From the NCBI GenBank assembly GCA_029263395.1, contig JAJCXO010000067.1, positions 1 through 64,000 on the forward strand: a stretch of 64,000 nucleotides of DNA, in the 5' to 3' direction. Source of the DNA: Acidobacteriota bacterium. GTDB lineage: Bacteria; Acidobacteriota; Thermoanaerobaculia; Multivoradales; J023. Every line of letters starts with the position of its first letter. The stretch's first letter is position 1. Of the stretch, positions 1 through 64,000 are shown piece by piece. Under the pieces are notes generated by a model. That model was not told the origin of the DNA. It did no database searches and saw only the letters and a program-made list of their open reading frames with translations. A program made the translations under genes and the position numbers.

Positions 1-1
1 A

Positions 2-592
2 GAGGCTTTGATGGACGGCATACCGTTGCAAGGGGTTTGGTATGCCCGTTCCGAAGAATACGAAGCTAGGCGCCAAGCACAACGTCGAGCAGCTCGACGA
101 GGGACCGAGGTCGAAGAACTCGACCGTAGTGCTTTTATGGAACTCTACACCGTCCAGCTAGCACCGCTCCCCTGTTGGAAAGACTTATCGCTCGCTACCC
201 GTCGACAGCATGTGACCGAAATGATCGTCGAGATCGAGGCCGAAGCAGCGACCCAGCGCGCCGAACTCGGTATCGAACCCCTTGGTATGGATGCTATCCG
301 CAACCAAGATCCGTTCACCCAGGCCGTCCACAGCAAGCGCAGTCCCAAACCACTTTGTCACGCTGCCAGCAAAACCATGCGCGACCGCATGAAGCTCGCC
401 TATAGCGCCTTCGTCGAGATGTTCCAAGAGGCTTCACTCAACGTAAAACTTGGCAGAGTCACTGAGGCGATCTTCCCCAAACATTGCTTTCCACCGAGCC
501 TGCCTTTTGTTCGCACCGGTGATGCGATCGATCCGCTCGCTGACGCGGGTGGGGCTGTACGCTGGGCAACTTGGTCGCCAGCGGCTAGCTGA
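2..592 (+). CDS. REP-associated tyrosine transposase (RAYT), C-terminal part
   Basis: The frame is open to the left edge of the window, so this is the tail of a longer gene; the TTG/ATG at 8-13 are probably internal codons. The visible part (GVWYARSEEYEARRQA, LPCWKDLS, IEPLGMDAI, KRSPKPLCHAASK, and FPPSLPFV near the end) matches what I know of the region that follows the HUH Y1 domain in RAYTs of Acidobacteria-like genomes. The catalytic HUH and Tyr motifs would lie upstream, outside the window. RAYTs act on short palindromic REP elements, and a REP-like 27-bp repeat is present at 44241-44321. Assignment is by recalled family pattern, so the call is moderate. Confidence 0.6.
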   Translation, partial: EALMDGIPLQGVWYARSEEYEARRQAQRRAARRGTEVEELDRSAFMELYTVQLAPLPCWKDLSLATRRQHVTEMIVEIEAEAATQRAELGIEPLGMDAIRNQDPFTQAVHSKRSPKPLCHAASKTMRDRMKLAYSAFVEMFQEASLNVKLGRVTEAIFPKHCFPPSLPFVRTGDAIDPLADAGGAVRWATWSPAAS

Positions 593-1290
593 ACCGAGTC
601 GCAAGTTGCACCAGCTTGGCTACGAGGCGTTGATTGAATTCTGATATCTGCGCCTGCTTGGAGAGGTGTACCTTCATGTAGTCGGGATTCCAGAGAATTC
701 AAGCTAAAGGCAACTTGGTAGCTACCGAATTGCTTTGTTGGCTCCGAAGTCGTGCTTCGTGCTCCGGGAACAGTGCTTCAGCGAGCCAAAACCTTGAGAT
801 AAGGCTTCGATTTTTGGTCAGTTTACGTCCTCTTCCGAAACCCCTGGCTCCTCATTCCGCTTCCCCTGGTCGAGGCCTGATCGATCCAGCTCTGATGGCT
901 CCAACCGGGCGGGAACACCGGTGGATCCACACCATCACGGACTGATCCCCACGTGCCAACACCTCGAATTCGGCTACCAAAGCTCCAAACCCCGGTGCGG
1001 CCGAGTTTGTTGGCCGACTTTTGCCTTAGTACCGCGGTGCAGACGCGTTTGTCGGTCGACAATTGCGTTAGCACGCGGTGTTAGCGCGTTTGCCGACCGA
1101 CAATTAGCTAAACACCTGGGTGTTTCCTCCAATGTCGGCCGACATTTGGGCCCGCACCGCGGTGCTCGGGCCATGATTGACGGACTTGGGCGAGCCAATC
1201 CGCTCGAAAAGGTCTCCTTGGGTGGTTGAGGCGAACGGCGGGGCTGTTCCAGCCCCCCTTAGAGAGGCTCGATCGGGTTAAGATTCGACC
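593..1290. other. Intergenic region holding a palindrome array
   Basis: About 700 bases without a convincing gene. Short reading frames exist on both strands but they run through the repeated palindromes and have no ribosome binding site. The first 390 bases show nothing recognisable. The stretch 988-1164 is a phased array described separately. From 1165 to the dehydratase start at 1291 I see no clear promoter and only a weak purine stretch before the ATG. Confidence 0.6.
988..1164. repeat. Array of alternating 10-bp palindromes with 21-bp phasing
   Basis: Two dyad types alternate. Type 1 approximates GTCGGCCGAC, at 1009-1018, 1051-1060, 1092-1101 and 1134-1143. Type 2 approximates CACCGCGGTG, at 1030-1039, 1071-1080, 1113-1122 and 1155-1164, with a degenerate copy at 988-997. 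Successive centres are 20-21 bp apart, about two helical turns. The last pair is perfect: TGTCGGCCGACA at 1133-1144 and GCACCGCGGTGC at 1154-1165. Spacing was counted by eye from the sequence. The function is unknown; a multi-site operator, an iteron-like array or a REP-derived tandem repeat are all possible. Confidence 0.75.
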
Positions 1291-2280
1291 ATGACCACCG
1301 AACATACCGACGCTGTTCCAACCATCGACGACATCCGAGCCGCCCGCGCGCAACTCGGCGACCGTATCCGCCATACCCCTGTGTGGGCATGGCGTGGCCG
1401 GGACATCGCTGAAGCGGTGGGTGACGGCACCGAGGTGTTCCTCAAGCTCGAACTGTTCCAATACGCCGGTACCTTCAAACCCCGTGGCGCGCTGCTGAAC
1501 ATGCTCGCCTTGACTCCCGACGAGTTGACCCGGGGTGTCACCGCCGTCAGTGCCGGTAACCACGCCATTGCCGTCGGCTACGCCGCCCAGGCGCTCGGCA
1601 CCAGCGCCAAGGTGGTCATGTTGGCTTCCGCCAACCCGGCCCGCGTCCAGGCCTGCGCCGACTACGGCGCCGAAGTGGTCCCGATGCCCGATGTCCATCA
1701 AGCCTTCGACGAGGTCCACCGCATCGAACGGGACGAAGGTCGCGCCTTCATCCATCCTTTCGAAGGCCCTCGCACCGCTCTCGGTACCGCCACCGTCGGT
1801 CTAGAGCTCACCGATCAAGTCGAAAACCTGGACGCTGTCATCGTGCCGATCGGCGGAGGCGGGCTCTGTGCTGGCGTCGCCATGGCGGTCAAGCTTGCCC
1901 AGCCTAGCTGCCAAGTCATCGGTGTCGAGCCCGAAGGCGCCGACTCCATGCACCGCAGCTTCGCCGCTGGCGAGCCACAGTCGATCGACAAAGTCCGCAC
2001 CATCGCCGACAGCCTCGGGGCCCCTTACGCCGCCCCCTACAGCTTCAGCCTCTGCCACCGTTTCGTCGACGACCTCGTCAAAATCACCGACGACCAAATG
2101 CGCCAGGCCATGCACCTGCTTTTCAGCAGCATGAAGCTCGCCGTCGAGCCCGCTGGCGCCGCTGCCACCGCTGCCCTCTGTGGGCCCCTGAAGCAACGTC
2201 TCGCCGGCAAACGGGTCGGCGTCATCGTCTGCGGCTCCAACATCGACACTGGAACGTACGGGTCGCTGATGGCGGGTTGA
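1291..2280 (+). CDS. PLP-dependent threonine/serine dehydratase
   Basis: A 329-residue fold-type II PLP enzyme. The Schiff-base lysine is K63 in TFKPRGA, an SAGN substrate-binding loop lies at 87-90, the glycine-rich phosphate loop GGGGL is at 188-192, and CGSN near the C-terminus supplies the Ser that contacts the pyridine nitrogen. There is no C-terminal ACT domain, so it resembles the catabolic (TdcB-like) or serine-racemase-like branch rather than allosteric IlvA. The expected reaction is deamination of L-threonine or L-serine to the 2-oxo acid plus ammonia in the cytosol. It stands alone: the gene to the right is on the other strand. The palindrome array at 988-1164 lies about 130 bp upstream and could bear on its control, but nothing else shows this. 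Confidence 0.88.
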   Translation: MTTEHTDAVPTIDDIRAARAQLGDRIRHTPVWAWRGRDIAEAVGDGTEVFLKLELFQYAGTFKPRGALLNMLALTPDELTRGVTAVSAGNHAIAVGYAAQALGTSAKVVMLASANPARVQACADYGAEVVPMPDVHQAFDEVHRIERDEGRAFIHPFEGPRTALGTATVGLELTDQVENLDAVIVPIGGGGLCAGVAMAVKLAQPSCQVIGVEPEGADSMHRSFAAGEPQSIDKVRTIADSLGAPYAAPYSFSLCHRFVDDLVKITDDQMRQAMHLLFSSMKLAVEPAGAAATAALCGPLKQRLAGKRVGVIVCGSNIDTGTYGSLMAG

Positions 2281-2329
2281 GTCTCGCCTCACCACGGCCG
2301 AGACTAGCCCTAGCCGTCAACCCGTTCAA

Positions 2330-2938
2330 TTAGGCTGACCCTTTTCGAGTCTCCTCCAGCATGTTGCAGAACAACGCCCCTTGTTCGATCGCGTCATCCA
2401 ACGCGATATGACTATGGGGTAGATCGTCGAACCAATGACGCGGCATGTTGCGTTTGGTGGTCTGGCGGAAGCGTGATCCCAACACCGCCATCGCGAAGGT
2501 TTTGATGTCGAGGGCCGAGTACGAGAAGGCGCTACGGCCGACAAATCGCATCAGGTACCAGTAAACGAAGGTGAAGTCGAAGCCTGCCGGATAGGCGACA
2601 AACACTGGCTTACCCGGCAGGTGACGTACCCAAGCGTCGTATTCGGGCATGACCTCTTCCGGCGGCCGGATATTCGACCGGCAAGCCGCCCAGGCCTCGG
2701 GCTGAGATCGCCACCACCGCATCGTCCGTGGGTCACCCTCGGCGCCCGGCAACAACTCGAGGTTGGCGGAGTAGGTATCGACCAGGGTCTTGTCGGCGAA
2801 ATAGGCAGCGGAGCCGAAGCTCAGCATGGAGTGCGGGCCGGGGATTTGCCCGTCCGCCTCGATATCGGTCGAGACGTAGATCTCAGGTTTGTTGGCGCTC
2901 ACCGGCTCGTCCAGATTGAACCGAATACGATTAGGCAC
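2330..2938 (-). CDS. DEDDh-type 3'-5' exonuclease
   Basis: A 202-residue protein with all DEDDh exonuclease motifs: D25 and E27 in TDIEADG (ExoI), D121 in [11 protein letters not shown] (ExoII) and HIALDD (H177 to D182) as ExoIII. These residues bind two metal ions in DnaQ, RNase T and oligoribonuclease relatives. The length fits a stand-alone exonuclease domain. The start is GTG at 2938, overlapping the stop of the upstream DUF433 gene by 8 bases (GTGCCTAA), which implies translational coupling. Substrate (RNA or DNA) cannot be told from sequence. The pairing with a DUF433 protein is unusual, because DUF433 genes normally accompany a small PIN-like DUF5615 gene. Confidence 0.82.
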
Positions 2939-3257
2939 GATTCAAAGCGGCTAGCTTCGCTTGCAAGAGAGACGGGTTGTCGCGCTTGAAGGCTTCGACA
3001 AACGCCTTGTCCGCTTCGGCCGCCTGATCAATCTCGGACCGATGATCGTGATAGTACGCCATGGCTGCATAAACCGATGCCAGGGACAGATCATAGGTAC
3101 CTGCGATCTCTTCTAGGGAGTGCCCTAATCGCCCGTACATGAGCGCCACATCCGCAACCGTGATGCGCGTGCCGGCGATCCGCGGCTTGCCGCCGCGCAC
3201 TTCGGGGGTCATCTCAATGTGGTAATCAGTAGGCTGTTGAGCAACTGCTATCGACAT
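2931..3257 (-). CDS. DUF433 (VapB45-like antitoxin) protein
   Basis: A 108-residue protein with the DUF433 core [18 protein letters not shown] followed by a helix-turn-helix-like segment ([26 protein letters not shown]). DUF433 proteins are small DNA-binding or antitoxin-like proteins usually encoded with a PIN-like DUF5615 toxin. Here the downstream, translationally coupled gene is instead a DEDDh exonuclease. The start ATG at 3257 follows GGAGAA with usual spacing. The C-terminal ~35 residues extend past the DUF433 core and are charged, perhaps the partner-binding part; that last point is inference. Confidence 0.82.
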
Positions 3258-3327
3258 GGATTCTCCGAGGTGCTCTCGACCATCAATACACCGTCAATCC
3301 AGGCCCCAACAGCGTACCACAGCGCTT

Positions 3328-6300
3328 CTACCGACCCCGAGCCAACAGTCGATAGATCACCGGAATGACCAGCAGCGTCAATGCCGTTGAGCTGATCAGA
3401 CCACCAACCACCGCCAAGGCCATCGGGGCGCGCAGCTCACTGCCTTCGCCGAGACCACTCGCCATCGGCAACAGGCCGAGGACGGTGGTGGCGGTGGTCA
3501 TGAGGATGGGTCGTAGACGGGTCTGGCCGGCACGACGCAGGGCGTCGAGCTTGGATTGGCCCTCGCGCCGTAAACGGTTGGTGGTGTCGACCAGGATGAT
3601 GGCGTTGTTGACGACAATACCGGCGAGCAGCACAACACCGATCAACACCACAATCGACACCCGGACGTCAAACAGGGTGAGGGTGACAAGCACGCCAATC
3701 AGCGACAGCGGGACGCTGAATAGGATGACCAGGGGATGGATCAAGGATTCGAATTGGGACGCCATGACGATGTAGACCAAAAAAATGGCGAGGAACAAGG
3801 CGAGGCGCATCGATTCGAAGGAAGTCTCCATCTCTTGCTGCTGGCCGCCCATGCGCCAGTCGAAACCGGCAGGCAAGCCCATATCGTCGATCAAGCCGGT
3901 AATCGCCGCCGACGCGGACGCAAGGTCGCTGCCGGCGAGATTGGCAGTGAGGACGGCGACCCGTTCACCGTCGGCACGGCGGATCTCGGCCGGGCCTTCG
4001 TCTTCGATCACGTCGGCTACCGCCGACAACGGTAAGGCGATTTTGCCGTCTTGGTAAACCACCAGGTTGGCGAGATCGGCGGCACTCGATCGAAACCGCT
4101 CCTCGGAACGCACTCGAATATCGATCGTGCGATCCTCCCGCTGGACCTCGGTGGCCACGGTCCCCAACACCTTGGACTGTACAACCGAAGCGACCTGCTG
4201 CACGCTCAACCCCAGGCTGGCCAGCCGGTCACGATCAAAGCGGACTTGCAACTCCGGGGTACCACCCTCGGCGGAGGACTCGACGTCGGTGATCCCCGGC
4301 AGCTGGCGCATCCCCGCCGCTAGTTGATCCGACAGCCGACGCAACAGCTTGAGGTTGTAGCCTCGGATCTCGACTTCGATCGGTGTCTTGAAACTGAAAT
4401 AGCTGGGTCGACCAAATTGTACGTCGAGGCGCTCGGTAGCAGCACTTTCGGCTTCGAGGGTGGACCGCAGCTCGGCCATCAGCTGCTCTTCTCGCTCGCG
4501 AGAAAAGGGTGGTGCAACGGTAAGCGTGATTTGCCCGAGGTTCTCGCGGCTGTCTCCTGAAACCCCGCCCTGTTGGCTCGAGCTGCCGACCAACGCATAC
4601 ACCGTTTCGACACCCTCGAGACCGCGGGCCAGGCTTTCGACCCGGGCAAGGCGACGTTGCGTGACGTCGAGGTGAGTGCCCGGCGGCAGCTCGACATCGA
4701 GGAAAAACTCCCCTTGGATGAGCTCCGGCACCAACTCGCTGCCGAGCCGTGGGTAAAGGGTGAGGCTGGCGGCAAAAAGCATCAGAGCGATGCCGACCGT
4801 GACCAACGGCCAACGTAACGCGCCGTCGAGCAGCCGAGCGTAGCCCACAGCAAGCCGTTCGAATGCGGCCTGAAACAGCCGTGCCGGCACCGCCAACAAC
4901 CACACCACCGGTCGCGTGACAACCCAGGCCAGGGCTCTCAGGCCGCGACCGATCCACACAAACAGCTGGAAGACGGCGGCAGACAGTCGACCTTTGATCG
5001 TACCGTCCCTAGTCTCAGGCTCTGCATTCGACGGTTCGACGTCCACCTTGAATCGCTGCGAGGCGAGCATCGGGATGACGGTCAAGGCCACCACCAGCGA
5101 AATGATCAGTGAGTAGGTTACGGTCAGGGCCTGATCGGAGAAGAACTGCGCCGCAACTCCCTCGACAAAGACGATCGGTAGGAAAACGCAGACACTGGTC
5201 AGAGTTGACGAAACGATCGCCGTCGCCACCTGGCCCGCGCCGACCCGCGCCGCCTCCACATCATCCAGTCCATCGTCACGGCGACGCTGAATCGACTCCA
5301 ACACCACAATGGCGTTATCCACCAACAGCCCGATGCCGAGGGTGAGGCCACCGAGAGACATGATGTTGAGGGAGATACCGGACAGGTACATCAGGAAGAA
5401 CGTCGCCACCACCGAAATCGGAATGGCGATGGCGATGATCATGGTGGTCTTCCAACTGCGTAAGAAGAGGAACAACACCAGCACCGCCAGCAAACCACCG
5501 ATCATGGCGGTTTCGAGCACCTCTTCCACCGAGCGGCGGATGTAGCGCGCTTGGTCGGTGATCACGATCACTTCGAGCTCAGGATCAATCTGCTCGAGTC
5601 GTTCCCTGACCGCTTCGATGCCCTCGCGCACCGCATCTGAGACCTTGACGGTGTTGCTGCCGCCGGCCTTGTAGATCGCCACTTCGACACTCTCGCGGCC
5701 ATCGATGCGGGTGATGATCTCGCGCTCCTGGAAGCCGCGCCGCACCTCGGCAACATCTTCCAACCGAACGATGGCCCCACGACCGGCATCGATCACCACT
5801 TGGCGTAACTGTTCGGGACGCTGTAGCTCGCCGACGGTACGCACCAGATACTCGGTCTGGCCATCGCGCAAACGACCGCCGGTGACGTTGACGTTTTCCT
5901 GGCCAAGCCGGGCGACAAGAGCATCGATGCCGAGACCGAGGTTGGCCAACTGACGTTCGTCCACCAGCACCTGGAACTCTTCTTCGAGGCCTCCCACAAC
6001 CTGTGCCGCGGCAACCCCTTCGATGCGTTCCAGCGGCCGTTGGATGCGTTCTTCGGCCACCCGTCGCAGTCGCACCAGGTCATCCCCACCGACCACCCCG
6101 ATACGAAGAATCGGGTCGAGGGACGGATCGTAGCGCAACAGGATCGGCGGCTCGCTTTCGAGCGGCAGACGCAGCAGATCAAGACGCTCACGCACGTCGA
6201 GAGCGGCGAAGTCCATCGCCGTCGACCAGGCAAACTCCAGGGTGACTTCACTCACTCCGGGTCGTGAGCTCGACGACACCCGCACCAGATTCGACACCAC

Positions 6301-6516
6301 CCCCACCGCGTTCTCGACCGGTCGCGTGACCAGGCTCTCGACCTCGATCGGTGCCGCCCCTTCATAGGTGGTGCGGATGGTCAACGACGGGTAGGTGATA
6401 TCCGGCAGCAGATCGGTCGCCAGCTCACCAAACGCCACCACTCCGAACACCACCGCCGCTAGCGCGGAGATGAACACCGTCACTGGCCGCCGAATCGACC
6501 CGTCGACCCACTTCAT
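3328..6516 (-). CDS. RND efflux transporter permease (first of two)
   Basis: A 1062-residue inner-membrane RND pump of the AcrB/MdtB type, close to the usual 1030-1060. It begins with the typical N-terminal helix after SIRRPVTVF, has two large periplasmic loops, and carries LLVDNAIVV in TM4 with the Asp of the proton relay. A hydrophilic insert with Arg/Glu sits after TM6. It works with a periplasmic adaptor and an outer-membrane TolC-like channel to export substrates using the proton gradient. The gene is last in an operon running from 11198 downward and starts 3 bp after the adaptor stop. No TolC gene lies beside it. Substrate is unknown. Confidence 0.93.
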   Translation of the reverse strand: MKWVDGSIRRPVTVFISALAAVVFGVVAFGELATDLLPDITYPSLTIRTTYEGAAPIEVESLVTRPVENAVGVVSNLVRVSSSSRPGVSEVTLEFAWSTAMDFAALDVRERLDLLRLPLESEPPILLRYDPSLDPILRIGVVGGDDLVRLRRVAEERIQRPLERIEGVAAAQVVGGLEEEFQVLVDERQLANLGLGIDALVARLGQENVNVTGGRLRDGQTEYLVRTVGELQRPEQLRQVVIDAGRGAIVRLEDVAEVRRGFQEREIITRIDGRESVEVAIYKAGGSNTVKVSDAVREGIEAVRERLEQIDPELEVIVITDQARYIRRSVEEVLETAMIGGLLAVLVLFLFLRSWKTTMIIAIAIPISVVATFFLMYLSGISLNIMSLGGLTLGIGLLVDNAIVVLESIQRRRDDGLDDVEAARVGAGQVATAIVSSTLTSVCVFLPIVFVEGVAAQFFSDQALTVTYSLIISLVVALTVIPMLASQRFKVDVEPSNAEPETRDGTIKGRLSAAVFQLFVWIGRGLRALAWVVTRPVVWLLAVPARLFQAAFERLAVGYARLLDGALRWPLVTVGIALMLFAASLTLYPRLGSELVPELIQGEFFLDVELPPGTHLDVTQRRLARVESLARGLEGVETVYALVGSSSQQGGVSGDSRENLGQITLTVAPPFSREREEQLMAELRSTLEAESAATERLDVQFGRPSYFSFKTPIEVEIRGYNLKLLRRLSDQLAAGMRQLPGITDVESSAEGGTPELQVRFDRDRLASLGLSVQQVASVVQSKVLGTVATEVQREDRTIDIRVRSEERFRSSAADLANLVVYQDGKIALPLSAVADVIEDEGPAEIRRADGERVAVLTANLAGSDLASASAAITGLIDDMGLPAGFDWRMGGQQQEMETSFESMRLALFLAIFLVYIVMASQFESLIHPLVILFSVPLSLIGVLVTLTLFDVRVSIVVLIGVVLLAGIVVNNAIILVDTTNRLRREGQSKLDALRRAGQTRLRPILMTTATTVLGLLPMASGLGEGSELRAPMALAVVGGLISSTALTLLVIPVIYRLLARGR

Positions 6517-6519
6517 GGT

Positions 6520-8052
6520 CTATCCCCCGCCTCGACGGGCCTTGATCTGTTGCAGCCGCTGGTCGATCTCGTCGTCGCTCAGGCCGCGTTGACGCATCCT
6601 CTCTTTGATCTGCCCAACCTGCTTCGGGTCGTCAAAATCAATATCTCGGAAGCCGCCACCGCGACCAGCGCCCGGGCCACCGCGTCCAGGACCACCACCT
6701 TCCCGTCCACCTTCGCCACGTGGGCCTTCTGCCTGTGGAGTAGCTGAACGTTCACCGCCGATGTCAACGGTGCGCAGAATCTCGATCGGTGTCCCTTCGC
6801 TGAGTCCGTCCTGGCCGACAACCACAACCTGCTCACCCTCCGCCAGGCCGCTGCGGACTTCCAACAGGTTGTCGTTCTGAAAACCGAGTTCGAGGCTCCG
6901 CCGCACTGCTACCGATTCTTCGGCGACAAACACGGTGTCGCCGAGGCTATCGAGAGCAAGCGCTGATTTGGGAATGACCAAGGCATTGGGCTTGCGCGCC
7001 ATCTCCAAATAGACACTGGAGAACATACCGGGCTGTAGCTTGCCTCGCCCACGCACCTCGAGGGTCACCCGAATCGTACCGGTGGCGGCATCAACCACCG
7101 GACTGAGCCGCAGGACCTTGGCATCAAACGACTCGTCTCCCCAGGCTTCGACTTCGAGCCGCGCCAGTTGCCCGACCCGCAGGCGGGAGAGCTCACGTTC
7201 CGGCACCTGAATTAGGCACAGCAGGGGATCGAAGTCGGAGATCCGGAAGAGCTGGGCACCGTTCGCCAGATGCTGCGCAAATTTGACGTAACGTTCCACA
7301 ATCAGGCCGTTGAACGGCGCGGTGATGACGGTGTATTGCATCTGCACCTTTAGGCGCTCGAATTCACCCTGGGCCGACTGATAGTTGGCGAGGGCCTGAT
7401 CGAGTACTTCCTGGCTCACCAGTTGGCTGTTGCTCAGCTGTTTGGCACGCTCGTAGGCCAGCTCGGTCTCTTCCAGTCGCACTTTGGAGACTTCGAGCTG
7501 AGCGCGAATTTCGCGGTCGTCGATACGGGCCAATACCTGGCCAGTACGGACTTGCATCCCCTCTTCTGCCGACAGCTCGACGATCGGTCCAGCGGCACGC
7601 GCTACCAAGTCCACTTCGTTCTCTGCTTCGAGGGTGCCATGGGTCTCGAGATAGGAGGCAATCGGCTGCCGCACCACCGTCGCGACCTCTACCGGAACGC
7701 CACGGTCGTCCTCAGCCTGGCCGAAACCCGGAGGGCCACCGGGACGGCCCGGAGAACCACTGGGACGACCCGAAGAGCCCCCGGGGGGGCCACCTGGTCT
7801 ACCAGCGCGCGCCGCGCCACCACGGTCTGCGCCACTAGCGCCTGCGCCACCACGGGCTGCGCCACTAGCGCCTGCGCTACCCCGGTCCGCGCCACCACGG
7901 CCAGAGTCTTCAGCGCCGCCACGGCTCGCACCGGGCGGCCCTCCCTGGCCCGACGATGGGGCCGCGGCCTCGTCATCGCCGCCACAAGCGCTCAGCAGAA
8001 GAAGGGTTGCCGCCAGCATCCCTAAAAACATTGGCCATCGCTCAGCTGTCAT
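6520..8052 (-). CDS. RND periplasmic adaptor (membrane fusion) lipoprotein
   Basis: A HlyD/AcrA-type adaptor. The start is ATG at 8052, giving an ATGA overlap with the stop of the upstream RND gene; a longer in-frame reading exists but would overlap that gene by about 170 bp. A lipobox (LLLLSAC, Cys23) predicts a lipid-anchored protein. Residues ~28-105 are low-complexity Gly/Ala/Arg/Ser/Pro linker made partly of 30-bp DNA repeats. The lipoyl half motifs, a hairpin with alternating Glu/Gln/Leu, and the beta-barrel and membrane-proximal domains follow. The last ~60 residues include a second Gly/Arg-rich stretch before an acidic-basic tail. The placement between two pump genes suggests it serves both. 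Confidence 0.9.
   Translation of the reverse strand: MTAERWPMFLGMLAATLLLLSACGGDDEAAAPSSGQGGPPGASRGGAEDSGRGGADRGSAGASGAARGGAGASGADRGGAARAGRPGGPPGGSSGRPSGSPGRPGGPPGFGQAEDDRGVPVEVATVVRQPIASYLETHGTLEAENEVDLVARAAGPIVELSAEEGMQVRTGQVLARIDDREIRAQLEVSKVRLEETELAYERAKQLSNSQLVSQEVLDQALANYQSAQGEFERLKVQMQYTVITAPFNGLIVERYVKFAQHLANGAQLFRISDFDPLLCLIQVPERELSRLRVGQLARLEVEAWGDESFDAKVLRLSPVVDAATGTIRVTLEVRGRGKLQPGMFSSVYLEMARKPNALVIPKSALALDSLGDTVFVAEESVAVRRSLELGFQNDNLLEVRSGLAEGEQVVVVGQDGLSEGTPIEILRTVDIGGERSATPQAEGPRGEGGREGGGPGRGGPGAGRGGGFRDIDFDDPKQVGQIKERMRQRGLSDDEIDQRLQQIKARRGGG
7827..7886. repeat. 30-bp tandem repeat inside the adaptor linker
   Basis: Two copies of a 30-bp unit (7827-7856 and 7857-7886, beginning CTGCGCCACTAGCGCCTGCG) lie head to tail and encode Gly/Ala/Ser/Arg linker of the adaptor. 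Partial copies flank them. In-frame expansion probably created the long linker. Confidence 0.75.
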
Positions 8053-11000
8053 ACCGCCCTCGCTACACGCTTGAAGAATCGGGTTGCGTCGTCGATCATC
8101 GAATACACCGTCGGAATAATCATCAGGGTCAAAAAGGTAGAGGTCGTCAGGCCGCCGAGAATCACCAGCCCCACCGGCGCCCAGGTGCCAGCTCGTCCTT
8201 CGAGAGGACCGAGCCACTGGGGAAAGAGGATCGGTGCCACCATCGGCAACAGACCAAGAATTGTTGTCACAGCGGTCATCAGGATGGCTCGCAGGCGGTG
8301 GCTGCCGCCGAGCAGGATCGCGTCGTAGGCGCTCAAGCCGCCGCGACGCAGGCGGTTGATGTGATCGATCAACACAATCGCGTTGTTGACCACCACGCCG
8401 ATCAAAATGATCAACCCAAGCTCGGTGAAATTGTCCCGCGCTTGCCCGGCAAGCTTCATCACCAGGCCCACACCGATGAAGGCAAAGGGGATCGACACCA
8501 TGATGCTCAAGGGGTGGGCGAAGCTCTCGAACAACGATGCCATCAGCATGTAGACCAGCAGCATGGCGAAGATCAGGGCGAAGTTGGCGCCGTCGGCGTC
8601 ACTCTGGTCGAGGCGATTCCAACGCCCGAAACTCCACTCGTATCCCGGCGGCATAGCCATCGACCCGATCATCTGGCCAACACCCGCCATCACCCGTCGC
8701 GATGCCGTTGGCGAGGTGGTGTTGGCGGTGACCATGATCTTGGACCGTCGGTTCTCGCGTTCGATCGAACGCGGTCCGGGCACCACCTCGAAGCCAGCTA
8801 GCGAAGCGAGCGGCTGGCCAGCAGTGCGCGAACCACCGGCGCGGACCGAGACGTCTCGTAGTTGATCCAAGGTCTCACGGTCGACCTCGCGGTGTTGCAT
8901 CACCAGTTCCACTTCGCGGTCGGCGGTTTTGAGCGAGGCCAGGGTGCGAGTCGACAACGCGCTCTGCACCGTTGCTGCCACCACTTGGCTCGAAACGCCG
9001 CTCTGGATCGCCCGCTCTCTGTCGACTCGCACATGGATCTCGTCGTCGCCGCTCTCGAGGGAGAGATCGACGTCCTGGATACCGTCGAGGCTGGCAATAC
9101 GCTCGCCCACTTCACGGCCGAGCAATTCGAGCACACTCGGATCGTCCCCGGTGAGCTCAACTTCGATGCCTGAGCTGCGAGGCCCCCGCTGGCTGCGGGC
9201 GATACGGAAATCGACTCCGGCCACCACTGGCAACAGCTCCCGCACCCGATCGCGGACTTCGACGGTGGTCCGCTGACTCTCCTCTTCGTCTTTCAAGTAG
9301 AGCTCAAAACGGCGTTGGCGATCACGTCCGCGGGCCCGGCCACCACCCACGAAGTAGCGGTAAGTGATGTCGGCGATATCGAGGGCCTCACGCTGCTCGC
9401 CGAGCGTCACGGCAACCTGCTCGAATAGGGCACGGGTCTGATCGAGGGTGTAGTTGCGCGGCGTGTCGACGTGCAGCGTTATCTGCCTCGCCTGAGTGCG
9501 ATCGCCAAACGACCGCTCGATCGTGTTGAACAGGTGCCACGAGCCGTAAAGGATGCCCGCGGCCACCAATACAAAAACCGCACGGTGATGCAAGGTGAAG
9601 CGCAGGCCGCGCTGGTAGCCAGCGGTCAGGCGATCCAAGAAGGGCGAGTCGCGAGGCGTTTCTCGAGACAATAAGATTGCAGCCGCCATCGGCACCACCG
9701 TCAACGCGACCAACAGGGACGCCACCATCACAATACAGACCGTGGTGCCAATCTCCACCAGATAACGCGAAAAAAAGCCGCTGCCTCCGCTGAGGAAAAC
9801 GACCGGCACAAACACGCAGAGGGTGGTTGTAGTCGACGCCAAAATTGGTAGCGCAACCTCCGACGCCCCGCGCAGCGCGGCGGTAGTCGAGTCTTCCCCC
9901 AGCCGCTCAACGCGACGATAAATCGACTCGATCACAACAATCGAGTTGTCAACCAGCATGCCGAGGGCGAGCACCAGACCCATCAGGCTCACCACGTTCA
10001 GGGTCAAGTCCGACAAGCCGGCCTGGCGCAGCAGAAAGATCAGCACGAAGGTGAACACCACCGACACTGGAATTGCCACCGCAATCAACAACGTGGTGCG
10101 CCATCGGCGAAGGAAGAGGAACACCGCCAGCACCGCCAGGACGCCGCCTAGAATGCCGGTATCCCGCAGTTGACTGAGTCCCTTACGGACGTCGACCGAG
10201 GAGTCGTGGTAGATGCGGTAAGTGAAGCCCTCGGACTCAGCCAGCGAGGCGAGCTCAACCTTGGCGCGGTCCACAACGTCCAGTAGATTGTCGGTTGACG
10301 CTTTGTAGAGACTGACGGTCAACGACTCTGTGCCGTTCAAAAAGTTGTAGTTGTCTTGACGGGGATAGTCGTAAGCAATCTCGGCAACATCGCTGAGTCG
10401 CAAGCCGTTGGCGTCGAGGGGTAAGTCGCGAATCTCCTCGAGGGTCGTCAATTCACCCAGGAGGCGTACCAACAGCTCACGACTACCCTCCTCGATAGAA
10501 CCGGCTGACAGGTTGAGATGGTTCTGCCGCAGCTGACCCAACACCTGTCGCACATCGATGCCGTGGGCTTCGAGCCGGTCGGAATCGAGACGCACTTCGA
10601 CATGGCGCGATCGCAGACCACGCACCGAAACGCTAGCCACGCCGTCGATGCGCTCGAGCCGCTGCTGTAGCGTTTGCTCGACAAAATCGTAAAGCTGGTC
10701 CCGGTCCCAGCCTTCCTGGCCACTGACATGGAAACTCATGGCTGGAATGTCAGACGTCTGGAATCGCCGAATCTGCAACGTCCGCAAGTCTGCCGGTAGC
10801 AAGTGACGCACTCGGTCGACCCGGTCCCGCACCTCAACCGACGCCAGGTCCATATCACTGCCGTCAACGAAGGTCAGGTTGACTCGCGCACTATCCGCTG
10901 AGGATGTTGCAGATAGCCGTTCGAGGCCATCCAGCGTCCCAAGGACATCCTCCAGCGGCCGCACGATCAGTCGCGAGATCTCTTCCGGTGATGACGAAGG

Positions 11001-11198
11001 ATAGGACACTCGCACCGAAACGTTGGACGATGAGATTGTTGGCAAGAACTCGAGCGGCAACCGTCCGAGGGCCAAAACACCGAGCACCAACACTGCCAAC
11101 AACAACATACCCATAGTCACCCGGCGTCCGACAGCAAATCGCACGATGGGATGGATGGGTTGCTCGGTTGGATTCGACGTGTCGGCGGTCGGACTCAA
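8049..11198 (-). CDS. RND efflux transporter permease (second of two)
   Basis: A 1049-residue RND pump, first gene of the three-gene operon. The TM4 proton-relay segment reads LALGMLVDNSIVVIES, and the C-terminal half repeats the fold with LIGVVVNNAIVLIDHI in the TM10 region. It differs clearly from the downstream pump, so the two may form a heteromeric MdtBC-like pump rather than being recent duplicates; that is inference. The start used is TTG at 11198. No strong ribosome binding site is seen, but the first TM segment needs residues from about 15, so a start near here is required. The adaptor follows with an ATGA overlap. Confidence 0.9.
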   Translation of the reverse strand: MSPTADTSNPTEQPIHPIVRFAVGRRVTMGMLLLAVLVLGVLALGRLPLEFLPTISSSNVSVRVSYPSSSPEEISRLIVRPLEDVLGTLDGLERLSATSSADSARVNLTFVDGSDMDLASVEVRDRVDRVRHLLPADLRTLQIRRFQTSDIPAMSFHVSGQEGWDRDQLYDFVEQTLQQRLERIDGVASVSVRGLRSRHVEVRLDSDRLEAHGIDVRQVLGQLRQNHLNLSAGSIEEGSRELLVRLLGELTTLEEIRDLPLDANGLRLSDVAEIAYDYPRQDNYNFLNGTESLTVSLYKASTDNLLDVVDRAKVELASLAESEGFTYRIYHDSSVDVRKGLSQLRDTGILGGVLAVLAVFLFLRRWRTTLLIAVAIPVSVVFTFVLIFLLRQAGLSDLTLNVVSLMGLVLALGMLVDNSIVVIESIYRRVERLGEDSTTAALRGASEVALPILASTTTTLCVFVPVVFLSGGSGFFSRYLVEIGTTVCIVMVASLLVALTVVPMAAAILLSRETPRDSPFLDRLTAGYQRGLRFTLHHRAVFVLVAAGILYGSWHLFNTIERSFGDRTQARQITLHVDTPRNYTLDQTRALFEQVAVTLGEQREALDIADITYRYFVGGGRARGRDRQRRFELYLKDEEESQRTTVEVRDRVRELLPVVAGVDFRIARSQRGPRSSGIEVELTGDDPSVLELLGREVGERIASLDGIQDVDLSLESGDDEIHVRVDRERAIQSGVSSQVVAATVQSALSTRTLASLKTADREVELVMQHREVDRETLDQLRDVSVRAGGSRTAGQPLASLAGFEVVPGPRSIERENRRSKIMVTANTTSPTASRRVMAGVGQMIGSMAMPPGYEWSFGRWNRLDQSDADGANFALIFAMLLVYMLMASLFESFAHPLSIMVSIPFAFIGVGLVMKLAGQARDNFTELGLIILIGVVVNNAIVLIDHINRLRRGGLSAYDAILLGGSHRLRAILMTAVTTILGLLPMVAPILFPQWLGPLEGRAGTWAPVGLVILGGLTTSTFLTLMIIPTVYSMIDDATRFFKRVARAV

Positions 11199-11580
11199 AG
11201 GCTGGGCTCTGGAGGTGGAAGCCTGTCTCAGTGGCAGGAACAGGTGTGGCAGTAACGGTGTGGCGGCAATAGGGAGTGGCAGCTATGGAGTGGCAGCTAC
11301 AGGGTAGCAGCGGAGCGACTGTGATCTTAGCGTCTCGATGGAAGTCGCTCTCGACTCCATGGTGAATCTTTACATCCCTTACAAACCTCTTACGGCGGAT
11401 TAAAGACTCACCTATTAGGCATCTCTATGCTGAGGATCACTAGAGCGTGACCCACATCGATTCAACCCTGCAGCTCAAGCGACCTCACTCTGTAGTTACG
11501 CAAACACCCACGTGTAGTTACGCAAACACCCACGGTTCAGATCCAAACCTACGCACCCGACTCAACCGCGGAGAGACTTC
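11199..11580. other. Divergent intergenic region between efflux operon and secreted-protein gene
   Basis: This 380-bp stretch must hold the promoters of both the leftward efflux operon and the rightward gene at 11581. Its left part (about 11220-11305) is made of degenerate GTGGCAGNTA-like repeats. The right part carries a perfect 22-bp tandem repeat. An AT-richer stretch at about 11365-11430 is the most promoter-like part, but I cannot pin a -35/-10 pair. Confidence 0.5.
11491..11534. repeat. Perfect 22-bp tandem direct repeat
   Basis: Two identical 22-bp copies (11491-11512 and 11513-11534), starting TGTAGTTACGCAAACACCCA, lie 47 bp before the ATG at 11581. The position suits an operator for an activator, but it could also be a slippage duplication of the kind seen elsewhere in this window. 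Confidence 0.9.
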
Positions 11581-12345
11581 ATGACCACCCTTCGATTCGG
11601 CCTTCTCACAGCCTTGTTGGTCCTATTCTTCAGCTCGACCGCAGAGCCTGCCTCAGCCTCGGATCAACACCCCGACTTCAGCGGTACCTGGGAGCTCAAT
11701 GAGGAGCTCAGTGACGATCCCCGCGAAAAGATGCGCGAGGCCATGCGGCAGCAGCGCGGTGGGCGTGGCGGCGGCGGCCGAGGCGGATTCGGGGGCGGCG
11801 GTGGCCGGCCCGGAGGTGGCGGCCGGCCTGGCGGCGGCGGGGTCTTGGGCGGAGCAGGTGGTGGACCTGGCGGCGGTCGCGATCGAGCCGACGGCGGCAA
11901 CGAGGAGATGCACGAACGCATTCGCGCCCGGCAGGAGAGTTTTAATGTGCTCGAAATATCCCACCTGGAGCCAGCGTTCAAAATTCGTTATGCCGACAAT
12001 CGCGAAGAAGTCCTCTACACCGATGGTCGCTCCTTTGAGCGGACCCTGGCACGCGGCGAGATCGCCGAGACCAGCGGCAAATGGAAAAGCCGAGAACGCA
12101 TCCTCATCAAGTCGAAGCGCGACGAAGGCGGCAAAATCACCGAAAGCTGGGAGTTGATTCCGGATGCCGGCCAGTTATGGTTGACAGTCAAAACCGAAGG
12201 CGATGAACGCCGACCAGACTTCGAATTCCGCAGAGTCTACGAGCCCGTCTCAGTGGCCACCGCTCCAGGGGTTGACGAGCCCTCTGATGACGCGGCTGTT
12301 GGCGCACAGTCGGTCAGTGGAACTTCTGGGCCGATCGAAGATTGA
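11581..12345 (+). CDS. Secreted protein with Gly-rich linker
   Basis: A 254-residue protein with a signal peptide (hydrophobic TALLVLFFSS, cleavage near ASA at about 27). It is followed by DFSGTWELN, a start seen in many acidobacterial lipocalin-like exported proteins of unknown function. Residues ~60-105 are almost pure Gly/Arg/Pro. The remainder is predicted beta-rich (IRYADNREEVLYTDGR, SGKWKSRERILIKSK) and ends in an acidic tail. The Gly/Arg linker echoes those in the adaptor lipoprotein of the divergent efflux operon, so the two may be co-regulated. The function is unknown. Confidence 0.75.
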   Translation: MTTLRFGLLTALLVLFFSSTAEPASASDQHPDFSGTWELNEELSDDPREKMREAMRQQRGGRGGGGRGGFGGGGGRPGGGGRPGGGGVLGGAGGGPGGGRDRADGGNEEMHERIRARQESFNVLEISHLEPAFKIRYADNREEVLYTDGRSFERTLARGEIAETSGKWKSRERILIKSKRDEGGKITESWELIPDAGQLWLTVKTEGDERRPDFEFRRVYEPVSVATAPGVDEPSDDAAVGAQSVSGTSGPIED

Positions 12346-12393
12346 GACGCTAGATTCACCCGTCACCGATCCGCTTGCCAACCCCGGCACGTA

Positions 12394-12457
12394 GGGAGGG
12401 GCATAGACAGTTGGTTCTTTCATGGCTGACCGTAACCGAATGTCTATCGCCCCTCCC
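12394..12457. other. Long imperfect inverted repeat (hairpin)
   Basis: The left arm GGGAGGGGCATAGACA (12394-12409) pairs with 12441-12457 (TGTCTATCGCCCCTCCC), with a single bulged base and a ~31-base loop. It lies between the stop at 12345 and the small ORF at 12515 and is followed by CTTTTCTC-like pyrimidines. It could end transcription of the upstream gene, control the small ORF, or be a structured RNA. There is no strict poly-T tract. Confidence 0.6.
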
Positions 12458-12514
12458 CTTTCTCATCAGGCCCTACCAACATTCAATCATCTCACCACGC
12501 AAGGGAGTTTCCCT

Positions 12515-12643
12515 ATGCCCTTCCCTCTAGACAACCTCGCCGAATTGCTGCTTGCCGCGCTCGCTTTGTTGACCTCAACTGGCCTCGCCGCCCTGCTCAG
12601 CCATCAGCTCGATCCAGAATCGACTCCACGTCGACGTCGTTAA
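12515..12643 (+). CDS. Small membrane protein, 42 residues
   Basis: The ATG at 12515 is preceded at good distance by AAGGGAG (12501-12507). The product has one hydrophobic helix (LAELLLAALALLTSTGLAAL) and a basic tail ending in four arginines, which places the C-terminus in the cytosol by the positive-inside rule. A longer in-frame reading from 12422 exists but runs through the inverted repeat and has no binding site. No homologue is recognised. It may be a bona fide small membrane protein or chance. Confidence 0.4.
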   Translation: MPFPLDNLAELLLAALALLTSTGLAALLSHQLDPESTPRRRR

Positions 12644-12672
12644 GCTGAATGTGAGCGCCTGGGAGATGTCGA

Positions 12673-13416
12673 TTAGCGACGTGCAAAAACGCGGCGCAGC
12701 AACTCCGTGGTGCGTGCCAGAGGATCGTCGCGGATCTTCTTCTCTTCTTCAGCCAAGGTCGTGAACAACCCGTCGAGCGTTCGGTCGGTGAGGTAGCTGT
12801 CGAGCTGAACCGCCGGCTTCTGGCCCAACGAAAGCGCGTTGTAGGTGTCAGCCAGGCGGTTGTAACCACGATAGAGGTCTACAGCGCGCATTTTGTTTTC
12901 GATGATCGGCCGAAACCGTTGGCGGAGGGTCTCGGCGGTTCGGGCTTGCAGGTAGTCGGTGGCGGCGCTGTCGTTACCTCGCAAGATGGCGAAGGCATCC
13001 GCAATCGTCATGTCGACGATCGCATCGACAAAAATTGTCCTCGCCTCGCCGGCAGCCTTTTCCGCTGCTCGATTCATCGCCACCTCGAGTTCGTCGATCT
13101 GTCGACCGAAACCGATTTTGCGCAGGGCTCGGGCCATGCTGTTGAGCTCTTCGGGCAAATGCACACGAATCAGCTCGTTGGCGAGGAAACCGTCGATCTT
13201 GGAAGTCCGTTCGACCGCTCGCCCGGTACCGACCCGCAACGCCTCACGCAAGCCTCGACCTACGGTGGCTTCGTCGAGCGGTTGTTGGCTTGCAACTCCC
13301 CCCAGTACGCTCTCGATCAACGCTGGATCCAACTCTGCACAACCGGTCCAACCCGACAAAATCGCAAACACACCAAACAAGGCTATCCAGCGGAGACGGC
13401 GATATGTGTGAGCCAT
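12673..13416 (-). CDS. DUF4197 family lipoprotein-like protein
   Basis: The start at 13416 is chosen because GGAGGAG precedes it; an upstream in-frame ATG lacks a site. It has a short basic N-terminus, a hydrophobic segment and LSGWTGC, a plausible lipobox. The rest (GLREALRVGTGRAVE, then a long helical domain, ending in LDGLFTTLAEEEKKIRDDP and ARTTELLRRVFAR) is the DUF4197 pattern: helical exported proteins of unknown function widespread in Gram-negatives. Length (247 residues) is normal for the family. It stands alone between convergent and divergent neighbours. Confidence 0.82.
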   Translation of the reverse strand: MAHTYRRLRWIALFGVFAILSGWTGCAELDPALIESVLGGVASQQPLDEATVGRGLREALRVGTGRAVERTSKIDGFLANELIRVHLPEELNSMARALRKIGFGRQIDELEVAMNRAAEKAAGEARTIFVDAIVDMTIADAFAILRGNDSAATDYLQARTAETLRQRFRPIIENKMRAVDLYRGYNRLADTYNALSLGQKPAVQLDSYLTDRTLDGLFTTLAEEEKKIRDDPLARTTELLRRVFARR

Positions 13417-13606
13417 CAAACTCCTCCAAACGAGAGTAAACAGAACTCTAACCATCCTACCTCACCGACCCGAGATCAAATGGCCAACAGAAAGCTTCCC
13501 ATTGATCCGCCGGACCCCCTCCCGATCCGGCGCGATCGGTAGTAGAGTATTGAGTCCAGCACGTAATGCGTCGAGCGAAGAATCGAGACGAGTCTAGAAA
13601 ACGCTC

Positions 13607-14302
13607 ATGCCAAAACGCAGACGAAGAGTCTTGACCGTCGGCCTCGGAGTCGAGGAATTTGTGCAGGTTGCCCCCTGCCTGGATTCCCAACACTTCGACG
13701 TTGATCGCTTCCCCACCACGCGCGGTGCTCTCGAGCTGGTCGCGTGCCATGTGATCGATGTGCTGTTGGTGCGCTTTGCGCTGCACGACGCCAGTCTGCG
13801 CGCCTTTCTGCAGGCGGTGCGTGATAAATCGAGCCCCTGTCGCCACTCGCCGCTGGTCTTGTTGGCTCGCGGTGACGAGCTTCCAGAGGCGCGGCGTTAC
13901 CTCGGCCGCGGAGCCAATCGAGTGCTGGATCTCGACGGCGACCGTCAAAAACTGCAAGATACCGTGGCTCGCCTGCTGCGCGTCGCCCCCCGCAAGAACT
14001 GTGAGTTCATCGCCCAGCTCGAGATCAAGAATGGTCACAGTCGTGACTGGGTGTTGTGTCGCAGTCTGAATGGCTCGGCCACCGGCGTGCTGCTCGAAAC
14101 CGATCGCCGCATTCCAACCGGCACTCTGGTCAACTTTGAATTCACTTTGCCGGCGATTGCAAAACCGGTGACCGGTCGGGGTGAAGTGATCCGCCACACC
14201 CTCGCCGAACGCGAATCGACGCACGGCATCGGTCTGCGTTTCCTGTCGTTTGGCAAGGACTCTCAGCGCTTCTACGAGCAGTATCTAAAACGCAGCAGCT
14301 GA
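13607..14302 (+). CDS. Degenerate receiver domain plus PilZ domain protein
   Basis: 231 residues. Residues ~5-125 have a CheY-like alternation (VLTVGL, DVLLVRFALHD, SPLVLLARGDE), but the usual phospho-accepting Asp after the third strand is replaced (LLVRF), so it is probably a pseudo-receiver. Residues ~128-231 form a PilZ domain: RVAPR fits RxxxR and NGSATG fits the D/NxSxxG c-di-GMP signature, with GIGLRFLSF near the end. It would sense c-di-GMP and pass the signal by protein contact, commonly for motility or surface behaviour. No neighbouring gene points to the target. Confidence 0.75.
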   Translation: MPKRRRRVLTVGLGVEEFVQVAPCLDSQHFDVDRFPTTRGALELVACHVIDVLLVRFALHDASLRAFLQAVRDKSSPCRHSPLVLLARGDELPEARRYLGRGANRVLDLDGDRQKLQDTVARLLRVAPRKNCEFIAQLEIKNGHSRDWVLCRSLNGSATGVLLETDRRIPTGTLVNFEFTLPAIAKPVTGRGEVIRHTLAERESTHGIGLRFLSFGKDSQRFYEQYLKRSS

Positions 14303-14461
14303 GCCAACTCAGCTCTCAGCCTTCATAGTCACAGCGATAGAGACCAAGCCAACTCCGGCGACCGAGCCACGGAGCACGCGGCGCAGCGATGGGTCCATCG
14401 TGGCATCCTCGAGATTCGAGCCCCTAGATCGGAGGTCGAACATCGAGAGTAGCAGGCAAGT

Positions 14462-14531
14462 TGGTCTCAATCGCTGCGCTGGTCTCATTCGCTACGCTGG
14501 TCTCATTCGCTACTGGTCTTATTCGCTACGC
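14462..14531. repeat. 18-bp tandem repeat overlapping a gene end
   Basis: Four head-to-tail units of about 18 bp (14462-14479, 14480-14497, 14498-14513 shortened, 14514-14531) share TGGTCTCATTCGCTACGC. The last unit contains the final codons and stop of the permease gene (stop at 14519-14521), so the gene end appears to have been copied outward by slippage. Confidence 0.85.
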
Positions 14532-16942
14532 AGTGCGATGACCGGATCCACCTGCGTCGCCTTGCGTGCCGGCAGATAACTCGCGATCAGCGCGACGGCG
14601 GTCAACCCGACCGCCAAGACACCATAGGTGAGGGGATCACGGGCCGTTACGCCAAGCAGCTGGCTTTCGAGGCCACGGCTGGCGGCCAAAGCACCAACGA
14701 TACCCAGGCCCACTCCCACCGTCGCCAAAATCAGCGCCTCGCGGGCGACCATACGCACGATATCGCCGCTGCCCGCACCCACCGCCATCCGGATACCGAT
14801 TTCACGGTTGCGCTCACGCACAGCGTAAGCCAGCACCGAGTACACCCCGGTGGCAGCAAGAACCAGAGCGAGCAAGGCAAAACCCGTCAACAGTTGGACC
14901 AGGAACCGTGGCTGCCATTCCACATTGCGCACAATCTGCTGCATGGTGGCGAAACCGTAAACAGGTGCATCGCGAGAAAGCGACCATACCGCGTCCTCGA
15001 TCTTGGGCACCAAAGCCAGCAACTGAGTCTCGGTGGCTCCCGAGCGCCGTACGTAAACCGAAAAGTTGATCGTCGGTCGCTGGGCTTGCGGACGATAGAG
15101 AATGGGCGACGGCAACGGATTGTCAGCCACCCCTCGCAGATCTTCGGCCAGACCAACCAGCCGGACCGTCGTCAGGTCTTCACCTTCACCAACAACCAAC
15201 ATCTTCCCCAACGGATCCGCGTCGTCCCACAACAGACGCGCCAGAGACCGGCTGATCACCGCCACCTGTTCGCCGTCCACCGTGTCATGGGCATTGAAGT
15301 CGCGACCACTGAGGATCGGTTGGACGGCGGCTTCGAAGTAGCCCGGCAACGAACTCAACAACACCGCCCGTGGACGCTGGTCCGGGGACAACTCGGTTCC
15401 TTGTGCCGCCACTGGCGAGGTCGCGCCGAAACCGCCAGCAAACGTGGGTAGAAACTCGATCCCTCCGACCGACTCGACCCCCGGCAGCTGGCGCAGCTTG
15501 TCCAAGGATTGAGCATGGAAGTCGGCCCAGCGCTCCGGTGCATCGAAACCCGCACCACGAGCGCCGATTCGACCCACCAACAGGCCTTCTTCCTCGAAGC
15601 CTAAATCCATCCCACGCAGATGCTGCAACGAACGTACGGTCAAGCCGGCGCCTACGAGGAGCACCATCGACAACGCTAGCTCGGTAATCACCAGGGTCGA
15701 CCGCAGTCGGCTACGAGACCGCCCACCGATGGCGCGCGATGAGCCCGCCGACAACCAGCCGGCGGCATCCTGGTAGAGCTGTCGCATGGGCAGCAAGCCG
15801 AAAAACAGAGTCGTCAAACAAGCCAACCCGAGAGAAAACAACATCACCCCCGGCTCGACCTGGACGCGATCGATCAGCGGCACCGGTGTGTTCGAGGGCA
15901 TCAATCGCCCCAGCGGGCCGATACTCCAGAAAGCCGCCAATACCCCCAAGCCCGCACCCGCCAAACTGATCAAAAGACTTTCGGTGAGCAGTTGGCGCAT
16001 CAAATGCAGTCGACCTGCTCCCAGTGCCTGCCGCACCGCAATCTCCTGACCGCGGCCGAGCGCTCGAGTCAACAACAGGTGCGCAACATTGGAACACGCG
16101 ATCAGTAGCACAAAACCCACTGCCACAAACAGCACAATCAAAGCCGGCTCGAACCGTTCTACTAGAGAGCCGTGCAACGTCTCGACCCGCAATCCGCGAA
16201 CCGCATGGGTTTCGGGATAGGTCGCCGCCAAATCCCCCATCAGCCGGCTGGCCTCCTCCCGCGCCTGCCCCAAGGTCCCGTCGTCCGCTAACCGGCCGAT
16301 CAACACAAAGTTGGCGCGGCGTGGATCGGGCGCGGCGTTCTCCGCCAACGGCAACCACAGCACTGGTTCGTTTGGGAAGGCATCATTGCGAAAGAAAGAC
16401 GGCATGACACCCACCACTTCGTAGGTCTCGTCATTGAGCTCGAGCGTTTTGCCGATGACTTCCGGGTCGTCGCCAAAGTAGCTCTGCCAAAAGTTGTGGT
16501 GCAGTAGGACAACACGGGCGCCCTGACGGTGTTCTTCAGCGGTAAAGGTGCGGCCGAGGGCTGGCTGGGCACCGAGCATTTCGAACCACCCCGCGGTGAC
16601 CTGCCGCATCAAAGGATTTAGGGGGCGTTCGGAGTCGGTGACCGACAGGCCGGTATTGCTAGCTCCAGCAACCGCCGCGAAGGAGCCTCCGTGCTCACGG
16701 GCGGCATGGACCGTCGCCTCGCTGACCCGCTGCGAATCTCGGCCACGGGCCTCTTCGGTACCGAAGAAGCGTACCAGGCGATCCGGATCCTGGAAGCTGA
16801 GCGGCTTGAGCACCAGGCCGTAGACGAGGGAAAACACGACCGTGTTGGCACCGATACCGAGGGCCAGGACGACCACTGCTACGGTGCTGGGGCCGGCATT
16901 CTTGAACAGTGTGCGTAACGCGAATCGTAGGTCTCGAGTCAT
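14519..16942 (-). CDS. ABC-type orphan permease, ADOP family (MacB/FtsX-like)
   Basis: An 807-residue membrane protein with a MacB-type periplasmic domain after the first TM helix (VAVVVLALGIGANTVVFSL) and FtsX-type three-helix blocks near residues 270-390 and 690-800, the second containing AYAVRERNREIGIRMAVGA. The duplication and the lack of any ATPase gene next to it fit the acidobacterial duplicated orphan permease type. In MacB relatives such permeases drive lipoprotein or peptide export by mechanotransmission; whether this one recruits a distant ATPase is unknown. The ATG at 16942 follows GAGGAGGT, a strong site. An 18-bp repeat array runs from its stop codon. Confidence 0.88.
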   Translation of the reverse strand: MTRDLRFALRTLFKNAGPSTVAVVVLALGIGANTVVFSLVYGLVLKPLSFQDPDRLVRFFGTEEARGRDSQRVSEATVHAAREHGGSFAAVAGASNTGLSVTDSERPLNPLMRQVTAGWFEMLGAQPALGRTFTAEEHRQGARVVLLHHNFWQSYFGDDPEVIGKTLELNDETYEVVGVMPSFFRNDAFPNEPVLWLPLAENAAPDPRRANFVLIGRLADDGTLGQAREEASRLMGDLAATYPETHAVRGLRVETLHGSLVERFEPALIVLFVAVGFVLLIACSNVAHLLLTRALGRGQEIAVRQALGAGRLHLMRQLLTESLLISLAGAGLGVLAAFWSIGPLGRLMPSNTPVPLIDRVQVEPGVMLFSLGLACLTTLFFGLLPMRQLYQDAAGWLSAGSSRAIGGRSRSRLRSTLVITELALSMVLLVGAGLTVRSLQHLRGMDLGFEEEGLLVGRIGARGAGFDAPERWADFHAQSLDKLRQLPGVESVGGIEFLPTFAGGFGATSPVAAQGTELSPDQRPRAVLLSSLPGYFEAAVQPILSGRDFNAHDTVDGEQVAVISRSLARLLWDDADPLGKMLVVGEGEDLTTVRLVGLAEDLRGVADNPLPSPILYRPQAQRPTINFSVYVRRSGATETQLLALVPKIEDAVWSLSRDAPVYGFATMQQIVRNVEWQPRFLVQLLTGFALLALVLAATGVYSVLAYAVRERNREIGIRMAVGAGSGDIVRMVAREALILATVGVGLGIVGALAASRGLESQLLGVTARDPLTYGVLAVGLTAVALIASYLPARKATQVDPVIALRSE

Positions 16943-17117
16943 GATTCGACCTCCTCGCCTGGATACAAAGCAAGATCGTCGCCAGCCTGGGAGCCGAAGA
17001 TTCCGCCGTTGACGGACCCTTCGTGTTCGAATCTGGGATCACTGTGTATCGAGAACGGGCAGGCTCGAGAACGGGCAGCGCTTCAAGATTGGACAGCGCA
17101 GCTCTCGAACTCGAGCT

Positions 17118-17145
17118 CGTCGCTCAGCACAACGTCTGAGCGACG
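17118..17145 (-). terminator. Hairpin downstream of the Asp-box protein gene
   Basis: CGTCGCTCAG (17118-17127) and CTGAGCGACG (17136-17145) form a perfect 10-bp stem with an 8-base loop, 20 bases beyond the stop of the leftward gene at 17167. No T-tract follows, so it may be an mRNA-end stabiliser or a weak terminator. Confidence 0.5.
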
Positions 17146-17166
17146 GCTCGATCCCTCATCCGTCGC

Positions 17167-19974
17167 TCAATTGCCCAGGGTGGCACCCCAGGCTGAGGTA
17201 TCGCCGCTCTCGAAGCCGTCTTCGAAGAGGGCGCTGCAATATCTGAGGATTGTGCTCAGTACCTGTTCGCGGTCTGCTGCTGCCCCGATCGCCGGCAAGG
17301 GGAAGCCGAAGAACACCGTGCGATAGGTGCTGGTGGCTTTGTTGATCGCGGCGTTACCGTTGTTGCCGACGAAGGCCACTTCAGCGGTCCCGTCAGGATC
17401 CAATTCATCACTGAAATTGTCGAGTGGCGGATAGCTCAAGGTGTAAGGGCCCAAGCCAGTGAATGCCGAACCTGCGCCGGTCAAATCCGTCTGTGCAACA
17501 TCACTGTCCGCAGCAGCCAGACCGAGGTAGGTTTGCATGAACGGTGTAAGCCCACGGTCGAAGAAATAGTCCTGACTGCTCATAAACAGACAGTTCGACC
17601 CCTGATCGAGCCACTCGCCGAGCGTCGTTTCGCTCGATGCGCCCGGTCCCGCGGTGCCGCCAAACTCGTCGCCGGTGAACCACAGAATCGTGTTGAAGGG
17701 TGACAATTGGGCCAACGACGGCTCGTTGTCGGTGTTGGCGGTGTCCCAGACCTCGAAGGCGACACCTAAAGCGTCAAGGGCAGCAGCAAAGGACGCTCGA
17801 ACATCCGGCCCGTTGTCGTCATCGTCAACCAATAAAACCGGCGGAATCGGTCGAGTGGTAAAGCTGAACACAGCCGAGGTAGTACCTTCGCCGCAGATGT
17901 TGTCGCCCCGCACCCGCCAGAAATACTCCGTCACAGGATCAAGCCCGCTATCAACCTCTTGGCTGGTTCCGGTTGCAGTCGCAGAGAAAACAATATTGGT
18001 GAACGGCTCGTCGGTGGCAACCTCCACCAAATAACTCTGAGCTTGAACGGCAGCCTCCCAGCTCACCGTCGGATTGATGTCGATGTCGGTCGCATCATCA
18101 ACGGGTGCAGTAAGGACCACCGCGGGTGGCGTCTGGTCGAAAATCTCGAGCGTGACCGTGGTGTCGTGCACAATGGCACTTGGACTCGAGGTTCCGGTGA
18201 TATCAATTGCATAACTCCCGGCCCCTACCCCAGCGGTACCGCTCAGGGTCAGGTTGCTGGTGCCGGGAGGGGTCACCGGATTGGCGCTGAAAGCAGCGCT
18301 GAGACCTGCGGGCAATGTGCCGTTGGTGAGTGTCACCATTTCGGTGAAGCTCATGAATTGAGGAACATCGAGGGTGTACAAGCCGTCGTCTGGAGCACAC
18401 ACGGTCTGCGACGCAGGGCTCGGCAACACCAAGAAGTCGTTGCTGATCGGTGTCGGCTCAAAAAAAGTGTCGGAGTTGTTGTTGCCACCCTGGACATTCC
18501 GATCGTCAGCCCATTGCACCAACACCTGGGAGTCGGTTTGGATCTGTTGATCGTAGTCACCGTGATAACAAGTCGCCAAACCTGAGTCGAGAAACACCGG
18601 AGTTGATACATCCGAGACCCGTTCGCTAGGCTGCCAAGTGGTGCCACCATCGAACGAGAAACGTTTGTAATAGTCGATCATCAGGTTGCCAGGATCGAGT
18701 CGACGATCGTAAAACGTCGCGACCACCACATTGCTGGCGCCGACACTGACCGTCGGGAAGTATTGATCATTGTTGGTGGCGTCGTCGCTGAGCCGTACCT
18801 CGGCCTCCCAGGTGGCACCACTGTCGTTCGACTTGCGGTAGAAGACGTCGATCTCGTCGTCGACATCAAGGCCATCGGGATCGTAGGAGTAGACCACGTG
18901 CAACGCCCCATCCGGGCCTACCGCCAACTGCGGTGACGGTAGATAACGGATGTTGCCATCGAGCGCCGGCCGGCCGCAGTTGCCGGTTGCCGTCAAGTCG
19001 CGGGGGTTGATTTCACCGGTCAACGGATTGGTCACCGGAGTGAAGGTGTCGCCACCATCGGTCGAACGGACAATCTCGATATCGATTGGGCCATCAGGGA
19101 AGGGATCCCAGCGGACCCAGCCGATGAAAACATCCCCGTTGGGAGCAACCACTGGCCAGGCTCCTTGGTAGTCGGCGTCATCTCCGCTGATCACCACCGC
19201 GCTCGACCAGGTAGCACCACCATCGTCGGAATAGTTGGCGTAGATCCTGGCGCCGGCGTTGAAGTCGGTCCAGCCGACATACATTCGGCCAAAGAAGGAG
19301 CTGCCGGGGAAATTGTCGGCCACCAAAATTTCTTTGTCGTCGCCACCCGAAACGTGGGTGTTACCGACATAGGTGAAGCTCAGACAATCGTCATCGGACC
19401 GCCAGATACCGAGACCGCTGGTCTCCAAGGCCGCAATGTAAAACTTGCCGTCGGAACGACGCCAGATCAGACTCGGATCGCCACTACTGTTGGTACCCAA
19501 CGGACCTCGATCATCAAAGGTGGCGCCGTCGTCTGTGGAGCGGCTGATACCGGTAAAGCCAGTGCCCTCGACAATCCCGTGAAAAGAATCGTTGTAGCCC
19601 GAACAGATCGTACCGGTGGTCGGGTTGTGGGCAATCGACGTTTCGTTCTGAACCCTCGAGCTGCCAGCATCTTCGGCGCTCGGGTCATTGACCAAGACGT
19701 CCGGGGTAGCACCACCTTCGGTGACCGTGGGTTCAATCGACGGCTCCTGCCGAACCGTACCCAACTCGTGTTCGCGACCACAAGCCACCAGTAGCTTATA
19801 GAGCAGGCCGTCCATCTTGCCTCGAACGTTGGGTTCGTCCAGCTTGGCGCACATCTCGGCAGTCGCCTTGGTGATCGAGTTCCGCTCAGGGACTTTGGGC
19901 GACTCCGCAGTAGCAATCTGCGATCCTGCACTGATCAGGAGCAATGAAAGGACCATCACGGCACGAGACTTCAT
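17167..19974 (-). CDS. Secreted sialidase-like Asp-box (BNR) protein with Fn3 domain
   Basis: A 935-residue exported protein with a signal peptide (VMVLSLLLISAGSQIATA). A beta-propeller spans about 100-500, with Asp-boxes at STDDGATF, YSDDGGATW, STDGGDTF, SNDSGATW and SFDGGTTW. A beta-sandwich follows at ~545-615 and a fibronectin type III-like domain at ~620-710 (EYFWRVRGDNICGEGT). Residues 720-910 resemble an interpain/gingipain-like Rossmann segment (PPVLLVDDDDNGPDV). The C-terminus DGFESGDTSAWGATLG is a tail I know from exported acidobacterial proteins, possibly a sorting signal. Asp-boxes alone do not prove glycosidase activity, and catalytic residues could not be identified. Confidence 0.82.
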   Translation of the reverse strand: MKSRAVMVLSLLLISAGSQIATAESPKVPERNSITKATAEMCAKLDEPNVRGKMDGLLYKLLVACGREHELGTVRQEPSIEPTVTEGGATPDVLVNDPSAEDAGSSRVQNETSIAHNPTTGTICSGYNDSFHGIVEGTGFTGISRSTDDGATFDDRGPLGTNSSGDPSLIWRRSDGKFYIAALETSGLGIWRSDDDCLSFTYVGNTHVSGGDDKEILVADNFPGSSFFGRMYVGWTDFNAGARIYANYSDDGGATWSSAVVISGDDADYQGAWPVVAPNGDVFIGWVRWDPFPDGPIDIEIVRSTDGGDTFTPVTNPLTGEINPRDLTATGNCGRPALDGNIRYLPSPQLAVGPDGALHVVYSYDPDGLDVDDEIDVFYRKSNDSGATWEAEVRLSDDATNNDQYFPTVSVGASNVVVATFYDRRLDPGNLMIDYYKRFSFDGGTTWQPSERVSDVSTPVFLDSGLATCYHGDYDQQIQTDSQVLVQWADDRNVQGGNNNSDTFFEPTPISNDFLVLPSPASQTVCAPDDGLYTLDVPQFMSFTEMVTLTNGTLPAGLSAAFSANPVTPPGTSNLTLSGTAGVGAGSYAIDITGTSSPSAIVHDTTVTLEIFDQTPPAVVLTAPVDDATDIDINPTVSWEAAVQAQSYLVEVATDEPFTNIVFSATATGTSQEVDSGLDPVTEYFWRVRGDNICGEGTTSAVFSFTTRPIPPVLLVDDDDNGPDVRASFAAALDALGVAFEVWDTANTDNEPSLAQLSPFNTILWFTGDEFGGTAGPGASSETTLGEWLDQGSNCLFMSSQDYFFDRGLTPFMQTYLGLAAADSDVAQTDLTGAGSAFTGLGPYTLSYPPLDNFSDELDPDGTAEVAFVGNNGNAAINKATSTYRTVFFGFPLPAIGAAADREQVLSTILRYCSALFEDGFESGDTSAWGATLGN

Positions 19975-20106
19975 AGGTCGGTCTCCCTATTGAAGAATCA
20001 CCGCCAGAAAACAATGTGTCGCAAGGACATGCGACACACGATGCGAACCGACGGTGTTCAGATTGTGGAGTGGCGAATAACTACTATAAGTCTGTCAGCT
20101 GCAATT

Positions 20107-20136
20107 GGGAATCACAAGATAGGGAATCACAAGATC
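20107..20136. repeat. 15-bp tandem repeat
   Basis: GGGAATCACAAGATA at 20107-20121 is repeated at 20122-20136 with one change at the last base. It lies in the 244-bp gap between the Asp-box protein start and the ogt stop. A second, looser duplication (ACTGCATCAGAA) is at about 20197-20225. Confidence 0.85.
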
Positions 20137-20218
20137 CCCCGATCGCGGTGCATGACAAGGACACGCCACGATGCGGGAACACCTCACAAACCCTAGACTG
20201 CATCAGAACTGGACTGCA

Positions 20219-20740
20219 TCAGAATAGTGACAGCGGGATCAATCCTTCGAGCTCCAACAGACCTCGCTTGATCGCTAAGCCACCCGCGTAGCCAGTGAGG
20301 GACCCATCGGCACCGATCACCCGATGGCACGGTACGATGATCGGAATCGGGTTGGTGGCATTGGCGCGGCCGACGGCACGCGCTGCCCCCGGGCGTCCGA
20401 GGTCACGGGCAATCTCGGAATAGGTGCGTGTCTCTCCCGTTGGAATCTCGAGTAGATGTTGCCAGACCCGTTGCTGGAACTCGGTCCCTCGAGGTGCCAG
20501 CTCGAGATCAAAAACCTGGCGATCACCGGCAAAGTACTCCCGTAGCTGACCGGCGGCGCCAGCGGTGCGTTCAGCATCGGCAACCAACTCGTCGCCCTCG
20601 TCAAAATAACGCTCCAGCGCCGTCGGCAACACATCGTCCGAACCATCGAGGAAAGCGATTCGGACAAGACGTCGGGAGGCGTCGACGACCAGCCCCAAGT
20701 CACCGATCGGGGAAGCCATACGATCAAAGTACAGTTTCAT
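20219..20740 (-). CDS. ogt: Methylated-DNA-protein-cysteine methyltransferase
   Basis: A 173-residue O6-alkylguanine-DNA alkyltransferase. The acceptor Cys138 lies in IIVPCHRVIG, preceded by the DNA-binding helix TYSEIARDLGRPGAARAVG with its Asn (RANATNPIP) and the arginine finger. The C-terminal YAGGLAIKRGLLELEG is also typical. It repairs O6-methylguanine by irreversible transfer to itself. The start at 20740 overlaps the stop of the upstream glycosylase gene by four bases (ATGA), so both are made from one message. GGAGGAAC, just upstream inside the glycosylase gene, is a good binding site. Confidence 0.93.
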   Translation of the reverse strand: MKLYFDRMASPIGDLGLVVDASRRLVRIAFLDGSDDVLPTALERYFDEGDELVADAERTAGAAGQLREYFAGDRQVFDLELAPRGTEFQQRVWQHLLEIPTGETRTYSEIARDLGRPGAARAVGRANATNPIPIIVPCHRVIGADGSLTGYAGGLAIKRGLLELEGLIPLSLF

Positions 20741-21981
20741 TGTTCCTCCTGCTTCCAAGCCCAAAGGTGAAACGTCGCGAGACTGCGATGCGGAGCAAAG
20801 GGTTTCATCAACTCCCGGGTGGCATCGGCATCGGGTCGCACCTCGAGATCGAAGAAACGCTGCAGGTTTCGAGTCAAGGCGGCGTCACCGATCGGCACAC
20901 AGTCGACAAATCCGAGGGTTCGCATCATCAGATAGTTCGCCGACCACGGTCCTAAACCGCGGACCGACAACAATTGCTGCTCGGCGGCTGTCGCCGAGCC
21001 TTGGTCGAGATCCAACAGCGGTGACTCACCCGCAACAATCTCGCGTGCGATGGCGAGCAGATACTTGGTTTTGGGTCTTGAAAAACCGGACTGATGCAGA
21101 TCCTCGGAATCTAACTCAGCCACTTGCTGGACGGTCGGCGGGGCGTACAGAGTGTCGTTCAACCGGTTCCCGACCCGCCGCGCCAGGCGGCGTCGCAACG
21201 CAAACGCTACCGGCAAGCTGACTTGTTGGCCCGCAATCACCCACACCAGCGCATCAAACAAAGTCGCGGTCTGCGGAATGGTCAAACCCTTACGATCTCC
21301 GACCAAACGGGCCACTTCGGCCTCGCTGGACAGACGACCCTCAAAAGGACGCGGGTCGATCACGAGACCAAGCAGCCGCTGGGCCTGACCATGAACAACC
21401 ACCGCTTGATCGCGGGTAACCGCGTGTCGACCTTCGAGCCGGCAACACGCACGGCCAGGCCGGATCTCGACGGTTACCGCCAGCGACTCACCTGCAGCGT
21501 GGGTTCCGAAGGTGAAGGTATTGTCTGCGACCTGCTCCGTCTCACTCGCTGGATCGCGGCCGAGATAGCGTAAGACTTGCTCCGCCACAAAGTATGGCGG
21601 TAGATCGATCTCGAATTCGTCGGCACCGATCAACCCGCGATACATGCTCGGAGTCAGACGCATACGTCTTTGAAAATCGTGTTCGAAGTGGTCCAGCCTA
21701 GCGTAGCCGATCCCACCCGCAATCTCGTCGAGCGCCAGATCAGAGCCAATGAGTTGTCGGGCGGCTTGGTCGATGCGACGTCGAGTCAACCATTCGGAAG
21801 GAGTACAGTGGTAGTGCTGCCGAAATAAGTTCTGTAGCTTCGACTCACCACCGCCGACACCAGCCTCAGGGTCGTTCAACAAATCGGAATCACCCAGGTC
21901 ACGGTCAAGACATCGAGCGTGATCCTCGACTCGCAGCAAGCCCGGATCCGAGTTGATTGTGGCCTTGGAAAGTCGTGCCAT
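20737..21981 (-). CDS. alkA: AraC-type HTH fused to AlkA 3-methyladenine DNA glycosylase
   Basis: 414 residues. Residues ~45-120 form an AraC helix-turn-helix pair (LFRQHYHCTPSEWLTRRR ... IGYARLDHFEHDFQRR). ~130-210 is the AlkA N-terminal domain, and ~215-414 the HhH-GPD glycosylase with hairpin VRGLGPWSANYLMMRTLG and catalytic Asp366 in PIGDAAL. The enzyme removes alkylated bases from DNA. In Ada-AlkA fusions the AraC part follows a metal-binding Cys4 methyl-sensor domain; that domain is absent here, with residues 1-44 showing no Cys cluster, so the sensor seems lost or replaced. The start at 21981 is chosen because the family-like sequence begins here; an upstream in-frame start adds 50 unrelated residues. 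Confidence 0.9.
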   Translation of the reverse strand: MARLSKATINSDPGLLRVEDHARCLDRDLGDSDLLNDPEAGVGGGESKLQNLFRQHYHCTPSEWLTRRRIDQAARQLIGSDLALDEIAGGIGYARLDHFEHDFQRRMRLTPSMYRGLIGADEFEIDLPPYFVAEQVLRYLGRDPASETEQVADNTFTFGTHAAGESLAVTVEIRPGRACCRLEGRHAVTRDQAVVVHGQAQRLLGLVIDPRPFEGRLSSEAEVARLVGDRKGLTIPQTATLFDALVWVIAGQQVSLPVAFALRRRLARRVGNRLNDTLYAPPTVQQVAELDSEDLHQSGFSRPKTKYLLAIAREIVAGESPLLDLDQGSATAAEQQLLSVRGLGPWSANYLMMRTLGFVDCVPIGDAALTRNLQRFFDLEVRPDADATRELMKPFAPHRSLATFHLWAWKQEEQ

Positions 21982-22153
21982 GGATCGACTATAGCCGCCG
22001 TTCAGCGAAGTAGCTACCTGATTCCTGCGAGGGAATCCTAAGCCCCAACTGGTCGGTCCGACATGCTGAGCGGCGGTGAGCGACCTGGGCTTCAGGCTCC
22101 AACGTAAGACCACACGATCCTCAAAGGACAAGGCTTCATCGGACAGGCCGCAA

Positions 22154-22182
22154 TTGCACCGAGCCCAATTCGACTCTAGAGT
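22154..22182 (+). promoter_or_regulatory. Candidate sigma-70-type promoter
   Basis: TTGCAC (22154-22159) and TAGAGT (22177-22182) are separated by 17 bp. They lie upstream of AGGAGAA (22194-22200) and the ATG at 22205. The match to -35/-10 consensus is fair and acidobacterial promoters are poorly known, so this is tentative. Confidence 0.35.
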
Positions 22183-22204
22183 AGACTCACTTTAGGAGAA
22201 CATC

Positions 22205-22531
22205 ATGCCTTCCGAATGCACGCAGCGGCGTTGGTCTTCGACAGTCTTATCGGTAAACGGCTTGTCGGTAACCGCCTTGTCGGTAACTGGCTTGTCGCGC
22301 TGGCTATTCCCAAGCTGCGACCGCTCTCTGCAGCGAGCCAAAGCTACCGCAGGTTCCGTGACCGCGGGGCTGAGTTATCGCGCGACCGACAAGTGGCGAC
22401 TGGCCAGCGAGCGCTTCTACTCGCTCTTGGGTGACGTCTCGCGCCGGGATTCACCCACCAGTCATACGTTCACCAGCGGCAACGAAGAACTCTTCAATGT
22501 CCGCGGTTTGATCTCGTACCGCGTGCGTTGA
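22205..22531 (+). pseudogene. Remnant of an outer-membrane beta-barrel protein
   Basis: The 108-residue frame has a good start (AGGAGAA before ATG). Its second half (TAGLSYRATDKWRLASERFY ... NEELFNVRGLISYRVR) looks like the last strands of an outer-membrane beta-barrel: amphipathic strands and an ending like those of acidobacterial porin-like proteins. The first half is unrelated and is built on a 15-bp tandem repeat (22246-22290, CTTGTCGGTAACTGG type). The most likely reading is a decayed gene whose 5' part has been deleted or replaced. Its stop overlaps the TTG start of the next gene (TTGA), so it might still serve as a leader for that gene. Confidence 0.45.
22246..22290. repeat. 15-bp tandem repeat, three copies
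   Basis: Units 22246-22260, 22261-22275 and 22276-22290 share CTTGTCGGTAAC and encode the repeated LSV(N/T)(G/A) peptide of the remnant ORF. A partial fourth copy follows. Confidence 0.85.
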
Positions 22532-24693
22532 CCTTCGCCTCGGCCCGCAGACTTGCCGGTCACGCTGTCCTGCTGAGCGGAGTCTTCGCCCTAGCATTGC
22601 TGTCACCGGTCGAAACCGTCGACTCGGATCCGGCTATTGCGCTGCTGGTCAGCCAATCGCTCCTCGACCACCATACCCTGCGGCTCGACGCCTACCGCGA
22701 CGACCCAGCCTGCGCCTACGACCTCGAGAGCGACTACCGCATCCGGAAGCGCGGCGGCCACCTCTACTACTATGCGCCGGGAGTGCCGATCTTGTCGTTA
22801 CCCTTCGTGTGGGTGGCGAACCGCTTTGGCTTCCACATGCTCGATCAAGCGACCGAGCAGGCGACTCAGAACGTGCTGTCAGCGCTGTGTTGTGCCGCGA
22901 TCTTCTGGCTGCTTTATCTAGCCTGCCGTTCGATCCTTGAACCGGCAGCCAGCCTGATCATCGTCGGCATCTCCGTGCTTGGCAGTCCCTTGATCAGCAC
23001 GGTCGGTGCCGGGCTGTGGAGTTCAGACTATGCCACGCTCTTTCTGAGCCTGACCGTCCTATGTTTGGCTCGGTATGACGCGGCCCGGAACGGCGTTGGC
23101 TCGCGCAACGCAGCCAGTCTCTTTTTATATCTTCTACCCATTGCCTTGGGAGCGGCCTTCTTCGCTCGCCCATCGGCAGGATTTGCCATCCTCGCCCTGT
23201 TGATCTATCTCCTCGGCGAGCCCGATCGCCGCATCGCCCGCGGTGCGGCCGGAATTTTGGTTTTGGGTTGCATCACCATCCTCGCTTCATGGTCGGGTTG
23301 GATGCGCTGGATACCTGCCTCGTTTTATTACCTCTCCCCAACCCGGCTTTATCCCGAGGGACGACTCGCGGAGGGTCTGGCCGGCGCCTTGTGGAGCCCA
23401 TCCAGAGGCTTACTCGTCTTTTGTCCTTTTCTGATCCTGGTGCTCGCCGGAGCGGCATGGCGAATCTTCGACTGGCGACGCCAAAGGCTTCTCCGCTTTG
23501 CGCTGGTCTGGATTGTCCTCCACACCCTAGGCGTCGCCAGCCGCACGGTGTGGTGGGGTGGCTACTCCTACGGACCTCGCCTTTTCACCGAGCTCATGCC
23601 TGCCTTTGTGCTGCTCACCGCCCTGCTGTGGCACCACTTCAGCAAAGTACTCACCACAACTCCGCGCACGGTAATCGCGACGCTCTACATGATCTTCGGT
23701 CTGCTAGCGATCGCCATCCACAGCTATCAGGGGTTGTTCAATCCGGCGACCCGGCGATGGAATGAACGTCCCGACGTCGACATCTACCGAAGCTACCTCG
23801 TCGATTGGCGCTATCCACAATTTGCCGCATCCGAAGCTCTACTCGAAAACCGAATCGTCAACTTTCAGCGCCGCACTCTCGGCACCTATGCAATCGGGAA
23901 AGAGCTCAACTTCAACAGCTCCGACGCTCTATTTCGCGCCTGGTACCCACCTGAAAACGACTGGCGCTGGAGCCGTGGCCCGTCACCAGCAATTCTCCTG
24001 AAGCTCGGTGCGCTACCAGATACGCCACTCTATCTATTGAGCCTCCATGCCGGCTCCCTGACACCTCAGGATCTCACCGTCGAGATCAACGGGATCACCG
24101 TCGGTTCAGCCTTCTTCAACGGCTTCAACACCTCGTGGCAGCTTCTGGCAGTGGATCCGGCACTGCTGCGCCCGCTGGCCGAGAACACAATCCAGCTGAC
24201 GATCCCAGATCCCGCAGGCACGGCGGAAGATCCTCGCCAGCTCGGCATCGCGCTGCGATCCTTCGGCTTTGACGCCTTGCCCTCGGACTTCGCCGGAATC
24301 ACCTATCGAGCGGACACCTACTTTGTGCAAGGCTTTAGCGGAGCAGAGTCTGGGTGGCGCTGGACCGATGGCCCCGAAGCGATCATCGGCTACCCGATCG
24401 GCTATGTCTCCGACACGCCCTATGTCCTCGAACTGACCGCTGGCACCCTCGGACGGCAGCAAGTCCAACTCACCCTCGACGGACACTCGCTGGCGGATCT
24501 GATGTTCGAAGGCTTCGAACCCACCACCCACAGGCTCGAGATCCCGCCAGGGTTGATACGTCCCACCACCCTCCACCAAATCCGCTTGGTGACTCCCGAC
24601 GCCGTCATGCCTGCGGGCGAAACCCGTCGATTGGGTCTGGCTTTTGTATCCCTCGTGATTGCGCCGGCCGACAAGAACTCCGCGTCGACCTAG
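22528..24693 (+). CDS. Polytopic membrane glycosyltransferase-like protein with duplicated C-terminal domain
   Basis: 721 residues starting from TTG overlapping the previous stop. The first ~400 residues contain about ten hydrophobic helices with an early external loop (VDSDPAIALLVSQSLLDHHT and YYYAPGVPILSLPF). That layout resembles GT-C-like mannosyltransferase-type membrane proteins, although no DxD-type catalytic pair is clearly placed. Residues ~450-575 and ~590-715 are two copies of a beta-sandwich-like module (DWRWSRGPSPAI versus GWRWTDGPEAII), resembling the DUF7024 module found at the end of such transferases. It probably acts in surface glycan or lipid-linked sugar transfer, but substrate is unknown. 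Confidence 0.65.
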   Translation: MTFASARRLAGHAVLLSGVFALALLSPVETVDSDPAIALLVSQSLLDHHTLRLDAYRDDPACAYDLESDYRIRKRGGHLYYYAPGVPILSLPFVWVANRFGFHMLDQATEQATQNVLSALCCAAIFWLLYLACRSILEPAASLIIVGISVLGSPLISTVGAGLWSSDYATLFLSLTVLCLARYDAARNGVGSRNAASLFLYLLPIALGAAFFARPSAGFAILALLIYLLGEPDRRIARGAAGILVLGCITILASWSGWMRWIPASFYYLSPTRLYPEGRLAEGLAGALWSPSRGLLVFCPFLILVLAGAAWRIFDWRRQRLLRFALVWIVLHTLGVASRTVWWGGYSYGPRLFTELMPAFVLLTALLWHHFSKVLTTTPRTVIATLYMIFGLLAIAIHSYQGLFNPATRRWNERPDVDIYRSYLVDWRYPQFAASEALLENRIVNFQRRTLGTYAIGKELNFNSSDALFRAWYPPENDWRWSRGPSPAILLKLGALPDTPLYLLSLHAGSLTPQDLTVEINGITVGSAFFNGFNTSWQLLAVDPALLRPLAENTIQLTIPDPAGTAEDPRQLGIALRSFGFDALPSDFAGITYRADTYFVQGFSGAESGWRWTDGPEAIIGYPIGYVSDTPYVLELTAGTLGRQQVQLTLDGHSLADLMFEGFEPTTHRLEIPPGLIRPTTLHQIRLVTPDAVMPAGETRRLGLAFVSLVIAPADKNSAST

Positions 24694-24825
24694 CACAGAT
24701 CCTCTGACAGGCTGCAACCCCTCTCATTCGAGATTAAACTCGCCGTTTCAGGCTAGTCAAAATGGTGCCAGATCATTTGGGCCAGGTGATGACGCGCCAG
24801 ATCATAATGTGCCAGGAGGAGAGGT

Positions 24826-27378
24826 ATGCCTTATACCGTCAATGGAATTGGAACATCCTATTGGGGTAAGTCGAACCGCGAGGTCCATCGACATAACTGT
24901 CAACATTGTCAGACCTACGGTGATCTCGAGTCTTACGACACCACTCGATACTTTGTCCTGATCTTCCTGCCACTGATTCCCCTGGGCAAATTGCGGGTCC
25001 TCGATCAGTGCCCGAGTTGCGCCAAACACCTGACGATCAAGCTGAAGGAATGGCGAACCCTGCGCCAGACTACGGTAGCGGAGGCGGTGACAGCCTACGA
25101 GCAAAATCCGTCGAGTCTCGAAGCGGCTCATCAGGCGGTGCAGGCCTGCACCACCTATCAAGATCGTGCAACGTTTGTTGGGCTGGCTGGGAAGATCCTC
25201 ACCGGGTTCCCAAACGATCCGGATATGACCGCCACTATTGGCGCGACCCTCGAATTCTTCGGCCATCTCGAAGAAGCCGAAGTGGCGTTCCGGAAATCTC
25301 GAGTCCTGCGTGACGACGAGGGGTCACGCGAGGCGCTCGGCTTCGTCCAGCTGCGCCTCGGAAAGCCAGATGAGGCCCGGCCAATGCTTCAGCATCTCTT
25401 CGAGCAGGGCGACCTCACCCGCACCGGACCGCTGTTTGCGTTGGTCGAGGCCTACCAGGCCCAAGGGCGGCATGCCGACGCACTTCAAACGCTCGACATG
25501 CTGGAGCAGCGCTTTCCCACGTTGGAGTCTGACAAGGCGTTCCGCAAGTCTCGCAAGCTTTCTCAGAAACACCAGAAAAGCGGTAAAAAATTCGTCTCGG
25601 CGGCGGTAGCGCCGGCACCGGTGGTGGCTGGCGAATCGCTGGGCAGCCGCCTGGCTCCTTTCATCTGGCCGACGTTGTTGTTGGCGATCATCGGGCCTCT
25701 GGTCATTGTTGGTATGAGCTCGGCGACCTCCCACCAGGTCTATCTGCTCAACGGCCTACCGCAACGATATGCAGTGGAGCTCAACGGCGAAATCCACCAC
25801 CTGCCGCCAGGACGTGCTGTCCCTATCGAGGTTGCGCAAGGTGAGGATCATGTACTCCAAGTTGCCAGCGGTGGCCCAACGATCGAGCCGGTCAACTTCC
25901 GGATCGACCTGCCGATGTGGAAAAGCTGGCAAGGTGATCACACATTCGTAGTAAATCCCGACCGGCTGGCGGTATTCGTATGGTCCGAAACTGAGTACGC
26001 CGTCAACCCAGATCCCAACGCCGAATCGCCCACTGAGCTCCGAACTGGCGAGGCGTTCTACACCTACGAAGGTGTGGACTATGAATTCGTCGAATACCCG
26101 GAAGAGGTCTCCCTGCCCAGCAGTTCGTCTCGGGTCCTACGGCAACAGCTCGACGTACTGAGCGATCGGGACCCGACCGAGCTCTACTCCATCCTGTCGT
26201 ATGAGACCGAGGGCGAAGTTGCGCTGGATTATCTGAGGCGTGCGGTCACTCTGATGCCAACCCATGACTACGCCCTTTTCCTCTTCGCCGGTGTGGCTCC
26301 CGTCGACGAATTCACCGAGGTTGCTGCACCGCGGCTGGCAGCACGTCCCGTCGAAGTCGAGTGGCATCGCGCTTATCAAAGCGCGATGGACACCGAAGAC
26401 CGGATCCAAGACCTGATCAACGAGTACGCAGCGCTACTCGCAGCAGACCCCGACAACTCGAGGCTGCTCTACCTGGCAGCCCGGCTCGATCTTGATCTAG
26501 GAAGCACAATCGCAAGGCTAGATCGGGCGATCGAGCTCGATCCTTCCAACAGCTGGGCATACAACAGCCTGGCCTATCAAAAAGCGGCTCTGGGCCAGTT
26601 CGCAGAAGCGTTACCACTGGTGGTCGAAGCGCGACGATTGATGCCCGACAACTTGACCTTCCAGACTTTCGAAGCTGAGCTGATGGTCGCCAACCAGCAC
26701 TACGAACCGCTGCTCGAGGCCAATCTACAACAGCAAGAAGCCGATCCCCTAAATGGTGAGTTGGTTGCGCAGGAGATCCTCCTGCGCGTAGCAAACGGTG
26801 AGCCGAGCACAGCTGAGGCTCGTGTCGAGACATTTCTCCAAGCCTTGACCTCAGCCCCCGATGCCGAGGCCTGGGGTGATCCCGAGCAGTGGCGTGCCTA
26901 CCTTCAGGCCATGGTGAGCCGCGGCCGAGGCGACCTGGCCACGTTTGGTGAACTGATGGGCAAAATCGAAGGTCCCTGGGGGGTGTTTCAATCCGCGTTC
27001 GCACGTGGCGCGATGGCAGAAGCCGCAGAGGCCTTAACTGAATCTGGCAATCTCACGGTAGAGAATCACCTGCTGATCTACCTCGGGGCCAACAAGGCTG
27101 GTGAGACCGAGCTCGCCGAGCAACACTTGCACGCCGCGATCGAGCAGTTCGGCCAGGGCGATCAGGAACAGCGGGCCATCGCCCGACGATTGGCGGGTGA
27201 GAGCCCCGACATCGACTTCTTGCGGCTCGGGTTGTCACCCGCCTCAAAATCCATCTGCCTGGCTGCGCTTGCCGTCCGCGACTCCAAGAACCGGCGGGCA
27301 TATCGCGAGCTCGCCCGTACGCTCAACTACCAACTCGACTTCCCAAAGCTCGAGCTCGATCGACTGCTCACCGGTTAG
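24826..27378 (+). CDS. Zinc-ribbon and TPR membrane protein
   Basis: 850 residues. The N-terminus has two CxxC pairs (C25/C28 and C62/C65) flanking a short hydrophobic turn (YFVLIFLPLIPLG), a small zinc-ribbon membrane module. TPR-like helices cover ~85-240. One TM segment (LLLAIIGPLVIVGM) sits near 280-300, a beta-rich domain follows to ~430, and TPR-like repeats fill 450-840 (ELDPSNSWAYNSLAYQKAAL). GGAGGAGAGG precedes the ATG. I know related zinc-ribbon/TPR proteins only as uncharacterised. The 3' end overlaps by 11 bp the end of the convergent methyltransferase gene. Confidence 0.7.
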   Translation: MPYTVNGIGTSYWGKSNREVHRHNCQHCQTYGDLESYDTTRYFVLIFLPLIPLGKLRVLDQCPSCAKHLTIKLKEWRTLRQTTVAEAVTAYEQNPSSLEAAHQAVQACTTYQDRATFVGLAGKILTGFPNDPDMTATIGATLEFFGHLEEAEVAFRKSRVLRDDEGSREALGFVQLRLGKPDEARPMLQHLFEQGDLTRTGPLFALVEAYQAQGRHADALQTLDMLEQRFPTLESDKAFRKSRKLSQKHQKSGKKFVSAAVAPAPVVAGESLGSRLAPFIWPTLLLAIIGPLVIVGMSSATSHQVYLLNGLPQRYAVELNGEIHHLPPGRAVPIEVAQGEDHVLQVASGGPTIEPVNFRIDLPMWKSWQGDHTFVVNPDRLAVFVWSETEYAVNPDPNAESPTELRTGEAFYTYEGVDYEFVEYPEEVSLPSSSSRVLRQQLDVLSDRDPTELYSILSYETEGEVALDYLRRAVTLMPTHDYALFLFAGVAPVDEFTEVAAPRLAARPVEVEWHRAYQSAMDTEDRIQDLINEYAALLAADPDNSRLLYLAARLDLDLGSTIARLDRAIELDPSNSWAYNSLAYQKAALGQFAEALPLVVEARRLMPDNLTFQTFEAELMVANQHYEPLLEANLQQQEADPLNGELVAQEILLRVANGEPSTAEARVETFLQALTSAPDAEAWGDPEQWRAYLQAMVSRGRGDLATFGELMGKIEGPWGVFQSAFARGAMAEAAEALTESGNLTVENHLLIYLGANKAGETELAEQHLHAAIEQFGQGDQEQRAIARRLAGESPDIDFLRLGLSPASKSICLAALAVRDSKNRRAYRELARTLNYQLDFPKLELDRLLTG

Positions 27379-29035
27379 CCCACCTGCCCGGCAGGGCACC
27401 GACACGCAGCTCATAACGATCTGGCAACAGACCTCCAGACCCTCGATCTTCGAGGTGAGCACGAGCCACCCCCGGAAGGTTACCAATCAAACGACCAGCC
27501 AACGGACGGGTAGCCAGGGTTGCGTCAACATCTTGGGCGAGGACCTTTTCGGGCCAGCCGATGCCATTGGCCGTCTCGTCCGAATTGCCGCGCTTCAAGT
27601 AGACATCAAAGTGGCCTGAAACGTCGTGACGGGCCCAGCTCCACGTCATGGCATAACCGCACTCCTCAGCCAAAGACCACAAATCTTCAGGCTCGACGCC
27701 AAGATCTTGGTCAAGCATCCCGGGCAAACGCTTCCGGAGCTCACCCACCGTCTGGACGCCAGCGTCAGGCCGCATCAGACGAGCGACCGCTCGGGAGCGA
27801 TCGATACGGGCATTGGGGATCGCCGCTAGCCCGAGCATGCGAGGGACTTCGTCTCGCAGTTGACGACGCAGGCGCTCCAACGTCAGGCCTGCGGCTTGCC
27901 AGTCGAGCCAGGCAAGACGGGTTGCCTCCTCGACCGGCACCGACGCAGGATCACCGATCCGTAACGTCACTTGATAACGATAACGAAACACCTCGTTGGT
28001 CCCGCGGCCCCGCTTGGGCACAATCTCGACCCGAGCGAGGCGGGAGATGACCTGTGGCAGCGAGCTGAAAAATGCTGGATCAATAACCAACTCCGTTTCG
28101 CTTTGTCGCTGGACGTCGGCTCGTTCACTCAACAGTTCCAACAACCCATCGTCATCGGCCTCGGCCAGCAGACACTCGAGGTAAAAGCTCTCCAACAACG
28201 GCAGGCTACGCACATCCCCCAAGTAGATCGCCCCGCCGTGAGGCAAGGACTCCGCCAGATTCCGGACCACCAACAGCAGGTAGTGGATCGACGGGAAATA
28301 CTGCACTGCCGAGTTGATGACAACAACGTCGAAGCCCTCAGCCCGCTGGCAAAGCTCATCAGCCGCGGCTTGCTCGAGGGTAACGTTCGGCGGTAGCCCA
28401 CCTTGGGATGCTGCCTGGCCGCGCCGACTCTCCAATAAATCCAACGCTTGGCGCGAAATATCCGAAGCGTGGACATGCTGACAATGGGGTGCGATACGGT
28501 AGAGGATCATTCCGGTGCCACAACCGATCTCCAGCACTCGCCGAGGCTCTAGAGACCGAATCCCTTGGACGGCATCCGCCAACCATACATACATCTCACC
28601 AGCAGAGAGAGGTTCTCCGGTGGCACTATCAACCCAGCCGATGGAATTGAGCGTCGGGTCGTCGTTGGGCGGCTCGCGATGGTAAAGCGCATCGAAAATC
28701 AGATTCCACAGCGCAACGCTCTCGCAAGTCCATTCCGCCGCTGAGGCCAGGTTTTCCTCAGTGGCGTAGATCGTGCCTAGGTCAGGCACCAGATACGCCA
28801 CCAGCTCTGGCTGTCCCGCTTGCCGTTCACAGACTTCGAGCTGGGCGACAGCTATAGCCGGATGTTCCTCCAGGAGGTTTCGAACCGTTTCGAGCGGCTC
28901 GGCCTTCGCCAGAGGCGGGGCCTCTCGGCTAGCTCCCTCGCACACCTCGCCCGAAAGCTCAGCATCAGCGAGAAGCTCTGTGTCGCTCTGGGAGCCAGCC
29001 AAGATTGAGCTGCTCGAGTCAGCAGCATCAGACAT
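27368..29035 (-). CDS. Orphan NRPS-type methyltransferase with adenylation-domain remnants
   Basis: 555 residues. Residues ~48-85 (LLEEHPAIAVAQ, PELVAYLVPDL) match the part of an NRPS adenylation C-subdomain that precedes an inserted methyltransferase. 100-370 is a class I SAM methyltransferase: LEIGCGTGMILYRIAP at 168-183, INSAVQYFPSIHYLL, GDVRSLPLLESF and VVDPAFF-like text, as in NRPS N-methyltransferases. The end (RAHLEDR ... LLPDRYELRVGALPGRWANR) corresponds to the rest of the adenylation subdomain with a degraded A10 lysine motif. No adenylation core, carrier or condensation domain is nearby. It is either a relic excised from a synthetase or a stand-alone methyltransferase acting on an unknown amine. 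Confidence 0.72.
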   Translation of the reverse strand: MSDAADSSSSILAGSQSDTELLADAELSGEVCEGASREAPPLAKAEPLETVRNLLEEHPAIAVAQLEVCERQAGQPELVAYLVPDLGTIYATEENLASAAEWTCESVALWNLIFDALYHREPPNDDPTLNSIGWVDSATGEPLSAGEMYVWLADAVQGIRSLEPRRVLEIGCGTGMILYRIAPHCQHVHASDISRQALDLLESRRGQAASQGGLPPNVTLEQAAADELCQRAEGFDVVVINSAVQYFPSIHYLLLVVRNLAESLPHGGAIYLGDVRSLPLLESFYLECLLAEADDDGLLELLSERADVQRQSETELVIDPAFFSSLPQVISRLARVEIVPKRGRGTNEVFRYRYQVTLRIGDPASVPVEEATRLAWLDWQAAGLTLERLRRQLRDEVPRMLGLAAIPNARIDRSRAVARLMRPDAGVQTVGELRKRLPGMLDQDLGVEPEDLWSLAEECGYAMTWSWARHDVSGHFDVYLKRGNSDETANGIGWPEKVLAQDVDATLATRPLAGRLIGNLPGVARAHLEDRGSGGLLPDRYELRVGALPGRWANR

Positions 29036-29225
29036 TAGGGTTGATCAAGCCGCCGGGTGTGACGCGCATAAGTGTCTCCTTGGAGTTATGAGGTCCACTG
29101 CAAGAACCATCACGGAGTGGTGGTTCTCCCTATCCAGAAAGGACTCTATCTCCAAAATGATTTGACGCCCGGACAGTTTAACCGCGACAGCCAAAAACTG
29201 AACTCGAGCTTAACGTTTCGCGTGG

Positions 29226-29270
29226 CACGTCCCGATCAAGCACGTCCCTATCAAGCACGTCGCCATCAAC
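29226..29270. repeat. 15-bp tandem repeat, three copies
   Basis: CACGTCCCGATCAAG at 29226-29240, CACGTCCCTATCAAG at 29241-29255 and CACGTCGCCATCAAC at 29256-29270. The array abuts the stop codon of the regulator gene (29271). Confidence 0.88.
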
Positions 29271-32264
29271 TCACGACGACACCATCTGCAACGGAGTGGA
29301 CAGTTCGGCCAGCAAGGCTCGTGCGCTGCGTAGGTCGGGAGTCTCAGAGCCCTCGGTGAAGCGGCCACAAACATCACTCAGCAGCTCTCTCGCCTCCGGT
29401 TCTCGGCCCTCGTCCACAAGGTACCGACTCAAGCTGGTTGCCACCCACAGCTCCCAGGACAACCCCTTCTGAGCCCGGGCAATGTCCAGGCCTCGACGAA
29501 AACAGGGTTCGGCGTCTTCTGGCCGATGCACCTGAAGCAGTCTACCTTTGAGTCGCCAGAGTTCGGATTCATTGAGATGTTCACCGTGCTCCTCGACCAA
29601 CTCCAGCGCTTCACTGAGAGTCGCCAGGCCCATCTTGGCGTCACCCGCACGCTCGAAGGCTGCGGCCAGCACCGCCAGATAGGTCGGGGCCATCGACCGG
29701 GCACCGATGGCTCGCCAGGAGGCCAAGGCCTGGCACAATTGCGGTACTGCTGCCATCGGTTGCTCGAGGGAGCGAACCCAGCCCTGCAACAGGTTACCCC
29801 AAGCCGACCATTGCGGCAGACCATGGTCGGTGGCGATCTTGAGCAGCGCGCCGGCTTCCCTGCTGGTAGCTTCCACCTCGTGACGGAAAAGCATCACCAT
29901 ACCGCGGTGATGGTGGGCACAGCCCAGACTCATCGGATGGTTGCTCCGACGAGCGATGCTGACCGCTTCGTGGCAACGCTCCAAAGCCTGGTCCGGATAA
30001 CCCAGGATCCACAAGACCAAACCGAGCAGCGAGCGACAATAAACTACTGACTCATCCAACTCGTGACTCTCGGCGCGCCGAGGGTCAACGGGAGAGACAT
30101 CCCGGTGCGAGGCGTTCCTGTCCGAGGCGTCTCTGGGCGAGGCATCACCAAGGGACAGGCCGGTCTCCAGATGGCTGCGGGCTGAGGCCGGCTGACCAGC
30201 ATAGAAGTACGTTACGCCCAAGATGCGATGACCGAGGAGCTCCAACTCGGAGTCCGATCGTAGTCCGCTTAGGACAAAGCCCTCGTTTCCCAGCCGAACG
30301 GCTTCTTGAAGTTCGCCGCGAGTGACCCGAAACTGCGCCAGGCCCCACAGTGACGCCAACTCCTCGGCGGGCTCTTCAAGGTGCCGGGAAAGCTCTTGCG
30401 CCCGCGTATAAGACTGCCCAACTTCCTCGATACCGTAACCCTTGATCGCCACCAACGCATTACCCAGCGCCGTCTGCAGCGCCAGCTCCTGACGTCGACA
30501 CTCGTCGTTGTCAGGTAGCAGCTTCATGAAGTCGAGACCGCGGTTCAGGTGGTCAACTGCTTCACGATAGGCTGAGCGCCGGATTGTCCTCTGCGCTGCC
30601 AACACATGGTATTGGACCGCCTTGCGGGGACGGCGGCCGCGCTCGAAGTGCATCGCCAACACCGCTATGTTCTCATCCAACCGATCCTCCGGGTTTGCCT
30701 CCAGCGCTTCGCCGATCCGACGGTGGAGCTGGACTCGCTGAACCACCCTCAGGCGTTGATAAAGCACGCTCTGGTGCAGCGCATGAGAAAAGGTAAAACG
30801 CGAGACGGCACGACCATCATTGCGATCCTCGCTGATCCGCAAGAACTGACCTTGACGCACCATCGCCTGATAACACCGCTCGACCTCATCAGCGTCTTGA
30901 TCCAGAGCCGTCGCCACCACTGACGCTGAGAAGTCCATGCCGGCAACACTGGCCGCCTCCAACAGGTGCTGATCTTCAGTGCTCAGGGTCTCGAGTTTCT
31001 CCTGGATCATCTGCTGCAGGGTTTCGGCCACACCGACGTCTTCGGCGTCTTCGTTGAGTTGCCAAGAGCCGTCAACTTCGACCAGCTGGCTACGCTCCAG
31101 CAGGTCGTCGACCATGGTCTGCAGGAACAGCGGATTACCCTCAGTCAAACGGCGCAACATCTCGACCAGGTGGGCCGATCGACTGCCCTGCCCCAATCGC
31201 ATCTCGAGATACTCCTCCAGTGCCTCACGCTCGAGGCCAGTCAGCTCGAGATCGACACACTGACGATGGATCCTCAGGTGTTGATGCACCATTTTGAGCG
31301 GGTGCTTGTCGGTATTCACCGGCGTCTGGCGATAGGTAGCAATCAACAGCAACCGTGCTGGAACCCGCCGCCTGGCCAACGAGGAAATCAGATCGACCGT
31401 TGAATAGTCGCTCCAATGTAAATCCTCGAGCACCAACACCAGCGGGATCTCTGCCGTTAGCGCCTCGAGCGCCAGAGCAATCTCCCGCAGCATACGTCCG
31501 GCGGCGGCGCTCGCCACCCGCCGCTGGAGCGCTTCCTGAGCTCGATCGTCGATCAGCGACGGCATTTGGACCAGCCAGGTGGGAGCGTGACGGTTGAGCA
31601 GCTCCACCAGGCGACCGGTGCCAGCCTCACGGCCGACCCTCTCCAGGGCTTCGAGCACCGGCATGTAGGCTTCCCCCTTACCGTAAAGCTCCTGACATTG
31701 GCCGTAGGCGATCAAGATCTCGGAATCCCTCGCCGCCCGCGCCAGAAAGCTATCCACCAACGCGGTTTTACCGATGCCGCTGGTACCAGAGACGAACACG
31801 ATCTGGCGTTCGCCGAGAAGCGCTTTCTCCAGGCAAACCTCGAGCGCAGAAAGCTCACCCTGGCGCCCGAACATTGCGCCAGCTTCAGTGAAGTTCGGCA
31901 ACGCTGGGACGGCCGGTTTGACGGGGTCGCCGGACGCCTCGCGTGGTTCGACAGCCAACGACCCAATGAACCGGTAGCCGCGACGCGGCTGCGTCCGGAT
32001 GAAGCGTGGCTTCTTGGGATCATCGCCGAACGCCTGCCGCAACTCGCGGACGCAGCCCTTCAGCACTTCTTCTTGGACGTGGGTCCCCGCCCAAACCGAG
32101 TCCAAGAGGTCTTCTTTGGTTACGAGTTGGCCGGCATGCTCCACCAGTTTTTTCAGCACACCAAAAGCCTTCGGTCGCAGCGGGATTTCCTCCGCACCCC
32201 GCAACAAACATTGGTTATCCACATCCAGACGAACTTCAGCAGATTCGATCTTCAACCCGGACAT
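29271..32264 (-). CDS. Winged-helix / ATPase / TPR transcriptional regulator
   Basis: 997 residues. The N-terminal OmpR/CadC-type winged helix (LRPKAFGVLKKLVEHAG ... FIRTQPRRGYRFIG, ~25-100) binds DNA. An AAA-type ATPase domain follows with Walker A SGTSGIGKTALV and Walker B LVLVLEDLHWSD, then arginine-containing sensor text (LLLIATYR). The C-terminal ~450 residues are TPR-like helices. This is the layout of large signal-integrating regulators (MalT/adenylate-cyclase-like ATPases with a CadC-type head). The start at 32264 is preferred because GGAGG lies seven bases upstream; a TTG seven codons earlier lacks a site. A 15-bp tandem repeat expands a linker near residue 710. The target is unknown; the divergent small peptide gene is a candidate. 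Confidence 0.85.
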   Translation of the reverse strand: MSGLKIESAEVRLDVDNQCLLRGAEEIPLRPKAFGVLKKLVEHAGQLVTKEDLLDSVWAGTHVQEEVLKGCVRELRQAFGDDPKKPRFIRTQPRRGYRFIGSLAVEPREASGDPVKPAVPALPNFTEAGAMFGRQGELSALEVCLEKALLGERQIVFVSGTSGIGKTALVDSFLARAARDSEILIAYGQCQELYGKGEAYMPVLEALERVGREAGTGRLVELLNRHAPTWLVQMPSLIDDRAQEALQRRVASAAAGRMLREIALALEALTAEIPLVLVLEDLHWSDYSTVDLISSLARRRVPARLLLIATYRQTPVNTDKHPLKMVHQHLRIHRQCVDLELTGLEREALEEYLEMRLGQGSRSAHLVEMLRRLTEGNPLFLQTMVDDLLERSQLVEVDGSWQLNEDAEDVGVAETLQQMIQEKLETLSTEDQHLLEAASVAGMDFSASVVATALDQDADEVERCYQAMVRQGQFLRISEDRNDGRAVSRFTFSHALHQSVLYQRLRVVQRVQLHRRIGEALEANPEDRLDENIAVLAMHFERGRRPRKAVQYHVLAAQRTIRRSAYREAVDHLNRGLDFMKLLPDNDECRRQELALQTALGNALVAIKGYGIEEVGQSYTRAQELSRHLEEPAEELASLWGLAQFRVTRGELQEAVRLGNEGFVLSGLRSDSELELLGHRILGVTYFYAGQPASARSHLETGLSLGDASPRDASDRNASHRDVSPVDPRRAESHELDESVVYCRSLLGLVLWILGYPDQALERCHEAVSIARRSNHPMSLGCAHHHRGMVMLFRHEVEATSREAGALLKIATDHGLPQWSAWGNLLQGWVRSLEQPMAAVPQLCQALASWRAIGARSMAPTYLAVLAAAFERAGDAKMGLATLSEALELVEEHGEHLNESELWRLKGRLLQVHRPEDAEPCFRRGLDIARAQKGLSWELWVATSLSRYLVDEGREPEARELLSDVCGRFTEGSETPDLRSARALLAELSTPLQMVSS
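30095..30154. repeat. 15-bp coding tandem repeat, four degenerate copies
   Basis: Units 30095-30109, 30110-30124, 30125-30139 and 30140-30154 share the AGGCGTC...G pattern. On the minus strand they encode the pentapeptides DASPR, DASDR, NASHR and DVSPV in the TPR region of the regulator. The expansion keeps the frame. Confidence 0.75.
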
Positions 32265-32637
32265 CAGCGAGCCTCCGACTATCAATACATTTATTTAAAG
32301 CAATAGAGCTACCTTTGCGGCTCATGCTCCAGAACCCGATAAAAACCGTTTGCTCCTCAGTATAGCGCGTGCCTTTCACAACTCCCTTACCCAAACCTCA
32401 CCTCTCCGTCACCAACGGTGACACCCGCACCACACCCGCACGCTACCGGAACATCACGACTCGACTAATGGCACTCGGTAGTTTTGGTTCGTGGCGCAGA
32501 AAACGCCACGGCGGGCCGCCAGGAGATCGGTGCTGAAAAACAAAGTCGGGAAACAACGCCGAGAAACATAGAGGTCCAAGAAGCCTGCCATCTTTTCATT
32601 GATATCGGATCACTTGAGATCCAACGGAGGTTACATC
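32265..32637. other. Divergent intergenic region with a small hairpin
   Basis: This 373-bp gap carries the promoters for the leftward regulator and the rightward peptide gene. CGTGGCG/CGCCACG (32490-32510) forms a 7-bp stem with a 7-base loop and could be an operator or RNA hairpin. The AT-rich part 32280-32345 suits the regulator promoter. No convincing -35/-10 pair was fixed by eye. Confidence 0.45.
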
Positions 32638-32826
32638 ATGTTTCAAAACAATCTAATCAAAACCACAGTCAACAGTCGCTGCTATTTTGTTCTATTCACC
32701 ATGTTGCTGATGGTCAACGGTGTTGGAGCAGATGAAGTCGCAGATATCGATCCGAACCGATCTTTCTTCGGCGTTCTCCAAAACCTGTGGAACATCCTCA
32801 CGGATCTCATCAGCTGGTTGTCCTGA
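32638..32826 (+). CDS. Small secreted peptide precursor, 62 residues
   Basis: The ATG at 32638 has a strong site (GGAGG, 32626-32630). The product has a basic N-terminus, a hydrophobic stretch (YFVLFTMLLMVNGVGA) and a likely signal-peptidase site after GVGA near residue 31. This leaves a mature peptide of about 31 residues whose second half, SFFGVLQNLWNILTDLISWL, is amphipathic with regularly spaced large hydrophobics. A hairpin follows 12 bp after the stop. No family is recognised. Clear start, signal and terminator make it a likely real gene. A membrane-active or signalling peptide is speculation. Confidence 0.6.
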   Translation: MFQNNLIKTTVNSRCYFVLFTMLLMVNGVGADEVADIDPNRSFFGVLQNLWNILTDLISWLS

Positions 32827-32838
32827 AAACTAGTGTAC

Positions 32839-32871
32839 AGACAGGGCAGACGACCGACGGCTGCCCTGTCT
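32839..32871 (+). terminator. Hairpin terminator after the small peptide gene
   Basis: AGACAGGGCAG (32839-32849) and CTGCCCTGTCT (32861-32871) form a perfect 11-bp stem with an 11-base loop, followed by the T-containing CGTTGTC. It starts 12 bp after the stop at 32826. It probably ends that transcript and may also act on the convergent kinase gene. Confidence 0.7.
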
Positions 32872-32928
32872 CGTTGTCACTTAAAAGAAGTCGTCAAAAG
32901 AAGTCGTCGTCATCCCCAAAAAGACGGA

Positions 32929-35484
32929 TCACCATTCTCGTCCGACTTCCAGCAAGACTCGATAATTTTCGGCCTCAGCCGGTTTGCCCCACTGTTCATA
33001 TAGTTGTATCACCCGATTCAAGGCCTGTTTTGCATAAATCGCATCCGGCCCTCTGACCAAAGCGATCGTACGATAGCTTTCGACCAAACAGGTTTCGGCT
33101 TCCAGGAAACGACCCTGCGCCAACAAATGTTCTCCGAGCAGACTTTCAGTCTCCGCCATCTCCCAATCTTGGTCGGGTTTCGCCAGCAGAAGATTCTGCT
33201 TCCGAAGCGCTTGTTGGGCGTGGCCGAGAAGGACTTCGGCGGTCGCCAGCTCGCCGAGCTCGATCATCAATGCCGCCAGGTTCCGCTCGGCTCGGGCCAC
33301 ATCGAGGCTATCCGATTCGAGCACCGCACGACGCATTCTCAGAGCCTCGCGCAATTCACGCTCAGCTTCTTCGGTCCAGCCCTCAGCGTGAAAAACCCGG
33401 CCGAGGGCGCTGCGTAGTGAGGCCACTCGCAAACTGTTCGGACCCCGACGTTGCAGCTCGATGTCCAGGGACTCTTGCAGCAGTTCCCTCGCCTCAACCA
33501 CCCTGCCCTGAACGAACTCGGCCATGCCGAGATTTCGCAACGGCGCGGCAGACTCCTGCGAGCCAGGGCCAAGCTCTCGACGCAAGATCGCAACAACCTC
33601 GCGGTACAGCCGAATAGCCTCTTCGGGCTCACCTTGTTGATGGAAACTCGAAGCAAGATTCACCATGGGAGACGTCAGATCGACCCCTTTCAGCCCCAGC
33701 CGCTGACGCATTTCGAGGCCAGCCCGCGATCGAACCTCAGCTTTCTTCGGATTGCGCAGACGCACCAGCGTCGCCCCTTGGTCGACCAGGATCTCGGCAA
33801 GTTTCGGATGGTCTTCTCCTGGATGCAACGCCTCCAGAATCTCCTGAGCCTGCTCGAGGGCGGTCAGGGCTTGTTGCTGATGACCCAGTCGTTTGTAGGC
33901 TTGCATAACAAAACCGCGCAACAAATCGGCCAGCAACTCGGGATCGGCGGTTCCCAGATCTTCGGTGATCTGCTGCTGAGTATCGGTCAGGAAGTCCAGC
34001 GGCGTCACTCGGTCCCCTGCATCGTCTGGACCAAAAACTTCGATCACCTTCTCGAGTAGGTCGACCGTCCGACCTGCTCGTGCCCTGGCGTCATTGATCC
34101 GGGCCTCCTCTGCTGCCGTTCGTTGTTGCAAGGCAGCGATCACCAAGCCGACAGCAGCTAGGATCAACAGCATGGAGACCGCCAGAGCCGCCCGATGTCG
34201 CCGTACAAACTTGCCGGCGATATAACGAAACGTGCCTTCACAGGCGCTGACCGGCAACCCTTTGAGATGGCGGTCGAGATCTTCAGCCAACTGCTCGACC
34301 GAACGGAAGCGGTTCTCCGGCTGCTTGCGCAGGGCCTTGAGCAAGATACTGTCGAGGTCGCCCGCCAAGGCACTGCGCAACTTGCCGGGACTTGTGCCAC
34401 GCGCCCAGCTGACCGATTCGGGGGTGCGCTGCTCGGTGCGATTCTTGGATAGCCGAACTTCGATCGAGCGCCCGACAGCGACGCTCGGCACCAACGGCTC
34501 GTGCTCGCAGATCGAACGGTGCATCCCAACCACCCCTTGATCGAAGGGATAAGGGTCATGACCGGTCAACAACTGATAAATCAACACACCCAGCGAATAG
34601 ATGTCGGCGGCAGTGGTGATCGGCAAATTGCGCAGCTGTTCGGGACTGGCATACCTGAGGGTCATCGGCTGGTTACCCGAGTGGGACGTCAAGTCGTGCG
34701 ACGCCGACGCCGGCACCAAGTGTTTGGCAATGCCAAAGTCGATCAGCTTGGGTACTCCATCGCGGGTGACCAGGATGTTGCCGGGCTTCAGATCGCGGTG
34801 GACCACAAGGTTCTGGTGCGCCACCTGCAGCGCCGAACACACCTCCAAGACCAACTCGATCCGTTGCCGAAGAGGCAGGCGATGCCGATTGCAGTATTCG
34901 TCGATCGACTCGCCATCTACATACTCCATCGCAAAGTACGGCAACCGATCACGGGTTTTGCCGGCATCGAGAATACGAGCGATGTTGGGATGCTCGAGAT
35001 CGGCAACAATCTGACACTCGTTCTCGAACCGAAACAACACCTCCTCGGACATCACCTCGTCGTTGATGCGTTTGAGCGCAACCCGCTTGCGGAAGTCGTC
35101 TTCACGGGCCGCCAGGTAGACGGTACCCATCCCACCCGCACCAAGTTGCTCCAAAACACGATAGGGCCCAATCCTGGCGCCAACTTCGTCGATCTCGGAT
35201 TTCGCTTGGTTCGCAGGTAAGGTGTCGAGCCCGGAACGATCCCATGCCGAACGCCTCAGCCCGGGCGGATCCAAGTTCGACGGACGCCACGGCGCCAGCG
35301 GCTCGTCCAACACACTGACGTATTCCTCTTCGTACCGCAGCAACGACTCGACCTCACGCCGCAACTTTTCATCGCCAGCACAAAGGTCCACCAACAGCCT
35401 CCCGCGCTGACTGGGTTCGTAAGGCAACACCGCATCCAGCAGCGACGTCACGCGCTGCCAGCGTTCAGGAGTTATCGGCGACAT
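32929..35484 (-). CDS. Membrane Ser/Thr protein kinase with extracytoplasmic TPRs
   Basis: 851 residues. Residues 1-60 resemble the short helical start common in acidobacterial kinases. The kinase domain (~105-415) has the glycine loop GAGGMG (115-120), ATP-binding K138, catalytic loop HRDLKPGN (229-236) and DFG (249-251), so it should be active. One TM helix (LAVSMLLILAAVGLVIAAL) lies at ~432-455, followed by about 400 residues of TPR repeats predicted outside the inner membrane. The start at 35484 (MSPITPERW) is favoured by family pattern; a TTG six codons upstream is possible. The gene follows an ECF sigma gene by ~90 bp, a frequent pairing in Acidobacteria, suggesting kinase control of that sigma regulon. 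Confidence 0.9.
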   Translation of the reverse strand: MSPITPERWQRVTSLLDAVLPYEPSQRGRLLVDLCAGDEKLRREVESLLRYEEEYVSVLDEPLAPWRPSNLDPPGLRRSAWDRSGLDTLPANQAKSEIDEVGARIGPYRVLEQLGAGGMGTVYLAAREDDFRKRVALKRINDEVMSEEVLFRFENECQIVADLEHPNIARILDAGKTRDRLPYFAMEYVDGESIDEYCNRHRLPLRQRIELVLEVCSALQVAHQNLVVHRDLKPGNILVTRDGVPKLIDFGIAKHLVPASASHDLTSHSGNQPMTLRYASPEQLRNLPITTAADIYSLGVLIYQLLTGHDPYPFDQGVVGMHRSICEHEPLVPSVAVGRSIEVRLSKNRTEQRTPESVSWARGTSPGKLRSALAGDLDSILLKALRKQPENRFRSVEQLAEDLDRHLKGLPVSACEGTFRYIAGKFVRRHRAALAVSMLLILAAVGLVIAALQQRTAAEEARINDARARAGRTVDLLEKVIEVFGPDDAGDRVTPLDFLTDTQQQITEDLGTADPELLADLLRGFVMQAYKRLGHQQQALTALEQAQEILEALHPGEDHPKLAEILVDQGATLVRLRNPKKAEVRSRAGLEMRQRLGLKGVDLTSPMVNLASSFHQQGEPEEAIRLYREVVAILRRELGPGSQESAAPLRNLGMAEFVQGRVVEARELLQESLDIELQRRGPNSLRVASLRSALGRVFHAEGWTEEAERELREALRMRRAVLESDSLDVARAERNLAALMIELGELATAEVLLGHAQQALRKQNLLLAKPDQDWEMAETESLLGEHLLAQGRFLEAETCLVESYRTIALVRGPDAIYAKQALNRVIQLYEQWGKPAEAENYRVLLEVGREW

Positions 35485-35575
35485 CAGTTCACCCATCTCC
35501 AATCGAATTCATGGCCCCCCACGTTAGAGTATCGCGCTAAACGCTATGAGAATCGTTCCAATAATTTTGTCGTAT

Positions 35576-36145
35576 CTATTCGAGCGGACTGAGCTCACGG
35601 CGCAGCCACAACAACGCGGCGTTCCATTCACGGTGGACGGTCGAACGCGACATGTCCAACGCAATCGCAACTTCTTCCAGGGTCAGACCGCCAAAGATTC
35701 TGAGCTCGACGACCCGGCTCTGACGCGGCGCCAGTTCGGTCAGAGCCTCGAGCGCATCGTCGAGGGCGATCAGGCCCGGCGCCCGCAGCTCGGCCCGGCC
35801 GAGCATCTCGTCGAAGGGCACCTTGGGGACATCACCACCACGCTTGAGCCGCCTGCGGTGCCGCACATGATCCACGAGCACGCGACGGATCAGCTTCGAG
35901 GCGATCGCAAAAAATTCGGTCCGACTGCGCCAACGGACTTGCCGCTGGCCCTTGAGCCGCAGAAACGCCTCGTTGACAACCGCCGTCGGTTGCAAGGTGT
36001 GTCCTTTGCTCTCATGGCGGAATTGGCGCACCGCGATCCGACGAAGCTCGTCGTAAACCAACGGCATCAACTCGGCAAGCGCCTCCGGCTCTCCGTCGCT
36101 CCAAGCGTCGAGGAGAGCCGTGACTTCGCGGACAGGCATCGGCAT
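35576..36145 (-). CDS. ECF-family RNA polymerase sigma factor (Sig-70_X6 type)
   Basis: About 189 residues. Region 2 is VYDELRRIAVRQFRHE ... TEFFAIASKLIRRVLVDHVR, and region 4 is LAPRQSRVVELRIFGGLTLEEVAIALDMSRSTVHREW with its helix-turn-helix. The region-2 wording (HTLQPTAVVNEAFLRL) is that of the TIGR02999-like sigma factors linked to Ser/Thr kinases in Acidobacteria and Planctomycetes. No anti-sigma gene is present. Control by phosphorylation from the downstream kinase is the known theme and is inferred here. The start is uncertain: ATG at 36145 is chosen, with 36160 or TTG 36175 also possible and no clear binding site for any. Confidence 0.9.
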   Translation of the reverse strand: MPMPVREVTALLDAWSDGEPEALAELMPLVYDELRRIAVRQFRHESKGHTLQPTAVVNEAFLRLKGQRQVRWRSRTEFFAIASKLIRRVLVDHVRHRRRLKRGGDVPKVPFDEMLGRAELRAPGLIALDDALEALTELAPRQSRVVELRIFGGLTLEEVAIALDMSRSTVHREWNAALLWLRRELSPLE

Positions 36146-36366
36146 GATGTGTCGAAGCATACCAGTGGAGTTCAACGCTAGAACGAATCGACCTCAGAAG
36201 TACTGATATAGGGAGACAGGCAGCCAGCTCGGTTAACGGCGAGACCACCCGGATCTTTCAGGCGAGCCGATGTAAACTCGACGTCTATCCAGGTCCGTCC
36301 ACGTCCGCCGATGCCGGCAACGGACGTTTCTTGATCCCCCTACACACCGTGCACGAGGACTTACCC

Positions 36367-37203
36367 GTGACATCCGAATCCCTCCATCGCTTCTCCGCCT
36401 TCACTACCCGCCCCGAGGGCGGTAATCCCGCTGGCGTCTGGGTTGGCGATACCCTGCCGGAAGCTGACGCCATGCAGCGTATCGCCGCCGAGGTTGGCTA
36501 CTCGGAGACCGCGTTCGTGTCGCCGTCCAGCGGTTTCGACCGTACCGTGCGCTACTTCAGCCCCGAAGCCGAAGTGTCGTTCTGTGGCCACGCGACAATT
36601 GCCACCGGTGTGGTGCTCGGCGAAACCGCTGGCGACGGTACCTACCGCCTAGCCACCTCGGTTGGCGAAGTGCCGGTCACTGTCCGCACTCGGGACGGTC
36701 TGCGCGAGGCGGCCCTGACCTCCGTTGAGCCCACCCAGACATCAGTCCCCGAGGCCTTGCTCACCAACAGCCTGAACGCTCTCGGCTGGAGCCACGACGA
36801 CCTCGATCCCGCAATCCCGCCGAGCCGGGCCTACGCTGGCGCCTGGCACCTGGTGTTGGCGGTTGCCAAGCGGCAGCGCCTGGACCAGCTCGACTATGCC
36901 TTCGAGACCCTCAAAACACTGCTGCTCGACGACGGCCTGACCACACTGCAGTTGATCTGGCGCGAGGGCCCGGACGTGTTCCACTCCCGCAACCCCTTCC
37001 CGGTCGGCGGAGTGGTCGAAGACCCTGCCACCGGCGCCGCCGCCGCGGCGCTCGGCGGGTATTTGCGCGACGCTGGCTTGGTCACCACACCCACCACCCT
37101 CACGATTCGCCAAGGGGAAGCGATGGGGCGCCCCAGTCGACTCACCGTCGAAGTCCCAGCGCGCGGTGGCATCGTTGTTTCCGGCACTGCGGTCAGACTT
37201 TGA
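36367..37203 (+). CDS. PhzF family isomerase/epimerase
   Basis: A 278-residue protein from GTG at 36367 (GAGG upstream); an ATG at 36331 would add 12 residues without a site. Family marks are GGNPAGVWVG near the start, the catalytic-type glutamate in GYSETAFV (E47), the pseudo-twofold strand FCGHATIATGVVL, and GGVVEDPATGAAAAALGGYL in the second half. PhzF proteins are diaminopimelate-epimerase-fold isomerases. Only some act in phenazine synthesis, and no phenazine genes are here, so the substrate is unknown. It is the first gene of a likely operon with the three genes that follow. Confidence 0.9.
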   Translation: MTSESLHRFSAFTTRPEGGNPAGVWVGDTLPEADAMQRIAAEVGYSETAFVSPSSGFDRTVRYFSPEAEVSFCGHATIATGVVLGETAGDGTYRLATSVGEVPVTVRTRDGLREAALTSVEPTQTSVPEALLTNSLNALGWSHDDLDPAIPPSRAYAGAWHLVLAVAKRQRLDQLDYAFETLKTLLLDDGLTTLQLIWREGPDVFHSRNPFPVGGVVEDPATGAAAAALGGYLRDAGLVTTPTTLTIRQGEAMGRPSRLTVEVPARGGIVVSGTAVRL

Positions 37204-37223
37204 GCGAACACCTCGGAGGCCAA

Positions 37224-38705
37224 ATGAGCAACCCCTACTGTGATGTCCTCAAGATCAAGGTGCCATCGCTAAAAGCAGTCAAGCATCATCGCGAAGCGAG
37301 CCCATTTACCCTCATGCTCGTGGCGTTGCTGGAGCGCGGCGAGTCCATGACCCTGCTCGAAGTCGCCACTGAATTCGAACGAGCCGGCGTCGCCGCTGCC
37401 GACGACGCATTACGTTCGCTCAAACGCTGCCGCCCCGGCCGCCCACCGGTCTACCGCAACGGCGATGACTACGAGCTCGACCCCTACGACAAAGAGCTCG
37501 ACTTGTGGGCCTTCCGACTCGGACTACGGCCATCTAAAGTTCCTGTACTGAGGTTGGTGCCACCCGCACCCGAGCCGATACCAGGGCCTGAAATCCCACT
37601 TCGCCCCACCGAGGTAGAAGAGGCCATGAGCAACGCCTACCTCACGAGCTGGTCGTCCCAACGTTTGGCCCTGGCAATCCTCGACAGTCAGGGAGGCCGT
37701 ATGGCGGCCACCGAGGTGGTGCGGGCGGTCGATCGGCTGACACCTCACCACCGCTTGAGCAAGGAAGCCTCGAGGTATTGGCGGCGGGGATCAGCGATCA
37801 CTGAGCTCGAAGGCGGGGTCTGGGAGATGCAGACCGATCATCCAGCGCTGCGCTCAGCACGAGAAGCAGTCCGCCAGCGTGCAGAAAAGGCCCGACATCG
37901 CCAAGCGATCCAACCCGACCTGCAGGCAATTGAGATCGGCCAACGTCGATACGCAGTGCAAAAGGCAGCCCACGCCAAGGAGCTTGCAAACCTCACGCGC
38001 GTGCTCCTCCATGCGTTTCCCAAAGAGCGCCCCGAAGCGATTGTCTTGTTGGATGTGACGCAACGCGAGCTCATCACCTACTCCCGCGACGCATTCGATA
38101 CCGTCCTGACTCGCCTCGCCGACTACGACGTGATAGGTGCCGTGGACGTGCGCCCGTTGCTCAAAACGCTCGGTTTTGACTACGGTCAGCATCGACTCGC
38201 GGAGCTCGGTCCGCCACAAAAGTCCCGCAAACTGACCGGACGGCGAACGCTCGAGATTACGACCAGTCTCTTGATTCAAAGTTCGTGCGGTATCCGCAAA
38301 CCCCTCGCGGATACCGCAGCGTTGCAGCGCTATCTAGAGAAGGGACAGATCCACCGACTGCACCGGCGGCTCGAAACCGACGCCAAAGCCCTCTTTGCGT
38401 TCTACCAATACGGCCGCCTCCACCGCGCCGTGGGCCTCGCTTCTGGCTCGATCGAAGAATGGGTCCCAGTGCCGTGGGTTCACCCCGACGAACCGATGCT
38501 CTATGACCTGAAAGAACAGGCCTTTCAAAACGGCCAGGTCATCGACGTCGTTTTCGGTTCAGCACCCGCCTGGGAAAATCCGTGGGAGCGGGCCACCCGC
38601 TGCACGGTTGCTCCCGATGGGGCCTACCGTTATTGGTTAGTCGACGAAGACGGCGCCATCATCGACGACTGTGACGTGCAGCTAGCCCGCTTGGTACCAC
38701 TCTAG
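37224..38705 (+). CDS. Uncharacterised protein with HTH-like N-terminus
   Basis: 493 residues from ATG 37224 with GGAGG at proper distance; an upstream TTG reading overlaps the phzF stop. Residues ~20-100 (LVALLERGESMTLLEVATEF ... YRNGDDYELDPYDKELDLW) and ~130-210 (LAILDSQGGRMAATEVVRAV ... WRRGSAITELEGGVWEM) look like two winged-helix modules of the HARE-HTH kind. A charged helical link follows, then a mixed domain (ERPEAIVLLDVTQRELITYS) and a C-terminal beta-rich WYL-like part (EEWVPVPWVHPDEPMLYDLK). I do not recognise the family. A regulator or nucleic-acid-binding role is only a guess. Confidence 0.7.
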   Translation: MSNPYCDVLKIKVPSLKAVKHHREASPFTLMLVALLERGESMTLLEVATEFERAGVAAADDALRSLKRCRPGRPPVYRNGDDYELDPYDKELDLWAFRLGLRPSKVPVLRLVPPAPEPIPGPEIPLRPTEVEEAMSNAYLTSWSSQRLALAILDSQGGRMAATEVVRAVDRLTPHHRLSKEASRYWRRGSAITELEGGVWEMQTDHPALRSAREAVRQRAEKARHRQAIQPDLQAIEIGQRRYAVQKAAHAKELANLTRVLLHAFPKERPEAIVLLDVTQRELITYSRDAFDTVLTRLADYDVIGAVDVRPLLKTLGFDYGQHRLAELGPPQKSRKLTGRRTLEITTSLLIQSSCGIRKPLADTAALQRYLEKGQIHRLHRRLETDAKALFAFYQYGRLHRAVGLASGSIEEWVPVPWVHPDEPMLYDLKEQAFQNGQVIDVVFGSAPAWENPWERATRCTVAPDGAYRYWLVDEDGAIIDDCDVQLARLVPL

Positions 38706-38718
38706 ACCCAACCTACTT

Positions 38719-38991
38719 GTGACGCAGAGCCTTGAGCGGATCGAGGCCGCGGTAGAAGCTGCCCGTCGCTTCCCGCTCGCCAAACATCCGAGTCTGGTCC
38801 TCTGCCAGGTTCGCTCCGAGGGCGCCTTGTTACGCGCCTTGGCCGACCTTGCAGGCGCTGGTATCGCTTGTGCTCTCTTTCGCGAGCCTGATCTCAACCA
38901 TCAGGCCACCGCCCTGGCCACCGAACCCTTGCAGCTCAACGCCCGGGCACCCATGCGCAGATTTCCCCTTTGGAAAGGAGCGGCCTCATGA
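38719..38991 (+). CDS. Small PTH2-like protein
   Basis: A 90-residue product from GTG, 13 bp after the previous stop. The sequence KHPSLVLCQVRSEGALLRAL, AGIACALFREPDLNHQATA and a final RRFPL resembles small stand-alone proteins with a peptidyl-tRNA-hydrolase-2-like alpha/beta fold: strand, helix, strand, FREPDL turn. The canonical PTH2 catalytic residues could not be placed, so activity on peptidyl-tRNA is unproven. Likely co-transcribed with its neighbours. Confidence 0.5.
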   Translation: MTQSLERIEAAVEAARRFPLAKHPSLVLCQVRSEGALLRALADLAGAGIACALFREPDLNHQATALATEPLQLNARAPMRRFPLWKGAAS

Positions 38992-39081
38992 CGCACTTGT
39001 AGGCCCGTGGTCCCCCTCCATGAGCTTGTTGGATCGACCACTCCATCGCAAAACTCAAATCAACTCATGGAGAAACCAAAC

Positions 39082-39408
39082 ATGGCTACAGCCTTGTTGA
39101 ACAACGACACAACAGAGCCTGAATTGATCCAACGACTCCAGGCTTTCCTGGTCCAGCAGGGGCATCGACAACGGCTTGCCAAACGAGCTCGGCGAACGTT
39201 GAGAACACCGCCGGCCGAACGCAACCGGTTGCTCGAGGAGTTACGCCTGGTCGACGACCTGCCGGTCATCCAAGCCTATATCGACCGTCAACGTCTGTTG
39301 GTGACGGTCGCGCACGTAATTTATGGCGACCTGCGGAGTCGTCCTCACCCAGTGAGTGATCCGATGCCGTACCGAAGGCTCGAGGAGTCCCTGGTTGGTC
39401 TAATCTAG
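39082..39408 (+). CDS. Hypothetical small basic helical protein
   Basis: A 108-residue protein from ATG 39082, preceded by TGGAGAAA at 9 bp. The sequence is mainly helical and Arg/Leu-rich (RQRLAKRARRTLRTPPAERN, IQAYIDRQRLLVTVAHVIYG). No family is recognised. It lies about 90 bp after the PTH2-like gene and may be the last gene of that operon. A longer reading starting at 39007 has no binding site. Confidence 0.5.
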   Translation: MATALLNNDTTEPELIQRLQAFLVQQGHRQRLAKRARRTLRTPPAERNRLLEELRLVDDLPVIQAYIDRQRLLVTVAHVIYGDLRSRPHPVSDPMPYRRLEESLVGLI

Positions 39409-39642
39409 GGTTGAACGACCTTCTCTAATCTACCGGCGCGGCGCGCTTGTCGCGTCGGTTTCTCAAGCTCAGTCCAGGCCCCAAAGTCTGTACTCAAACT
39501 CAGACGGTTCATAACCCGTGCTTGGGGTGGTTCGACGTCCGATATGATTGGGCGACAAACGTTATTACCGCCTAGGGCTTCAACGCCCCCTTGCCTATCA
39601 AACATGTCGGGTGCTTGTGCTGCCGGGAGTGATTCCACCACC

Positions 39643-41865
39643 ATGTCCATAACGACCAAGCTCATCTCTCCTGTGCTGCAGGAACGGCTTGATGACAGGC
39701 GTCGTGCCTTGGTGCTGATCTGGATCTCCTTCGCCTTGTCGGGCTTGATTGGCGCAGCTTGGCTCCTTCGCGCGCTGGTTGCAGCGATGCCTTTGGCCTC
39801 GCACCTGCTGTTGGGAACAACCGTTCTTCTGTTCTTGGTCACGCCGTTTATTCTGCGCTGGCGTGGCGATCTGAGGGTTGCAGCCAAATTCTTGGTCGCT
39901 ACACTTCTGGCAGCAACTCTTGTCGTTGGACTGCAAAACGGTGGCACCGAGGCTCCGGTGCTGGTCATGCTGTTCTTTGCCCCGGTGGTGGCCACGTTTC
40001 TCTTGGGCCGCGCGGCAGGGTTGGTCACATTCGGCGCAGGCGTACTGATCGTTGCCGGGCTTCACAGTCTCTATCTCACCGATCTCCTGCCGACGAGTGC
40101 TCTCAGTGGCGAGGCGCTGCGGTTTGCACGGTTATCCGCAACAATTCTCGGGGCGGCGGCGATTACGGCTGTGGTCATCTGCTACGAGTTGACTCGCGTT
40201 GACAGCGAGCGCCAGATTCGGCGCGAGCAGGTCCGAGCGCAGGAGGCCGAGAAGGCGCAGGGGGAGTTCCTTGCTCGCATGAGCCACGAGATCCGGACGC
40301 CGCTCAACGCGGTTATCGGAGTCGCCGAGCTTCTGGGGCTTCAAGATCTCGGAACGCGCGATCGTGAGCTAGTCTCCATAATTGGCAAGGCAGGAGCGTC
40401 TCTCGTCGATATCGCGAACGACGTTCTCGACTTCTCTCGCATCGAGTCTGGAGGCTTGAGTGTCGAGAGTCACCTGTTCGACCCGCATGAGTGCCTTGAG
40501 ACATGCGTTGCAATGTTTTCTGCCCTAGCCAATAGTCGCCAGATCGATCTGGCGCTCTACCTGTCGGACGAGATCCCTAGGCGTGTCAAGGGGGACTCCG
40601 GTCGTCTGCGCCAGGTGCTGATCAATCTGATATCCAACGCACTAAAGTTCACGCACCAAGGCAGTGTTTACATCGAGGCTACGGCCGCCCCCCGCGGTCA
40701 GGGCCAGCTCTTGTTGTCTGGTTCGGTAAAAGACACAGGGATCGGGATCTCGAGCGATCTGAAGGATCGGATCTTCGAAGCGTTCACTCAAGCCGACGGT
40801 TCCATGTCACGACAGTACGGAGGTTCTGGGCTAGGTCTCACGATCAGTCGTCGGCTTTGCGAGATGATGGGCGGAACGCTCGACTTCGAGCCTAGACAGG
40901 CCGGGGGAACAACCTTCTCGTTCTCCGTGATCTTAGAAGATGAGCACAATCAGTCACCCGGTGTCGTCAACGATTTCGAGTCACCTTCAGCTATTGCCGG
41001 GGATCTTCGAGTTCTGGTTGTCGAGCCGGGTGTGGCGACGCTGAGGGCGCTGACCGCAATGTTGGATAGCTGGGGGCTGACGCCGTACTCCTTCGGCTCG
41101 TGGCATCTCGCCGCCAATTTCGAGCCGAGACCAACTTCGGTCGATCTGGTCCTGGCGGGTGCCCGGCCAACTAGCTCAGAAGGCTGCTCCTTGATCGATG
41201 AGCTGGTCGAGAGGAAAGTACCCTGGGTTCGCATCGGCACGATCGCCGACTCGGGTAGTCTCGATGGCGCCCAGCCAGAGCTGTTGAAACCGATCCGCCG
41301 CCGAGATCTCATGCGGGTGTTAAACCAACAGCAAGCTGCCCCCTTCAGGCCCCTCGACAGTCCGGAACGCCATCAAGAGCAGGCAGTGCCAAAACGTTTT
41401 GCTGGTCTCAGCGTTCTTCTTGCCGAGGACAACCCGATCAATCAGATGGTTGCGCAGGAGATGCTGCAGCACATCGGGTGTGAGGTCGAGCTCGCGACGC
41501 ACGGCGGCGAAGTTATGCTGGCGCTCGACAAGAGACGTTTTGACGTTGTGTTCCTGGATCTCCAGATGCCTGAGATCGATGGTCTCGAGACAGCTCGGCG
41601 CATTCGCTCCCAGCGAAAGCCATCCCCTGTTCTTATCGCCCTAACGGCAAGTGCTCTCAAGAAAGACCGCGATCGGTGCCTCGAGGCCGGCATGAACGAC
41701 TTTCTGGCCAAACCCATTCAAATTCCCCGACTGGTCGAAGTTCTTGACCGGACCTTAGACCAACTCCGTGCTTCTGAAAAGGAGAGTACTCCGAACCGCA
41801 AGGCTGAGGAGGCTCCGAGCACAGCCATTTCGAAAGTCGATCGCGTCGAGGCAGAGTCGAAATAG
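39643..41865 (+). CDS. Hybrid sensor histidine kinase with two receiver-like domains
   Basis: 740 residues. Five or six TM helices (residues ~22-185) form a sensor of the 7TMR/MASE-like kind, followed by HisKA with H215 in ARMSHEIRTPLNAV and an HATPase domain with N-box (LINLISNALKF), G1 (DTGIGIS) and G2 (YGGSGLGLTI). Residues ~450-575 are a receiver-like fold lacking the phospho-Asp (DLVLAGARP), and ~585-710 is a true receiver with D639 in VFLDLQMPEIDG. The start at 39643 is a choice; an in-frame ATG at 39604 is possible. Base composition looks more AT-rich than the flanking genes, which hints at transfer. It lies next to the CHAT module but 217 bp apart. Confidence 0.9.
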   Translation: MSITTKLISPVLQERLDDRRRALVLIWISFALSGLIGAAWLLRALVAAMPLASHLLLGTTVLLFLVTPFILRWRGDLRVAAKFLVATLLAATLVVGLQNGGTEAPVLVMLFFAPVVATFLLGRAAGLVTFGAGVLIVAGLHSLYLTDLLPTSALSGEALRFARLSATILGAAAITAVVICYELTRVDSERQIRREQVRAQEAEKAQGEFLARMSHEIRTPLNAVIGVAELLGLQDLGTRDRELVSIIGKAGASLVDIANDVLDFSRIESGGLSVESHLFDPHECLETCVAMFSALANSRQIDLALYLSDEIPRRVKGDSGRLRQVLINLISNALKFTHQGSVYIEATAAPRGQGQLLLSGSVKDTGIGISSDLKDRIFEAFTQADGSMSRQYGGSGLGLTISRRLCEMMGGTLDFEPRQAGGTTFSFSVILEDEHNQSPGVVNDFESPSAIAGDLRVLVVEPGVATLRALTAMLDSWGLTPYSFGSWHLAANFEPRPTSVDLVLAGARPTSSEGCSLIDELVERKVPWVRIGTIADSGSLDGAQPELLKPIRRRDLMRVLNQQQAAPFRPLDSPERHQEQAVPKRFAGLSVLLAEDNPINQMVAQEMLQHIGCEVELATHGGEVMLALDKRRFDVVFLDLQMPEIDGLETARRIRSQRKPSPVLIALTASALKKDRDRCLEAGMNDFLAKPIQIPRLVEVLDRTLDQLRASEKESTPNRKAEEAPSTAISKVDRVEAESK

Positions 41866-42082
41866 GGGTAGCCGTGTGATTTTCGGCGCACGGTTCGAGG
41901 TTTCGTGATTCTCCGGCAGGCCCCGGTGTCCTAGGTCGTCATACTTATCAACCGTACTAGAGCCCCAAATGGCAGTCGATGGGTGGAAATCGACCGAAAG
42001 GTGGCCCGATGACCGATGTTCTTGCGTTGTCATGGATAGGGGACCACACCAACGACGGACCGGCAGGCCTGAAGGAGACTGC

Positions 42083-44236
42083 ATGAACGGCAACACCACC
42101 TACGCCGAGCTCGAGATCGGCCTCTCCCGCGACGCCAGCGGTGTCTACCTGGAAGAGTTGCGTTTCAGCAACCCCGAGAGCGAGACCGAGATCCCGCCGC
42201 TGCGCGGCGAGACGTCGATCGACCCCGGCGAGCTGCTGCAACACCAGCTCGACCCGCAGGCCTACGGCAAGGCCCTTGGCGAGGCCCTCTTCCCCGACGC
42301 CTCGATAACGCTCACCGGTGGCAAAACCACCTCCCTGCGCGCCCACTTCCGGCAGATCGAGACCGCGGTGGAAGCCGACGATCTGCACCTGCGACTGCGG
42401 TTGCGTCTAGACCCGTCCGCGTCCGAACTCCAGGCCCTGCGCTGGGAGTTGCTGCGCGATCCCGAATCCGGCAACGCCCTGGCGACGTCGGAAAAAACCC
42501 TGTTCTCGCGCTTCATAGCTAGCCAGGACTGGCGACCGGTCAAGCTGCGGCCGAAAAGCGAGCTAAAGGCGCTGATCGCGGTCTCCTCACCCTCGGATCT
42601 CGGCGAGGGCAAGAAGTACCAGCTGGCCGAAATCGACCCCGACGGCGAGATCGATCGCGCCCGCAAGGCGCTCGACGGCGCCCGCATCAAGGTCGCCGGC
42701 AAGGATGAGCCGCTGACCCTGGACCACCTGATCGACCGCCTCCGGGACGGTATCGACATCCTCTACCTGGCGTGCCACGGCGCCATCGCCAAACGCGGCA
42801 ACATGCCCGCTCTCTATCTGCAGAACGCTGACGGAACCACCGCCGTCACCCGTGGCGCCGACCTGGCGACCCGCCTGGCCGACCTCGCCAGACCGCCGCG
42901 CCTGGCCTTCCTCTCCTCCTGCGAGTCGGCGGGCACAGAGGCGGGCACCGACGCCCTGGGCGAGGTCACCGCCCAGGCCTCGCTCGCCCCGCGCCTGGCC
43001 GAGGCCGGGGTGTCGACGATCATCGCCATGCAGGGCCAGATCTCGATGCAGACCGTCGAGGAGGCGGTTCCAGTGTTCTTCACCGAGCTGATGAAGGACG
43101 GCCAGATCGACCGCGCCCTGGCCGCCGCCCGCGGCCGGGTGCGCGAGCGCCACGACGCCTGGATGCCGGCCCTCTACACCCGGCTCAAGAGCGGCCGATT
43201 GTGGTACGTGCCCGGCTTCGCCGGAGTCAAGGACGAATTCGGCAAGTGGCAGTCGATCGTCAGCCACGTGCGCGACGGCGACTTCGTGCCGATTCTCGGT
43301 CCCGACATCGCCGAGCACCTCTACGGCGGTGTGCGCGGTCGCGCCCAGGAGCTGGCCGCCAGGTGGGACTACCCGATGCAGTCCCACCAGCGCTTCGACC
43401 TGGCCAAGGTCAGCCAGTTCCTGAGCGTTCGCCAGAGCCGCAATTACGCGGTGCACGAGGTTGGCGACCAGCTCAAGAGCGGCATCCGCCAGCGCCATGC
43501 CGATCTCGGCACGGGCGGCAAGATCTTCGGCGCCGCGATGGACAAGTGCCTGCTAAACGAGGACGACCCCTTCCACATCCTGGCGCACCACCTGAAGGCC
43601 AGGGTCTACGTCACGGCGAGCACCGATCCGCTGCTCTTCCAGGCGCTCAAGAAAGGGGGCAGGAAGCCCAAACAGCTCTACTGCAACTGGCGCAAGACCC
43701 CCAACAACCATCCCAAGGAGCCGCCCTACGACGGCAAAGCGCGCCGGGACGAGCCGGTGGTCTTCTATCCCTTCGGCGTCGACCGCAAAGACGCCACCGA
43801 GTCGCTGGTGCTCACCGAGGACGACTTCCTCGACTACCTGATCGCCGCCGCTGATTACAAACTGATCCCGACGGTGGTGCGCGGCCAGCTGGTGAAGAGC
43901 TCGCTGCTGTTCCTGGGCTTCCCCCTCGGCGACCTGGCGTTTCGCACTCTGTTCCGGCTGATCATGTCGCTCAAGGGCACCCATCTGCTCAAGCGTCACG
44001 CCCACGTCGGCGTGCAGGTGGATCCCGAGGAGCACAGCCTGGCCGACGTCGAGCGGGCGCGGGACTATCTGAGGCAGTACTTCCAGACCGGCGCCGGGGA
44101 CGACGCGCCGAGCATCGACATCTACTGGGGCTCCGCGGCCGATTTCCTGCGCGAGCTGCGCAAGCAGCTCGAGAAGCCCACCGGCGAGGAAACCGAGGCG
44201 CCGGAGGAAGCCGAGGACGACGATGAATGGGAGTGA
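42083..44236 (+). CDS. CHAT protease-SIR2-like fusion protein (putative effector)
   Basis: 717 residues from ATG 42083 with GAAGGAG upstream. Residues ~160-375 form a CHAT (caspase-like) domain with the catalytic pair H232 (LYLACHGAIAKRG) and C280 (LAFLSSCESAG). Residues ~390-700 are a SIR2-like Rossmann domain: DGDFVPILGPDIAEHLYGG (NAD-loop position), VYVTASTDPLLFQAL, SLVLTEDDFLDYLI and SLLFLGFPLGDLAFRTLF. The usual TTN-D and HG residues are altered (TASTD, YPFGV). The N-terminal ~150 residues are an uncharacterised mixed domain. The stop overlaps the next gene by 14 bp, so the two form one unit. Such fusions with STAND ATPases are predicted conflict or cell-death systems. Confidence 0.82.
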   Translation: MNGNTTYAELEIGLSRDASGVYLEELRFSNPESETEIPPLRGETSIDPGELLQHQLDPQAYGKALGEALFPDASITLTGGKTTSLRAHFRQIETAVEADDLHLRLRLRLDPSASELQALRWELLRDPESGNALATSEKTLFSRFIASQDWRPVKLRPKSELKALIAVSSPSDLGEGKKYQLAEIDPDGEIDRARKALDGARIKVAGKDEPLTLDHLIDRLRDGIDILYLACHGAIAKRGNMPALYLQNADGTTAVTRGADLATRLADLARPPRLAFLSSCESAGTEAGTDALGEVTAQASLAPRLAEAGVSTIIAMQGQISMQTVEEAVPVFFTELMKDGQIDRALAAARGRVRERHDAWMPALYTRLKSGRLWYVPGFAGVKDEFGKWQSIVSHVRDGDFVPILGPDIAEHLYGGVRGRAQELAARWDYPMQSHQRFDLAKVSQFLSVRQSRNYAVHEVGDQLKSGIRQRHADLGTGGKIFGAAMDKCLLNEDDPFHILAHHLKARVYVTASTDPLLFQALKKGGRKPKQLYCNWRKTPNNHPKEPPYDGKARRDEPVVFYPFGVDRKDATESLVLTEDDFLDYLIAAADYKLIPTVVRGQLVKSSLLFLGFPLGDLAFRTLFRLIMSLKGTHLLKRHAHVGVQVDPEEHSLADVERARDYLRQYFQTGAGDDAPSIDIYWGSAADFLRELRKQLEKPTGEETEAPEEAEDDDEWE

Positions 44237-46319
44237 ACGCGGGAACCTCACACCTGTCCCCCTGCGGGGGAACCTAACGCCTGTCCCCCTTCGGGGGAAC
44301 CTAACACCTGTCCCCCTTCGGGGGAACCCATTCATCGGGCCGCGTCCGTTCGTGCCGGGCGAGAAGCTCTACGGACGCGACCGCGAGATCGCCGAGCTGA
44401 TCGACCGCCTCCACAGCGAGCGCATCATCCTGCTCCACTCGCCCTCCGGTGCCGGCAAGAGCTCGCTGATGCAAGCGGGCCTCCTACCCGAGCTGAAGGG
44501 GTCCTTCGACATCTGGGGACCGACCCGGGTCAATCAAGAGCCGACGCCGGGCGCGGTCAACCGCTACGTGGCGAGCGCCAACCTGGGCTTCGAGGAAGCG
44601 GTCCCGGAGCGCCTCCGCCGGCCGTCCGAGACCCTCGTCGAACAGACTTTGCCCGAGTACTTCGCCGGCCGCCCACGGCGCAAACGTGCGCCGCGTAACG
44701 TTTTGCTGATCTTCGACCAGTTCGAAGAAGTGCTGACCGTCGACCCGCTGGCGGTGGCGGCCAAACGCGACTTCTTCGACCAACTTGGCCAGCTGCTGCA
44801 CAGCCCGCGCATCTGGGCACTCTTCGCTATGCGCGAGGACTACCTGGCGCAGCTCGAAGGCGGCGGCCTCGAGCTGGTGGAGGACAAGGGTGGGCGGCAA
44901 GCCACGCTGCCCTTGGCGCGGCGGGTACCGACACACTTCAAGAATCGATTCCGCATCGACCTGCTTGGCCTCGGCTCGGCGCGCGAGGCCATGGTCGAAC
45001 CCGCCCGCACCGGCGGCCGTGACTTCCCGGCGGTGGATCGGCTGGTACGCGATCTGGCGACCATGAAGGTGCAGCAACCCGACGGTCACGTCCGTCCGCA
45101 GACCGGCCTTTACGTGGAGCCGGTTCAGTTGCAGGTCGTGTGCCGGCGCCTGTGGGACGCCATGCCCGCCGACGACCTGTCGATCGACGCCCAAGATCTC
45201 GACCGCTTCGGCAAGGTCGACCAAGCCCTGGGCGCCTACTACGATGAATCGGTGAGCGACGTCGCCGGACGCCGCGACGGCGTCGAACGGGACGTCCGCG
45301 AGTGGTTTGACCAGCTCATCACCGGCGGCGGCATCCGCGGGCAGGTGCCGATGGAGGCCGAGGCCAGCGGCGGCCTGGCCAACGACCTGATCGATCGCCT
45401 GCGCAACACCCACCTGGTGCGGGCCGAGAAACGCGCCGGGGCGACCTGGTTCGAGCTCGCCCACGACCGCCTGATCGAGCCGGTGCGAACGAGGAACGAC
45501 CGCTGGTTCGAGGATCACCTCGGGGAGGTGCAGAAGCGGGCGGCGCTGTGGGACAGGGAGGGCCGGCCGGCGGGGCTCTTGATGCGCGGCGAGGAGCTGG
45601 CCGAGGGCGAACATTGGGCAGCGGGCAACCAGACCGGTCTCACCGACATGGAGCAGCGGTTTCTCGCCGATTGCCGCGAGGCGCAGGACGCCACCCTCAA
45701 GGAAGAGCAGCAGGCGCGGCGGATCCGGAAGTGGGCCAAAGCGGCGATGGTCGCGGGCGCCCTGGCCCTCCTAGCCAGCGTTGTCGCGGGCTTGAAATGG
45801 CGGGAAGCGGAGCAACGGAGGACGGAGGCCGAGGATCAGAGGACAGAGGCCGAGGACCAACGCAAGAAGATCGCGGAGTTGATCCTGGAAGCGAATCGCC
45901 AGAGCGGCCGCGCGCAGGACCTGGAACAGATCCTCGAAGGCCCGCTGGAGGAACTCGTCACCGTGCGCGCCCGCGCCGAGCCGCTCGAACGGAACGGACA
46001 ACCCATCACACAGAGAATCGGCGGCGCGAAGATGAGGCTCTGGGCGATCACGCTGTGGATCGATGTGCCGGACATTCGAAAGGCCGAGATCGAAGCGGTC
46101 GATTACAAGTTCCCCAACCCGACCTATAGGCCACAGTCGAAGACCGGGGAGGAGAGCGACAGCGGATTTGCGATCACCTACACCGGTTGGGGTTGCCTGG
46201 ACAACGTGGAGTTATGGATCCGGACGACCGCGAAAGAGCCGCCTCTCCGGACGAACGTATTCGACCAATGCGAGGCGCTAGGCTGGTCGGAAGGTATCCC
46301 CGGTACCACGTTCGAGTAG
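44223..46319 (+). CDS. nSTAND ATPase with TM helix, coiled coil and YEATS-like tail
   Basis: 698 residues. Residues 7-34 are three GNLTPVPLR repeats from a 27-bp DNA repeat. The nSTAND1 core begins at NPFIGPRPFVPGEKLYGRD, with Walker A SPSGAGKSS (73-81) and Walker B NVLLIFDQFEEV (159-170); helical STAND sub-domains follow to ~490. A TM helix (AAMVAGALALLASVVAGL, ~505-523) and an E/R-rich coiled coil (REAEQRRTEAEDQRTEAEDQ) come next. The last ~100 residues (LWAITLWIDVPDIRKAEIEA, FAITYTGWGCLDNVELWIR) match the pattern of the prokaryotic YEATS-like (pYEATS) domain. STAND proteins are signal-triggered oligomerising switches. Coupling to the CHAT-SIR2 gene suggests it controls that effector; this is inference. 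Confidence 0.82.
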   Translation: MNGSERGNLTPVPLRGNLTPVPLRGNLTPVPLRGNPFIGPRPFVPGEKLYGRDREIAELIDRLHSERIILLHSPSGAGKSSLMQAGLLPELKGSFDIWGPTRVNQEPTPGAVNRYVASANLGFEEAVPERLRRPSETLVEQTLPEYFAGRPRRKRAPRNVLLIFDQFEEVLTVDPLAVAAKRDFFDQLGQLLHSPRIWALFAMREDYLAQLEGGGLELVEDKGGRQATLPLARRVPTHFKNRFRIDLLGLGSAREAMVEPARTGGRDFPAVDRLVRDLATMKVQQPDGHVRPQTGLYVEPVQLQVVCRRLWDAMPADDLSIDAQDLDRFGKVDQALGAYYDESVSDVAGRRDGVERDVREWFDQLITGGGIRGQVPMEAEASGGLANDLIDRLRNTHLVRAEKRAGATWFELAHDRLIEPVRTRNDRWFEDHLGEVQKRAALWDREGRPAGLLMRGEELAEGEHWAAGNQTGLTDMEQRFLADCREAQDATLKEEQQARRIRKWAKAAMVAGALALLASVVAGLKWREAEQRRTEAEDQRTEAEDQRKKIAELILEANRQSGRAQDLEQILEGPLEELVTVRARAEPLERNGQPITQRIGGAKMRLWAITLWIDVPDIRKAEIEAVDYKFPNPTYRPQSKTGEESDSGFAITYTGWGCLDNVELWIRTTAKEPPLRTNVFDQCEALGWSEGIPGTTFE
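44241..44321. repeat. REP-like 27-bp tandem repeat read in frame, three copies
   Basis: Units at 44241-44267, 44268-44294 and 44295-44321 share GGGAACCTAACACCTGTCCC and a CCCCCTTCGGGGG hairpin with a TTCG loop; a partial fourth copy follows. The motif (GGGGACAGGTGTTAGGTTCC on the other strand) is one I know as a recurring palindromic element in genomes with RAYT transposases, and a RAYT tail is present at 2-592. The 27-bp length keeps the reading frame of the nSTAND gene. Confidence 0.85.
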
Positions 46320-46390
46320 GCAAAGATGATGAGCGAGCCACAACTTGGCCGTCATACGCTCGCTGCTGGCTCGCTCCGCCTCCCGAGCCG

Positions 46391-46698
46391 AGCTCCAACT
46401 CGCGTCCTGACGGCGGGACAAGACATCGCCGGCCTTCCAACTCCCGCCCCGAGGCCACCAGGAGACGTGTTGTGACGAAGGAAAGGTCTTCTCCCGCCGT
46501 TGGACACCGAGACCCAACGTTCGACAGGCGTTCTCCCGCGGTTGGACGCAATACTTGACGTTCGAATGGTGTCCTCCCGGCGGGAGTGCCCTTGTTTTGA
46601 CGACGGAAAGGTCTTCTCCCGGATGTAGTTTTCCGAGCTTCTCGGGCGAATCACCCAGAACGGGCCCCTATTCGCCCGATTTGGACGAATTCGACCCG
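46391..46698. repeat. ~306-bp dispersed repeat, copy A
   Basis: Direct copy of 54193-54498, from AGCTCCAACTCGCGTCCTGA to TCGACCCG, about 80% alike by eye. Inside, a sub-unit of the type GACGANNGAAAGGTCTTCTCCCG recurs about every 40-55 bp (near 46475, 46520, 46557 and 46599). The right end carries the 21-bp imperfect palindrome ATTCGCCCGATTTGGACGAAT family (46670-46690). A minus-strand frame through it is conserved with copy B (EKTFPSSKQG, GGRRPFLRHNTSPGG). It begins 72 bp after the nSTAND stop. Confidence 0.85.
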
Positions 46699-46726
46699 CC
46701 AAACGCCCTGAACCTCTAGTTCATGT

Positions 46727-46808
46727 TCAGTCAGGGTCAGGGTCAGTCAGGGTCAGGGTCAGTCAGGGTCAGGGTCAGTCAGGGTCAGGGTCAGGGTCAG
46801 TCAGGGTC
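46727..46808. repeat. GGGTCA-type short tandem array
   Basis: GTCAGGGTCAGG-type units repeat without interruption over about 82 bp, with a higher-order period near 16 bp. It is low-complexity slippage DNA placed between repeat copy A and the lipoprotein gene. Confidence 0.9.
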
Positions 46809-47046
46809 TATCTTGACCAAAGCCAATCAACGTCCAAAGTTGGGGCTAGAGCAGGTTGATCCCACTGACCGCTGTAGTACTCGCCCTCAGTTTTTGATCA
46901 CCACGTCAAGCACCGATCCGCGACCTCGGGGTCGCTGGGACGGTTGCTCCGACGATGTGTCATTATGGACTTCTATGAGAAGATTTCTCTTCAGAGCCAG
47001 AGCTGACCACCAGCCGACACTGCGGTTGGACTGTTGTATCCAACTT

Positions 47047-49035
47047 ATGAGTCCTACTGTGCAGCACTGCGACCACCGGCCGGATAACGGCCTGCCAGCG
47101 AGACGGCTATCCTTTCTGACCGGTGCCCTGATTGCCGCCATGCTGGCGATGACCGGTTGTCGCGGAGCCGGCCGGGAGCCCCCGGACAGCGGAGACGCCC
47201 TTCGCCTAGACGAGAATGCAACCGAGGAGACGCCGATTTCTGAGCCCGCGGCAGCTCATCCACACGCATTGACACCGCCGAGCGCAGAGCGCCTCGCTGA
47301 GTATTCAGCCCACAAGCCAAAAACCGCACTCGAGCTGCAGCTGTTCCGCCAGTCCGAAACCATCCCCCTCGGGGACGGCGCTGGCGAGGCTACCTTGATC
47401 GATATCAACCCGCGCATCAATTCCTGGTTTGTGTTGGACCTCGCATTCCCGCTCGGCGGCGGCGCTGCGCGGCCAGCCGACTCGGAGGGTCGCCTCCACG
47501 CCATCTTCCACCTCGAGAATCCCGATCCGAAGAACACCGAACTGAGACTCGACGCCGGCTTCACAAACGGCTTGGTGATCCGTGGCGCCAAAGGTGAGAC
47601 CCGCTGCGAGCTGTGGACCGTTGGCGCGTCCGGTGATGACAAACTCTCGCCGATCGATCAAGCGCGCGCCAGCGGCACAACCTATGCCGAGCTGTGTGGC
47701 GGCCAGCTCTACCTGCGCAACCGGACCGAGGGGCGCCGGACTCGTCTGGAGATGGCCACAGACCTGTTGCGCGACAGCGTCTGGGGCGGTGAGCGGATCA
47801 CCACGTTCGTGCGCCAAAATCTCTATCAGGACCGATTCCTCGTAACCTCGAAGCTGTTCACGCCCGAGGAAGCTGCCGCCGACCGCTTGTCACGGCACGC
47901 TGGCGCGCCGCGCCGGCCATGGATCGACCCACGCTACGATGGCCACTATCTAGAGCCGATCGAGCTCGGATTGGAGCTCGACAACGAGACCCCGAGGCGA
48001 GTGCAGGTTGGCCGCTGGTACACCGTACGAAACCAACCGGGCGTCTTCGTCAGCGCGATCCAGCCAAAGTTGGTGGCGTCCGAGGTTGTTGTGAGCCTGA
48101 AGGGGCGGCTCAATCCGCTCGACGAGGTCGAATCCTCGGCGTTGGTCTACCTGGTCGCTTTTGACCTCGCGGCCTTCGACCTCGGCTTCGCACTGGGTAC
48201 CGACCACCCACGGGTCGGGTGGTCCGAGCGCGTCCTGCCGACAGTGCGTGACGATGCCTTGCCAGGACCGGACGGTATCGACGACGTCAAGCCCCTGGTG
48301 CGCACTGGTCGACTCAGCCCTGTCGCCGCCCAACAGGTCGCAGCCACCTTCACCGGCGGCTTCAAACGCAGCCACGGCGCCTTCAAGCTCTCGGCGCTCG
48401 CAACCCACCACTCCGGAAGCCACTACGGATTTGTCGAGAATGGCGCGGTCGCCAGCAAACTGGTGCCGGGTCTCGCCACCGCCGTCGTCTGGGCCGATGG
48501 CACGGTAGAGCTCAAGACCTGGACCGAGGCCGACAACGCAGCCCTCGGCAGGGTACGCCACGCACGCCAGAACGGTGTCCCTCTGATCGAGCTCGACGCT
48601 GACACTGGCACGCCTAGACCCGGCGCCCTGGTCACCCGCAGGGGAGAGGGCAACTGGTCGGGTTCGCAGGACAAACGCTTGCGCTCATTGCGCGCCGGTC
48701 TGTGCTTGCAGCATCCGCCGACAGGTGACGGGGGCGCGCTAAACGACAAAGGATTTCTAATTTACGGTTACTTCTCTGGTGCAACGCCATCGTCCATGGT
48801 TCAGGTTTTCCAGGCCTACGACTGCCGCTATGCCATGATGCTCGACATGAATGCCCTCGAGCACACCTACATGGCGCTCTACCAAAACCGGGAATCGCGT
48901 TTCCTGACCCAGCACTTGATCGAGGGCATGAACGTGCTCGACGAAGAGGTGAGCGGCCAGCAGTTGCCACGCTTCGTCGCCTTTCCCGACAATCGCGACT
49001 TTTTCTACCTCCTTCGCAAAGACAACAGACGATGA
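47047..49035 (+). CDS. Large exported lipoprotein, possibly phosphodiester-glycosidase-like
   Basis: 662 residues from ATG 47047; ATG 46975 is an alternative and neither has a strong site. The N-terminus has LSFLTGALIAAMLAMTGC, a lipobox signal. The body is beta-rich and unrecognised to ~430. The C-terminal part (GGFKRSHGAFKL, HYGFVENGAV, GFLIYGYFSGATPSSMVQVF, CRYAMMLDMNALEHT) loosely recalls the NAGPA/phosphodiester glycosidase fold, where a conserved Asp-Gly-Gly replaces the present DMNA. It is the first of three overlapping genes (ATGA with the next), so the three products very probably act together outside the cytoplasm. Confidence 0.6.
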   Translation: MSPTVQHCDHRPDNGLPARRLSFLTGALIAAMLAMTGCRGAGREPPDSGDALRLDENATEETPISEPAAAHPHALTPPSAERLAEYSAHKPKTALELQLFRQSETIPLGDGAGEATLIDINPRINSWFVLDLAFPLGGGAARPADSEGRLHAIFHLENPDPKNTELRLDAGFTNGLVIRGAKGETRCELWTVGASGDDKLSPIDQARASGTTYAELCGGQLYLRNRTEGRRTRLEMATDLLRDSVWGGERITTFVRQNLYQDRFLVTSKLFTPEEAAADRLSRHAGAPRRPWIDPRYDGHYLEPIELGLELDNETPRRVQVGRWYTVRNQPGVFVSAIQPKLVASEVVVSLKGRLNPLDEVESSALVYLVAFDLAAFDLGFALGTDHPRVGWSERVLPTVRDDALPGPDGIDDVKPLVRTGRLSPVAAQQVAATFTGGFKRSHGAFKLSALATHHSGSHYGFVENGAVASKLVPGLATAVVWADGTVELKTWTEADNAALGRVRHARQNGVPLIELDADTGTPRPGALVTRRGEGNWSGSQDKRLRSLRAGLCLQHPPTGDGGALNDKGFLIYGYFSGATPSSMVQVFQAYDCRYAMMLDMNALEHTYMALYQNRESRFLTQHLIEGMNVLDEEVSGQQLPRFVAFPDNRDFFYLLRKDNRR

Positions 49036-50054
49036 GCCGCATGGTCCTCATGTTGTGCACTGTCGCAGTCCTGGGGTCCTCCGTCGCCGCCCAGCAGGCG
49101 GCTCCTGCGTTGAGCTTCAGCGAGCAAAACGAGACTCTCTTCCACCAGCTACAAACGGTCCACGGACTCTCCGCCGACCAGATGTCAGCGGTGCGCGAGA
49201 TCTTCACGCGTTCGGGCTTCATCGGCCAAGGCAATCCTCTAGTCGCTCATCATCCGGTGACCCCGGAGGAGTGCTCGACCCACCTCAGAGCCAAAAATAT
49301 CACCTATGAGCGTCCCAAATTCGACGCGATCTGTGGAGCGCGCTACATGGCGCCGCTTTTTGACCCGGCCAGCGAATCCGCTGGCGACGCGAAAACATGC
49401 ATCGACCGGTTCGAGTTTCCCGACATCCCTTGCGCCTACCCGGTCGTCTGGGTACGGGCGAAAGAAGCGGCCGAGCTGTGTACTGCCGTTGGTAAGCGGC
49501 TGTGCGACGCCCACGAGTGGGAAGGCGCCTGCGCTGGCGCCCTGAAAGCGCCTGACTACCGGTTCGACCTCGCCGAGGGCCGTGATACCGCCGCCGCCGT
49601 CAGGCTCATGCGTGAGGCCCATAACCGACACTTCGCCACCGAAAAATCGTGGAGCTACGGGCCACAGTACCAAAATGGCGTCTGCGCCGCCGCGAGCAAA
49701 AAGACCGAGGGTTGCGACGGCGGTGGCTGGCAGCGCTGCGGCTCGAATACCTATCCGGCGGGCTTCTTCCCAGAGTGCCGGAGCCCGCTGGACGTCTACG
49801 ACCTCCATGGAAACGCTGCCGAGCACATGAGCCTGCCGTTGGCTCCCGAACAGATGGCGAGCCGCGGCAGCCGCGAGATCGGCGTCACCGAGATGAAGGG
49901 CAGCTGGTTCATCTTCGACCACTATCGGGCACATGAAGACTGGTGCCGGTGGCGGGCTCCCTTCTGGCACGGCACTCGAGTGATGGACCCGGCTAGCCAC
50001 CACAACTATCACTTGGGTTTTCGCTGCTGCAAGTCGCTCGGTGGCGGCGAGTAG
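49032..50054 (+). CDS. Exported formylglycine-generating-enzyme-like (SUMF1) protein
   Basis: 340 residues with a signal peptide (LCTVAVLGSSVAA). The SUMF1/FGE-sulfatase fold is marked by CIDRFEFPDIPCAYPVVWV, AAELCTAVGKRLCDAHEWEG, DVYDLHGNAAEHM and NYHLGFRCCKS. Family members oxidise a sulfatase Cys to formylglycine or, in many bacteria, are non-catalytic partners and ergothioneine-type enzymes. The typical C-terminal copper-binding Cys pair of true FGE could not be assigned with certainty, although a CC is at the end. No sulfatase gene is nearby. Overlap with both neighbours (ATGA and 14 bp) shows tight coupling. Confidence 0.78.
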   Translation: MSRMVLMLCTVAVLGSSVAAQQAAPALSFSEQNETLFHQLQTVHGLSADQMSAVREIFTRSGFIGQGNPLVAHHPVTPEECSTHLRAKNITYERPKFDAICGARYMAPLFDPASESAGDAKTCIDRFEFPDIPCAYPVVWVRAKEAAELCTAVGKRLCDAHEWEGACAGALKAPDYRFDLAEGRDTAAAVRLMREAHNRHFATEKSWSYGPQYQNGVCAAASKKTEGCDGGGWQRCGSNTYPAGFFPECRSPLDVYDLHGNAAEHMSLPLAPEQMASRGSREIGVTEMKGSWFIFDHYRAHEDWCRWRAPFWHGTRVMDPASHHNYHLGFRCCKSLGGGE

Positions 50055-50967
50055 TCGAATTTGGCGCGAGGTATCCACCGTGTCGCCCACTCTTCGGATG
50101 GTCTTGGTGGTTTGGTGCTGTACCTTCTTGGTGCCGGCTGGTGAAGTCGCTGGTCAAGAGTCGACCGGGGCGGAAACGCTCAAAGCCTCCACGATCCCAC
50201 CGCGGCCGGCCGGCGCCGCCAGTGGCTCAGAATTTGGCCACCGCACCGCAAGACTGACCGGACCCGAGCGCCAACGCCAAGCGGTCATGGAGATCGTGAG
50301 CGGCAACGTCCCGACGTTCCTGCGCCAGCTGGTACCGCTGCACCTCAGTCGCAACCTCGCCGGAGGAGAGGTCCTGGAGGGGGTCGTGTGGGTGATGCCC
50401 GACTACCTGGCGATCGGCAGTGACGAAGACTTCCTGCACATACCTCTGACCTATCCGTCGGCCACGGCGGTGGCCAACCAGTTTGGCTTCGTGCTGCCGA
50501 CCTGCCGGATCGTCGATACCGTCTTTCACCAGACGAGCCATCATTTGCCCCCAGAGCCCTTGCCCCCCGGACGCCAAATGCGCTCGATCGAGTACTACTT
50601 GAAACACCGCGAGCTGATCGAACGCGGTCGACAGGGGATCCCGCTGGGCGAGCTCATCGCCGGCCACAAGAAAGACGTCGTGCTCACACGGCGGCTGGGG
50701 CTGCGCCCCGATCGCATCGCCATTTACGGCTGGCACAAGCCGGACGGCAAGGTGATCCAGCCGCTGAGCACCGTTCACACCAGGCGTTATGCCGACTACA
50801 GCCACGGCATCCGTCTGGTGTGGGGAACCATGCTGGTAGCGGGCGAGGAACACTCGATCTACGATGTGCTGGCCGATCCGGTGCTCGCCCCGCTACTGAG
50901 CGACGAAGGTACCATCCCAACCGCGCGGCAGCTCATGCATCCGTCAGCGGCCGCGATCAAACCCTAG
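50041..50967 (+). CDS. Exported protein of unknown function, third gene of secreted cluster
   Basis: 308 residues from GTG 50041, overlapping the previous gene by 14 bp. Signal-like segment at ~20-38 (MVLVVWCCTFLVPAGEVAG). Motifs IGSDEDFLHIPLTYPSA, LPTCRIVDTVF, GHKKDVVLTRRL, RIAIYGWHKPDGKVIQPLS and YADYSHGIRLV form a pattern I recall from uncharacterised exported proteins in several Gram-negative groups. The His/Asp-rich blocks suggest an enzyme, but no function is known to me. It ends 24 bp from the convergent ktrA gene. Confidence 0.7.
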   Translation: MAASSRIWREVSTVSPTLRMVLVVWCCTFLVPAGEVAGQESTGAETLKASTIPPRPAGAASGSEFGHRTARLTGPERQRQAVMEIVSGNVPTFLRQLVPLHLSRNLAGGEVLEGVVWVMPDYLAIGSDEDFLHIPLTYPSATAVANQFGFVLPTCRIVDTVFHQTSHHLPPEPLPPGRQMRSIEYYLKHRELIERGRQGIPLGELIAGHKKDVVLTRRLGLRPDRIAIYGWHKPDGKVIQPLSTVHTRRYADYSHGIRLVWGTMLVAGEEHSIYDVLADPVLAPLLSDEGTIPTARQLMHPSAAAIKP

Positions 50968-50991
50968 CTCGTGGGCCGCTGGCGATCAGCC

Positions 50992-51642
50992 TCACCCCTG
51001 CCCCGCCAGCTTCTCGATACCCTCGTCCGGGCCGAGGACCACCAAGATGTCTCCATGGTGCAGTTTCTCTCGGTCCGAGACCACCGCCAAGACTTGCTCG
51101 CCGCGGCGAATTGCGACGAGGGAAACACCATAACGACGCTTGACGCCACCGGTCGTCTTTCCGGTCAGCGATGGTGGTACGGCGATCTCCGCCAACGCGG
51201 TGCCGGCCGCGAGCTCGAGGTGCTCGAGCACGTTCGGCACCGCTAGACGACGACTGAGGGCAGCGCCCATCTCGGCCTCAGGATTGACCACTTCATGAGC
51301 GCCGATGGCGGTGAGGACCCTGCCGTGCAACTCGCTGGCAGCCCGCGCCACGATCCGCGGCGCGCCGAGCTTCTGAAGTAACGCGGTAGCCAGGATCGAC
51401 CCCTCGATCGATCCGCTGCCAATGGCAACGACGGCGCAGGAAAAGTCCGCGGGCGACAGCTCGCTGATCGCGGTTTCGTCGGTTCCATCGGCGCAAACCG
51501 CGTCATCGACCTCGGCCGAGATCTGCTGCACAACCTCCTCGTCGCGGTCTAGCACCAACACCTCCACGCCGTAACGAAGGAGATTCTGCACCAGACCACG
51601 GCCGAAGCGGCCGAGACCGATCACCAGGAAACGTCGCGCCAT
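50992..51642 (-). CDS. ktrA: Potassium uptake regulator KtrA/TrkA (RCK protein)
   Basis: 216 residues, one RCK unit: Rossmann N-terminus with VIGLGRFGRGL (GxGxxG) and the acidic end of strand two (VLDRDEE), an ADGTDE turn, then a C-terminal RCK_C domain (LAEIAVPPSLTGKTTGGVKR ... ILVVLGPDEGIEKL). It forms the cytosolic octameric ring that gates KtrB in response to nucleotide. It lies three bases downstream of the ktrB stop in one operon. Confidence 0.93.
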   Translation of the reverse strand: MARRFLVIGLGRFGRGLVQNLLRYGVEVLVLDRDEEVVQQISAEVDDAVCADGTDETAISELSPADFSCAVVAIGSGSIEGSILATALLQKLGAPRIVARAASELHGRVLTAIGAHEVVNPEAEMGAALSRRLAVPNVLEHLELAAGTALAEIAVPPSLTGKTTGGVKRRYGVSLVAIRRGEQVLAVVSDREKLHHGDILVVLGPDEGIEKLAGQG

Positions 51643-51645
51643 AGA

Positions 51646-53673
51646 TTAACCCACCATAATCCGTGCTTCAGGATAACGCAAACGGCCAGGACCGCGACGG
51701 CCGAGCAGCAGGACGAGAGTCAGCGGACCTACCCTGCCGATCAGCATCGCGGCCGTGATCGTCAGCTTACCGAAGACATCGAGCTCGGGCGTCACTCCCA
51801 ACGACAGGCCGACGGTGCCAAGGGCGCTGATGGTTTCGAAGAGCAGTGGCTCGAAAGGTATCGGCTGGGTCAAGAGCAACGCCGTGAGCACGCCCAGAGC
51901 CGCACCTAAAGCCACTACCAAGATCGCCGCCGCTCGAAAAACCGCCTCGAGCGGCACCGCTCGGCCGAAGACCACCGCGCGATGACTTCCTTTGACAACC
52001 ACCGGCACCGCCATCGCCAGCACCGCCGCCGTCGTCGTCTTGATGCCACCACCCGTACCGCCAGGCGAGGCGCCGATGAACATCAAAACCAGCATCCACA
52101 GGAAGGTAAACGGGGCGATCATGCTCAGGTCGGCCATGTTGAAGCCAGCGGTGCGCAGGGTTACGCTCTGAAACAGTGCGCCCAACAACTTGTCACCTAT
52201 GCTGAGCCCGTGAAGCGATCGATTCCACTCGCCGGCCGCGTAACCGACCGCACCGATAGCGATCAACGCCGCTGTGACGCTCACTACGATGCGAGCGTGG
52301 GTGCGCAAGGCACTTCGCCGTCGCCTGATCCTAGCCCAGGCAGCAATCAAGACCGGGAACCCGAGCCCCCCCGCGACGATCAGCGCGGCCACCGTCAGCA
52401 GCACCGGGGGATGGCTGCGAAAACCCACAACCGAGTCCGGCCACAGGGCAAAGCCCGCATTGCAGAAGGCCGAAACGGCGTGGAAGACGCCGCGCCATGC
52501 AGCCTCGATCGGTGGCGAGCCGGCAGCGGCGAAGGCGAATGCCAAAACCGAGGCGCCGATCGCCTCCAGAGTCAGGGTCGAGACGACAATAAAGCGGACC
52601 AGCCGGCTAGCATCTCCCGCGGCGAGATCGAGGCTCTCGCCCAGAGCGCGCCTGCCTCGCAGGCCCAAACCTTCACCGAGGAAACTGGCAGCAAAACCCG
52701 AAAGAACCAGAATACCGAGGCCGCCGGCCTGGATCAGCATCAATACCACGAGCTGACCGAGGAACGACAGGTCGGTTCCAGTGTCGACCACCGTCAGACC
52801 CGTGACGCAGGCGGCGCTGGCGGCAGTGAACACTGCGTCGACGGGAGCCAGGGGCTGTTCGCCGACGCTGGCGGCTGGGAAGCTCAATAGAACCGTTCCC
52901 GCGACGATCAGCAACACGAAAGTGCCCACAACCAATGCTGGCGGTTGGCGCAGAAAACGCGAAGCCAGCTCGGCGTGAATTGGCAAGCGCGACAAGAGCG
53001 TGACGAGCACCAGAGATTCGAAAGCCGCGGCCGCGATCGACGCGCGGCCCAGCGATCCGATCGAGGCCACAATCAAGATCAGGCTGACGACCGGAAGCGC
53101 GAGTTTCCATCGCAGCCCGGAGCGCCACAACAGGTTCAGGAACGGTAGGCTGCCGACGATCGCCACCGCCGCCAGGAGGCCACAAAGGCCAGCCGCCAGA
53201 GGGTGGGTGAGGACGCGAAACCCAAGAGCGACCGTCCAGGCCACCAAAGAGACCGTGAGAACATGCCGCAGCGCCGGGCCATAAACTTGCACCCAATCCG
53301 TGCCGACCGCTGTCCGCAAGGCAGCGGGACGCTCGACGAGCCTGACAAGGACCACCGCCTGCCAGAGCACGAGCGCCCCAGCGGCAACCGGATCGGCGAA
53401 TATCGACAGAACGAAGAAGCCCATATTAATCGTCAGAACGGCGACCCCCAGCAGCCTGCCCGCCGGATGGCCGAGCAGCAACGCCACAACCCCCAAGAGA
53501 GCCAGCGAGAGTTGGAGGCCGATGAACTGGGCGCTAACGCGGGTCAGCTCTCCATGAGCTCCCAAGTAACCCGTGGGGGTGTGAGCCGCAAGCAGCCCAA
53601 GATTGGCCAGCACCGCGGCGCCGAAAAACCTGGCCGCCGCAAGATGCCGATTACCGAGCGCTTGTGCTTTCAA
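51646..53673 (-). CDS. ktrB: Potassium uptake channel KtrB/TrkH with N-terminal extension
   Basis: 675 residues, longer than the usual ~450. The C-terminal ~450 residues have the four-fold membrane-pore-membrane layout, with filter loops such as AACVTGLTVVDTG, AFCNAGF and LRTAGFNM and a final TVGLSLGV. The first ~220 residues add about six TM helices, an extension known in some TrkH-like proteins but of unclear role. It imports K+ (or Na+/K+) with KtrA. Start is TTG at 53673 with AGGA upstream. Confidence 0.9.
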   Translation of the reverse strand: MKAQALGNRHLAAARFFGAAVLANLGLLAAHTPTGYLGAHGELTRVSAQFIGLQLSLALLGVVALLLGHPAGRLLGVAVLTINMGFFVLSIFADPVAAGALVLWQAVVLVRLVERPAALRTAVGTDWVQVYGPALRHVLTVSLVAWTVALGFRVLTHPLAAGLCGLLAAVAIVGSLPFLNLLWRSGLRWKLALPVVSLILIVASIGSLGRASIAAAAFESLVLVTLLSRLPIHAELASRFLRQPPALVVGTFVLLIVAGTVLLSFPAASVGEQPLAPVDAVFTAASAACVTGLTVVDTGTDLSFLGQLVVLMLIQAGGLGILVLSGFAASFLGEGLGLRGRRALGESLDLAAGDASRLVRFIVVSTLTLEAIGASVLAFAFAAAGSPPIEAAWRGVFHAVSAFCNAGFALWPDSVVGFRSHPPVLLTVAALIVAGGLGFPVLIAAWARIRRRRSALRTHARIVVSVTAALIAIGAVGYAAGEWNRSLHGLSIGDKLLGALFQSVTLRTAGFNMADLSMIAPFTFLWMLVLMFIGASPGGTGGGIKTTTAAVLAMAVPVVVKGSHRAVVFGRAVPLEAVFRAAAILVVALGAALGVLTALLLTQPIPFEPLLFETISALGTVGLSLGVTPELDVFGKLTITAAMLIGRVGPLTLVLLLGRRGPGRLRYPEARIMVG

Positions 53674-54192
53674 CGAATTCCTAATCTATCGCCGATTCCA
53701 AGACCCATCCGACGCCGGCCAGCAAGAGTAAGGTGAACGGTGTCAGTGGATGACAAGAATCACCACCGCCACCGACTCGCCAATGCCATAGCTCGTCATC
53801 AACCCGGTTCGGATACCATGAGGAGCATAACAAGAGTCGTACAACCGAGCTATCAGAACCGCGAAAGCCGCACGGATGCCTTCGTCAGCCAATCTCTACT
53901 GCGAACTTGCATGATGCCCCATGCCGTCTCCACGGTCGTCCTGATCTCCCATTGGTTGATCATCCTGGGTTGTCACTTCTCATCTACGATCCGATTTTCT
54001 CGCGCCGCTGGCGCTCGCTCCAGCACTGGTATCTGGAGCAGTCCGAGGAACTCGAGTTGGAACGACGCTTCGATCCGAGGTCGCTGGCACCTATGGAAAA
54101 CGGCACCTATGGAAACCAACCATCCAACCGGCACCCGAAGACCTTTCGTCGGCATCAACACCTCCGAGGACGGCGGTAGCCAGGGACTCCCT
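53674..54192. other. Intergenic region with a possible gene remnant
   Basis: About 520 bp between the ktrB start and repeat copy B. Forward frames exist, but none has a credible start. A stretch read at about 53930-54090 (LLIYDPIFSRRWRSLQHWYL, EQSEELELERRFDPR) looks protein-like in composition and could be the remains of a gene. I cannot assign it. The ktrB promoter must be here. Confidence 0.4.
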
Positions 54193-54498
54193 AGCTCCAA
54201 CTCGCGTCCTGACGGCGATACATCACGTCTTCAACCTTTCAACCCCACCCCGACCCCACCAGGAGACGTGTTGTGACGAAGGCAAGGCCTTCTCCCGCCG
54301 TTGGCCCCCCTGAACCAACGTACAACAGGCGTTCTCCCGTGGTGGGACGCGATTTCTGACGATCGAATGGCGTCCTCCCGGCGGGAGAACCCTTGTTTTG
54401 ACGACCGAAAGGTCTTCTCCCGGGTGCAGTTTCGAAGCTTCTCCGGCGAATCACCAGAACGGGGGCCAATTTGCCCGATTTGGGTGAATATCGACCCG
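54193..54498. repeat. ~306-bp dispersed repeat, copy B
   Basis: Direct copy of 46391-46698, with the same internal TTCTCCCG-type sub-units, the shared block CACCAGGAGACGTGTTGTGA, and the 21-bp imperfect palindrome at 54469-54489. It lies about 230 bp before the DNA methyltransferase. Its minus-strand frame keeps EKTFRSSKQG and GGRRPCLRHNTSPGG in common with copy A. Confidence 0.85.
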
Positions 54499-54728
54499 TC
54501 TAGTTCAGGGTCTGCCAGGCTAGGCCCGCCCAGGCACCCCGGCAAATGTTGCAGGACCGGGACTCATCTAGTAGCTTGTGGCGGACGGACGGATCCAGAC
54601 GATGTCGCCGTCCATTGATCTACAGGATCTTCGATCGTACAGGGTTCGAGTCGATCTCTATACCTAGCCCACTCCTCAATGACTACAAAGATCTTTCTTC
54701 CCTTTGGGTTGTTAACGAGGACCCGCAA

Positions 54729-55802
54729 TTGACCGGCTTCGCCGCCGTCGATCTCTTCTGCGGAGTCGGCGGAATGACTTACGGGTTTCGGCAGGCAGGC
54801 ATCCCAGTAATGGTTGGAGTCGATATCGACGCCAGCTGCCGGTTTCCAATCGAGGCCAACAACACGGGGACGCTCTTCGTGGAAAAGAGTGTGAGTGACC
54901 TGGCTGTTGATGCAGTCTCCGCTTGGTATCCCAAAGACGTGGTGCGAGTTCTCATTGGCTGCGCGCCGTGTCAGCCATTCTCCAAGTACGCGGTTCGAAA
55001 CGGGCCGGATGAACGATGGCGGCTCCTCTACGATTTTTTGCGGCTAGTACGCGGTGTTCGCCCAGACATCGTTAGTATGGAAAACGTACCCCAGCTGAAG
55101 CTTCAAAAACATCCCGCATACTTAGATTTCGTTGCTGGACTAGAGGCCGAAGGGTACTGGGTGTCGGACGCTATCGTGCACTGCGGTGACTATGGAGTGC
55201 CTCAGACCCGGCGACGCCTTGTCTTAATCGCGGGGGCGGGTCGATCCATTGATCTTATTTCCCCCTCCCACCATCGGCACAGGACAGTGCGCGATGCCAT
55301 CGGCGAGCTTCCGCCTATCGGGCCCGGTGGCGAGCCACCGGCCAACGATCCGCTTCACATTGCGCCCCGCTTGAGCGCCACGAACCTAGAACGCATTCGA
55401 ACAACACCAGAAGGTGGCAACTGGCACGATTGGCCTGAGAAACTTCGCTTGGCATGCCATCTACGATCATCAGGACGCTACTACGGGAGCGTCTATGGGC
55501 GTATGGCATGGAACAAACCGGGCCCGACGGTTACCACGCAATGTTACGGTTACGGCAATGGTCGCTTCGGCCATCCTGAACAAGATCGAGCGATCAGCCT
55601 TCGCGAAGCTGCGTTGCTACAGACCTTTCCTCAATCTTACCAATTTGTTTCACCTGGCCAGCGACCACGCTTCAGGCATGTGGGCCGGCATATCGGCAAT
55701 GCCGTACCAGTAGAACTTGGCAGAGCCATTGCGCTGAGTATCAAACGATCGTACGCCGTTCGAAATAGCGGCCGTGGAGATACTCTTCAAAGCACCGGAT
55801 GA
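54729..55802 (+). CDS. C5 cytosine-specific DNA methyltransferase
   Basis: 357 residues from TTG 54729 (GAGG at 54717-54720); an ATG at 54546 would add 61 residues unlike the family. Motif I is DLFCGVGGMTYGF, motif IV GCAPCQPFS with nucleophile C81, motif VI ENVPQL (118-123), motif VIII QTRRRLVLI and motif X GNAVPVELGRA, all intact, so it should methylate cytosine-5 in a target given by the region between VIII and IX. Its 3' end overlaps by 62 bp the end of the convergent HEPN gene. Composition is AT-richer than the neighbourhood, consistent with transfer. Confidence 0.92.
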   Translation: MTGFAAVDLFCGVGGMTYGFRQAGIPVMVGVDIDASCRFPIEANNTGTLFVEKSVSDLAVDAVSAWYPKDVVRVLIGCAPCQPFSKYAVRNGPDERWRLLYDFLRLVRGVRPDIVSMENVPQLKLQKHPAYLDFVAGLEAEGYWVSDAIVHCGDYGVPQTRRRLVLIAGAGRSIDLISPSHHRHRTVRDAIGELPPIGPGGEPPANDPLHIAPRLSATNLERIRTTPEGGNWHDWPEKLRLACHLRSSGRYYGSVYGRMAWNKPGPTVTTQCYGYGNGRFGHPEQDRAISLREAALLQTFPQSYQFVSPGQRPRFRHVGRHIGNAVPVELGRAIALSIKRSYAVRNSGRGDTLQSTG

Positions 55803-56463
55803 CTTCACGAAGGTAGCGCACAACTACCGCGGTCCAGATGCGCAAGTCGCGGACTGATACGGTCCGACCGCAGTCTCCGAAAGATGCCTCGCCATGGGCC
55901 AGTGCATTACGCCTCTGGCGAATCAGCTTCAAGGGTCCCATATCGTCAACAACGTGGCGCTTGATAGCTTCTCTAAGCGAGGGGTGGATCTTCAGTTCGA
56001 TGCCAAAGCGCTTGACTGTCTTCTCGATCTGAGAATCGTCAAGGTTTCCACCCCCCCTCATAGATGGATCGAAATCGATGGTTTTTCGGCCGATCAAATG
56101 CTCAGAGATCTCTAAGAGCGTCTCGATTCTTTTCTCCTGATTCAGAGGCTGCGCCGTTTGTCCTTTTTCTTGGAGCCAGGACTTCTTCCACTCCTCCGAG
56201 AGATCCTCGTAAACGACGCCGGTCTCACAAATCTCCTCTGCGATGCGGGACAGACAACCCGTGACGGTTGACTCCACCAGATTGTAGAGATGGAGGAATA
56301 CGCTGGCCTTGAGAACGTGATGAGTCGTAGTGTCGAGGCTCAAGCGACTGTTGCCAGAGCGGGAGACGAAATCAGCCCCATGGTTCTCGACAAAACGCAG
56401 CGTATCCAAGTACTGCAGGATCTCCTGGCTGCGCTCGCGGAAGCCTCTTCGGATCTCGATCAT
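55741..56463 (-). CDS. MAE_28990/MAE_18760-type HEPN protein
   Basis: 240 residues, mostly helical, with the HEPN signature RNALAH (R185 to H190, Rx4-6H) preceded by LKLIRQ and followed by GEASFGD. The N-terminal wording (YLDTLRF, KASVFLHLYNLVESTVTGCL) fits the MAE_28990/MAE_18760 HEPN families, predicted RNases in defence and toxin settings. It starts four bases after the stop of the DUF262 gene, so they share a message. The first strand of evidence for a defence role is this context with a DNA methyltransferase. Confidence 0.8.
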   Translation of the reverse strand: MIEIRRGFRERSQEILQYLDTLRFVENHGADFVSRSGNSRLSLDTTTHHVLKASVFLHLYNLVESTVTGCLSRIAEEICETGVVYEDLSEEWKKSWLQEKGQTAQPLNQEKRIETLLEISEHLIGRKTIDFDPSMRGGGNLDDSQIEKTVKRFGIELKIHPSLREAIKRHVVDDMGPLKLIRQRRNALAHGEASFGDCGRTVSVRDLRIWTAVVVRYLREVIRCFEEYLHGRYFERRTIV

Positions 56464-56467
56464 CCGG

Positions 56468-57598
56468 TCAATTCTCTGTTGGTGGCAGGATACTATTAGC
56501 CCGACCTCTATCGCCTAACACCATGTACTGGACATATTCCGTCCGATTCAGAATGCGACTTCGGACGTTTGCCGCACTCGAAGTCGTGAGCAAGAAGAAC
56601 TCCTCGGAGGATAGCCAGTCATTGGGATCGATAGCTGGTTTATGCTCGATGATTGTGGAATCTTCTTTAGCGGCCAACCAAATTCCCACAGCGATGGCAT
56701 CGAATCGTACGCGGGGTGTCGTCCGGGAATTCGGCTTCTTGCGAAAGCCGTTCGGCAAGTGTTGCTCTACGAATCTCATGACTGCTTGGAAGCGCTCTCG
56801 GTAAGCGTCTGGTCTATAGGCGTTCTCAGCTGTGTGTCCATTAGCTTTCAAGAGCCATTTCTTTAGGAACTCGCTTATTCTGTCCCGGTACCCCTCGAGA
56901 CCATCACCAAACGCAAAAAATCGTGTGATGAGTTCCTCAGCTTCCCGCTTATTTCTCGCAGCCTCAGTCAAGGGGCACAACCGCAAGAATTGTTCGTCCG
57001 AGGCGAGCTCGTCAATAAGATCGGTCATCGGACCCATGATTGATCCTCGCCGCGTCTCGGCAGGCTCCGCGATTAAGGACCCGGTATTGACGCGGTCAAA
57101 CAAGTCTCGTCGATCCGACTCCTCCGCTTTCTGAGATAAAACAACCGACCTGATCGTGCGATTGCGTAACCGCCTCTGCTGTGCTTTGGACAGCCTTGAA
57201 TAAGTAAACCCGTCAAGCGCCTCGAGTCGCTCCAAGCCCACTAAGGTCAATTCGTTGCAAAGAAACGCCTTGCATGTGCTCAATCGTTGCATACCATCTA
57301 CCACTTCAAGACGCCCGTCTTCAATATCTGCGAAAAAGAGGAAAGGTATTGGCAGGCCGATCAAGAGGGACTCGATGAACCGTGACTGTCGACGCTCATC
57401 CCAATTAAAGCGTCTTTGGTAGAACGGAATGAAGATGTCGTCTTCCTCGCCGCCCATGCCGAACTTCTGTACCAACAGCTCGATCGTAAATTCCTTCGTG
57501 TCGTAATCCAGGATTCGCTGGTTTTCCTCAAGCTGTTCCATCGCCAACTTCGTCAGCTCTTCATCGGGTCCCAAGCTGTCCGACCCTTCGTGTGCCAT
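56468..57598 (-). CDS. DUF262 (ParB-like/GmrS-type) protein
   Basis: 376 residues from ATG 57598 with AAGGAG upstream. The DUF262 marks are IPFYQRRFNWDERRQSRFIE (57-76), LLIGLPIPFLFF, VVDGMQRLSTCKAF (the usual DGQQR here DGMQR, 101-105) and LFDRVNTGS. DUF262 is the nucleotide-hydrolysing ParB-like domain of GmrSD-type restriction and related defence proteins; the DUF1524 HNH nuclease that often follows is absent here. The HEPN partner could supply the nuclease instead. Likely operon DUF262-HEPN. Confidence 0.87.
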   Translation of the reverse strand: MAHEGSDSLGPDEELTKLAMEQLEENQRILDYDTKEFTIELLVQKFGMGGEEDDIFIPFYQRRFNWDERRQSRFIESLLIGLPIPFLFFADIEDGRLEVVDGMQRLSTCKAFLCNELTLVGLERLEALDGFTYSRLSKAQQRRLRNRTIRSVVLSQKAEESDRRDLFDRVNTGSLIAEPAETRRGSIMGPMTDLIDELASDEQFLRLCPLTEAARNKREAEELITRFFAFGDGLEGYRDRISEFLKKWLLKANGHTAENAYRPDAYRERFQAVMRFVEQHLPNGFRKKPNSRTTPRVRFDAIAVGIWLAAKEDSTIIEHKPAIDPNDWLSSEEFFLLTTSSAANVRSRILNRTEYVQYMVLGDRGRANSILPPTEN

Positions 57599-57755
57599 TG
57601 TATCCGCTCCTTATTTGCGGCCCGGTCGCGGTCTGTTGTCCTCTTTCCCGGATTCTACCTAGGTTTCGAATACACTGTTTGGTCTCAGGCTATGAGCGAC
57701 GCTCCGCTTCCGAGGTGGGTGTCGGCCGTGGGCTTGGGTGTCGGTTGCGACATAC

Positions 57756-59441
57756 CTACCAAGGCCTTCTGATGTCACTCGTCCCGCTATCTTTGCCTGA
57801 AGCCTTATCCCGCCGTGCCTGCCAGACGGTCCCCTGATAGCTCTTCCCGAGTCGCTCGACCACAACCCCTCGTACGCTCCGGCCAGCATACCGACGTAAG
57901 ATCATGCCGAGAGGCTGTGCCCCCGGTGGACGATCCCCGCGCCACCGTGGATCCAACGCCACCAGCCCCGACCGTAACCGACGATATCGACCGCTAGACG
58001 CGGTTGCTGCCAGCCGATCGAGGATCTGGCGGGCGCTGGCCGAACCACCGAGATCGGCGAGCAACGCTTCGAGCCCAAGCACAAGATCGGCGACGGCGGT
58101 TGCCCGCGGGACGGTCGACGGGTTCTCGACCCCGCCGCCATCGGACGCCGCCGCCTCGCCGGCCGCTGGCTCCACCGGTCGCCAGGCCCGCAACAGCACC
58201 CCATCGGCGTCATACATGCGGACCTCGGCCCCCGCCAAGCAGGTTACGACCGGGTCGACGCTGGAAGTCTCCGGCGACGATGAGGGATGGCTGCCGGGAC
58301 GCTCGGCCCCATCACCTTCGTCGACGGTTCGACCCAGATCCAACGGACTGGCGATCTTGCCACGATGCGGACAGTGGACACAGGCCGCCCCATCGAGGTG
58401 TTGGGCGATGGTGGCGCAGGTTGGATGGGGTGCCCCCAACGCCTGATCGAGCGCGTCGTCGGTGAGGGCCCGGGTGGTACCGGGGTGACCTTGGGAATTC
58501 CAATGCGCCAAGGCGCGGCCATCCGCCTCCGGCACCGCCGATCGACCCACCACGCCGAGCACAGCGTGCCACACCTTGGCCGGCAGCACCGCCCGCCGCT
58601 CGTAACCCTGCCGCAACCAGCCACAGCCTTCGAATATTGCCTCGAAGTTGGCGGGTGGGGCCGCCACCCTGGTGCGGGCGGTGATTGCCCGCCTGGGTAA
58701 CCGCAGCGGTGCCGTGGGTGGTGCCGGCAGCTGCGCAAAATCCTCAGGATGGTACCGCCGGTCCTCCCCCGGCAGTGGGAAACGGTCGACTGTGACCAAC
58801 ACCGGAGGTCGGCGCTGGCGGCCCGCCCCAAACTGATGATCGAGGGTGCCCGGCAGCCGCAGGTGCTGTGCCAAATCAACCTCCGGATCCAACTGCCAGC
58901 CACGATCCGCCGCCGCTGTCACCACCGCGGAACGCAACCGACTCAGAACCTCCGTTGCCGTCGCCCGATCGTCCGCCGTCGTCAGCTCCCACGGTTGACG
59001 CAACAGCCAGTAGACATCACAACCGCTGGCATGGGACACCACCACCGACGGCGGCAACGGCACCGCCGACAACAACCCCAACGCCGCCACCCGATCTGGT
59101 GGCAAATCCGCTTCCCCCGCCGACGCCACCGTCAGCTCCACCCACAGCGCCGGCAACGCCAACACCGCCGAGGCGGCTCCCGGCACGGTGGTCAATTTCA
59201 CCCGTGCCCGTCGGCTGCGCGCCAAGGCCAACGCGTCTTTGGATTCCTGGATCGCCGGTGCCAGGAACACATCGTTGGTCTTGCGTCCTCGGAATCCGCG
59301 CCGCGCAATCGTCTCTAATGTGTGGACCCAGGCGTACCGCCAAACACCGGCGCGGGTCGAGCGCAGACCCAGCACCCAGCGCCCCATTGCAGGGATTTGT
59401 GGATACATCGTTTGTAAAAATTCCATCGTTGACACTGCCAT
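57756..59441 (-). CDS. Primase-polymerase-like replication protein of a mobile element
   Basis: 561 residues from ATG 59441 (AAGGAG upstream). Residues ~85-225 have the look of an AEP/RepB-like prim-pol domain: ALWVELTVASAGEADLPPD, PPSVVVSHASGCDVYWLLRQ and DLAQHLRLPGTLDHQF. A Cys-rich stretch CATIAQHLDGAACVHCPHRG (~365-385) may bind zinc. The C-terminal ~130 residues contain a winged-helix-like part (LGLEALLADLGGSASARQIL). Such proteins start replication on plasmids and integrated elements. It is the last gene of a four-gene minus-strand cassette. No helicase domain was seen, and the assignment rests on pattern memory. Confidence 0.55.
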   Translation of the reverse strand: MAVSTMEFLQTMYPQIPAMGRWVLGLRSTRAGVWRYAWVHTLETIARRGFRGRKTNDVFLAPAIQESKDALALARSRRARVKLTTVPGAASAVLALPALWVELTVASAGEADLPPDRVAALGLLSAVPLPPSVVVSHASGCDVYWLLRQPWELTTADDRATATEVLSRLRSAVVTAAADRGWQLDPEVDLAQHLRLPGTLDHQFGAGRQRRPPVLVTVDRFPLPGEDRRYHPEDFAQLPAPPTAPLRLPRRAITARTRVAAPPANFEAIFEGCGWLRQGYERRAVLPAKVWHAVLGVVGRSAVPEADGRALAHWNSQGHPGTTRALTDDALDQALGAPHPTCATIAQHLDGAACVHCPHRGKIASPLDLGRTVDEGDGAERPGSHPSSSPETSSVDPVVTCLAGAEVRMYDADGVLLRAWRPVEPAAGEAAASDGGGVENPSTVPRATAVADLVLGLEALLADLGGSASARQILDRLAATASSGRYRRLRSGLVALDPRWRGDRPPGAQPLGMILRRYAGRSVRGVVVERLGKSYQGTVWQARRDKASGKDSGTSDIRRPW

Positions 59442-59515
59442 CACAAGCTCCTTTCCGGTCCGGATCTAAAACGAACATAGGGACAGAAAACCCCTCGATT
59501 CCTCCCACAAAACAA

Positions 59516-59543
59516 GGGCGGTCGACGCCATCGCCGACCGCCC
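59516..59543 (-). terminator. Intrinsic terminator inside the cassette (minus strand)
   Basis: GGGCGGTCG (59516-59524) and CGACCGCCC (59535-59543) form a 9-bp GC stem with a 10-base loop. Read on the minus strand it is followed by TTGTTTTGT, a T-rich tract. It would reduce transcription from the Gly/Ser-tail gene into the primase gene. A second hairpin lies just before it. Confidence 0.7.
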
Positions 59544-59549
59544 CCCTCA

Positions 59550-59570
59550 GGCGCGGCCTGGAGCCGCGCC
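59550..59570. other. GC hairpin
   Basis: GGCGCGGC (59550-59557) and GCCGCGCC (59563-59570) form a perfect 8-bp stem with a 5-base loop, 18 bp after the stop of the gene at 59588 and next to the terminator. Confidence 0.7.
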
Positions 59571-59587
59571 TTCAACAACCGGTCAGA

Positions 59588-60631
59588 TCAGGCATTGGTG
59601 GCTGTCTGATCACCCTGCCGACCGTCGTTCGGTTCGGCGCCACCTCCTCCCTCACCCGAGTTGCCACCGTCCCCAGAGGATCCGTCGCCCGAAGTGCCAT
59701 CGTCTCCCGAGGTGCTATCGCCCCCAGTGGTGCCACCGTCCCCCGAGGAACCACCGTCCCCCGTGGAACCACCGTCTCCCGAGTTGCCACCGTCTCCCGA
59801 CGTACCATCGTCCCCCGAGGTGCCGTTTCCCGTGGTGCTGCCGTTCCCCGTGGTGCTGCCCTGCCCGGCACCACGACCGTCCCCGGAGGTGGTATCAGTG
59901 GGTGAGCTCGACGTGCGATGCGACGTCGGCCGGATACGATCCGACGCCTCCTCCATGCCGGCGAGGTCGTACAACGCCTCCAGAAAGCGGAACCCTTGAT
60001 AGGTCAGCCGGCCGAGACCATCCAACGACCGACGCTTCCTCACCAACGCGTCGACCGACACGCTGCGCTCCAGTGAGAGCGCCGTGAGGCTTTCACCGAG
60101 GTCTTCGAGATGCGGCTTCAGGCCCCGCGCCAGCGCATCCCGATCGATCGCGACGCCAGGCAGCTTGGCCTCTTGCGCCGCCAGTCTCGGGTCGACCAGC
60201 CAGGCCATCACCCGGGTGCCGACCTGAAGGACCGTCGTCGGATCGGTGGGGATCCGTTGGTCGACGAGCCCAAACAGCTGCACATTGCTACCCAAGCCGT
60301 AGTAGCCCTCGTGCAACGTGCGCGCCGCCAACAAGATCTCGCGGACCTTCTCCGTGCTCCGATCGCGCTGAGTCCGGATTCTGTGGTCGAAGACCAGCTC
60401 ACGCATGTGCAGGTCGTCGGCTGTCACCGTCTGGTTGCGCAGCAGTTCGAGCTCGAGGCCGAGCAACACCTGCACCTGGGTGATGGTGAGATCGGTTGTG
60501 CCCTCGGGTAAAACGTCGGCAAAACGTTCCAGCAAGCCGTCCAGCACTTGCGGATGGCGTGACGTCTCGAGCGCCGCTCCAGCGACCAACAGACATTGTT
60601 TTCGTTGGTCAATAACCATTTTTGATGCCAT
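59588..60631 (-). CDS. Cassette protein with Gly/Ser/Asp-repeat tail (paralogue 1)
   Basis: 347 residues from ATG 60631 (AAGGAG upstream). Residues 1-240 are helical and hydrophilic (LGLELELLRNQTVTADDLHM, LSLERSVSVDALVRKRRSL), without a family I know. Residues ~250-330 are an acidic repeat of the SGDGG/TSGDG kind, as in flexible linkers. The core aligns by eye with the protein at 61411-62235 (GVAIDRDALARGLKPHLEDL against GVALDHELLARSLDDPLADL), so the two are probably divergent paralogues. A binding or scaffold role in the element is possible. Confidence 0.65.
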   Translation of the reverse strand: MASKMVIDQRKQCLLVAGAALETSRHPQVLDGLLERFADVLPEGTTDLTITQVQVLLGLELELLRNQTVTADDLHMRELVFDHRIRTQRDRSTEKVREILLAARTLHEGYYGLGSNVQLFGLVDQRIPTDPTTVLQVGTRVMAWLVDPRLAAQEAKLPGVAIDRDALARGLKPHLEDLGESLTALSLERSVSVDALVRKRRSLDGLGRLTYQGFRFLEALYDLAGMEEASDRIRPTSHRTSSSPTDTTSGDGRGAGQGSTTGNGSTTGNGTSGDDGTSGDGGNSGDGGSTGDGGSSGDGGTTGGDSTSGDDGTSGDGSSGDGGNSGEGGGGAEPNDGRQGDQTATNA

Positions 60632-60702
60632 GGGATACTCCTTGAAATGTTGTTTGAAAGGTTTTAGAAACCACTGTCGCAGACGATGCCAAAGGCACAG
60701 CG

Positions 60703-60996
60703 TCAGTCCATCCACTGACCGATCATCAATTCGTCGATCCGCTCCGCCAAATCAAAATTGGCTTCCCTCAGACCGTCCACTACACCGTCACCGATGCGGA
60801 TCGTGACCCGATCGTCATCGACCAAAATCATCGGCGGCTCACCCATCTTCCAGCCGACCTGCGACACTCGGTTGGCAAACTCCATCGCCTCCAGGTGGTC
60901 CATGAACCGACACTGGCGTTTGATATAACGCTGCCCACGAGTGAGCTTCCATTCCGGGACCAGCGTCATACGGAATTGGGTTCGTTCAGCTTTCAT
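60703..60996 (-). CDS. DCoH/pterin-carbinolamine-dehydratase-like small protein
   Basis: 97 residues from ATG 60996 with AAGGAGAGG upstream. The pattern WKLTRGQRYIKRQCRFMDHL, EAMEFANRVSQVGWKMGEPP, DDDRVTIRIGDGVVDGLREA and NFDLAERIDEL follows the fold of pterin-4a-carbinolamine dehydratase. The catalytic His pair (HHP and TH positions) is replaced by GEPP and GDG, so it is probably not an active dehydratase. DCoH-type proteins also serve as dimerisation factors. Gap of 71 bp to the next gene in the cassette. Confidence 0.55.
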   Translation of the reverse strand: MKAERTQFRMTLVPEWKLTRGQRYIKRQCRFMDHLEAMEFANRVSQVGWKMGEPPMILVDDDRVTIRIGDGVVDGLREANFDLAERIDELMIGQWMD

Positions 60997-61410
60997 AACC
61001 TCTCCTTTTGCCGGCTGACCAACGCAGCCTCCGGCACCATGGACGACGCAACTCCATGCCACGCCTTCCGTTTTTGGGTTGCCGGGCACAGCCCGGCCGT
61101 TGTGATCGGCACCACCGCACACCGCGGTGGGCTCGATCAGGTTTCAGTGGTCTTGTCGCAGCCTCTGTCTTGTTGCAGCCTCGGCCGACCTCGGCCGGGT
61201 GGGTTATCCCTGCTGCCTGGGGATTGGGTTCAAGAACGCCTCGAGAGGTCGGTCGGTCTTTTGGGCTGTGCAGCAGCTCCGGAAACTAGCCGGATCTCTT
61301 GCCAAGCGCCTAAAATCTCCAGATGCCACCGGATACGAGAGGCCAACGGCTGCGAAGCTCAAACACGCTCGCTGCTTGCTCGCTCCACAAGACCTCCCTC
61401 CCCGAGGGGG
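60997..61410. other. Intergenic region within the cassette
   Basis: About 410 bp between the DCoH-like gene and the first cassette gene. Forward frames run through it but have no start site. A C-rich/G-rich inverted stretch (CCCTCCCCGAGGGGG, about 61395-61410) lies at the stop of the gene at 61411. No promoter could be fixed. Confidence 0.45.
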
Positions 61411-62235
61411 TTAGGGGGTGAGGGGTCGGCGCCGCCCGGACGACCGACGGGAGCCGGTGCGTCGAGATCGTCGACGGCGGGTATCCACCGGACTAGCCGC
61501 AGATGCGGGAGTCGACGGCGGATCGTCAGCCTCGGTTGGAGGCGCTGGATAGTGTTCGTGACGCGTCAACTCGCGCACCAGCCGTAGGAACAGCTTCGCC
61601 AAGCCGAGCTGTTGCTCGGTCCGACGCATCAATTCCTGACGTTCGACCAGCGATGACGACGCCCCCGCCCGCGCTCGCGGCAGGCCCTCGAGCGCGGCGG
61701 CAAGATCAGCCAACGGATCGTCGAGAGACCGCGCCAGCAGCTCGTGATCCAGCGCCACGCCGGCCACCCGCGCCGCCTCGCCAACATAACCCTCCGCTAA
61801 ACCAGCCTGCACCCGATGGCCAAACTGAACCTGCGCCGCCAGCGTCTTGGGCCAAGCTTCACCGCCGAACACCATTTTCTCTCCGCAGGGATCGACAGCC
61901 CGCACCAAGTCTCGGACGCACAACAAACTCTGGCGCAGCGCCTCGGCTCGCCGATCACGCTCCACCCTGGCCTGATTGATCGCTTGCTGGTCGACGACGT
62001 GCTGCGCATCCGCGGCGGCCAACTCGTGTTGAGCCGCGGCGAGCTGCCGTGCCAGGCCCGTCGGCGAGCTCAGCGTGACCAAAACTTGTTGGACGCGGCG
62101 TCCCCGCTCCCCCGCCAGCTCACGTCCGAGTACCCTCGACACTTGCTGGACCTCTCGCCGTCGCGCCGCCACCGTCTTCAATGGGGCCACCCTTTTCAAC
62201 TGCTGCGTACTTGAACTTTTTGCTCGAGATGCCAT
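61411..62235 (-). CDS. Cassette protein with basic tail (paralogue 2)
   Basis: 274 residues from ATG 62235 (GAAGGAG upstream), first gene of the cassette. Mostly helical, with a coiled-coil-like N-terminal half (LARQLAAAQHELAAADAQHV, RVERDRRAEALRQSLLCVRD) and a basic, Arg/Ser/Pro-rich C-terminus. The region GVALDHELLARSLDDPLADL, with the flanking helices, resembles the protein encoded at 59588-60631; tails differ (basic here, acidic there). No known family. It could be a nucleic-acid-binding partner of the replication protein. Confidence 0.6.
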   Translation of the reverse strand: MASRAKSSSTQQLKRVAPLKTVAARRREVQQVSRVLGRELAGERGRRVQQVLVTLSSPTGLARQLAAAQHELAAADAQHVVDQQAINQARVERDRRAEALRQSLLCVRDLVRAVDPCGEKMVFGGEAWPKTLAAQVQFGHRVQAGLAEGYVGEAARVAGVALDHELLARSLDDPLADLAAALEGLPRARAGASSSLVERQELMRRTEQQLGLAKLFLRLVRELTRHEHYPAPPTEADDPPSTPASAASPVDTRRRRSRRTGSRRSSGRRRPLTP

Positions 62236-62408
62236 GTTCGTCTCCTTCAGAAAGTGAGGTTCCGTTCCGCTCGGTCAACACAGCAACATCGTAAAAGCCA
62301 GATCAAACGAGTTCCAACACCCCCTTAATTTCGTGGAATCACTCCTTTGGAAAGATAACTTGCCTACACAAAGACTCCAGATCCCGCAATCACCCAGATC
62401 ACCCCGCA

Positions 62409-62429
62409 ATTCGCCCAAATCGGTCGAAT
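62409..62429. repeat. 21-bp imperfect palindrome (third copy)
   Basis: ATTCGCCCAAATCGGTCGAA plus a final T. It reads nearly the same on both strands and matches the form ATTCGYCCRAWTYGGRCGAA found at the end of the dispersed repeats at 46670-46690 and 54469-54489. Confidence 0.75.
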
Positions 62430-62472
62430 CCGGCCATATTCTCGGATAAAAGAAATTTCCGATTTTTCCAAG

Positions 62473-62493
62473 ATTCGTCCAAATCGGGAGAAT
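62473..62493. repeat. 21-bp imperfect palindrome (fourth copy)
   Basis: ATTCGTCCAAATCGGGAGAA plus a final T, 64 bp right of the third copy. The two could bind a dimeric protein upstream of the cassette operon, or be remains of REP-like DNA. Confidence 0.75.
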
Positions 62494-62825
62494 CAGACTG
62501 TGTTTTGGGCAAAAATCCCAGTCCGCAGAGCCCACCCAGCCAGGCCGACAGCCCAGCCAGTGGATTGCTTCACCCCTCGGATTAGTCGCTAACGTCGATC
62601 CAGGCGACGGGCGTCGAGGGTATTGGTGCCCATCCACGACCCGTCATGGAGGAGCAGGCGATGTCCCTTTTCGACGGCTCAGCGAGTGCTAGATCTCAGG
62701 CGCGCTCAACTCGAGGGCCGCGCATGGCACACTTCGGAATCTTCCAGGCTGGGCCTATGATCGAGCCAAGTGGCTAAGGTCTGCGACCACCACAAGCCGG
62801 AGCAGCCGCCGGGTCGCTCGAACAC

Positions 62826-64000
62826 TCACTCGACTTGGAGTTTGGCGTGGTTCGGGTTCGGTACACTCTTGGCCAAGCTCGCCGCAACGTGATCCAGCAG
62901 CTCTTCGTTGACCTCACCGCTGAGGCCACCTTCGACCAGCTGGAGCAAAGCCCCTTCCGCCAGCTTGTTGCCCTTGAACTGCTTGATCAGCGAAGCCATC
63001 TGCTTGGCTAAGCTGATCGCCGCCGGCCGTTTACCCTGCGCCAGCAACGAACGCATCAGATCGAGGCTCACCAGCACCACATCTAGCGGATCATCACAGG
63101 TGGTGAATAGCCGCAGGGCCTCCAACAGGTGCGGCTCTGCTTCTGCATACTCCCGCCGATCCACCGCCAGCATGCCTTGCAGCCAGAACAACTTGCCGAG
63201 CACAGCTCCGCCTTGTTGACCGGCAGAAGCGACCGCATCCTGTAGGTATGCCTCTGCCTTATTGAGCTGGCCTAGGTGACGCGAAGCCACCGCGATGCCG
63301 TGGTATGCAGCCAGCCGCCATCGACACATGCCCTCGTCGGTGAGCGGCAGGGTGTCCAAGGCTCGCTCGAAAACCAGCTGCGCCCGCCGATAGCTCCCTT
63401 TCTGAACGAACATATTGCCGCGGTCCACTAGCACCTTGCTGACATCGTGCTCCAGTGCGAGATCCGAATAGATGATCTGCGCCTTCTGCAGCAGTTCGAG
63501 CGCCAGGTCATATTCGCAGTGGTCCTGCAGGACATAAGCCCCCCGCAAAAGCAAAGCCGCCCGCGACGCCTCCAGCTCATGCCGCCGAGCCAGCTCCAAC
63601 CCGAGCCCAATCGCCCGCGCCGCTGGCGTAAACTCACCCAGCAACCGTTTCGCCGAGGCGTACACCCCCAAAGCCAAACATTGCAGCTCGAGCCGTTCGC
63701 GCTGATCCGCCACCACCAGCTCCACAATCTCAGTCGCCACCGCCTCCGCGATCCACGCCGCCGTTTTCGGCCGCTCATACCGCAGCCGATCCAGATAGGC
63801 CAGGTATTGCTGCATGAACTCGAGCGTCTGGTACTTCTGCGTACAGCGCAACCGCTTGCGTTGATCCGAGCGCGACGACCGGGTGAGATCCTCCAACCGC
63901 GCTTTGCGCGGCGGCACCTTCGATCCGATCAACGGTGTGCTGTGCTCCAACTTCCAGGTAGCCTTCGCCAGCGCCTCGAGTGCCGGCTGCTCCGCCGCCT
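62826..64000 (-). CDS. TPR-repeat protein, 5' end outside window
   Basis: The frame stays open to the right edge, and codons before the TTG at 63950 read as ordinary protein (EQPALEALAKATWK), so the start lies beyond the window. The visible ~390 residues are TPR helices (LGVYASAKRLLGEFTPAARA, GSYRRAQLVFERALDTLPLT, LNKAEAYLQDAVASAGQQGG, EYAEAEPHLLEALRLF). TPR proteins of this shape in Acidobacteria are commonly C-terminal parts of regulators, but no enzymatic or DNA-binding domain is seen here. Function unknown. Confidence 0.8.
   Translation of the reverse strand, partial: AAEQPALEALAKATWKLEHSTPLIGSKVPPRKARLEDLTRSSRSDQRKRLRCTQKYQTLEFMQQYLAYLDRLRYERPKTAAWIAEAVATEIVELVVADQRERLELQCLALGVYASAKRLLGEFTPAARAIGLGLELARRHELEASRAALLLRGAYVLQDHCEYDLALELLQKAQIIYSDLALEHDVSKVLVDRGNMFVQKGSYRRAQLVFERALDTLPLTDEGMCRWRLAAYHGIAVASRHLGQLNKAEAYLQDAVASAGQQGGAVLGKLFWLQGMLAVDRREYAEAEPHLLEALRLFTTCDDPLDVVLVSLDLMRSLLAQGKRPAAISLAKQMASLIKQFKGNKLAEGALLQLVEGGLSGEVNEELLDHVAASLAKSVPNPNHAKLQVE

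Follow-up and report, generated by a model that had tools for sequence, protein, structure and literature searches.

The array of phased palindromes near the start of the 64-kb stretch analysed here (hereafter the window) lies within a repeat that has many relatives in its own genome. We infer, with a probability of roughly 0.55, that it is a dispersed, non-coding intergenic repeat of about 350 bp that would have spread in the manner of REP/BIME elements or MITEs and whose dyads would be sites for a dimeric protein. We observe phasing of the dyads, dispersed copies, sister families, a varied gene context and, in the family that we call B, conservation of the dyad arms. Rather than switching the neighbouring enzyme gene, the window array is probably a repeat of a mobile or architectural kind.

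In the window, nine phased dyads with a period of 41-42 bp occupy positions 988-1164, as located from dyad centres, TRF and a chain test. Five are CACC..GGTG-like (C-type) and four are GTCG..CGAC-like (G-type), in strict alternation and, like the array itself, with no strand assigned. The C-type dyads are AACCCCGGTG (988-997, centre 992.5), TACCGCGGTG (1030-1039, centre 1034.5), CACGCGGTG in a 9-bp form (1072-1080, centre 1076), CACCTGGGTG (1113-1122, centre 1117.5) and CACCGCGGTG (1155-1164, centre 1159.5); between them stand the G-type dyads GTTGGCCGAC (1009-1018, centre 1013.5), GTCGGTCGAC (1051-1060, centre 1055.5), GCCGACCGAC (1092-1101, centre 1096.5) and GTCGGCCGAC (1134-1143, centre 1138.5). 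A sequence-only reading had described palindromes of two alternating kinds at 20-21 bp, and this is confirmed for all nine, with successive centre steps of 21, 21, 21, 20.5, 20.5, 21, 21 and 21 bp. Several of the window dyads differ from the consensus by one mismatch. TRF independently reports a 42-bp unit in 2.8 copies at 989-1105. With one mismatch allowed, the 64-kb window contains 73 G-like and 70 C-like 10-mers, and the longest alternating chain with steps of 19-22 bp has nine members; by the same measure, 100 first-order Markov simulations of the window gave a longest chain of one in 74 cases, two in 26 and never more.

When a palindromic unit is repeated in tandem, a second kind of dyad arises automatically half a period away, and alternation alone is therefore no proof of two proteins. 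What is to be explained is that the unit is palindromic and that it measures 41-42 bp; the alternation needs no second explanation. The window also contains further short tandem repeats at 46727-46808 (16 bp x 4.2, 100%) and at 44241-44328 (27 bp x 3.3, 93%).

The coordinates given earlier for the array hold, but the feature is larger than was first described, since similarity to other copies extends from about 862 to about 1214 on the plus strand (about 350 bp). These limits of the whole family A element are approximate and its left and right ends differ between copies; the left limit near 862, where similarity begins in the longest copies, is common to the copies in the window, C150 and C104, and the right limit at 1214 is common to those in the window and C150. 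With window positions 985-1180 as the query against its own genome (G000; 10.7 Mb in 291 contigs), we recovered eight more family A copies with similar limits (contigs C175, C37, C150, C272, C104, C24, C30 and C88), and the best matches are 78-89% identical across the nine loci, the window included. The number of units varies within the family, with more in C30 than in the window and fewer in C24. A diverged sister, family B, is present in 11 copies in G000 (C172, C234, C225, C46, C148, C265, C4, C92, C208, C35 and C135) and in two copies in G001, the one further genome of this genus that we examined. G001 also carries families C/D, family E is present in both genomes, and X denotes a single array in C47 of G000, which therefore carries about 25 loci (9 A, 11 B, 4 E and 1 X).

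At least four sequence families in the genus are built on one design, namely a palindromic unit of 41-42 bp with a dyad every 20.5-21 bp on the same helical face. In each, a near-constant TGTCGRYCGACA dyad alternates, at a period of 41-42 bp, with a second dyad that is peculiar to the family and reads CACC..GGTG in A, TTACC.GGTGA in B, TGACAYCAGCTGTCA-like in C and GATCAYCGGCTGATT-like in E. The second dyad thus differs among these four families yet is palindromic in every one of them. Its length varies between 9 and 10 bp in A and between 11 and 12 bp in B, and it is this variation that makes the period 41 or 42 bp; 34 of 54 typed units measure 41 bp and 20 measure 42 bp. The typed units represent 54 of the 60 pairs in G000 and G001, with family E units turned to one orientation. 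Untyped are the duplicates (C30:95850 and one of two identical C150 units), C30:123253, in which the second dyad is not evident although it is one of the pattern matches of G000 counted below, and three pairs of G001, C113, C265 (another motif) and C751 (spacing 15).

The phasing recurs genome-wide. Across 148 genomes of the class, we scanned for the pattern GTCGNNCGAC-N{5,34}-GTCGNNCGAC, which admits centre spacings of 15 to 44 bp. G000 gave 45 matches and G001 gave 15, whereas a control pattern read backwards gave 5 and 1, respectively. The next highest of the 148 genomes has 10 matches at scattered spacings, and the occurrence of at least one match in 75 of the 148 was taken as background. 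All 45 GTCGNNCGAC pairs in G000 are spaced by 41 or 42 bp, in agreement with the earlier proposal that the sites are phased on one face of the DNA, and so are 14 of the 15 pairs in G001. The same proposal had named, as evidence that would count against it, a drift of the unit in relatives that destroys the dyads; in the relatives, the dyads are kept while the sequence changes.

The elements occupy a varied gene context. A simple ORF caller places all 20 copies of families A and B in the gaps between ORFs or, at most, with an overlap of under 100 bp at the end of a called ORF, and the genes beside them are unrelated; in this survey the B loci are partly not in element orientation and the limits are approximate, so that it carries no claim about orientation. 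Random placement relative to genes, which the sequence-only reading had named as evidence against itself, is seen in part only, in the scatter of copies among unrelated genes. The family A copy in C88 begins inside a PemK-like frame (L016:7477-7716) that matches Pfam profile positions 3-33 of 109, below the cut-off, and the remainder of the PemK-like gene was not seen downstream of the element; this truncation suggests an insertion or deletion there. A PIN-domain ORF lies just upstream of the PemK-like frame.

Comparison of the two genomes of the genus indicates both persistence and turnover. One B element, found in G000:C92 and G001:C363, is common by descent, with about 1.5 kb of flank at 77.6% identity. 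The B element beside an agmatinase-like gene in C148 is absent beside the G001 orthologue. As the first copy is shared and the second is missing from G001, the elements persist long and yet also come or go. A search for empty sites yielded this one absence at C148, where the neighbouring sequence differs, and no clean empty site. Arrays of three different families are accompanied, at a distance of about 0.3-0.5 kb, by a second dispersed repeat made of inverted AGCCCCGGG blocks (L020:2163-2583, L012:3071-3191 and L191:3958-4281).

Dyad arms are preferentially conserved in family B. Its 13 copies align over 312-316 bp nearly without gaps, with a mean pairwise identity of 0.92 in the arms of dyad 1, 0.73 in its centres, 0.88 in the arms of dyad 2, 0.70 in the linkers and 0.58 in the flanks, although concerted evolution between copies could also keep the arms alike. 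The palindrome score averaged over the 13 copies, with position 0 set at the first G dyad, peaks at -146.5, -126.5, -104.5, -83.5, -62.5, -42, 0, 20.5, 41, 62.5 and 104.5; it is weak at -21 and +83.5, and off-lattice peaks occur at -32.5, -15.5, -11, 10.5 and 15.5, among others. In the left flank of family B, the 21-bp lattice of dyads continues even though neighbouring dyads are dissimilar in sequence. There, out of 41, the phase dictated by the core comes first at a period of 21, third at 20.75 and fifth at 20.5; when the period was left free between 15 and 28, the best value was 21.0-21.25. Standard pairs fill 63.4% of cells in the six left-flank dyads versus 28-42% for slid versions, and two-sided changes occur in 28 cells versus 17.6 +/- 3.2 after shuffling, a count reached by 0 of 500 shuffles. 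Pairing and two-sided changes in this flank are support for the lattice and not proof of it, given that the lattice centres were picked from the same 13 sequences and that the shuffles ignore relatedness. Over the whole B element, the signal of covariation is weak, the five measures being reached by 17, 27, 10, 257 and 86 of 500 shuffles, since there is little variation in the core dyads. The same lattice test was negative in the left flank of family A, at ranks 7 to 40 of 41 for the four of nine copies that have the common left part, and a Fourier test of the palindrome score was not significant for single elements.

These measurements bear on a neutral history, which had been raised from the outset and which we regard as unlikely but deserving of serious weight. 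Here, a palindromic unit was duplicated in tandem, the copies were spread passively, and the phasing is a memory of the unit length. The variable unit numbers of family A fit such a satellite, as do two kinds of dyad at half a period, which follow from any tandem palindrome array; furthermore, both units of g1C363 carry the change of CGCTTTTG to CGCATTTG, which suggests homogenisation within the array. Against it stand the nearly gap-free alignment of the 13 B copies, with dyad arms far better kept than the flanks, and the dyads of dissimilar sequence that remain on the lattice with two-sided changes. Likewise, in the one orthologous copy (C92/C363), 132 of 160 core positions are identical (82%) versus 77.6% in the flanking gene region. 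A neutral satellite is conceivable for the array itself, but the arm conservation and the lattice of family B speak against a purely neutral history.

Alternatively, the elements may belong to a distinct class of phased-dyad lattices, in which selection would act on symmetry and a two-turn pitch over sequence by way of a polymerising protein, and similar arrays with 21/42-bp periods in unrelated phyla and in another family of the same class would be independent instances. We consider this doubtful. Dyad arrays of 21/42 bp are also found in Planctomycetaceae, Bacteroidales and Treponema. Our cross-phylum scan of contigs required two TGTCGNNCGACA motifs 40-44 bp apart, so that its matches are preselected for spacing; it returned 83 stretches, and the 80 loci listed were sorted by eye into 39 of one Burkholderia/Paraburkholderia sequence that looks coding (L073 and 38 more), 3 Streptomyces pairs that resemble repressor operators, 6 from the same-genus genome, 7 from one Planctomycetaceae genome and 25 others. 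When spacings of 13-43 were allowed in eight such genomes, 55 of 55 pairs stood at 21, 41 or 42 bp (in seven genomes, the eighth giving none), a result that is partly circular. Among 395 Bacteroidota genomes, the only match was in the one already known, and a pattern scan of viral contigs gave 0 matches. The cross-phylum arrays are sporadic and allow no general claim.

Several loci outside the genus can be described individually. The Burkholderia/Paraburkholderia loci consist of two TGTCGNNCGACA motifs 42 bp apart, retained throughout the group in one apparent coding region, and contain no array. Several contigs of the Planctomycetaceae MAG Roe453_bin113 carry 21-bp arrays of TGTCGYRCGACA between conserved flanks (L087, L077, L105, L145, L146, L148 and L129), a design that again places a variable array within a dispersed element. 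Finally, G066, from another family of the same class, has independent arrays of GTCRATYGAC / TTGATYGACGTCRATCAA dyads (L159 and L165) with a 21-bp period and unrelated sequence.

To the left of the window element, and outside its limits, a Y1 (HUH) transposase of RAYT/TIRYT type is represented by its C-terminal part (8-592, plus strand), the gene being cut by the contig start. A full-length copy at C285 is 90% identical and matches PF01797; about nine near-full copies are present in the genome, and Pfam Y1_Tnp matches 18 places. As the contig starts inside this multi-copy RAYT-like gene (window 1-592), the start of the window is an assembly break in a repeat. The insertion sequence ends near 848, and the array element begins within tens of bases of its right end.

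This adjacency raises the possibility that the elements are REP/BIME-type repeats of the classical kind, which the adjacent RAYT-like transposase would move in the form of single-stranded hairpins, an origin that we judge improbable. In its favour, the window copy abuts the right end of the RAYT-like insertion sequence, 22 bp separate the C24 array from a RAYT fragment, and the family B element of C46 has an IS200-like Y1 gene at a distance of about 80 bp; moreover, a distinct group of TIR-flanked tyrosine transposases is described for Acidobacteria (PMC3733652). However, only one of the eight RAYT loci examined, that of the window (L023), adjoins an array of this kind, and a stricter pattern of paired G dyads finds none at any of the eight. 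The genome also has about 25 loci, compared with the more than 100 copies usual for REPs according to PMC2817692. Insertion sequences may themselves target REP palindromes, as reported in PMC1525189, and this is a known other cause of adjacency. Because of such targeting, and because seven of the eight RAYT loci are free of arrays of this kind, the position of the transposase would point to an insertion beside a palindrome hotspot more than to parentage. The arrays were also considered as the ends of the RAYT insertion sequence and rejected, since the seven other RAYT loci lack them. A full RAYT insertion sequence of G000:C285 is preceded, at about 150 bp, by a different palindromic array (L024:226-715), with a unit of about 42 bp and the motif CCGATCGAGGGTCGATCGG.

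The dispersed repeat that we favour shares several traits with known systems. Like BIMEs and REPs, the elements are intergenic, dispersed, short palindromes in regular mosaic arrays, with two palindrome types and several families per genome; the copies of families A and B are dispersed intergenic palindromic repeats, one of which (C88) truncates a gene. Unlike them, they number about 25 loci in G000 and do not reach a REP-like copy number above 100, have no consistent RAYT flank, and have at least nine dyads in a common phase of 20.5-21 bp. They also lack the GTAG tag, no unpaired GTAG being present beside the dyads by reading of window 985-1180 and the unit list. CGTC-tagged REPs, as characterised by Di Nocera et al. 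2013 (PMC3733652), combine 8-9-bp stems and loops of 4-5 bases with an unpaired CGTC tag and, in most cases, a CCA tail; they too are short palindromes without a dedicated transposase, some of them clustered. The combination of tag, 8-9-bp stem starting with A-T pairs and CCA tail, as defined there, is not found here. By reading, family A has CGTC close to its second dyad, though on the minus strand alone, and no unit of families B and E contains it, so that these families differ from the tagged REPs.

MITEs and other small mobile sequences are likewise non-coding, a few hundred bp long and present at many intergenic places, but the elements here have no established TIR or TSD and no parent transposon was found for them, and their interior is a dyad lattice. 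Iteron and phased operator arrays also place repeats about two helical turns apart. Unlike those arrays, the elements are at many dispersed chromosomal loci; no replication initiator gene is present among the neighbours scanned, and iterons were rejected on context, with dispersed copies beside unrelated ORFs. Overall, the elements are dispersed repeats, REP/BIME/MITE-like in habit, whose interior is unusual, and we file them under none of these classes on account of the GTAG and CGTC comparisons and the lack of a demonstrated TIR or TSD. Our literature search found no description of 41-42-bp phased dyad arrays in Acidobacteriota, which does not prove their absence.

Under the reading that we prefer, the elements would spread as non-autonomous repeats in a REP/BIME- or MITE-like manner, and their dyads would be bound by a putative dimeric DNA-binding protein, either a transposase or an architectural protein, which may load every two helical turns along the array. 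No autonomous partner was found; a search of the genome with the left end as query, for a parent transposon, returned array elements only, and alignments read by eye for TIR and TSD revealed related motifs at both ends and neither a clear TIR nor a clear TSD. The second dyads of 9/10 bp in A and 11/12 bp in B are not what a rigid dimer would be expected to bind, which counts against dimer sites.

We consider it quite improbable that the array is instead transcribed and acts as a structured RNA, whether a string of hairpins, a terminator or an attenuator. The window strand folds at -97.1 kcal/mol (z = -5.86), but good folding is expected of any palindromic array by construction. Similarly, one strand of the second dyad has G.T in place of A.C in families A, B and E, but changes in the G dyad give A.C breaks on the very strand that the second dyad favours, so that the strand signals conflict, and family C has no strand bias. 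For the consensus folds of family B, the covariation term is 0.01 on one strand and 0.3 on the other, compensatory changes being absent from the one-strand consensus fold, and Rfam has no family at gathering score in window 1-3000. A structured RNA was rejected on the absence of covariation and of an Rfam match. Together, the lack of covariation and the conflicting strand signals favour recognition of the dyads as double-stranded DNA, against which stands the variable centre length of the second dyad.

Finally, the sequence-only reading had suggested control of the PALP-family serine/threonine dehydratase-like gene that neighbours the element outside its limits (1291-2280, plus strand), and an operator array of this kind is scarcely credible: the element does end 77 bp before the start codon, but the other 19 copies of families A and B (8 A and 11 B) adjoin unrelated genes, and no phased array lies within 1.5 kb upstream of the orthologue in any of the four same-family genomes whose upstream sequence is long enough (G002, G003, G005 and G006), the closest orthologue, in G001 of the same genus, being uninformative with only 103 bp of upstream sequence. 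We therefore rejected it on both grounds.

If the lattice is functional, the elements would represent a testable case of a bacterial repeat whose definition lies in symmetry and spacing rather than in sequence, and they would offer a route to a putative protein that reads dyads every two helical turns. They would also constitute a repeat class of Acidobacteriota that is missed by searches for tagged REPs. If the lattice is neutral, it would be a clear case in which the tandem copying of a palindrome imitates a regulatory array.

Follow-up and report, generated by a model that had tools for sequence, protein, structure and literature searches.

The locus analyzed here is most readily compared with the primase-polymerases of integrated mobile elements that have the archaeo-eukaryotic primase (AEP) fold, such as PrimPol-PV1 and the All3500-like proteins (sections consulted of the AEP survey, PMC5862659) and the PrimPol of cyanophage S-2L (PMC8065100). 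Three motifs are defined for AEP proteins, hhhDhD/E (motif I), sxH (motif II) and hD/E (motif III). Some families have Q, Y, R or K in place of the motif II His, and an acidic residue at this position is absent from the family variants described in the same sections (PMC5862659). In S-2L PrimPol, motif I reads E-x-D, and Glu is also permitted as its second residue (PMC8065100). The large protein of our locus is predicted to share with these enzymes the AEP fold, PriCT-like helices and a C-terminal winged helix. It differs from them in that it has no helicase, carries E-x-T at motif I and Asp at motif II, and lies in no recognizable element. Its fixed partners, a DCoH-like protein and two proteins here called A and B, were not found mentioned in the sections of the AEP survey consulted (PMC5862659).

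The CCPol-MP-Cch2 operon of SCCmec is similar in layout, being a short operon in which a small partner gene lies beside a priming enzyme, with repeats nearby (PMC7581432). However, CCPol is an A-family polymerase, unrelated in fold to an AEP; its helicase, Cch2, is present and active (PMC7581432), unlike the helicase-less cassette described here; and MP is likened here to our small protein by gene position. That small protein matches pterin-4a-carbinolamine dehydratase/DCoH (PF01329; 2ebb) in fold and over its full length in sequence, but lacks HHP, begins with MK[A/P]ERTQ and is encoded in an operon with A.

A six-gene cassette at three loci

The window, i.e. the whole 64,000-nucleotide stretch analyzed, comprises the first 64,000 bases of contig C67 (156,686 bp), in a genome of 10.7 Mb and 291 contigs. 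Ordinary chromosomal genes surround the locus within this contig. The genes are as follows.

57756..59441, minus strand: PrimPol-derived protein, 561 aa (alternative start, GTG, at 59444)
59588..60631, minus strand: A protein, 347 aa
60703..60996, minus strand: DCoH-like protein, 97 aa
61411..62235, minus strand: B protein, 274 aa
62826..64244 of contig C67, minus strand: HTH/TPR regulator, 472 aa, of which 62826..64000, the TPR part, lies inside the window
64406-65020 of contig C67, beyond the window edge: divergent gene, about 200 aa

An earlier note, made from the sequence by itself, had described the first four of these as a minus-strand unit in which each gene has a good ribosome binding site. 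All four ORFs exist, and an AGGAG-type site can be read in the sequence before each of them. The extent of the unit was drawn too narrowly, as the regulator and the divergent gene accompany these ORFs wherever we find them, at three loci in all. The same note called two of the products DCoH-like and primase-like, which is right as regards fold, and took the other two for paralogues with oppositely charged tails, which the comparisons below bear out.

The gene order (divergent gene, HTH/TPR regulator, B, DCoH-like, A, PrimPol) is found in two Acidobacteriota species: at the window locus and, on searching for the cassette elsewhere as the note had proposed, on contigs C832 and C60 of G001, a genus relative. 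The divergent gene as predicted in C832 is shorter. Amino acid identities of the G001 cassettes to the window are 56–63% for the regulator, 35–42% for B, 52–73% for the DCoH-like protein, 56–58% for A and 63–65% for PrimPol. The main ORFs are uninterrupted at all three loci, and dN/dS among the three cassettes is 0.21–0.49 for the DCoH-like protein, 0.32–0.40 for A and 0.40–0.54 for B, rough values given that dS is about 1. Neighboring genes differ past the divergent gene and, where visible, past PrimPol; contig C832 ends near PrimPol, so flanks on that side are compared for the other two loci. This is a conserved cassette built around a viral-type primase in a bacterial chromosome.

Searches of plasmids and phages yielded distant primases only. 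Among PLSDB plasmids there was no cassette and there were two weak matches, both to distant Bacillaceae primases; IMG/VR likewise held no cassette, with one weak match. The window genome contains 21 tyrosine-integrase and 3 resolvase matches. None lies on C67 or on C10, C221 and C274, three contigs of the same genome with related operons, and a tRNA search of the window and of C67:53000-92000 found none. In two other genomes, G002 and G010, relatives of PrimPol or of the helicase lie alongside an integrase and, in G010, also a terminase, which makes it likely that the primase came from a mobile element.

The PrimPol-derived protein

Domains and motifs of the PrimPol-derived protein are given below; motif assignments are from the alignment.

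Residues 1-239: predicted AEP fold
Residues about 260-347: PriCT-like helices
Residues 445-545 (C-terminal): winged-helix-like domain
59130..59138, minus strand: motif I, E102-L-T104 replacing D-x-D/E
59016..59018, minus strand: motif II, Asp142 replacing His (the four short-clade members described below all have Asp)
58887..58889, minus strand: motif III, Asp185, retained (short clade: D or E)

PHROG primase profiles match the protein (DNA polymerase/primase, 1.2e-9). Its structure model, of only moderate confidence (pLDDT 67), aligns with S-2L PrimPol (6zp9) at a VIA-align Z of 13.3 over 171 residues (2.9 A) and with RepB' at a Z of about 10 (3h20, 10.2); on this model, the large cassette protein has an AEP fold. 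Searching PDB sequences with PrimPol profiles gave no AEP match; it is the model that ties the protein to solved AEP structures. Helices of the PriCT-like region span 249-347 in the model, with 3h20 aligned up to residue 339; Pfam returned no PriCT match.

Five relatives are encoded in the same genome. Two long ones, at C10:86610 and C274:63313, have D-L-D at motif I, the motif II His and a Walker A sequence (GTGKS, GAGKS). C221 is likewise long but degenerate at both sites; the short one at C10:38131 stands by itself; and C12 is distant. Own-genome operons related to the cassette include ones that keep an apparently intact primase-helicase. The P-loop helicase region matches DUF927 in one relative and DUF3987 in C12. 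Compared with the C10b and C274 copies, the window PrimPol has no helicase domain with Walker A, and a low-complexity linker occupies its place. Both ends of the long relatives have a counterpart in the window protein, so the helicase region is the missing part.

In the tree, four short PrimPols form one clade (100/100) nested inside the helicase-bearing relatives; C221 and C89 adjoin it, and the intact primase-helicases branch outside. Motifs I/II/III in this clade are E-T/D/D (window), E-E/D/E (C832), R-E/D/E (C60) and E-E/D/D (C10a). Pairwise dN/dS of PrimPol inside the clade is 0.24–0.28, again approximate with dS near 1 or above. Because the loss is common to all members, purifying selection acted after the helicase and motif residues were lost. 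By alignment and tree, the short clade branches among primase-helicases that look intact; it shed the helicase domain and changed motifs I and II, and its members went on to diverge under purifying selection. A broken ortholog is present at G001:C919.

By its motifs, the window PrimPol is probably catalytically inactive. We say probably, not certainly, because S-2L PrimPol itself carries Glu at the first position of motif I. Residual activity is possible given that the motif changes are partly conservative, that motif III is kept, and that the motif II His is missing in some of the AEP families covered in the sections consulted (PMC5862659).

Partner proteins and the noncoding region

The A and B proteins are homologous to each other (BLASTP E 2e-10, 31% identity across 140 aa; 4e-10 in a genome search), and the segment by which the earlier note had aligned them does align, with GVAIDRDALARGL at A159 and GVALDHELLARSL at B159. 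A is modeled (pLDDT 90) as an all-alpha core with two helices of about 60 residues, followed from about residue 237 by a disordered, acidic Gly/Ser/Asp tail of net charge −14. B ends in a basic Arg/Ser/Pro tail that begins at residue 227, with a net charge of +6. The opposition recurs in the two homologous cassettes: net charges are −14, −10 and −17 for A, and +6 in all three for B. The profile searches that the note had proposed for the pair came back empty, with no family in Pfam, PHROGs, NCBIfam, PADLOC or PDB sequences and only weak single-member matches, the best at 0.0015. Fold searches with A gave generic long-helical-bundle matches; the best Foldseek E was 0.18, and the VIA Z of 9.4 is typical of helical bundles.

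A-family profile matches number 35 in the window genome and 41 in G001 (some of them fragments). One or two each were found in 5 of 57 other relatives, and phylum-wide in 3 of 396 genomes, one of these being the window genome itself. Most members are lone genes, and an upstream element is common to a sub-clade of these. A genes from PrimPol operons cluster in part, in a tree from a short search that left some forks open. The family of A and B, unnamed and all-helical, has about 35–41 copies per genome in the genus and is nearly absent elsewhere; the cassette thereby exposes a family largely confined to one bacterial genus, on which a search of open-access papers returned nothing.

The DCoH-like protein matches Pfam Pterin_4a (5.6e-13) and 2ebb (1.7e-10). 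The active-site HHP is EPP in the window copy and is missing from every operon copy aligned, while canonical DCoH copies with HHP are encoded elsewhere in the same genomes. The protein keeps the pterin dehydratase fold without the dehydratase active site. Open-access papers yielded no link between DCoH and primases.

Its N-terminus carries a short motif.

60976..60996, minus strand: N-terminal motif MKAERTQ of the DCoH-like protein (alignment)

In nine of nine genus proteins aligned, the first seven residues are invariant apart from the A/P position (MK[A/P]ERTQ), whereas the remainder has widely diverged. In the C274 operon the motif sits on a short peptide without the DCoH domain. DCoH-like proteins of family f7 (G012, G020) have LKPERIQ within a longer conserved segment, and HTH and/or TPR-type genes, sometimes with A, lie near their genes. 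We considered whether the motif marks neighbors of A genes and rejected this, because f7 DCoH-like proteins carry it without A; it marks the DCoH-like family. Among neighborhood proteins of the first set of loci (238,179 residues), the pattern [KR]xER[TIVL]Q was limited to proteins bearing MK[A/P]ERTQ; in a later set, this loose pattern also occurred in one unrelated 670-aa protein. The motif, K[A/P]ER[T/I]Q in short, is a testable putative binding site.

RRNPP-type regulators are peptide-sensing HTH-TPR proteins. The gene upstream of B, which lies at the same place in both other cassettes, resembles them in its matched TPR repeats and in an N-terminal stretch of HTH-like appearance. It differs from them in that Pfam returned no HTH match for the window copy and no signal peptide gene was identified. 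Three noncoding features accompany the operon.

62236..62825, minus strand: noncoding region between the regulator and B, 590 bp
62409-62451 and 62473-62515: direct repeat pair in this region, spaced 64 bp
59514..59545, minus strand: GC hairpin of 14 pairs in the A-primase gap, with a T-rich tail after it

The regulator-B region is about 530–590 bp long across the three cassettes and contains an AT-rich dip (27–35% GC over 60 bp). Its mean column identity of 71% gave an impression of strong conservation that we reject, as pairwise identities are 53–62%, compared with 46–54% at fourfold sites. Identity being barely above that of fourfold sites, the main notable feature of the region is the repeat spacing, which is 64, 64 and 65 bp in the three cassettes. 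The pair is a possible operator pair or origin-like site. A promoter scan found no sigma-70 site. Hairpins similar to that between A and the primase gene were seen by eye in the corresponding gap of other operons; in a scan, such sites were no commoner in this region than in shuffles.

Possible roles of the cassette

We favor, at about an even chance of being right, a reading in which the cassette is a derived copy of a mobile-element primase-helicase operon that the host has retained, its gene order linking it with a module of the host lineage, and encodes what is probably a non-catalytic DNA-binding complex. PrimPol would no longer prime but would still bind DNA, using its AEP/PriCT surface and the winged helix at its C-terminus. 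It may form one complex with the DCoH-like adaptor and with A and B, whose tails are acidic and basic, and the HTH/TPR protein would control the operon from the 590-bp repeat-bearing region. Our guess at the most likely job is interference: the non-catalytic primase complex would silence mobile elements that depend on PrimPol by occupying their origin or the proteins that partner with it. Apparently intact primase-helicases are present in the same genome. A purely regulatory host role is the nearest alternative. Counting against the favored reading are the analogy with helicase-less AEP-PriCT-HTH replication proteins, RepE/RepS and PrimHYQ, in the consulted part of the survey (PMC5862659), the possible residual activity of PrimPol, the moderate quality of its model, and the different flanks of the three loci, which might also mean that the cassette moves.

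If the primase is indeed non-catalytic, the cassette clearly exemplifies a replication enzyme from a mobile element that selection has kept despite the loss of its catalysis and helicase, and the intact relatives in the same genome allow direct comparison with the window protein. More speculatively, and on a reading that we think unlikely, the non-catalytic primase fold, the non-catalytic DCoH-like adaptor bearing MK[A/P]ERTQ and members of the large helical family with acidic or basic tails may form a chromosomal system whose complexes are interchangeable and hold PrimPol-dependent mobile elements under control or block them.

DCoH-like and A genes also occur together without PrimPol (C187, C331, G012, G020). 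Such pairs, the 35–41 A genes per genome, mostly lone, and the upstream element of the lone-gene sub-clade would fit a host regulatory or structural nucleoprotein complex unrelated to mobile elements, in which a host module, the A family, took on PrimPol as its platform for binding DNA. We think this unlikely, as no regulated target is apparent and near-confinement to one genus would be unusual for a core host function.

The earlier note had seen in the genes the replication core of an integrated plasmid or satellite. For the window copy this reading is not supported, given the lost helicase, the altered motifs I and II, and the lack of integrase or resolvase on C67, C10, C221 and C274. A working core, integrated or extrachromosomal, would have an AEP-PriCT-winged-helix initiator that lacks a helicase and uses the host's, or one from another copy in trans, and the repeat region as origin. 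The architecture is like that of the RepE/RepS and PrimHYQ initiators (PMC5862659, same sections), integrase lies beside relatives in G002 and G010, the AT-rich region has repeats at a conserved spacing of 64–65 bp, and the different flanks of the three loci could also stem from cassette mobility. However, the motif I Asp pair and motif II His are replaced, neither integrase, resolvase nor tRNA was found nearby in the contigs and stretches searched, the cassette is on no plasmid or viral contig (PLSDB, IMG/VR), and the locus sits among ordinary chromosomal genes in a 156-kb contig. On balance, we hold such a core to be quite unlikely.

Purifying selection on PrimPol would also be expected of a re-specialized AEP enzyme, using Glu/Asp ligands in place of D-x-D/His to catalyze a different metal-dependent reaction, with nucleotides or nucleic acid as substrate. 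Consistent with this, Asp142 does not vary within the short clade, motif III is acidic and motif I is E-x-E in two of four members. But motif I varies inside the clade (E-T, R-E), unlike a constrained active site, and an acidic motif II residue is not among the AEP variants in the sections consulted (PMC5862659), making this reading improbable. Finally, a decaying, functionless remnant of a primase operon, which the loss of the helicase and motif residues, the lone PrimPol at C10:38131 and the broken G001 ortholog might suggest, is very improbable given that the main ORFs run uninterrupted at three loci and that dN/dS since the loss is 0.2–0.5.

Elements upstream of A genes and primase-helicase operons

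The element TTGACCGACCGGTCAGT lies ~200 bp 5′ of five lone genes encoding A, the all-helical protein family represented in the cassette.

Sites of TTGACCGACCGGTCAGT 5′ of lone A genes
C66:7145, source genome (G000)
C156:60702, source genome
C263:115618, source genome
C64:35423, source genome
L133:7663

When up to one mismatch is allowed, the entire source genome contains four sites, all of them (4/4) upstream of A genes. These sequence matches suggest a candidate operator or promoter element common to a sub-clade of A genes. In each of the two genus members (L034, L128), a lone A gene also adjoins the operon for cytochrome oxidase, and hence some lone copies occupy conserved positions.

A palindrome-like element, GAGTATAAAT...ATTTATACTC, is common to the noncoding leaders of two operons, namely C10b, the apparently intact primase-helicase operon of the source genome (L027:11258-12000), and its C919 counterpart in the genus relative G001 (L126:13313-13806). 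The C919 primase-helicase ortholog (L126:8634-11521) is split into three frames, a break that may reflect a pseudogene or an assembly error.

Other PrimPol and helicase relatives

A short PrimPol gene of the source genome (C10:38131; L026:8039-9880) stands alone, with neither A nor a DCoH-like gene alongside; by eye, it has type IV pilus-like genes on one side and a giant NRPS-like gene on the other. PrimPol or helicase relatives also occur in element-like clusters (L119, L120, L121) and at L030. Integrase-like genes are present in L119-L121, with a terminase and a ParB-like gene (the latter called by eye) in L119. L030 contains both DUF3987 and PriCT_1.

Genes adjoining the cassette and the f7 family

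Three further genes adjoin the cassette.

Genes adjoining the cassette (window coordinates)
54546-55802, plus strand, C5-cytosine methylase
55741-56463, minus strand, HEPN MAE_28990-type protein
56468-57598, minus strand, DUF262/GmrSD_N protein (PADLOC NsnA match, 4e-57)

Together (54546-57598), they look like a defence module distinct from the cassette.

In the DCoH-like family f7, genes carrying LKPERIQ, the counterpart of MK[A/P]ERTQ, have a recurrent partner gene of ~130 aa (L161, L162, L163, L164, L165). HTH or TPR-type genes lie near these f7 genes, and A is mostly absent. The f7 loci are tied to the window cassette through the DCoH-like protein and the motif.
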